From positions 1 through 25,371 of the IMG/VR virus record IMGVR_UViG_3300047557_000550: 25,371 nucleotides of DNA. One strand, given 5' to 3'. Under the pieces are notes generated by a model, which did no database searches, had not been told where the DNA came from, and was given only the letters and a program-made list of their open reading frames with translations. Numbering within the stretch: the stretch's first letter is position 1; every line of letters starts with the position of its first letter. Below, in pieces: positions 1 through 25,371 of the stretch. Source of the stretch: a virus. Both the position numbers and the translations under genes were made by a program.

Positions 1-315
1 GCTGAAAAGAAAGGTGCAGCTGAAAAAGCCGACAATACCAAATCTGTTGTTGATAATATGAAAAACGACATGGGCGGCACAACTGCTAACATTCTAAGTG
101 GACGTGATGGTGCAACTGGTTCTGAAACAGGTGCTTTAAAAGGCAACGGTTTATTAAAAGGCGCACCAAAAGAAGATAATGCTGGCAACATCAATGTTCC
201 AGGCGGCAAAGCTGGCAATGCGTTCAGCAAGAAAGAGCCAGGACATGGTGCTGAGAAGAAAGGATCTGCAGAATCTGCAGACAACAAGCAAAGCCTTTTC
301 CGTGGTCGTAGATAA
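1..315 (+). CDS. Low-complexity Lys/Gly/Ala-rich protein, 3' part only; possible prohead core (gp67/68-like) protein
   Basis: The reading frame is open from the first base, so the gene begins upstream of the window; 104 codons are visible, ending TAA at 313-315. The product is hydrophilic and rich in Lys, Gly, Ala, Asn and Glu, with no membrane segment and no predicted fold. A segment at visible residues 2-15 (AEKKG..EKADN..KS in outline) recurs at 84-98 (AEKKG..ESADN..S), so the protein contains an internal repeat. The tail is basic (SLFRGRR). In T4 the genes immediately before 21 are the small charged prohead core proteins 67 and 68, and this position and composition fit that role. That assignment rests on synteny and composition only; no family motif was recognised. 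An ATG at 58 lies inside the frame, but open sequence continues upstream of it. Confidence 0.7.
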   Translation, partial: AEKKGAAEKADNTKSVVDNMKNDMGGTTANILSGRDGATGSETGALKGNGLLKGAPKEDNAGNINVPGGKAGNAFSKKEPGHGAEKKGSAESADNKQSLFRGRR

Positions 316-327
316 TAGGACACAACG

Positions 328-960
328 GTGAATAAACTTACACTAGCAGAACATTTGAGTTACGACCAGGCTAAGATTGTTCTGGAGAGCGAAGAAGGCA
401 AGGACGGTCGTAAGTCCTTGCACTTAAACGGTATTTGCATTCAAGGAGACATCCGTAATGCAAATCAGCGTGTTTATTCTTCTCAAGAAATTGGCAGGGC
501 TGTCAAGACGCTCAATGAGCAGATCGCTGGCGGTTACTCCGTGCTAGGTGAAGTTGATCATCCTCAGGATTTAAAAATCAATCTAGATCGTGTTAGTCAT
601 ATGATTACCAAGATGTGGATGGATGGTCCTAACGGCTACGGAAAACTTAAAATCCTCCCTACTCCGATGGGTCAATTAGTACAGACTATGTTGGAGTCGG
701 GAGTTAAGTTGGGTGTAAGCAGCAGAGGCTCTGGCGAAGTAGATAGTGGTGGTAATGTTCAAGGATTTGAAATTATCACAGTCGACGTAGTAGCACAACC
801 TTCCGCCCCGGGAGCATACCCAACTCCAGTTTATGAACACTTGATGAATAACACAGGTGGCTACCAGGCATTTAGAATAGCACAAGAAGTCAAAGGCGAC
901 ATAAAGGCACAACAATACATAGCAGAAAGTTTAAAGAGAATTATCTCTAAACTTAACTAA
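328..960 (+). CDS. 21: T4-like prohead maturation protease (gp21)
   Basis: This is the prohead protease that is packaged in the scaffold core and cleaves scaffold and capsid proteins during head maturation. The 210-residue length is close to T4 gp21 (about 212). The conserved family blocks are visible: GEVDHP with His78 and GVSSRG with Ser131/Ser132, the candidate catalytic His and Ser of this herpesvirus/HK97-type protease fold. A later block, VDVVAQPSAPGA, also fits the family. The start is GTG at 328, with AGGA at 317-320 as ribosome binding site 7 nt upstream. The frame has no better ATG before the conserved core. It sits 12 nt after the upstream protein and 15 nt before gene 22, in the T4 order 21-22-23. 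The family call is secure; the precise third catalytic residue was not assigned. Confidence 0.93.
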   Translation: MNKLTLAEHLSYDQAKIVLESEEGKDGRKSLHLNGICIQGDIRNANQRVYSSQEIGRAVKTLNEQIAGGYSVLGEVDHPQDLKINLDRVSHMITKMWMDGPNGYGKLKILPTPMGQLVQTMLESGVKLGVSSRGSGEVDSGGNVQGFEIITVDVVAQPSAPGAYPTPVYEHLMNNTGGYQAFRIAQEVKGDIKAQQYIAESLKRIISKLN

Positions 961-975
961 CAGTAGGAGAATCAC

Positions 976-2067
976 ATGCTAGATATCGTAAAACAACTGT
1001 TTGAGAACAATGTGATTTCCGAAGAAATCAAATCGGAAATTGAATCCGCTTGGCAAAGCAGAATTCAAGAAAACCGTGATCAAGTCACTGCTGAACTACG
1101 TGAAGAGTTTGCTCAGAAATATGAGCACGACAAGTCTGCGATGGTAGAGGCTGTTGAAGCCATGCTAGCAGACAGGCTACAAGCAGAACTAGGCGAACTT
1201 GCAGAAGATCGTCAAGGTCTAATCGAAGCCCGTGCAAAATACGCTAAGAAGATGAAGGATGACGCCAAAGCAATGGAGTCTTTTGTTCTTCAAAATCTTA
1301 AGAAAGAACTCACAGAACTACACGAAGATCGCAAAGCAGTAGCAGCCAATGTTGCTAAATTAGAATCTTTCATCGTGGATGCACTAGCGAAAGAAATCGC
1401 AGAATTCCACACAGATAAGAAAGACCTAGCTGAAACTAAAGTACGTCTAGTACGTGATAGCAAAGCTAAGTTTGAAGCTGTTAAGAAAGAATTTATTGGC
1501 CGTGCTTCACAGTTAGTTTCAGAAACAGTCGCAAAAGGATTGAAATCTGAAATGACACAGCTACGTGAAGACATCGAAGCTGCTCGCAAGAATGACTTTG
1601 GTCGTAGAATTTTTGAAAGTTTTGCCAGCGAGTATGCTGCATCTCACTTAAATGAGAAATCTGAAACAGCTAAACTTCTAAAAGCAGTTGCTCAGAAAGA
1701 AGCTGAATTAGAAGAAGCAGCAAAAGTTGTTGCAGAAACACAATCACTAGTAGAAAGCAAAGAACGTGAACTACGTATTATTAAAGAAAACAGCCAACGC
1801 AAGGAAGTTATGAGCGAATTGTTAGGCCCATTATCTGGAGATAAGCGCGAAGTCATGGGCAGTCTATTAGAATCAGTTCAAACTGAAAAGCTACGTACAG
1901 CTTTCGACAAGTATCTACCAGCAGTAATGAATGGTAATACACCGGCGAAGAAAGTACTATCAGAAGGCAAAGAAATTACAGGCGATAAAGTACAGGCACA
2001 ACCAATCAGCGAAGAAAAAACCGCTGAAATTTTTGACATCCGCAGGCTTGCGGGACTAAAAGTTTAA
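976..2067 (+). CDS. 22: T4-like prohead scaffold core protein (gp22)
   Basis: This is the internal scaffold around which gp23 assembles and which gp21 later degrades. The 363-residue product is almost entirely charged alpha-helix and coiled coil (long Glu/Lys/Ala/Leu heptad-like runs from about residue 15 to 275), with a short non-coiled C-terminus ending FDIRRLAGLKV. It is longer than T4 gp22 (about 269). Three sites match the T4 protease consensus (I/L)-x-E|(A/G): L82-I-E84|A85, L245-E-E247|A248 and L328-S-E330|G331. Residues 282-300 carry an LL..L.G.KR.VM...LE motif that also occurs in the gp23 propeptide. AGGAG at 965-969 lies 6 nt before the ATG. Identity is inferred from position between 21 and 23 plus composition. 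Confidence 0.88.
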   Translation: MLDIVKQLFENNVISEEIKSEIESAWQSRIQENRDQVTAELREEFAQKYEHDKSAMVEAVEAMLADRLQAELGELAEDRQGLIEARAKYAKKMKDDAKAMESFVLQNLKKELTELHEDRKAVAANVAKLESFIVDALAKEIAEFHTDKKDLAETKVRLVRDSKAKFEAVKKEFIGRASQLVSETVAKGLKSEMTQLREDIEAARKNDFGRRIFESFASEYAASHLNEKSETAKLLKAVAQKEAELEEAAKVVAETQSLVESKERELRIIKENSQRKEVMSELLGPLSGDKREVMGSLLESVQTEKLRTAFDKYLPAVMNGNTPAKKVLSEGKEITGDKVQAQPISEEKTAEIFDIRRLAGLKV

Positions 2068-2078
2068 GGAGAACTATA

Positions 2079-3266
2079 ATGTCACAACTACTCGAGTCAC
2101 GCTGGTCGGAAACTAAAGAGGCTCTCTTAGAAGGCCTACAAGGTAACAAGCGTCAAGTTATGGCAACAACTCTAGAAAATACTCGCAAGTATTTGGCAGA
2201 GTCTGCCACTGCTGGTGCTACATCCGCCGGTAACGTTGCAACCCTAAATCGTGTGATCCTTCCAGTGATCAGACGTGTAATGCCAACAGTCATTGCTAAT
2301 GAACTAGTTGGTGTACAGCCTATGACAGGCCCAGTTGGTCAGATCCATACTCTACGTGTTCGCTATGCAGACAACGTAACTGGTTCTGGTGTAACTGGTA
2401 CTAATGCAGGCGAAGAGGCACTAAGCCCATTCAAGATCGCTGAAGGCTATTCTGCTACTACCCCAGGTGGTACGATCAGTAACGTTCGTGCTGCTGCTAC
2501 TGCTGCTCTAGAAGGCGTAGCTGGTAACAGACTAAGCATTCAAATCTTGAAGCAAACTGTTGAAGCTAAATCCAGAAAGCTATCAGCTCGCTGGACATTT
2601 GAAGCTGCTCAAGATGCACAAGCCCAACAAGGCATTGACATCGAAGCAGAAATCATGGCTGCTTTAGCACAAGAAATCACAGCTGAAATCGATCAAGAAG
2701 TTCTAACTTCATTGGCCGCTCTTTCAAGCACAGTATTAACATACGACCAAGCTGCTGTATCTGGTACAGCAACATTCGTTGGTGACGAGCATGCTGCTTT
2801 AGCTGTTCAAATCAACCGTGCTGCTAACTTGATCGCTCAGCGTACACGTCGCGGTGCTGGTAACTGGGCAGTTGTTTCCCCAACCACACTAACACTTCTA
2901 CAATCTGCTACTACAAGCGCATTTGCTCGTACAACAGAAGGTACTTTCGAAGCTCCAACAAACACCAAGTTCGTTGGTACATTGAACAGTGCAATGAAAG
3001 TGTATGTTAACACATATGCAACCAACGACAATGTGTTGATCGGTTACAAAGGCTCTTCTGAGTCTGACGCAGCAGCATTCTATTGCCCATACATTCCATT
3101 GATGAGCAGTGGTGTTGTTCTTGATCCATCAACATTCGAACCAGTAGTAAGCTTCATGACCAGATATGGTTATGTTGAGCTTTCAAACACAGCATCATCT
3201 CTAGGTAATGCTGCTGACTACTTGGCAACTGTTGGTGTAACATCAGCAAATCTACGTTTTGCTTAA
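2079..3266 (+). CDS. 23: T4-like major capsid protein (gp23)
   Basis: This is the main hexameric shell protein of the head, with the HK97-type fold. Family landmarks are V79-QPMTGPVGQI, GNWAVVSP from residue 261, IGYKGSS from 321, a PYIPL block, and FMTRYG from 359. At 395 residues it is clearly shorter than T4 gp23 (521), consistent with a reduced or missing insertion domain and a short propeptide. Likely maturation cleavage is after E41 (L39-A-E41|S42), by alignment of the following TSAGNV..PVIRRVMP with the start of mature T4 gp23. A consensus site L16-L-E18|G19 also exists. AAGGAGA lies just before the ATG, overlapping the end of gene 22, and a strong terminator follows. Arginine is mostly CGN here (15 of 19), unlike the fibre genes downstream. 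Confidence 0.96.
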   Translation: MSQLLESRWSETKEALLEGLQGNKRQVMATTLENTRKYLAESATAGATSAGNVATLNRVILPVIRRVMPTVIANELVGVQPMTGPVGQIHTLRVRYADNVTGSGVTGTNAGEEALSPFKIAEGYSATTPGGTISNVRAAATAALEGVAGNRLSIQILKQTVEAKSRKLSARWTFEAAQDAQAQQGIDIEAEIMAALAQEITAEIDQEVLTSLAALSSTVLTYDQAAVSGTATFVGDEHAALAVQINRAANLIAQRTRRGAGNWAVVSPTTLTLLQSATTSAFARTTEGTFEAPTNTKFVGTLNSAMKVYVNTYATNDNVLIGYKGSSESDAAAFYCPYIPLMSSGVVLDPSTFEPVVSFMTRYGYVELSNTASSLGNAADYLATVGVTSANLRFA

Positions 3267-3292
3267 TCGACTGAACGATTACACTTAACGTC

Positions 3293-3316
3293 AAAAAGCC
3301 CCGCAAGGGGCTTTTT
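3293..3316 (+). terminator. Intrinsic terminator after gene 23
   Basis: A perfect 10-bp inverted repeat, AAAAAGCCCC (3293-3302) and GGGGCTTTTT (3307-3316), flanks a GCAA tetraloop and ends in five T residues. It lies 27 nt after the gp23 stop and before the next start codon. This is a textbook Rho-independent terminator and would isolate highly expressed capsid mRNA from the fibre locus. The near-perfect A/T symmetry means it could also act on the minus strand. Confidence 0.93.
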
Positions 3317-3335
3317 GTTTGGCTTAAATATCTCT

Positions 3336-3602
3336 ATGAGAGTTGAAAGCGACAAAGACTTTCCAGAACTAAGACGTCAATTTCAAGTTTGGCGAAAACG
3401 TTTTCCCATGTTTATTCATGATGTAAACAATATCGAACACATCATAGAAAAACACATACAGAATTTTGCCACGGCAGGAATCTATTATAGACAGACAAAA
3501 CAAAAACATTACCTAGAACGTGCTCAAAAAGAGTTAGATGAGATCAATCGAATCCTTTCAACAGTAGGAAAACTTGAACTGATGGCTATGTTGAGCCAAT
3601 GA
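3336..3602 (+). CDS. Small alpha-helical protein of unknown function
   Basis: This is an 88-residue protein read from ATG 3336. The frame is open upstream to a TTG at 3315, but that TTG lies inside the terminator stem, so the ATG is preferred. No convincing Shine-Dalgarno sequence precedes it (GGCTTAAATATCTCT). The product is charged and predicted wholly helical: an aromatic/basic N-terminal part (FQVWRKRFPMF), a central HIIEKHIQNF helix, and a heptad-like C-terminus ending LSTVGKLELMAMLSQ. No signal peptide or membrane segment is seen. It is the only gene between the capsid terminator and the first fibre-locus promoter, so its transcription depends on read-through or an unseen promoter. I do not recognise a functional family; similar small helical proteins are, from memory, found near gene 23 in environmental T4-like phages. 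Confidence 0.75.
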   Translation: MRVESDKDFPELRRQFQVWRKRFPMFIHDVNNIEHIIEKHIQNFATAGIYYRQTKQKHYLERAQKELDEINRILSTVGKLELMAMLSQ

Positions 3603-3608
3603 TAAATA
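3601..3608 (+). promoter_or_regulatory. Probable T4-type late promoter (GATAAATA)
   Basis: The octamer GATAAATA differs from the T4 late consensus TATAAATA only at its first base. It overlaps the stop codon of the preceding gene and heads a 67-nt untranslated stretch before ATG 3676. Transcription would begin about 6 nt downstream of the motif. The leader contains a small GC hairpin (GCGG 3628-3631 with CCGC 3635-3638). An AAGGAG at 3663-3668 lies 7 nt before the start codon. Confidence 0.6.
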
Positions 3609-3675
3609 AAGTATCTAGTAAAATTATGCGGTTCCCGCCGCGTAGACCTAGAACGTCAAAATAAGGAGAAATCAA

Positions 3676-4059
3676 ATGGGACGTCCAGTTAAACGTGATG
3701 TTAACGGTACATTAGTATTCGGTGACTACACAACATCATCAGCAGGTATAAAATGTGAAGCATATATCGGTAGTTCTAACGAATCCGATGTTTTCATTGT
3801 TAAACAAAAAGGTGCTAAATCTTATCTAGTCGAGCAAAAATCTACAGGTACAAGAGTAGCAGCTAAACTAGTTAGCGGAACTCCAGCAGCAGCAGGCGAA
3901 ATGAGAATCACTGGTTATCTAGCAGGTGGTCCAGATGCTTCGGCAACACCTATCGCTAAATTACAAAAACGCACAGCAATTGATTTTAGCAGCAACAGAT
4001 ATACATGGTTCTTAGACAATGACTCATCTGGCGATCAAATCATCTTGATACCACTATAA
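3676..4059 (+). CDS. Small putative virion protein, first gene of the fibre locus
   Basis: This is a 127-residue protein starting MGRPVKRDVNG and ending in a hydrophobic strand (DQIILIPL). It is predicted mainly beta, with alternating short strands and Gly/Ser/Ala-rich turns and no Cys-rich, membrane or enzyme motif. A Lys-rich middle (VKQKGAKSYLVEQK) looks like a beta hairpin. The start is well supported by AAGGAG 7 nt upstream and a late-promoter motif at 3601. The gene is followed 14 nt later by a fibre-like protein, so a structural role such as a fibre or neck accessory is plausible but not demonstrated. No specific family was recognised. Confidence 0.8.
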   Translation: MGRPVKRDVNGTLVFGDYTTSSAGIKCEAYIGSSNESDVFIVKQKGAKSYLVEQKSTGTRVAAKLVSGTPAAAGEMRITGYLAGGPDASATPIAKLQKRTAIDFSSNRYTWFLDNDSSGDQIILIPL

Positions 4060-4073
4060 TCTAGGAAGACACA

Positions 4074-5108
4074 ATGGGTCAGTTTCTTCGTGTAAACGGC
4101 GACTATAATATAAAAACAGCAGACGGTGCTAAGATTATTCTTGACACCGGACCTGCTGCCAGCGGTGGCGAAGTTAGAGTTACCGGTGACCTAGTTGTAG
4201 AAGGTCAGACATTATCTGTTGCTGCAACTAATTTAAATATCACAGACAATATTATAACTTTAAACAACGGAGAAACTGGTGCAGGTGTTACATTAATTTA
4301 TTCAGGTATTCAAATAGATCGAGGATCGTTATCCGAAACAAATTTATTATACGATGAAACTACAGATTCATGGATACTTGCTAATGGTACAGCACCAGGA
4401 CCTTTTAATTTCGACGAAAGTAATTTAAGATTAAGAAGAATTTTAACCAACTCTTCAACAGACGATGGCGATTTAACTTTAATTGGTTCTGGTACAGGAG
4501 TTGTAAAAGTAATTGGTACAGATACATATGAAGCTCAGGTAACACACGACGACGATATTCCAAATAAAAAATATGTTGACGATGCGATTCAAAATAATCC
4601 AACTTTTCAGATCGTAGCTCCTCAGACGCAAGATACTAAAGTAGTCATAGCAGATAAAGAAATCACCCCAAATCTAGCCAGTGAGCCTGGATCTTTGGCC
4701 TACTTAACAGCTACCACTGGATTTAGCACGTTTGGTGAAAGTGCGGTTTCTATCATCGTTGATAATAATCTTATCACACAATTTTATTCGAATAGAATGG
4801 AAATTGGAGATTTAGAAATAGGCGGCGGTCCGGATCGAAATGAAATTACCAGCAGAGCTAGTATAACCAACGAAAATATTTACATCAGAACACAAGGTAC
4901 TGGTAAATTGCAGACAAATTATGCCATGCAGTTAGAAAAAATAGGAGTTACACCTTCCTATGTTTCCAATAATGCGTTGTTATATGCCGCCGAGCCTGGT
5001 ATAGGAACTACTGGGATTTGGTTTGTAAACGACAGCAGCGAAGCTGCAAAAAGAAATGGCGAATTAATAAGTAAGAATAAAGCATTGGTATTCAGCATGC
5101 TATTCTAA
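4074..5108 (+). CDS. Fibre-like structural protein with IPNKKYVDDAI module
   Basis: This is a 344-residue, beta-rich, repetitive protein typical of phage tail-fibre or baseplate-appendage subunits. The N-terminal part has a strand-turn repeat (NLNITDNIITLNNGETGAGV, about residues 48-67). A GSGTGVVKVIGTD segment follows, resembling the DPNGSGTV segments of the later fibre proteins. Around residues 160-173 is DDDIPNKKYVDDAI, the same pattern as VIPTQRAIRSYL and VVPTQRAIKAYI near the ends of the two giant proteins of this locus. The C-terminal third is beta-rich and ends in a short hydrophobic tail. AGGAAG at 4063-4068 precedes the ATG by 5 nt. A virion fibre role is inferred from composition, module sharing and position; no enzymatic motif is visible. 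Confidence 0.85.
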   Translation: MGQFLRVNGDYNIKTADGAKIILDTGPAASGGEVRVTGDLVVEGQTLSVAATNLNITDNIITLNNGETGAGVTLIYSGIQIDRGSLSETNLLYDETTDSWILANGTAPGPFNFDESNLRLRRILTNSSTDDGDLTLIGSGTGVVKVIGTDTYEAQVTHDDDIPNKKYVDDAIQNNPTFQIVAPQTQDTKVVIADKEITPNLASEPGSLAYLTATTGFSTFGESAVSIIVDNNLITQFYSNRMEIGDLEIGGGPDRNEITSRASITNENIYIRTQGTGKLQTNYAMQLEKIGVTPSYVSNNALLYAAEPGIGTTGIWFVNDSSEAAKRNGELISKNKALVFSMLF

Positions 5109-5117
5109 GAGGCAGAC

Positions 5118-5522
5118 ATGATTAGAAATTATGAAAATCCAGAAGGTACAATAAGTTTAATAGATTCTACATCTGTTACTGTACCAGTAAGAGTTTTTAC
5201 AAGCACTACTACAGGTGCAGCGATAGGCGTGGGCGGAGCTACTGGAAGAACTAACGCAATTACTACTATAGCTTTCTGTAATACCGCAGCACCAAGTGCC
5301 AGCGACGAAACAACCAATGCAGTAAATGTTAACATTTATATTGTAAGGAGTGGTAAATCGTTTGGTAGCGGAAATTTAATTGTTAGCAATCTAACAATAC
5401 CTGCAGGAGAAACAGTTTTCTTTTCAGAAGAAAGAGTAGTTTTAGATAGCGGCGACGAAATTTGGGTTGGTACTTCGGCATCTGGCAGATTATCAGTAAC
5501 TGTGAGTACACTAGCAGTATGA
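5118..5522 (+). CDS. Small beta-sandwich-like structural protein
   Basis: This is a 134-residue protein of alternating beta strands with a Thr/Ala/Gly-rich middle. Its C-terminal half (LTIPAGETVFFSEERVVLDSG, shown here in outline: strand, Pro-Gly turn, strand, DSGDEIWV) matches the layout of the small proteins at 8385 and 22353, each of which ends in a strand, an L..G/N turn and an SVTV/VSY strand. No signal or membrane segment is present. The ribosome binding site is weak (AGAGGCAG), the gap to the upstream gene is 9 nt, and the stop overlaps the next start as ATGA, suggesting translational coupling. A role as a small fibre adaptor or decoration subunit is inferred only from context. Confidence 0.82.
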   Translation: MIRNYENPEGTISLIDSTSVTVPVRVFTSTTTGAAIGVGGATGRTNAITTIAFCNTAAPSASDETTNAVNVNIYIVRSGKSFGSGNLIVSNLTIPAGETVFFSEERVVLDSGDEIWVGTSASGRLSVTVSTLAV

Positions 5523-6094
5523 AATTCTTAAAGACAAAAAATATTTCTAAATTCAGCATCAATGATCGGTCGTTGATTTATTATCCCGGAGGAAACGGTC
5601 CAGGAAACAGAATAGTGGTCAATGCCAAAGGCGGAATGATGCTGCCTAAAGGAACTACTGCCGAACGTCCTCAATTAACTGGCGTTCGCCAACCTACTGA
5701 TGCAAATGGTACAATAAGATATAATACATCTTTGAACGTATTAGAAGCCTATGTGGGAGGAACTTGGGTAACTGTGGCCAGTCCAGTTGCTTCAGCAATT
5801 ACCAAACAAACTTTAGGTCCAGGAGATGGCACTGAAACTGTATTTGGGCCACTTAATGCTAGTTTTGTTACATCGTACTCAGCAAGTGCAGATAATATTA
5901 TAGTGCTAGTCGAAAACGTTTTTCAGATATCTACTACAAATTACACTGTTCAACAAAGTGTGTCAGGCAGTTTAACTGGACCGAACGCACCTTATGCTGA
6001 TGGATGGTATGTAAAATTTACATCACCGGTGCCTGCTACGGGAGGTGGCGGAAATCCTGTATACGTAACTATATTTTACGGTTACGCTAACTAA
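5519..6094 (+). CDS. Short fibre protein with GTTAERP module
   Basis: The start chosen is ATG 5519, which overlaps the upstream stop as ATGA. An upstream in-frame ATG at 5462 would lie wholly inside the previous gene. The resulting product is 191 residues. Residues about 41-85 hold the module LPKGTTAERP ... GTIRYNT ... LEAYVGGTWVTVAS, which recurs in the proteins at 6097, 7328 and 23669 and appears shortened at 24716. The remainder is a beta-rich domain (NIIVLVENVFQI, WYVKFTSPVPATGGGGNPVYV) that resembles small fibre head domains. There is no good Shine-Dalgarno sequence, which fits re-initiation from the upstream gene. It is followed after 2 nt by the next fibre gene. Function as a virion fibre component is inferred from these shared modules. 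Confidence 0.85.
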   Translation: MKFLKTKNISKFSINDRSLIYYPGGNGPGNRIVVNAKGGMMLPKGTTAERPQLTGVRQPTDANGTIRYNTSLNVLEAYVGGTWVTVASPVASAITKQTLGPGDGTETVFGPLNASFVTSYSASADNIIVLVENVFQISTTNYTVQQSVSGSLTGPNAPYADGWYVKFTSPVPATGGGGNPVYVTIFYGYAN

Positions 6095-6096
6095 TC

Positions 6097-7191
6097 ATGA
6101 GTCAAGTAGGACGGATAGGCGGCCAGGTTTTAACAGATAACCTGCTGCGAGCAGGAGTAGATCTCGCCTTTGAAACAGATTTACTTTATCTAAATGTTAC
6201 AAATGATCGTATAGGAATAAATGATGCTACTCCTGTCTACGATTTAGATGTCAGTACTGATGTACGAACAACAGATCTTACTGTTGATAATCAAATTGCT
6301 CCCGGAAATCTCAGAATAACCGCTCCTAATACTTTTTCAACTTCGGTTGGGGGTATAAATGTTTACATTAGTGGAGGTGACATCTTTCATGATCGACTAA
6401 CCACAGCTAATTTAATATTCAATGACAACACTATTTCTAGTATAGGAAATTCAAACATAGTTCTTGATCCAAACGGCTCTGGAACTGTACAACTATTATC
6501 TACTACTAATGTTACTGGAAATGTACAAGTTACTGGTAATATTAGCATGAATGGAAACTTAACAGGACTAGGTACATTAGTTTTAGGTGACCAGACCATA
6601 GATACTGTTACTGTCAATACAGATTTTACACAAAGTATCATACCTGGAGCAGATATAACATATGCATTGGGAGCAGATGCTGGAGATTCTAGTCCTAGAC
6701 GGTGGGCAGAACTACATTCACCGGAATGGAGATACATTACAGACGGTGCCTGGGAAGGCAGCGGTCTTAGACCTCAGTCTGTCACTATTAGTAATCAGAT
6801 GGTACTGAACGGAGTTTTAAATAGAATTACCGGAATACAATCCAATGAAGATATTTTATTAAATCCCGACACGGGCGTAACTTATATAGAACGTACTAAA
6901 TGGGAAGATAGCGATATCACTAATCTTAATAATACCCCATTAACTATAGCTGCTACCGGCATTGGTTATTATAGATTTAACAACACCAATGCTTTTGTTA
7001 TTCCTTCTGGAACCGATGCTGAACGCAGATTAACACCAGAGGTCGGTGAAACTCGTTGGAATACAGATCAACAATATCTTGAATGTTTTGATGGATCTGT
7101 TTGGGCAGTATCTATTGGCGGCGGTGGAGGAACTGTGACTCAAACAGATATGGAATATCTCGGCGAAATCTATACCCTCATCCTCGGCTAA
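6097..7191 (+). CDS. Fibre protein, first of two tandem paralogues
   Basis: This is a 364-residue protein. The N-terminus (VGRIGGQVLTDNLLRAG, then LAFETDLLYL, then RIGI near residue 42) is shared almost position by position with the gene at 7328. The middle has an LDPNGSGTV segment and a hexapeptide run (NVTGNVQVTGNI) expected to form a beta solenoid. A YALGADAGDSSPRRWAELHS segment corresponds to YDLGSPAFRWRAVYA in the paralogue. The C-terminal part has the shared fibre module in the form IPSGTDAERR ... GETRWNT ... LECFDGSVWAVS, then a Gly linker and an acidic/aromatic tail. The start follows the previous stop by 2 nt with no Shine-Dalgarno sequence, so translation is probably coupled. The role is a virion fibre or appendage subunit by inference from this architecture. 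Confidence 0.87.
   Translation: MSQVGRIGGQVLTDNLLRAGVDLAFETDLLYLNVTNDRIGINDATPVYDLDVSTDVRTTDLTVDNQIAPGNLRITAPNTFSTSVGGINVYISGGDIFHDRLTTANLIFNDNTISSIGNSNIVLDPNGSGTVQLLSTTNVTGNVQVTGNISMNGNLTGLGTLVLGDQTIDTVTVNTDFTQSIIPGADITYALGADAGDSSPRRWAELHSPEWRYITDGAWEGSGLRPQSVTISNQMVLNGVLNRITGIQSNEDILLNPDTGVTYIERTKWEDSDITNLNNTPLTIAATGIGYYRFNNTNAFVIPSGTDAERRLTPEVGETRWNTDQQYLECFDGSVWAVSIGGGGGTVTQTDMEYLGEIYTLILG
6508..6567 (+). repeat. Hexapeptide (18-nt) solenoid repeat in the 6097 fibre
   Basis: About three imperfect six-codon units read NVTGNV, QVTGNI, SMNGNL. A hydrophobic residue recurs every six positions with a Gly-Asn turn, as in beta-solenoid shafts. The same unit occurs in the paralogue at 7742-7813. 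Confidence 0.7.
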
Positions 7192-7203
7192 TTTTCCTTT
7201 TGA

Positions 7204-7211
7204 TATAAATA
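7204..7211 (+). promoter_or_regulatory. Late promoter, exact TATAAATA
   Basis: This is an exact match to the T4 late promoter octamer, in the intergenic gap 12 nt after the stop of the 6097 gene. With the usual spacing, transcription would start near 7217, giving a leader of about 110 nt before ATG 7328. No -35 element is expected for this promoter class. Confidence 0.75.
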
Positions 7212-7216
7212 CTACT

Positions 7217-7327
7217 AATTGCAAGAAACGACCAATTTCTTGCAGGAATCCGACTGTGGTATACCGGCAAAGAGCGTAAGCTGTAAATCAGGTAATCCGT
7301 GCAACACGGTGTCTAAAGGGAGAGCTA
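7217..7327 (+). promoter_or_regulatory. Long structured 5' leader of the 7328 fibre gene
   Basis: This non-coding stretch is exceptional in a locus where most gaps are under 20 nt. It contains a hairpin GCAAGAAA (7221-7228) / TTTCTTGC (7236-7243) with a 7-nt loop, an 8-nt palindrome GGTATACC (7258-7265), and a hairpin CCGTG (7297-7301) / CACGG (7305-7309) with a CAA loop. The ribosome binding site is GGAG at 7319-7322, 5 nt before the ATG. The loop of the first hairpin lies within ACGACCAAT (7228-7236), which is the exact complement of ATTGGTCGT (7334-7342) inside codons 3-5. The 5' hairpin has no following T-tract, so it is not a terminator. A regulatory role is inferred. Confidence 0.55.
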
Positions 7328-8380
7328 ATGGCTATTGGTCGTATTTCCGGTCAGCTCTTAAAGTCAAACTTGCTCCGTGCGGGCGAGAACCTGGCTTTTG
7401 AGACTGATCTTCTCTATCTAGATGTTGTTAACTCTCGTATCGGGATAAGAACAGCAGCCCCCAGCACAGACCTACAAGTAAACGGTCACACAAGAACAAC
7501 CAATCTTACAGTAGATAATCAACTGAACATCGGTGATTTACATTTCACAGGTAATACCATTACCAGTGATTCTTCTACTATCAATTTTGTAGCAGCGGCA
7601 GGCGAAGCCACAGTTTATCATAGTAGACTACAAATAGACGATCTTCAACTGCAAGGAAATACTATTTCTACCACAGTATCAAATAGTTCGATAGAATTAG
7701 ACCCTAGCGGAACAGGCACTGTTAACATCATAGCAAATACCAATATCACAGGAAATTTAAACGTTACAGGAAATGTTAACGCTACAGGAAATGTGGTAAT
7801 AGGTGGAAACATTCAGATCGGCGATGCCCTTACAGATGATATTATTATCAATGCTTCAATACGCAGCGACCTAGTTCCTCAAACAGATAATACATACGAC
7901 TTAGGTTCTCCTGCATTTAGATGGAGAGCAGTATACGCATTTAACTTATACACTGATTCTATTAATGTTCCAACATTAGATGTTGGAAATTTAATGTTTC
8001 GCGATAATGAAATTACCACTACTACAGGTTTAGATTTATATATCGACGGTAACGGAGCCGGCGGCGTTCGTTTAGGTAACTTTAGAATCGTTGATAACGT
8101 AATCACTAATGTTGTATCTGGAGCAGTATCTCAAATCGTTCAATCAGGAACAGGATATTTTAAGATACAAGGAACCAACGGATTTGTTCCACCAACAGGT
8201 ACCAATGCAGAAAGACCCACTGCCTACGCAGTATTAGGTATGACTAGATTTAATACCAATTCAAAAGCTCTAGAAGTATGGGACGGTGCGACCTGGGCGA
8301 GTCCTGCAGGTACATCGGGTGCAGTGTCTGCAGCACAGGCAGAAGACATCGCTATATCGTGGGCGTTAACATTAGGATAA
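7328..8380 (+). CDS. Fibre protein, second of two tandem paralogues
   Basis: This is a 350-residue paralogue of the 6097 product: IGRISGQLLKSNLLRAG, LAFETDLLYL and RIGI near the N-terminus, then LTVDNQL, LDPSGTGTV and a four-unit hexapeptide solenoid (about residues 139-162). YDLGSPAFRWRAVYA, YIDGNGAGGVRLG and the shared C-terminal module PPTGTNAERP ... GMTRFNT ... LEVWDGATWAS follow. A tail AAQAEDIAISWALTLG ends the protein. Start ATG 7328 has GGAG 5 nt upstream. The first ~39 codons are richer in CGT, GAG, CTC and CTG than the rest, which prefers AGA, GAA and TTA/CTA, suggesting a different recent history for the leader and N-terminus. It probably belongs to a late unit with the 8385-9117 genes. 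Fibre role inferred from architecture. Confidence 0.87.
   Translation: MAIGRISGQLLKSNLLRAGENLAFETDLLYLDVVNSRIGIRTAAPSTDLQVNGHTRTTNLTVDNQLNIGDLHFTGNTITSDSSTINFVAAAGEATVYHSRLQIDDLQLQGNTISTTVSNSSIELDPSGTGTVNIIANTNITGNLNVTGNVNATGNVVIGGNIQIGDALTDDIIINASIRSDLVPQTDNTYDLGSPAFRWRAVYAFNLYTDSINVPTLDVGNLMFRDNEITTTTGLDLYIDGNGAGGVRLGNFRIVDNVITNVVSGAVSQIVQSGTGYFKIQGTNGFVPPTGTNAERPTAYAVLGMTRFNTNSKALEVWDGATWASPAGTSGAVSAAQAEDIAISWALTLG
7742..7813 (+). repeat. 18-nt tandem repeat encoding hexapeptide solenoid
   Basis: Four six-codon units read NITGNL, NVTGNV, NATGNV, VIGGNI. The first three share ACAGGAAAT at 7748, 7766 and 7784, an exact 18-nt period at DNA level. Such periodic repeats can change copy number by slippage and so alter shaft length. 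Confidence 0.8.
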
Positions 8381-8384
8381 AATT

Positions 8385-8717
8385 ATGCCAACAGTTTTCA
8401 AACATAGTTTAGTAACACAAATAGGAACAAATCCAACAGACGTTGTTGAAATAGGTGGTGGCGTTAGAGCCACAGTTATTGGTTGTAATCTAGCCAATGT
8501 AACTGATTATGACACCATAGTTGCTGATGTGCAAGTTGTGGGAGCAGATACTACAGTTAGTTATTATGTCAAGGGGTTAGCGATACCGCCTAATACATCA
8601 GTCAAAGTTGTAACACAGGGAGAAAAATTAATTCTTCCAGAAAATACAGAATTAAGAATAGTAAGCGACACAGCAGATAGCATAGATGCTACTGTGAGTT
8701 ATGTAGAGATATCATAA
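8385..8717 (+). CDS. Small beta-sandwich-like structural protein
   Basis: This is a 110-residue, nearly all-beta protein (VRATVIGCNLANV, TVSYYVKGLAIPPN, VKVVTQGEKLILPENTEL in outline), ending ATVSYVEIS. The layout of alternating strands, an IPPN turn, an L.LPENTELRI strand pair and a final VSY strand resembles the small proteins at 5118 and 22353. The start has AGGA 7 nt upstream, overlapping the preceding stop region, with a 4-nt gap to the previous gene. There is no signal peptide, membrane segment or catalytic motif. It sits between a fibre gene and the giant protein genes, so a small adaptor, capping or decoration role is plausible; this is inference from context and fold-like layout only. 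Confidence 0.82.
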   Translation: MPTVFKHSLVTQIGTNPTDVVEIGGGVRATVIGCNLANVTDYDTIVADVQVVGADTTVSYYVKGLAIPPNTSVKVVTQGEKLILPENTELRIVSDTADSIDATVSYVEIS

Positions 8718-8727
8718 GGAGCAGACA

Positions 8728-9102
8728 ATGGCAGGAAATTCAAGTCCGTATTATTTAGGTACTACTCCTACAGAAGGTTTAGGAGACAGTCCTCGTTATT
8801 GGTATGCTCTTCGTAGAAACGACGACGGTGAATTATTTTTAGTAAGAAGTGACCAGATCATAGATAGAGATGCATACGAATTAAACATACCAGGACCACC
8901 AGAAGAAGATTTTGATAATTTTATAGTAGGTGCTGATTATCTTGACGGCATAGATGAAAATCACGAAAAACCAAAAGATAATATGTTTTATCCTCAATAT
9001 AGATGGGATGATAGAAGTTTATTTTATTATGTCGATAATGAAGGTATGTTTGTAGTAAGAATTAATAAAGGATATTCATATCCAACGGGAATTTCCTCAT
9101 AA
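8728..9102 (+). CDS. Acidic aromatic-rich small protein of unknown function
   Basis: This is a 124-residue protein rich in Asp, Glu, Tyr and Phe (RYWYALRRNDDGELFLVR, FDNFIVGADYLDGIDE), with a C-terminal RWDDRSLFYYVDNEGMFVVR hairpin-like segment. It appears as a compact beta domain without recognisable enzymatic residues. Arginine is mostly AGA (6 of 8). AAGGAG lies just before the ATG, which is 11 nt after the previous stop, and the stop lies 15 nt before the giant 9117 gene. The consistent placement immediately before a giant fibre-like protein suggests an accessory virion protein or fibre chaperone, but nothing in the sequence decides between these. I did not recognise a family. Confidence 0.8.
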   Translation: MAGNSSPYYLGTTPTEGLGDSPRYWYALRRNDDGELFLVRSDQIIDRDAYELNIPGPPEEDFDNFIVGADYLDGIDENHEKPKDNMFYPQYRWDDRSLFYYVDNEGMFVVRINKGYSYPTGISS

Positions 9103-9116
9103 ATTAGGATAGTACG

Positions 9117-12100
9117 ATGGCAGAATTTAAGATCACGAGATTTAGATATACATGGAGAGGTAATTGGACCAGCGGTTCAACCACTTATTATAAAGACGAT
9201 GTAGTATATTACAGAGGATCTGCTTGGGTATGTGTGAGACAACATACTTCGTCGGTGTTTGATGATGCACAAACCTATACCGAACCTGGAGACACATTTG
9301 CTAGCCCTGCATGGACTAAGATGGTCGACGGCAGACAATGGTTAGGACAATGGACTAACGGAACTAGATACGATCCGGGTGTGATAGTACAAGCAGGTGG
9401 AAATTTATATCTTTGTGTAGCATCTCATGTATCGTCGACAAATTTTAATTCAGATCTAATTAGATGGGAAGTATTGGCTGTTGGTAGCAATTTTAGAAAT
9501 ACTTGGTCTACAGCTACTCGCTATAGAGTAGGAGACGTTGTTCGTTATAACGGTTACACTTATCAATGTACATTAGAACACACGTCAGGAACGTTATCTG
9601 AAGGAGTGGTAGTAGGCAACAATGATACTATCGAAGACAGCACCGCAGAAACATGGACAGTTTTAATAGAAAATTATACCTATGTAGGCAATTATCAAAC
9701 TACTACACGATACAGAAAAAACGATCTAGTAAAATATGGTGGTTCTATACTTAAATGTATCACCGAACATACTTCGTCTGGAATATCTGGGCAGATAGAT
9801 AATTCAAAATTTGTTACATATCTATCTGGTTTTGAATATGATAATGAGTGGCAATCATCTACATATTATGCTATCGGTGATGTTGTAAGATGGGGCGGCG
9901 TAGTTTATATCGCTGCAGAAAATAATAATAACAGTCAACCAGGCAATAGTGCTGCTTTTAGTTTAGGTAATCCTGCTTGGACAGTAGTAACCAAAGGTCA
10001 GAGTTTCAAAGGCGAATACGATCCTCAATCTAATAGACAATATAGACAAGGAGATGCTGTTCGACGAGGCGGTTCATTATGGGTATGTTTACAAGACCAA
10101 AACACAGATGACAGTTCATTAAGGCCATTCGATACAACCGATTGGGAACTTTTAATAGCAGCCCAAAATTTTAGAGGCTCTTGGAGAGTAGACAGCGATT
10201 ATAATTTATATGATGTTGTTTATTTTAGAGGAAATGTATATTTTGCAAATACACCTCATTATAGTTCTTTTAATGATTTTCCTGGAGATAACGGTTCCGG
10301 ATTTAACTATTGGACCACTGTATTAATAGGCGATCAAAATGCTGCTCTTACGATTTTAGGTGATTTATTAACTTATAATCTACAAAGAAATATTATACAG
10401 GACGGTAGTACATCTTTCACCATCGGAGACCAAAGCACTATAGGAACAACAACTATATCGATTGGCGAAAATGATCAATTATTAGTTGTAGAAAATAATC
10501 AAGGAGATATTGGTTATAAAACTTGGGGTAATATTGAGAGAGTATTTTTTGTAAGAATGAACGGTGTAGACGACGATACCGATCCAAACAGAGGAAAGAA
10601 TTATTTTAAACCCTGGAGAACACTTCGTTATGCTCTGGAAAAAGCCGACGATGGATTTGAAGGTTATACATCGATTAAACTTTCTACAGGAGAATATCAA
10701 GAAGTACTACCGTTGATCGTGCCTAAAAGAACGGCGGTCGTGGGGGAAGAACTTCGTTCGGTGACTATTAGAGCGAACGAACCAATACCGGCATTAGCTA
10801 ACGATGCTCAATATACTATAGAAACGTTAACTAGAATTGGTTTATTATTACCTGATATAATCCAAGGAATAACCGTAACACCTACTACAGGAAATACAGA
10901 ACCCCAAAATACAACAGAATTTGCATTCAATACAGAAACTATAGTAGTTGGTAATCTATGGTCTAGTATCATCGATACTATAAATTTTAAAGTAAATGAT
11001 CTTGGAACTCTGCCAACAGTGTCTGGATCAAATTTAATTACAGCAAATACAGGAAGATTGAAATCAATAATTGTATTAGAAAACAATAGAGAATTTATCA
11101 AAGCAGAAGCTATAGCATATATGGCTTTTGAAAATCCAACATATTCGTTTGACACCGAAAAATGTAGAAGAGATCTAGACAGATTTATCGATGCTGTTCA
11201 GTACGATTTAAGATATCCTGGAAATTATAAATCTATCATGGCCGGTAGATATTATGCTAACGCAGTTACAGGATCACAATTAGAAGATATGTTCTATGTT
11301 AGAGATACTACCGGTATAAGAAATATGACACTCAAAGGATTGTCTGGAACATTACCGTCTCTACAAGAAGGCAATGTATATAGAATTCCTACAGGTGGAG
11401 CATTTGTGTCATTAGATCCAGGTTGGGGCCCTGCGGATGAAAGAACTTGGATTACTAACAGAAGCTGCTATGTGCAAAACGTTACCACATTTGGTACCGG
11501 CGCAGTCGGTCAAAAGATCGATGGATTATTACATAATGGTGGTAATAAGTCTATCGTTTCTAACGACTTCACACAGGTTATTAGCGATGGCATCGGAGCA
11601 TGGGTTCAAAACGGTGGCCGAGCAGAATTAGTTTCGGTGTTTACCTATTACGCACATATCGGTATGTTTGCTAAAGATGGAGGTATTATCCGTGCTACTA
11701 ACGGTAATAGTTCTTACGGAGATTTCGGCGCAGTAGCAGACGGTATCGACCCAGACGAAACTGTTAGATATGGTTATGTTAATACCAGAACAGGTCAAGC
11801 TATAGTTGAATCGGCATTCGCTGGAGAAATTTTAGACTTTATTTTAGGTTTAGAATTTAGAAATTGCGGACAAAATTATACTTCGGCAGGGTATACATTT
11901 ACTAGCTCTGGAACAGGCGCGGTGGCAATACAAGAAGAATTTAGAGATAATTCTATGTTCGAATGCCAAATTTTAAGTGGCGGTAGCGGTTTTACCCAGT
12001 ACGGAAACCAAGCGCAAAGTGGCGGACTCTTTACGATTACGTTAGCCACCGCTGAAACAGCAACACCTGCAGAAGTTATTGGCATGAGAATCATAATCAT

Positions 12101-14648
12101 ATCAGGTGAAGGAACCGGTCAATATGGATATGTTCAAAACTATAATAACTTAACTAAAGTTTTAACAGTTTATAGAGAAAGTGATAATCAACCAGGATGG
12201 GATCACATACTTCCAGGAACTCCTTCAAATCCTTTGTTAACAACTGGTACAAGATATAGAATAGAACCTCGTGTATCGTTTAACGAACCTCCGTATTCTG
12301 CCGAAGAAATAACATTAAATGCGTCAAATTCCTGGGCAGCAGCAGTATACGGAGAAACCAGCCAAACATTTACAGGAGTATCGGGTCAATTAGGAACAGG
12401 TCAAACTGTAGAAGTCACTCCTGCAGCAGCTCAGTTTACAATAGTCAAAGCTGGTAGAAAATATTCTTCAATTACAGTGACCAATGGCGGCGCAGGTTAT
12501 GCAATCGGAGATACTATAATTATAGATGGTGCAAGTGTTGGCGGAATCAGCGGAGAGCACGATATCTCTATTACAGTTTTGACAGTATCTGATGATAGTA
12601 CTAATTCTATATTAACATTTGAAACTTCAGATCCTACATTAATAGCCGAAAGCGGAAAATTTATATTAACACCGTCTTCTGGACACTTCGCAAGATATTC
12701 TTCAGACGGTGATACTTGGACTTCTTTTGATCTTCCTACAGATGGAAATTGGAAATGTCTAGCTGCCGGTGACAATAAATTTGTAGCTATTGCTAACGGA
12801 TCAAATAACGCTGCCAGCAGTAATAACGGTGTCGATTGGACTCAGCGGTTTATGCCTTCTTCGAGAAATTGGAACGGAGTAATATATGGTAAACCGTCTA
12901 CAACTTCCATCGGAGCATTTGTGGCAGTGGCTGGAAATTTAAATTCGGCAGCGTATTCAACCAATGGAACAACATGGACAGCATCTACGATGCCAACTTT
13001 TGGAGATTCTACACTAAACGAGTGGGTAGACATAACTTTTGGATTTGACAAATTTGTAGCTATAGCTAATTCAGGAAATATTGCAGCCGTGGGAACTTGG
13101 AACGGAACTACATTAACTTGGCAAGGTACGATCATGGATGTAATCTCCGATTCATCAGCTAAGGATTGGGTATCTGTTGCTTACGGAAATAGAAGATTCG
13201 TAGCATTGTCCTCTACAGGTGATGTTGGATATAGTTTCGACGGAATAACGTGGTATCCGGCAACTATGCCAAAACAGGACGGGTCAACCATACATAATTG
13301 GAAACAGATTCGATACGGTCAAGGAGTGTTTTTTGCAGTAGGAGATACAGGAAGCAAACTTGTTGGAGGTGATCCGACAACAGGACCTACGACTTTTGCT
13401 GCTACATCATATGATGGCATAGTATGGACCAATAGAACGTTGGCAACTTCATTAGATTGGGGAGTTGTTGCATTTGGAAATCCGGACATAACACTAAATG
13501 ATAGTACTTTGACAAACAGCAAACCTTTCTGGATAGCTGCACCCACAACTAGCAGTGACAAGATTAATAAGATCAATGCAGGATGCAGAGCATTGGGTAG
13601 AGCCGTAGTAGAAGGTACAGGTGTTTCTTATATAAAAATTTGGGAACCGGGTACCGGTTACGTTTCGGATCCTGTCTTATCTATCACTGATCCAGGAAAA
13701 ACAGAAGATGTTGTATACAGAATGAGATTAGCCGACGGTGTGTTAGCTCAACCAACATTTATTACCAAAGGATCGTCTTACAAAACTAGTACAACCAGTG
13801 TTAGTATAATCGGAGATGGTTTCGCTGATATAACTCCTGTTGGTAGATTTATCACGGTAGACGGATTATCTGTTATGCCTGGACCCGGTGCACAATTTTA
13901 TATAGGCGGAGCCTCTACTTATTACACAGCAGTTATTGTTGGAATCGATGAAGAAACAGATGGTAATGGAACCATAAGATCTACGTTCCAAATAAGTCCG
14001 AGACCCACATTATTGAATAATATTGAACACGGTCAAGAAATTGTTATTCGAGAAAAATATAGTCAGGTTCGAATAACTGGACACGACTTCTTAGATGTAG
14101 GCACAGGAAACTTTGAAGAAACAAATTATCCGGAATTGTATGTTGATTATGAGTTCAGTACACAACCATTCCAAGAAGTTCAAAACTTAAATGGTGGTCG
14201 TGTATTCTACACGTCAACAGATCAAGACGGAAACTTTAGAGCAGGCGAGCAATTCGCGGTTGAACAAGCCACAGGTATTATTACCATTAGTGCTGATTTC
14301 TTTGATCTTGCAGGATTAACAGAATTGAGATTGGCAGGTATTAATGTTGGTTCAACGGCAGTTATTAGGGAATTCAGCAAAGATCCATTATTCTTGCAAG
14401 ATTCAAATAATGTTATACCTACTCAAAGAGCAATTAGGTCATATTTACAGTCTAGATTGAATATCGGTGGAGAAGATCTTTTAACTCCTAGTTTTATTGC
14501 AGGTACTGTTAGAGTTGGGCCAAATCTAATTAACAGCACAGCAGATCTTACCATCAACATTCCAATACTAGCAGATTTTTCAGGAAGTCAAGCAGGATTA
14601 GGTGGAAGTTTCTTAGGACAGGCTATGTTCTTTAGAAGTTTTAGATAA
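9117..14648 (+). CDS. Giant modular adhesin/fibre protein A (1843 aa)
   Basis: A likely host-recognition appendage. Order seen: (1) residues about 9-405, seven repeats of the type W..ST.Y..GDVV.Y.G..Y.C...HTSS, resembling chitin/cellulose-binding CBM5/12-like units; (2) from about 477, FFVRMNGVDDDTD ... PWRTLRYALEKA and TGEYQEVLPLIVP, the entry to a right-handed beta-helix (pectate-lyase-like); (3) a Cys-containing helical repeat with C683; (4) more beta-helix (DPGWGP at about 767 to SYGDFGAVADG near 878); (5) GGAGYAIGDTI-type beta modules; (6) residues about 1188-1458, a six-bladed propeller with S.DG.TW boxes; (7) C-terminal YTSTDQDGNFRAG and VIPTQRAIRSYL. No catalytic lyase or glycosidase residues were identified. 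ATG 9117 follows AGGATAG and a 14-nt gap. It is a shorter paralogue of the next gene. Confidence 0.9.
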   Translation: MAEFKITRFRYTWRGNWTSGSTTYYKDDVVYYRGSAWVCVRQHTSSVFDDAQTYTEPGDTFASPAWTKMVDGRQWLGQWTNGTRYDPGVIVQAGGNLYLCVASHVSSTNFNSDLIRWEVLAVGSNFRNTWSTATRYRVGDVVRYNGYTYQCTLEHTSGTLSEGVVVGNNDTIEDSTAETWTVLIENYTYVGNYQTTTRYRKNDLVKYGGSILKCITEHTSSGISGQIDNSKFVTYLSGFEYDNEWQSSTYYAIGDVVRWGGVVYIAAENNNNSQPGNSAAFSLGNPAWTVVTKGQSFKGEYDPQSNRQYRQGDAVRRGGSLWVCLQDQNTDDSSLRPFDTTDWELLIAAQNFRGSWRVDSDYNLYDVVYFRGNVYFANTPHYSSFNDFPGDNGSGFNYWTTVLIGDQNAALTILGDLLTYNLQRNIIQDGSTSFTIGDQSTIGTTTISIGENDQLLVVENNQGDIGYKTWGNIERVFFVRMNGVDDDTDPNRGKNYFKPWRTLRYALEKADDGFEGYTSIKLSTGEYQEVLPLIVPKRTAVVGEELRSVTIRANEPIPALANDAQYTIETLTRIGLLLPDIIQGITVTPTTGNTEPQNTTEFAFNTETIVVGNLWSSIIDTINFKVNDLGTLPTVSGSNLITANTGRLKSIIVLENNREFIKAEAIAYMAFENPTYSFDTEKCRRDLDRFIDAVQYDLRYPGNYKSIMAGRYYANAVTGSQLEDMFYVRDTTGIRNMTLKGLSGTLPSLQEGNVYRIPTGGAFVSLDPGWGPADERTWITNRSCYVQNVTTFGTGAVGQKIDGLLHNGGNKSIVSNDFTQVISDGIGAWVQNGGRAELVSVFTYYAHIGMFAKDGGIIRATNGNSSYGDFGAVADGIDPDETVRYGYVNTRTGQAIVESAFAGEILDFILGLEFRNCGQNYTSAGYTFTSSGTGAVAIQEEFRDNSMFECQILSGGSGFTQYGNQAQSGGLFTITLATAETATPAEVIGMRIIIISGEGTGQYGYVQNYNNLTKVLTVYRESDNQPGWDHILPGTPSNPLLTTGTRYRIEPRVSFNEPPYSAEEITLNASNSWAAAVYGETSQTFTGVSGQLGTGQTVEVTPAAAQFTIVKAGRKYSSITVTNGGAGYAIGDTIIIDGASVGGISGEHDISITVLTVSDDSTNSILTFETSDPTLIAESGKFILTPSSGHFARYSSDGDTWTSFDLPTDGNWKCLAAGDNKFVAIANGSNNAASSNNGVDWTQRFMPSSRNWNGVIYGKPSTTSIGAFVAVAGNLNSAAYSTNGTTWTASTMPTFGDSTLNEWVDITFGFDKFVAIANSGNIAAVGTWNGTTLTWQGTIMDVISDSSAKDWVSVAYGNRRFVALSSTGDVGYSFDGITWYPATMPKQDGSTIHNWKQIRYGQGVFFAVGDTGSKLVGGDPTTGPTTFAATSYDGIVWTNRTLATSLDWGVVAFGNPDITLNDSTLTNSKPFWIAAPTTSSDKINKINAGCRALGRAVVEGTGVSYIKIWEPGTGYVSDPVLSITDPGKTEDVVYRMRLADGVLAQPTFITKGSSYKTSTTSVSIIGDGFADITPVGRFITVDGLSVMPGPGAQFYIGGASTYYTAVIVGIDEETDGNGTIRSTFQISPRPTLLNNIEHGQEIVIREKYSQVRITGHDFLDVGTGNFEETNYPELYVDYEFSTQPFQEVQNLNGGRVFYTSTDQDGNFRAGEQFAVEQATGIITISADFFDLAGLTELRLAGINVGSTAVIREFSKDPLFLQDSNNVIPTQRAIRSYLQSRLNIGGEDLLTPSFIAGTVRVGPNLINSTADLTINIPILADFSGSQAGLGGSFLGQAMFFRSFR
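9141..10335 (+). repeat. Seven CBM5/12-like N-terminal repeats in protein A
   Basis: Seven units of about 50-65 residues each carry a W/Y....(T/R)Y..(G/K)D.V.(Y/R).G..(Y/W).(C/A) core. Units 1, 3 and 4 also end in HTS. The aromatic and GDVV.Y.G pattern recalls chitin-binding type 3 / CBM5-12 modules, hence a sugar-binding suggestion. The last units (5-7) lose the Cys or HTS signature. Confidence 0.75.
11067..11280 (+). repeat. Cys-containing helical repeat, uninterrupted copy (protein A)
   Basis: The pattern is L..NREFIKAEAIAYM ... EKCRRDLDRFIDAVQYDLRYPGNY, with the conserved KC.RD Cys at residue 683. Four copies occur in protein B. Here the segment between the first helix and KC.RD is only a dozen residues, giving the ancestral-looking arrangement. 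Confidence 0.75.
12678..13500 (+). repeat. Six-bladed beta-propeller repeats in protein A
   Basis: Six Asp-box-like motifs were read: YSSDGDTW, SSNNGVDW, YSTNGTTW, TWNGTTLTW, YSFDGITW and TSYDGIVW. Each is followed by a W..i.(Y/F)G...FVA(I/L/V) strand pair. The spacing of about 40-55 residues is typical of a BNR/sialidase-like propeller. No sialidase Arg triad was identified, so a binding rather than hydrolytic role is more likely. Confidence 0.75.
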
Positions 14649-14656
14649 GATAAATA
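14649..14656 (+). promoter_or_regulatory. Probable late promoter (GATAAATA) for giant protein B
   Basis: GATAAATA matches the late octamer at seven of eight bases. It lies directly after the protein A stop codon and 19 nt before ATG 14676. A start near 14662 would still include the CGGAG ribosome binding site at 14665-14669. Confidence 0.6.
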
Positions 14657-14675
14657 TTAATATTCGGAGTATGCA

Positions 14676-17600
14676 ATGGCAGAATTTAAACTAGGTAGAA
14701 TTAGATTTGTATGGAAAGGTGTTTGGGCATCTTCTACAACATATTACAAAGATGATGTTGTAAGATTTGGCGGAAAAGTATATCTATGTCAAGTTGGGCA
14801 TACCGCTTCTCCAGATTTTAATACAGATTTAGATATAGTTCCAACTAAATGGAATTTAATGGGCGACGGACAACGTTGGAGAGACGAATGGTCCACTGCT
14901 ACAGTCTACGAAGAAGGCGATTTAGTCAAGTATGGCGGAACGATATATGTTTGTGTAGACGGTCACACATCTGCTGCCACTGTTACTTTAGGTCTCGAAG
15001 CTAACTCCGGCGACTGGAATACATTTGTAGAAGGGTTTGAGTGGAAAGATACATGGACAACTTCTACAAGATATAAAGTTAATGATGTGGTAAGATATGG
15101 TGGTATTAATTATATCTGTATAACAGGTCATACTTCTGCTATCACTGCTACACTGGGTCTCGAAGCTAACTCCGGCGATTGGGAAGTGTTTTCTCAAGGA
15201 CAAGAATACAAAGGTACTTGGACAACATCAACTAGATACAAAGTTAATGATATAGTCAAATGGGGTGCCGGCCTTTGGATTTGTGTAACACAACATACAT
15301 CGTCTGTTTTTCCGACAGATTCTGCAAATTGGGCTCAGTATGTAGAGGGGTTTGAATTTGAAAATATTTGGAATTCGGGAACAGCTTATCAGCCCGGAGA
15401 TGTAGTTAGATATGGCGGTAATAATTATGTTGCTAAAACATTACATACCAATTCTAATCCGTTAACAGGAACCAGTAATTGGGATTTATTCTCTGAAGGA
15501 TTGAAATATCAATCAGATTGGTCTAATGCTACCTCATACAAAATCGGAGAAGTTGTTAAATTAAACGGATATAATTATCTAGCGATTGCCGACAGTCCGA
15601 GTTTAGTCTATACTATCACAGCTTCTACAGACGCAACAGATAGATTCACAACATCAAATACCGCAGGCATGGTAGCAGGTATGACTGTGAGATTTACCGG
15701 AACTACTTTTGGTGGAGTTAACACCGGTGCTAGATATTACGTAAAACAAGTGATCAGCGGAACTGAGTTCACTGTCAGTACGACTTCGGGCGGCACAACA
15801 TTTAATGCAACAACAGCCGCTGGCTCAATGACTGCCACGATTTCGGCAGAACCACCAAATAGTTCTTATTGGTCTGCAGTATCCCACGGAATTTTCTGGA
15901 GGGGAGACTGGACCGATGACACAGAATATAATATCGGTGATGCTGTTAAATTTGGTTCAAATTCATATATTTGCGTATTAGCTCATAGATCAGAAGGCGA
16001 CGATGGATCAACAGTAGGAGTACAGGGCGGAGGCCAAGCCAATAGTAGACCTGATCTAGACGTCAACGGAACATACTGGAATGCGTTAACTATTGGTAAC
16101 GAATTATCAGTCCTAACGACTACCGGTGACATGGTTTACTACGGCGGTGCCGGACCTACAAGACTGCCAGTAGGCACAGAAGGACAAGTTTTAAGAGTAG
16201 GTTCTGCAGGTATACCCGAATGGGTAACCTGGGGCAGTGTTGATCACGTATATTATGTTGCACCAAACGGCGAAGATCGTCCTTATCCTGATTGTGGCGC
16301 AACTTTAGATAAACCTTGGAAAACTATTCGTTATGCCTGCGAACAAATTGAAAAAGGGCCAAGAAATCCGAAAGCACAACATTTATTAGAACTTAATCGT
16401 GCGTTTATTCAAAGAGAAGTAAGCGCATGGATTAGAGATCAGATCACTAACAATACAGCACCATTTACAACATCTTTTGATTATGACGAATATAAGTGTG
16501 AAAGAGATGTTGGGTTCATTGTTGATAGATTGATTTGGGATTTAGGACACGGTGGCAATTTAAAAATGCGTGCCGCGGCACAGAGTTTTGTAGGTGCGTT
16601 TGGTGAGGAAGGCGAATTTTCAGCTGTATCGGAGAATCAAACTTATACAACATTAGCTGGTGAAGCCGACGAAGGAGTAGCTGCTTACAATTATATGCTA
16701 GAAGTTGTAGAGGCAGTGTTAAACAATTCAGCTCCAACAACAGTATATCAAAATTCAGGTGATGATTCAACAGCTATAGTTACACAATATATCAATACTG
16801 ATTACACAGCAGAACCAGGCACATATAATACAGTAGAAGAATTAGTAACTATAGTAATTAATGCATTAGAAGATCAAGACAGTTCGAGAATTCCAGAGAG
16901 AATCGTTCCAAATAATACAGTTAATGTAAAAACAGGAACCTATAGAGAAACACTACCTATTATAGTACCAGCTGAAACAGTTATATTAGGTGACGAAGTT
17001 AGAAGCACTAATGCCGGTCCGGCTGGCAGCTTAATCAGCAAAGATGATGCAAAATACAGTATCGGCGCTCTAGGAAGATTAGAAACTATCGCAGGACAGA
17101 TTATTCTAGGATCCAATGTTACTGAAAGTTCAGGCAATACAGAAACTCAAAGTATAGCTTTTCCGTATGCTAACTCTGTAGAAGAAACTTCTCTAAAACA
17201 ATTAGTTAGGGTGATACAGCATCAGATCGATTTCAAGATCGGCACTACTCATATGCTAACATTAACAGATCCTACAGGATATGGATCTACTTTCTTAGTA
17301 GGTTACGACGATGCTCGCAAACTGATACAAGAAAATAAAGAATTTATCAAAGATGAAATCACTGCTTGGATAGCGGTAAACTACCCAGAAGTAAAATATT
17401 CAAAGACCAAATGTCGTAGAGATATTGGGTTTATAGTGGATTCTATCGTCTATGATTTGACCTATGACGGTGCCTGGGCAACTTTAAATGCTGCTGTGGC
17501 ATATTTTGATGGTAATTCTAGCTCAACATTGATGATAGACAGTTCTGAGATAGCTGCGACCGCTGCTGCTTATAGCAGAATGAAAACTGTGTTACAGCAG

Positions 17601-20600
17601 ATAATAGCTAATACCACAGTTACTAAATCCACAGGAAATTCAGCTACACAGTGGACAGATTCAACGAACCTATCAGGTGGAGCAGCAGCCAACACAGACG
17701 TTGGACAGTTGATGGACATCATCATCGATGTTGTACAAGGCGATTCAACAGCAGGTCAAACACCTCAGATAAATGTCACACAAATAGCGACTAATAACAC
17801 ATTTACCTCTAATAGTCACAATATGCTAGTGGGCGATGCTGTTATTTCTAGAATCACAGCTAACGGGTTAACAGCAGGTGTGAAATATTGGGTAGTAGCT
17901 ACAACATTAAATACTTTCCAATTGTCTGCTACCTACGGCGGTGCAACTCTAGCGTCTTTCACCAACGGTACAGGATTGGACATTGATTTAGAAGTTATCG
18001 ATTACCCAACAGCTTCCAACGGTATTACGTCGACTACTGCTCTGATTACAGCCGCACAGACATTGGATGCGGCACAGGAAACTATAGTAACTAATACCAC
18101 CGCGTTTATCGCATCAAATTATCCATCGTTGTCTTATAATACTACTAAATGTGAGCGAGATGTGAGATTAGTCTTAGAAGCAGTGATGTTTGACTTTATG
18201 TTCAACACAAACTTCCAGACTAGATTAGCTGCTTATTCTTACCTAAGATCTAGCGCCAGCGATGTATTTGATGGCGGTCAAAAAACAGCCACCCGTGCAG
18301 CGTTTACATATGTTAAATCTCAAGCTAAATCAAACGTAGGTGGCAATGCAACAGCGCAGAGTCGCATCGAAACTCTAATGACAACACTAGACGACATTGT
18401 CTATGGTGCTACCAACGAAGGATCCATCTGTCAAACAGATATAAGAGGTGCAGATTATGCAAGACTGCAACTTGAAAGAAATAGAAATTATATTGTTGCT
18501 GAAATAGATGCATGGATTTCTTCTACTTACAGTACAGTCGTTTCTGCAACAGATGCAGGAACAGATGTTTTAACTTGTTCCGATACCAGTTGGATGCAAA
18601 GAAATGCTGCGGTAAGATTTACAGGTACTACTTTTGGAAACATTCAAACTAATACAACTTATTATATTCAAAATGTTATTAGTTCTACACAATTTAAATT
18701 ATCAACAACAAGAAATTCTACAACAGCATTTGATATAATTTCTTCTTCTGGATCAATGACTGTGAGTTTATATTATGACAGCACCGCATGTCTAAGAGAT
18801 GTAAATTCTTACATTGATGCATTAAAATACGATCTAACATATCCAGGTAATTATCGCTCAAGACTGGCTGCAAGATATTATGCGAATGCAGTCACTGGAA
18901 GTCTTGAAGAAGATATGTATTATCTAAGAAATGGTACTGGTATTAGAAATCAAACTCTAGAAGGATTAACTGGTGACTTATTAGCACCAAACGAATACGG
19001 TACTTCTAGAGTAAGTGCAGGTGCATACTGTTCGTTAGATCCGGGTTGGGGCCCTGACGACTTCCGCACATGGATAATCCGACGTTCTCCTTATGTACAA
19101 AACGTAACAACATTTGGTTATGCTGCTATCGGTCAAAAAATAGACGGAGCTCTACACAATGGTGGTAACGACTCTATAGTTTCTAATGATTTTACTCAGG
19201 TAATCAGCGATGGTATCGGTGCATGGGTGACTAATAATGGTCGTGCAGAACTTGTTTCTGTATTCTCATACTATGCTCATATTGGTTATCTAGCAGAGAA
19301 TGGCGGACGTATACGCGGCACCAACGGTAATAATTCATATGGAGACTTTGGTTCAGTAGCAGAAGGATTTGACGCTACAGAGATACCGATTCTTTGCGAA
19401 GTTGACAATCGAGCATTTAATGCCTCAGTTGGTCGAGTAACCACAGACGGAATAAATGAAGTATTACAATTTGAATATGATAATGCAGGATTAGATTACA
19501 CCGAACTATCTTGGACTGTTGCAGGCGGCGGAAACGGGGCTGTTACAGAGCAAGATGACTTCAGAGATGGAGGAGTTTTTCAAGTAAGATTATTAGACAA
19601 TGTTGATGACAGCGCATTAGCCCCAGAATCAGATGGTAATTTTGGAGGTTCTGGATATATTTCAAATGCCAATACCGCTCAATCAGGAACTACTACTTCT
19701 ATAACACTAGCTGCGGTCGACGATGAGATCACTGGAGCTTACGTTGGTATGAAAGTTATCATAACCGCAGGTACAGGCGCAGGACAAGTAGGTATCGTTA
19801 GTTCTTACACAGCAGGCACCAAGGTAGCCAATGTAACTAAAGAAAGCACAGGAGGAGCTGGGTGGGATCATTTAGTTCCTGGAACTGCTATAGTAGCACC
19901 AGATGCTTCGTCGACTTATGTTGTCGAGCCTAGAATTTCTTTCACCGCACCAACTTACAGTTCTTCGAGTAGAACATTAGCTACTGCTCAGACATATAGT
20001 GATGCGATATTTGCTCCAGTGTCCGGAGTTTATACACCAATATCATCAACGGGCGGTACTGGTAGCGGAGCTACTTTTACCATAGTTAGAAAAGGTGTAA
20101 AATATTCTGCTGTCGATATAGTGTCTGGCGGTACTAATTATCAAAGATTAGAAACTTTGACAATCGCAGGAACATCATTAGGCGGTGCTAGCACAACAAA
20201 TGATATCACAATAACAATTACCGCAGTGAATTCATCAACTGGAGCTATACAAGCTATCGAATTTACAGGAACAGCAGCAGGGGGTAATTTTGCTGCAATA
20301 TCAAGCGGTTCTAGAAACGTTAATACTTCAATCAACGGAACAACTTGGTCGGCCAATACATTGGCATTGCCTAGCACTTCAAATTGGGTAGCACTAGCAT
20401 CCGGAGCACTAACTACTGTCGAAACTGCCGGTACATTTGTAAATGGTAGAGCATATGTAATTACATCATTGGGTAATACTGTGTTCTCTAGCATAGGTGC
20501 TGCTGCTAACTTAGTAGGAACATATTTCGTAGCAACAGGTGCCGGATCCGGTACCGGTACAGCAACCCCGATAGCCAGCCATTTAGTAGCTGTGTCTTCG

Positions 20601-22337
20601 AGCACCACTGTAAATGCTTATTCTGTAGACGGAGGTGTTACTTGGACAGCAGGAGGTGCATTGCCAGTGGCAATGTCAGGAGCAACTGTAGATGTTTCAT
20701 ACGGAAAATACAATAATAACGGTCGTTGGATAGCTATAGCTTCTAATGGTAATACTGCTTATTCGATCAACGGTGGAATTTCGTGGGTCGCTGGAGGAAG
20801 TCTAGGAGCAGGAACATGGTCTGGAATAACCTACGGCCAAGGTCGTTGGATCGCTATGGTATCTGGTGGTACTACAACCAAATACAGTACAGATGGCGGT
20901 CAGACATGGACCACAGGAGGAACATTACCTGCAAGTTCTACCTGGGTAAGTATTGCATATGGTCGAAATAAATTCATCGCAGTATCTAGCGATGGCACTG
21001 TAAGTCCTGCATATTCTGTAAATCGAGGAGTTACCTGGAGCAATACAGGAACCGCAGGTTGGTTGAATCAAACTGTAGAAAATATAAGATACGGTCAAGG
21101 CGTGTTTGTGGCTGTCAATTCGACCAGTAACAACATGGCTAGCTCTGAAGATGGAATTAACTGGACTACTAGAGCTATTACACGAGGATCAGGCACAGGT
21201 GCAGTAGTAGCCATACACGGAAATCCAAGTAGAAGCGGTATATGGGCTATTATTCCAAGTACTTCTACTACCGCAGCATCTAGCGCAGTAATAGGAGCTA
21301 CAGCTAAGGCCAGAGCTTATGTATCTGACAATAAGATTTTCGCCATAAGAGTAGAAGATCCGGGTTCAGCTTATTCTAGTGCTCCTACTATTACTATAAC
21401 TGATCCTAACAATCTGTTCGAAGCACCAACCACTGTTAGAATTGGTAATGGTGTTTGCGCTACCCCTAGTTTTGCTAATCGAGGTACAGCATTTGATTCT
21501 GCGATCGCAGAACAAGATAGCGGTAATGGTTATGCAGATAATTTCCAGAGCGGGCAGTTTATGGGTGTAAGAAGATTAACCGGCGTGCCTAGAGCAGGTG
21601 CTAACGTAGTCTTTGCTACACAACCAAATACTGTTTATAAATTAGTTAATGTACTATCTCAAAGCGGAGAATTCGACGGAGCAAGAAGTGCGTTCTTCCA
21701 AATATCTCCAGATATGACAGTGTTTAACAGTCCAACAGATGGTACTGATATTACCACTCGTATTAGATATAGTCAGGTTAGATTAACAGGCCACGATTTC
21801 TTAGATATCGGAACTGGAAACTTTGAAGAAACTAATTATCCAGGAACACCTACACAGCCAGCTATACAGGCCAATGAAACAGCTGATTTAAACGGTGGTC
21901 GTGTATTCTACACATCAACAGATCAAGACGGTAACTTCCGAGTTGGCGAATTGTTTACTATTGAACAGAGTACTGGTGTTGCAACATTGAATGCTGATGC
22001 GTTTAATATTGCTGGACTATCAGAACTTTCATTGGGTAATATTACACTAGGCGGAAATTCCGCAACAATCACTGAGTTTTCAACAGATCCATTCTTGACA
22101 GCTAATAGTGACAGTGTAGTTCCCACACAGAGAGCTATTAAAGCGTATATCGCTGCACAGATCGGTGGTGGTGGTGCTAGCTTGAACGTAAATAGTATCG
22201 TTGCTGGTTTTATAGACATATCAGGAACACAGATTACCACTACGACAGGTGGTACAATCCAAATGAAGGCTAACTTTAACTTCCAGGCCGGAGTAAGAGG
22301 TTATCCTATTGCTTGGAATTATTTCTTAAATAATTAA
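14676..22337 (+). CDS. Giant modular adhesin/fibre protein B (2553 aa)
   Basis: Paralogue of protein A, about 710 residues longer because modules were added. Order: seven CBM-like repeats (to about residue 475), the last two separated by a 79-residue insert; a beta-helix entry (HVYYVAPNGEDRP ... PWKTIRYACEQIEKG, about 522-562); Cys-helical repeat i (C608); TGTYRETLPIIVP (about 750); Cys-helical repeats ii-iv (C913, C1159, C1372), the fourth split by a 77-residue insert; beta-helix DPGWGPDD ... SYGDFGSVAEG; GG..Y-type beta modules; a six-bladed propeller (about 1872-2195) with a 58-residue insert in one blade; and the C-terminal YTSTDQDGNFRVG and VVPTQRAIKAYI modules. CGGAG precedes the ATG. 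It presumably forms a long host-binding appendage; no enzyme active site is evident. Confidence 0.9.
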   Translation: MAEFKLGRIRFVWKGVWASSTTYYKDDVVRFGGKVYLCQVGHTASPDFNTDLDIVPTKWNLMGDGQRWRDEWSTATVYEEGDLVKYGGTIYVCVDGHTSAATVTLGLEANSGDWNTFVEGFEWKDTWTTSTRYKVNDVVRYGGINYICITGHTSAITATLGLEANSGDWEVFSQGQEYKGTWTTSTRYKVNDIVKWGAGLWICVTQHTSSVFPTDSANWAQYVEGFEFENIWNSGTAYQPGDVVRYGGNNYVAKTLHTNSNPLTGTSNWDLFSEGLKYQSDWSNATSYKIGEVVKLNGYNYLAIADSPSLVYTITASTDATDRFTTSNTAGMVAGMTVRFTGTTFGGVNTGARYYVKQVISGTEFTVSTTSGGTTFNATTAAGSMTATISAEPPNSSYWSAVSHGIFWRGDWTDDTEYNIGDAVKFGSNSYICVLAHRSEGDDGSTVGVQGGGQANSRPDLDVNGTYWNALTIGNELSVLTTTGDMVYYGGAGPTRLPVGTEGQVLRVGSAGIPEWVTWGSVDHVYYVAPNGEDRPYPDCGATLDKPWKTIRYACEQIEKGPRNPKAQHLLELNRAFIQREVSAWIRDQITNNTAPFTTSFDYDEYKCERDVGFIVDRLIWDLGHGGNLKMRAAAQSFVGAFGEEGEFSAVSENQTYTTLAGEADEGVAAYNYMLEVVEAVLNNSAPTTVYQNSGDDSTAIVTQYINTDYTAEPGTYNTVEELVTIVINALEDQDSSRIPERIVPNNTVNVKTGTYRETLPIIVPAETVILGDEVRSTNAGPAGSLISKDDAKYSIGALGRLETIAGQIILGSNVTESSGNTETQSIAFPYANSVEETSLKQLVRVIQHQIDFKIGTTHMLTLTDPTGYGSTFLVGYDDARKLIQENKEFIKDEITAWIAVNYPEVKYSKTKCRRDIGFIVDSIVYDLTYDGAWATLNAAVAYFDGNSSSTLMIDSSEIAATAAAYSRMKTVLQQIIANTTVTKSTGNSATQWTDSTNLSGGAAANTDVGQLMDIIIDVVQGDSTAGQTPQINVTQIATNNTFTSNSHNMLVGDAVISRITANGLTAGVKYWVVATTLNTFQLSATYGGATLASFTNGTGLDIDLEVIDYPTASNGITSTTALITAAQTLDAAQETIVTNTTAFIASNYPSLSYNTTKCERDVRLVLEAVMFDFMFNTNFQTRLAAYSYLRSSASDVFDGGQKTATRAAFTYVKSQAKSNVGGNATAQSRIETLMTTLDDIVYGATNEGSICQTDIRGADYARLQLERNRNYIVAEIDAWISSTYSTVVSATDAGTDVLTCSDTSWMQRNAAVRFTGTTFGNIQTNTTYYIQNVISSTQFKLSTTRNSTTAFDIISSSGSMTVSLYYDSTACLRDVNSYIDALKYDLTYPGNYRSRLAARYYANAVTGSLEEDMYYLRNGTGIRNQTLEGLTGDLLAPNEYGTSRVSAGAYCSLDPGWGPDDFRTWIIRRSPYVQNVTTFGYAAIGQKIDGALHNGGNDSIVSNDFTQVISDGIGAWVTNNGRAELVSVFSYYAHIGYLAENGGRIRGTNGNNSYGDFGSVAEGFDATEIPILCEVDNRAFNASVGRVTTDGINEVLQFEYDNAGLDYTELSWTVAGGGNGAVTEQDDFRDGGVFQVRLLDNVDDSALAPESDGNFGGSGYISNANTAQSGTTTSITLAAVDDEITGAYVGMKVIITAGTGAGQVGIVSSYTAGTKVANVTKESTGGAGWDHLVPGTAIVAPDASSTYVVEPRISFTAPTYSSSSRTLATAQTYSDAIFAPVSGVYTPISSTGGTGSGATFTIVRKGVKYSAVDIVSGGTNYQRLETLTIAGTSLGGASTTNDITITITAVNSSTGAIQAIEFTGTAAGGNFAAISSGSRNVNTSINGTTWSANTLALPSTSNWVALASGALTTVETAGTFVNGRAYVITSLGNTVFSSIGAAANLVGTYFVATGAGSGTGTATPIASHLVAVSSSTTVNAYSVDGGVTWTAGGALPVAMSGATVDVSYGKYNNNGRWIAIASNGNTAYSINGGISWVAGGSLGAGTWSGITYGQGRWIAMVSGGTTTKYSTDGGQTWTTGGTLPASSTWVSIAYGRNKFIAVSSDGTVSPAYSVNRGVTWSNTGTAGWLNQTVENIRYGQGVFVAVNSTSNNMASSEDGINWTTRAITRGSGTGAVVAIHGNPSRSGIWAIIPSTSTTAASSAVIGATAKARAYVSDNKIFAIRVEDPGSAYSSAPTITITDPNNLFEAPTTVRIGNGVCATPSFANRGTAFDSAIAEQDSGNGYADNFQSGQFMGVRRLTGVPRAGANVVFATQPNTVYKLVNVLSQSGEFDGARSAFFQISPDMTVFNSPTDGTDITTRIRYSQVRLTGHDFLDIGTGNFEETNYPGTPTQPAIQANETADLNGGRVFYTSTDQDGNFRVGELFTIEQSTGVATLNADAFNIAGLSELSLGNITLGGNSATITEFSTDPFLTANSDSVVPTQRAIKAYIAAQIGGGGASLNVNSIVAGFIDISGTQITTTTGGTIQMKANFNFQAGVRGYPIAWNYFLNN
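14991..15178 (+). repeat. Recent 165-bp unit duplication in protein B
   Basis: A 23-base exact match occurs at 14991-15013 and 15156-15178, exactly 165 bp (55 codons) apart, encoding the same TLGLEANSGDW ending in both units. The neighbouring pair TWTTSTRYKVND at 15051 and 15216 has the same 165-bp offset. This indicates a recent duplication or conversion within the CBM-like array. Confidence 0.85.
15609..15845 (+). repeat. VRFTGTTFG module, copy 1 (79 codons), inside a CBM-like repeat
   Basis: This beta-rich segment reads T.STDATDRFTTS, VRFTGTTFG, YYVKQVIS, FTVSTTSGG, GSMTATIS in order. It separates the sixth unit's strand LNGYNYLAIAD from its normal ending (SSYWSAV). A clear second full copy is at 18540-18770. 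Confidence 0.8.
16381..16600 (+). repeat. Cys-helical repeat i of protein B
   Basis: NRAFIQREVSAWI ... YKCERDVGFIVDRLIWDL, with Cys608. Same family as the repeat at 11067-11280. It lies between RYACEQIEKG and TGTYRETLPI, segments that are adjacent in protein A, so it is an addition in B. Confidence 0.75.
17314..17510 (+). repeat. Cys-helical repeat ii of protein B
   Basis: NKEFIKDEITAWI ... TKCRRDIGFIVDSIVYDLTY, with Cys913. The upstream context (GNTETQSIAF ... DFKIG) matches that of the single copy in protein A. Confidence 0.75.
17770..18000 (+). repeat. Diverged copy of the VRFTGTTFG-type module (protein B)
   Basis: The order of elements is the same but diverged: TNNTFTSNSHNM, VGDAVISRITANGL, GVKYWVVATTLNTFQLSATYGG, TGLDIDLEV. 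It sits between Cys-helical repeats ii and iii. Homology is weaker than between the other two copies; boundaries are approximate. Confidence 0.5.
18070..18250 (+). repeat. Cys-helical repeat iii of protein B
   Basis: ETIVTNTTAFIASNYP ... TKCERDVRLVLEAVMFDFMF, with Cys1159. The first helix is shortened relative to the other copies. Confidence 0.7.
18469..18900 (+). repeat. Cys-helical repeat iv of protein B, split by an insert
   Basis: ERNRNYIVAEIDAWISSTYS precedes the insert, and YDSTACLRDVNSYIDALKYDL, with Cys1372, follows it. The following YPGNYRSRLAARYYANAVTG aligns directly to protein A (YPGNYKSIMAGRYYANAVTG), where no insert is present. Confidence 0.8.
18540..18770 (+). repeat. VRFTGTTFG module, copy 3 (77 codons), inside Cys-helical repeat iv
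   Basis: ATDAGTDVLTCSDTS, VRFTGTTFG, YYIQNVIS, FKLSTTRNS, SGSMTVS in order. It shares an identical VRFTGTTFG core with copy 1, with closely similar DNA around it, yet is inserted in an unrelated domain. Confidence 0.8.
20289..21262 (+). repeat. Six-bladed beta-propeller repeats in protein B
   Basis: Six boxes: TSINGTTW, YSVDGGVTW, YSINGGISW, YSTDGGQTW, YSVNRGVTW and SSEDGINW, with W..(I/L)..G...(F/W)(I/V)A(V/I/M) strand pairs between them. It corresponds to the propeller of protein A, with an insertion after the first blade's NWVALASG strand. Confidence 0.75.
20406..20579 (+). other. 58-codon module inserted in a propeller blade of protein B
   Basis: The inserted segment reads TAGTFVNGRAYVITSLGNTVF, in outline, then SSIGAAANLVGTYFVATGAGSGTGTA. 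The type Y.I..LG.T.F..IGA..N.VGT.F.ATG.G.GTGTA is, from memory, common in environmental phage structural proteins. It lies exactly between NWVALASG and LVAVSSST, which are contiguous in other blades. Confidence 0.75.
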
Positions 22338-22352
22338 TAACGGAGACTTATA

Positions 22353-22682
22353 ATGGCAACAGGAAGATTAGGCACAGCTAACATTACAACAACTTCAAAT
22401 ACTACGGTTTATACTGTACCGGCTAGTACTTTTGCAGTAGTTAGCTTGAATATAGTTAACAGATCTAGTTCAGCAGCGTCGGCTATCCGTATAGCTGTAG
22501 CTGGTTCTGCATCACCGTCACTAGACGAATATATCGAATACGATACTTCGCTAGTAGCCAACGGTGTTTTAGAACGAACAGGTATTGTAATGGATGCTGG
22601 AAAAATATTAGTAGTACAAACGCCGACAGCAACACCAGCACTAAGTGTCGTGGCTTACGGTATTGAAACATCAACAGCATAA
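22353..22682 (+). CDS. Small beta-sandwich-like structural protein
   Basis: This is a 109-residue protein of alternating strands: ANITTTSNTTVYTVPAST, then AVVSLNIVNRSSSAASAIRI in outline, an acidic YIEYDTSLVANGVLERTG turn, DAGKILVVQTP, and a final LSVVAYGIE strand. The layout resembles the 5118 and 8385 proteins. CGGAGA precedes the ATG with normal spacing, 15 nt after the giant protein B stop; the next gene starts 12 nt later. There are no catalytic, signal or membrane features. Its repeated association with fibre genes suggests a small adaptor or capping subunit of the appendages, which is inference. Confidence 0.83.
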   Translation: MATGRLGTANITTTSNTTVYTVPASTFAVVSLNIVNRSSSAASAIRIAVAGSASPSLDEYIEYDTSLVANGVLERTGIVMDAGKILVVQTPTATPALSVVAYGIETSTA

Positions 22683-22694
22683 GGCGGGTAAAAT

Positions 22695-23669
22695 ATGGGA
22701 CGAAGATTAGCAGCAGGAGTAGCTGGTACAAGCGGGTTAGGTACGCTATCGGTAACTTCTAGCACAATTTCTACAACAACAACCAACGGCGACCTAACTT
22801 TAGATCCAAATGGTTCTGGCGGCGTCTTAGTAGTCGGCGATCTTACAATCACCGATCAAAGCGATCTAAGACTTCGAGAATCATCTGGTAACGGGACTAA
22901 CTATCTTGCTATGCAGGCTGCTGCTAACATGGCTGCTAATTATACCATAACTTGGCCGTCGGCGGTAGCAGCCGGTGCAGGATATTACCTTGCTTCAGAT
23001 ACTAATGGTACTTTGAGCTGGTCAGCTTTTCCTACTGCTGGTTTAACAACAAGCGATCCGGGAGCATCAGCAACTGTACATTATCCATTATTTGAAACAA
23101 ATTCTGGTAGTGTTCCGTCTGGATCTGTTTCAACACTAAAAGCAAGATCAAACTTAACATTTGTTCCTAGTACAGGAGAATTGTTTAGCAGTGTGGGTCA
23201 TCATCCTAATATCTATGGTAGTACGTCGTCTAGCGGAACTATCACTATCCGAGGAACTAGTAATGCAACTAAAGCCAGTGCTTCAGTACTAATGACAGAT
23301 GCAGTTACATCAAATTCTACCTCAACAGGAACACTGGTAGTTACAGGCGGAGTTGGCATTAGCGGTCAAATGACAGCAACCACTATCGTTGAAACTTCTA
23401 GTATAGCGTTTAAAGAAAATATAAATCCGATCGAAAATGCTTTAAATTTGATCATGCAACTAGACGGTGTAACTTATGATCGTAAAGATAATCGAGAGCA
23501 CGAAGCTGGATTGATTGCTGAAAAAGTTTATACAGTGGCTCCTGATCTTGTCAGTTTAGATGCGAATGGTAAACCATACGGAATTAAATATACTAAGCTA
23601 GGAGCGTATTTGTTAGAAGCTATTAAAGAGATAAATTTAAAATTAGAAGATTTTAGGAATTCTAGATAA
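22695..23669 (+). CDS. Tail fibre with C-terminal peptidase S74-type intramolecular chaperone
   Basis: This is a 324-residue fibre protein. The N-terminal and middle regions are beta-rich (GDLTLDPNGSGGVLVVGDL, shared with the 6097/7328 fibres). The C-terminal 90 residues match the intramolecular chaperone of endosialidase-type fibres: S235-S-I-A-F-K240-ENINPIENAL, LDGVTYDRK, AGLIAEKV, APDLVSLD, IKYTKLGAYLLEAIKEI. In that family the chaperone trimer folds the fibre and then self-cleaves at a Ser five positions before a Lys; Ser235 and Lys240 keep this spacing. Cleavage would release a mature fibre of about 234 residues. The usual Asp and Arg after the Ser are replaced by Ser and Ala. The stop overlaps the next start (TAATG), implying coupling to the glycine-rich protein. 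The ribosome binding site is AAGGCGGG. Confidence 0.9.
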   Translation: MGRRLAAGVAGTSGLGTLSVTSSTISTTTTNGDLTLDPNGSGGVLVVGDLTITDQSDLRLRESSGNGTNYLAMQAAANMAANYTITWPSAVAAGAGYYLASDTNGTLSWSAFPTAGLTTSDPGASATVHYPLFETNSGSVPSGSVSTLKARSNLTFVPSTGELFSSVGHHPNIYGSTSSSGTITIRGTSNATKASASVLMTDAVTSNSTSTGTLVVTGGVGISGQMTATTIVETSSIAFKENINPIENALNLIMQLDGVTYDRKDNREHEAGLIAEKVYTVAPDLVSLDANGKPYGIKYTKLGAYLLEAIKEINLKLEDFRNSR

Positions 23670-24703
23670 TGGCAACATTAAAAAATACTACTATTCAAGG
23701 TAGTGGTTGGGTACAGTTACCAGCAGGAACCACAGCGCAGCGGCCATCGTTAGGATCAGGCGATCGTGCTATCAGATATAATACAGACAATGATGCCAAC
23801 GGCAGAAGAATCGGAACAGAATTATGGAACGGAAGTTCCTGGTCACAACTAGCTGTAGAACAAGATTCAAGCAGAAAACCGACGATAGTTTCTTTTAATG
23901 CAACAGGCCCAGCCACATTTAATGTTCCTGTTGGAGTTGACAGAGTTCATGTTTTAGTAGTCGGCGGCGGAGGTGCTGGCGGAGTTTTAGGAGGCGGCGG
24001 AGGTGCTGGCGGCTTTGTAGAATTAACAGATGTGCCAGTCACGCCCGGAGGAACAGTAGCTGTGGTAGTAGGAGCTGGTGGACCAGGGAGTGATGGAAAT
24101 ATTGATAATAAAACTGGTCAAAATTCTTCTTTTGGTAGTATCATAGCCTACGGAGGTGGTGCAGGCGCAGGACATCCCGGAAACGGATATGGCGGCGGCG
24201 GAAGCGGAAGAAGCGGAGCGTCCGGAGGAGGAGCAGCATATACACACCCCGGCGGCGTCGGCGGAGCATCGAGTTACCCAACTGGAACTCAAGGTTGGCC
24301 GGGAGGAGATGCTCCCGGCGGGCCACCACATGCGATGGGAGGCGGCGGCGGAGCCAGTAGTCAAGGATATCCAGGATTCGGATATGGTAGAGGCGGTATG
24401 GGCGGTATGGGAGCTGCCAGCGGTATTACCGGAAGCATCAAATGGTATGCCGGTGGTGGTGGCGGTGGTGCTCACGGACCACAATCTTCTGGAGGTTTTG
24501 GAGGAATCGGTGGTGGCGGTTCCGGTTCCGGTTCCACAGCATTTGAAGATGGTACTTTTAAACAATGGAATAGAGGATATGGTCCTCCAAGTCCCGGAGC
24601 AAAAAATACAGGCGGTGGAGGTGGAGGCGGCGGCCACACAGGAGGCAACCCCTACGGTGGAGGCGGCAATGGCGGTCCCGGAGTAGTTATAGTTCGTTTT
24701 TAA
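23669..24703 (+). CDS. Glycine-rich tip adhesin-like protein
   Basis: This is a 344-residue protein. Residues about 1-60 hold the shared fibre module (VQLPAGTTAQRP ... DRAIRYNT ... ELWNGSSWSQLA). A strand segment VSFNATGPATFNVPVGVDRV then leads to a glycine-rich domain of about 245 residues with runs such as GGGGAGG, YGGGGSG and GGGGGGGG, interspersed with His, Tyr and Ser. Such glycine-rich regions in phage tip adhesins (for example the gp38 type of some T-even phages) pack as polyglycine-II helices with variable exposed loops that bind receptors. Placement directly after an S74-type fibre, with overlapping stop and start, supports a fibre-tip role. The GGN codon bias creates long spurious open frames on both strands. 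No membrane or signal segment. Receptor-binding function is inferred. Confidence 0.87.
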   Translation: MATLKNTTIQGSGWVQLPAGTTAQRPSLGSGDRAIRYNTDNDANGRRIGTELWNGSSWSQLAVEQDSSRKPTIVSFNATGPATFNVPVGVDRVHVLVVGGGGAGGVLGGGGGAGGFVELTDVPVTPGGTVAVVVGAGGPGSDGNIDNKTGQNSSFGSIIAYGGGAGAGHPGNGYGGGGSGRSGASGGGAAYTHPGGVGGASSYPTGTQGWPGGDAPGGPPHAMGGGGGASSQGYPGFGYGRGGMGGMGAASGITGSIKWYAGGGGGGAHGPQSSGGFGGIGGGGSGSGSTAFEDGTFKQWNRGYGPPSPGAKNTGGGGGGGGHTGGNPYGGGGNGGPGVVIVRF

Positions 24704-24715
24704 CAGTGGAATAAT

Positions 24716-25371
24716 ATGGCAAATTTACAATCACCAACATCAGCATCGAGCACGGGTGCATTAATATTACCTACAGGAACAGGAGCTCAAGCTCCTACCA
24801 TCACATCAACATTAGTATCTTTTACATCTACAGGTCCCGGAACTTGGACAGTACCTTCCGGTGTGACAGAGGTAGAAGTCTTAGTTGTCGCTGGAGGCGG
24901 AGGTGGTGGAAGCGGAAATCCCTCAGCAGACGGAAACGGAGGGGGAGGAGCTGGAGGTATAGTCTATGCTCAAACATATGCTGTTACTCCTGGTGGATCA
25001 ATACCGTACAGTGTAGGAGCTGGTGGTAGTGCTGGACCAAATTCTAACGGGGCAGGATTAAAAGGCGGAAATGGATCTCCAAGCGTATTTGGAGTCTTAA
25101 CAGCTATAGGAGGAGGAGGCGGCGGAAACGGCCAAGGAGCCACTGGAAATTTTCTTTCAGGCGGATCAGGAGGTGGCGCAAGTTGTTCTGGCGGCCCTCC
25201 AAGCAGTGCTGCACCTTTTGCAGGAGGTTCCGGAATACAAGGTTCCGGCGGACCTAATTCAATATTTTCTCAAGGATTCGGCCACCCCGGCGGCGATGCC
25301 TTTCCGGGTAACGGTCCTGGGGGTGGCGGCGGCGGTGGCGGTGGTGCCGGCGAGCGAGGAGGAAGTCCAGC
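24716..25371 (+). CDS. Second glycine-rich tip adhesin-like protein, 3' end beyond window
   Basis: ATG 24716 opens a frame with no stop to the last base (218 complete codons), so the gene is cut by the window edge. The start has a weak TGGA upstream and lies 12 nt after the previous stop. Residues about 15-30 (ALILPTGTGAQAPT) resemble a shortened form of the PxGTxAxRP module. LVSFTSTGPGTWTVPSGV then matches VSFNATGPATFNVPVGV of the preceding protein. EVLVVAGGGGGGSG and many Gly-rich runs with Ser, Asn and Pro follow (GGGGGGNG, GGSGGGASCSGG). It is a diverged tandem paralogue of the 23669 product and probably another receptor-binding tip. Its full length and stop are unknown. Confidence 0.85.
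   Translation, partial: MANLQSPTSASSTGALILPTGTGAQAPTITSTLVSFTSTGPGTWTVPSGVTEVEVLVVAGGGGGGSGNPSADGNGGGGAGGIVYAQTYAVTPGGSIPYSVGAGGSAGPNSNGAGLKGGNGSPSVFGVLTAIGGGGGGNGQGATGNFLSGGSGGGASCSGGPPSSAAPFAGGSGIQGSGGPNSIFSQGFGHPGGDAFPGNGPGGGGGGGGGAGERGGSP

Follow-up and report, generated by a model that had tools for sequence, protein, structure and literature searches.

The locus studied here raises the question of whether one protein domain has been inserted inside another while the vacant site is still preserved in the gene next door, and, if so, how the inserted domain arrived there. Two giant tail-fibre-like proteins, A and B, are encoded by adjoining genes, and the fourth of the helix-loop-helix repeats considered in B (repeats i-iv) is interrupted by a β-strand module at a position where A is uninterrupted. 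Judged from sequence comparison and structure prediction, repeat iv of B provides a clear natural case of a domain inserted within another. Our overall explanation, to which we assign a probability of about 0.78, is that a self-folding barrel of ~78 residues would have been inserted in frame, would have spread among tolerant fibre loops by recombination and would form an exposed knob.

The window, i.e. the whole stretch of DNA that was analysed, is a complete IMG/VR record of 25,371 bases and carries a T4-like structural cluster in which a head maturation protease and a major head protein are accompanied by the giant proteins A and B and by one more fibre or baseplate protein. As the major head protein (2079-3266) has 71% identity to its counterpart in Vibrio phage 2.275.O (genome 349 kb) and 70% identity to that of Sinorhizobium phage Phosso (genome 469 kb), the phage behind the window is probably a jumbo T4-like myovirus. 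Whereas the head protein is ~70% identical to its counterparts in jumbo T4-like phages, close relatives of the fibre genes are lacking among isolates. No match was obtained in the isolated-phage collection for the DNA of B, for the repeat iv region or for a consensus-like module, and the C-side flank gave distant matches only (<60% identity, mainly to Synechococcus, Prochlorococcus and Pelagibacter phages), which begin downstream of the site and were left out of the empty-state evidence. The predicted proteins A and B are shown to be paralogous tail-fibre proteins, both matching tail-fibre family phrog_9851 in profile searches and both starting with CBM5/12 repeats; their coordinates and those of the other features are given in Table 1. 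Separately, residues ~2040-2250 of B (nt ~20800-21400) and the matching part of A contain YS.DGG.TWT-type repeats, which match BNR/Asp-box weakly (Pfam E 0.009).

Table 1. Features of the window around the interrupted repeat of protein B and its counterparts.
Feature	Position	Strand	Remarks
Protein A, 1843 aa, tail-fibre-like paralogue, site uninterrupted (empty)	9117..14648	+	phrog_9851 E 2e-139; CBM5/12 repeats
Empty site in A: 12-residue loop AFENPTYSFDTE, helix 1 to KCRRD	11124..11159	+	
Protein B, 2553 aa, tail-fibre-like, module carrier	14676..22337	+	phrog_9851 E 6e-176; CBM5/12 repeats E 2e-39
Second module copy, within CBM5/12 repeat of B	15615..15848	+	module HMM; empty in L037, L039, L042, L076, L118
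Repeat i loop of B, empty in window	16434..16493	+	linker-type copy here in L198 and L189
Repeat ii loop of B, uninterrupted	17373..17408	+	
Third, diverged module copy, linker before helix 1 of repeat iii of B	17769..18008 (approximate)	+	module HMM; linker clade 99/99
Repeat iii loop of B, uninterrupted in window	18111..18146	+	different ~116-residue insert in other relatives
Helix 1 of repeat iv (ARLQLERNRNYIVAEIDAWISST), N-side flank	18459..18527	+	
Inserted module, six-stranded β-barrel (predicted, pLDDT 92), 78 codons, B residues 1288-1365	18537..18770	+	
C-side flank of repeat iv (YYDSTACLRD...YPGNYRSRLAARYYANAVTGS), helix 2 onwards	18771..18902	+	39% identity to A

In an earlier note on this DNA it was held that in A and in repeats i-iii of B the first helix is followed by KC.RD within ~10-20 residues, and our measurements bore this out, with distances from the end of helix 1 to the motif of 12 residues in A and of 20, 12 and 12 residues in repeats i, ii and iii, respectively; in repeat iv of B the motif reads ACLRD and not KC.RD. 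The 77-codon module placed there at 18540-18770 was correct in position to within one codon, although the true extent is 78 codons. Likewise, both flanks had been said to align with A, and on the C-side residues 678-1841 of A aligned with 1367-2553 of B at 39% identity and 670 bits, with the YPGNY..RYYANAVTG stretch included. The N-side flank is short (~20-33 residues, one helix) and weak in simple tests (BLAST E 0.29, HMM E 0.05), and it was examined in a joined-flank test with an HMM built solely from 25 empty-state sequences. Joining the two flanks of the window raised the score by 20.9 bits, compared with at most 4.4 bits for 40 shuffled N-flanks, and the mean gain across 81 filled sequences was 21.7 bits, with a few of them gaining little. 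When all 2,498 positions of B were tried as the N-flank, the best 60 all lay in the helix-1 segments of the four repeats (i-iv). Because of the joined-flank gain and this full position scan we accept the N-flank homology, so that the homology of both flanks to A, N-side included, is confirmed at the level of sequence with chance rejected, and the finding on which the earlier claim was to have fallen, flanks unrelated to A, was not obtained. Since the N-flank tests place the helix-1 segments of repeats i-iv on the N-side, the module splits the helix-loop-helix repeat of B at the helix 1-helix 2 loop.

Two features that mark a domain insertion were therefore found at this site. A relative without the insert has a continuous stretch to which both flanks are homologous, and the module itself recurs elsewhere (CBM loop, linker, helical loops, C-terminal sites and tandem arrays) and is predicted to adopt a confident fold when modelled alone. 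Using AlphaFold2 with 64 diverse copies, six strands were predicted with a mean pLDDT of 92.4 and a pTM of 0.82. In a model of the module in context, a helix (40-53), the strands (56-135) and a second helix (139-158) followed one another with no disordered linker, at block pLDDT values of 84-94 and an overall pTM of only 0.60. The window copy matched no curated family in Pfam, PHROGs or NCBIfam, and across 64 module copies Pfam gave no family, neither E1 FCCH nor Ig-like. Among predicted viral structures the module fold is common (TM ~0.7-0.85) in fibres, spikes and baseplate proteins, and the module is, on these models, a widespread unnamed virion barrel without a Pfam family.

The module HMM also detected two additional copies in B, which are absent from the earlier note (Table 1). 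A tree of 104 module copies grouped them by site, with support of 99/99 for the linker clade and 95/82 for the CBM clade, and the site labels on this tree changed 8 times, compared with 52 times for shuffled labels. As the copies cluster mainly by site, most insertions in this lineage are old and have been passed on at their site, with frequent movement in few cases only.

Filled and empty states in related phages, a comparison proposed in the earlier note, were present at the repeat iv site as well as at other sites. With a joined-flank search we found an empty homologue for 437 of the 564 filled sites, and the filled/empty sites formed five large clusters, corresponding to the CBM loop, the helical-repeat loop, the linker and two C-terminal β sites; beyond these, isolated cases in other virion proteins form a tail that consists partly of tandem-array artefacts, and several small clusters were not counted. 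At repeat iv, the ~80 close orthologues of B were all filled, and the counterpart site in the A clade was empty in 21 of 22 rows. The remaining row, the A protein of L099 (one contig), carries the module exactly at the site that is empty in A of the window, with A-like sequence on either side. When a tree was built from the downstream flank, L099 was nested within the A clade as the one filled row beside 21 empty ones, and the supported branches force at least three state changes overall. Because the L099 copy is closest to the copies at repeat iv of B (46%), the simplest reading would be that the module was copied from B into the homologous loop of A.

Similar changes of state were observed at the other sites. 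The CBM site is empty in five B orthologues, with L039 reading TADNTNQEPPNVTYW where filled relatives run through the module to SAEPPN.SYW, and at least two state changes fall on supported branches. The repeat i loop is filled in L198 and L189, which come from different metagenomes, with the module lying between PFS and FDYDEYKCERD; the flanks in L198 are identical to those of an empty orthologue at 37 of 45 and 43 of 45 positions, and both copies are of the linker type, with up to 60% to linker copies. A distant B homologue, L134, has six copies, including those at repeats i and iv and at two C-terminal sites that are empty in the window. As the copy in its repeat iv most resembles copies at a C-terminal site (48%), and not to the copies at repeat iv of B, this suggests that the same loop was filled independently in L134. 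The homologous loop of repeat iii holds a different insert of ~116 residues in about a dozen relatives (L004, L007, L029 and ~nine others), which has an HTYVSGG motif and of which the short tail alone resembles the module. These comparisons show repeated gain or loss of the module family at the same small set of tolerant loops in the predicted fibre proteins.

The central claim of the earlier note, an in-frame insertion of one domain in another, with a paralogue that retains the empty site, is thus upheld by the flank homology and by the filled and empty relatives. At repeat iv itself the pair in the window is compatible with gain in B and with loss in A, because the close B orthologues are all filled and the A-clade rows are empty in all but one case. 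Insertion is favoured, because the L099 and L198 cases are nested and the same module occurs inside unrelated host domains. The alternative, which we consider unlikely, is that the ancestor common to A and B already had the module in the loop and that A later lost it cleanly, which would make the empty site a deletion product. The filling of every close B orthologue, and of the A orthologue L099 at the same site, would fit with such a history, which the window pair alone does not distinguish from gain. However, leaving L099 filled would then need around three separate losses in the A clade, each clean and in frame, and the L099 copy lies among the repeat iv copies of B and not outside them, with modest support (90/81). 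Furthermore, the more distant homologues L137, L139, L140 and L141 are empty, and B's own repeats i-iii are either empty or have other contents.

In the preferred explanation, insertion followed by spread among loops, a barrel of ~78 residues, predicted to be self-folding and six-stranded, entered the helix 1-helix 2 loop of repeat iv of B in frame, as the sequences show, and illegitimate or ectopic recombination between fibre genes would copy it from site to site without a mobile element. Survival would be limited to in-frame, loop-hitting events, which amounts to selection for frame and for tolerant loops. The boundaries of the module shift by a few residues and lie at the first and last barrel strands. 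Since the closest filled/empty pairs have only ~80% DNA identity, at which breakpoints are unreadable to the base, we infer recombination as the likely route by which the module is copied. Likewise, since the barrel adjoins CBM5/12 repeats and occurs in virion proteins, its most likely role is that of an exposed knob for surface contact or spacing; on the fibre this extra knob would alter host-surface contact or spacing and leave the carrier repeat undisturbed.

It is decidedly unlikely that the helix 1-helix 2 loop is instead a standing docking site, reloaded with interchangeable domains (the barrel and the ~116-residue repeat iii insert) by biased recombination, which would make the observed changes plug-in diversification and not occasional accidents. 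The earlier note had also suggested looking for target-site duplications at the boundaries, and these were absent: over 347 sites the longest word common to both boundaries averaged 5.32 bases, compared with 5.31 ± 0.06 for mismatched partners. A mobile genetic element with target-site duplication was rejected, there being no excess of direct repeats at the boundaries of these sites. More broadly, we regard as very improbable that a dedicated mobile or diversification system spreads the module and targets these loops. The re-use of one loop type (repeats i and iv, with a different insert in repeat iii) speaks for such a system, but this is accounted for by selection for permissive loops, and, in addition to the lack of both a target-site duplication and a common junction word, the module codes for nothing beyond its own fold and its copies mostly follow site by descent. 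Finally, the proposal that the N-side flanks are not homologous to A, and that two unrelated domains merely adjoin a common C-terminal part, agrees with the weak pairwise tests of the N-flank alone but is close to excluded by the joined-flank gain and full position scan, by the A-like sequence on both sides of the module in L099, and by the L198 flanks, which are nearly identical to the empty state at a sister repeat.

We also compared the module with known systems. The nearest solved relative by profile was the P22 coat I-domain (2m5s, E 0.0023), a weak match over module positions 12-58 only; residues 258-309 of P22 coat gave a profile match of E 0.013, and P22 coat was in the Foldseek list at E ~0.7-1. 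The P22 I-domain is an autonomously folding insertion domain with a six-strand β-barrel fold (PMC11243222). Like the module, whose barrel is predicted, the I-domain of P22 and CUS-3 is a six-stranded β-barrel that interrupts a different fold in a phage structural protein; unlike the module, it has an HK97-fold coat protein as host, occupies one site and is larger (~120 residues). We treat kinship with the P22 I-domain as a lead and not as a classification.

The upper Foldseek matches, all weak, were E1 FCCH domains, endosialidases, UPF1-like helicases and P22 coat protein. The FCCH domain of ubiquitin-activating enzyme E1 is a small β-barrel which is itself inserted in a larger domain, and it heads the Foldseek lists, including as the isolated domain 2v31, where the module matches had E 0.007-0.5 and TM 0.5-0.6 (E1 FCCH gave E 0.25 with the module, and 2v31 gave 0.026 when searched with the context model). 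Phage domains of this kind may carry the label E1 FCCH, which served as a lead only, and a literature search on this label for such phage domains found nothing. E1 FCCH was rejected as the identity of the module, as the structure search points there weakly, with no Pfam match and no strong structural match. The endosialidases of phi92 and K1F are also phage tail proteins, with β-domains that match the module weakly (profile 4hiz 192-257, E 0.04; Foldseek), but B differs from them in that it shows no endosialidase-type enzyme domain.

Tail fibres are among the most mosaic of phage proteins and their domain mosaicism is established (Fraser et al. 2006, as cited in Smug et al. 2023, PMC10684548), and promiscuous small β-domains, Ig-like and others, are common to otherwise different virion proteins (Smug et al. 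2023, PMC10684548). Fibre mosaicism being already known, the module in B is a well-documented variant of it. Unlike the phage Ig-like domains, the module matched no Ig-like Pfam family in any of 64 copies, and, compared with promiscuous virion domains, in B it lies inside other domains and has exact empty counterparts in the adjoining paralogue, in orthologues and in sister repeats. To known fibre mosaicism these comparisons add insertion inside domains with exact empty counterparts, likely donor sites and the re-use of one loop. Domain insertion is mostly inferred over deep divergence, whereas here a loop is found both filled and empty within one genome, among orthologues and among sister repeats of one protein, and a likely donor site is identifiable in a few cases. 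These are natural matched pairs for testing how phage fibres tolerate and use an inserted domain, and which loops are permissive.

Five environmental ORFs, L305 (24 copies), L308 (17), L314 (15), L313 (14) and L312 (13), are near-continuous tandem arrays of the module, with a spacing of mostly 60-130 residues. Lastly, the very long relative L104/L105, a single ORF of 4474 aa, contains many helical repeats, and in it two module copies break the same helix 1-helix 2 loop and one lies in a linker.
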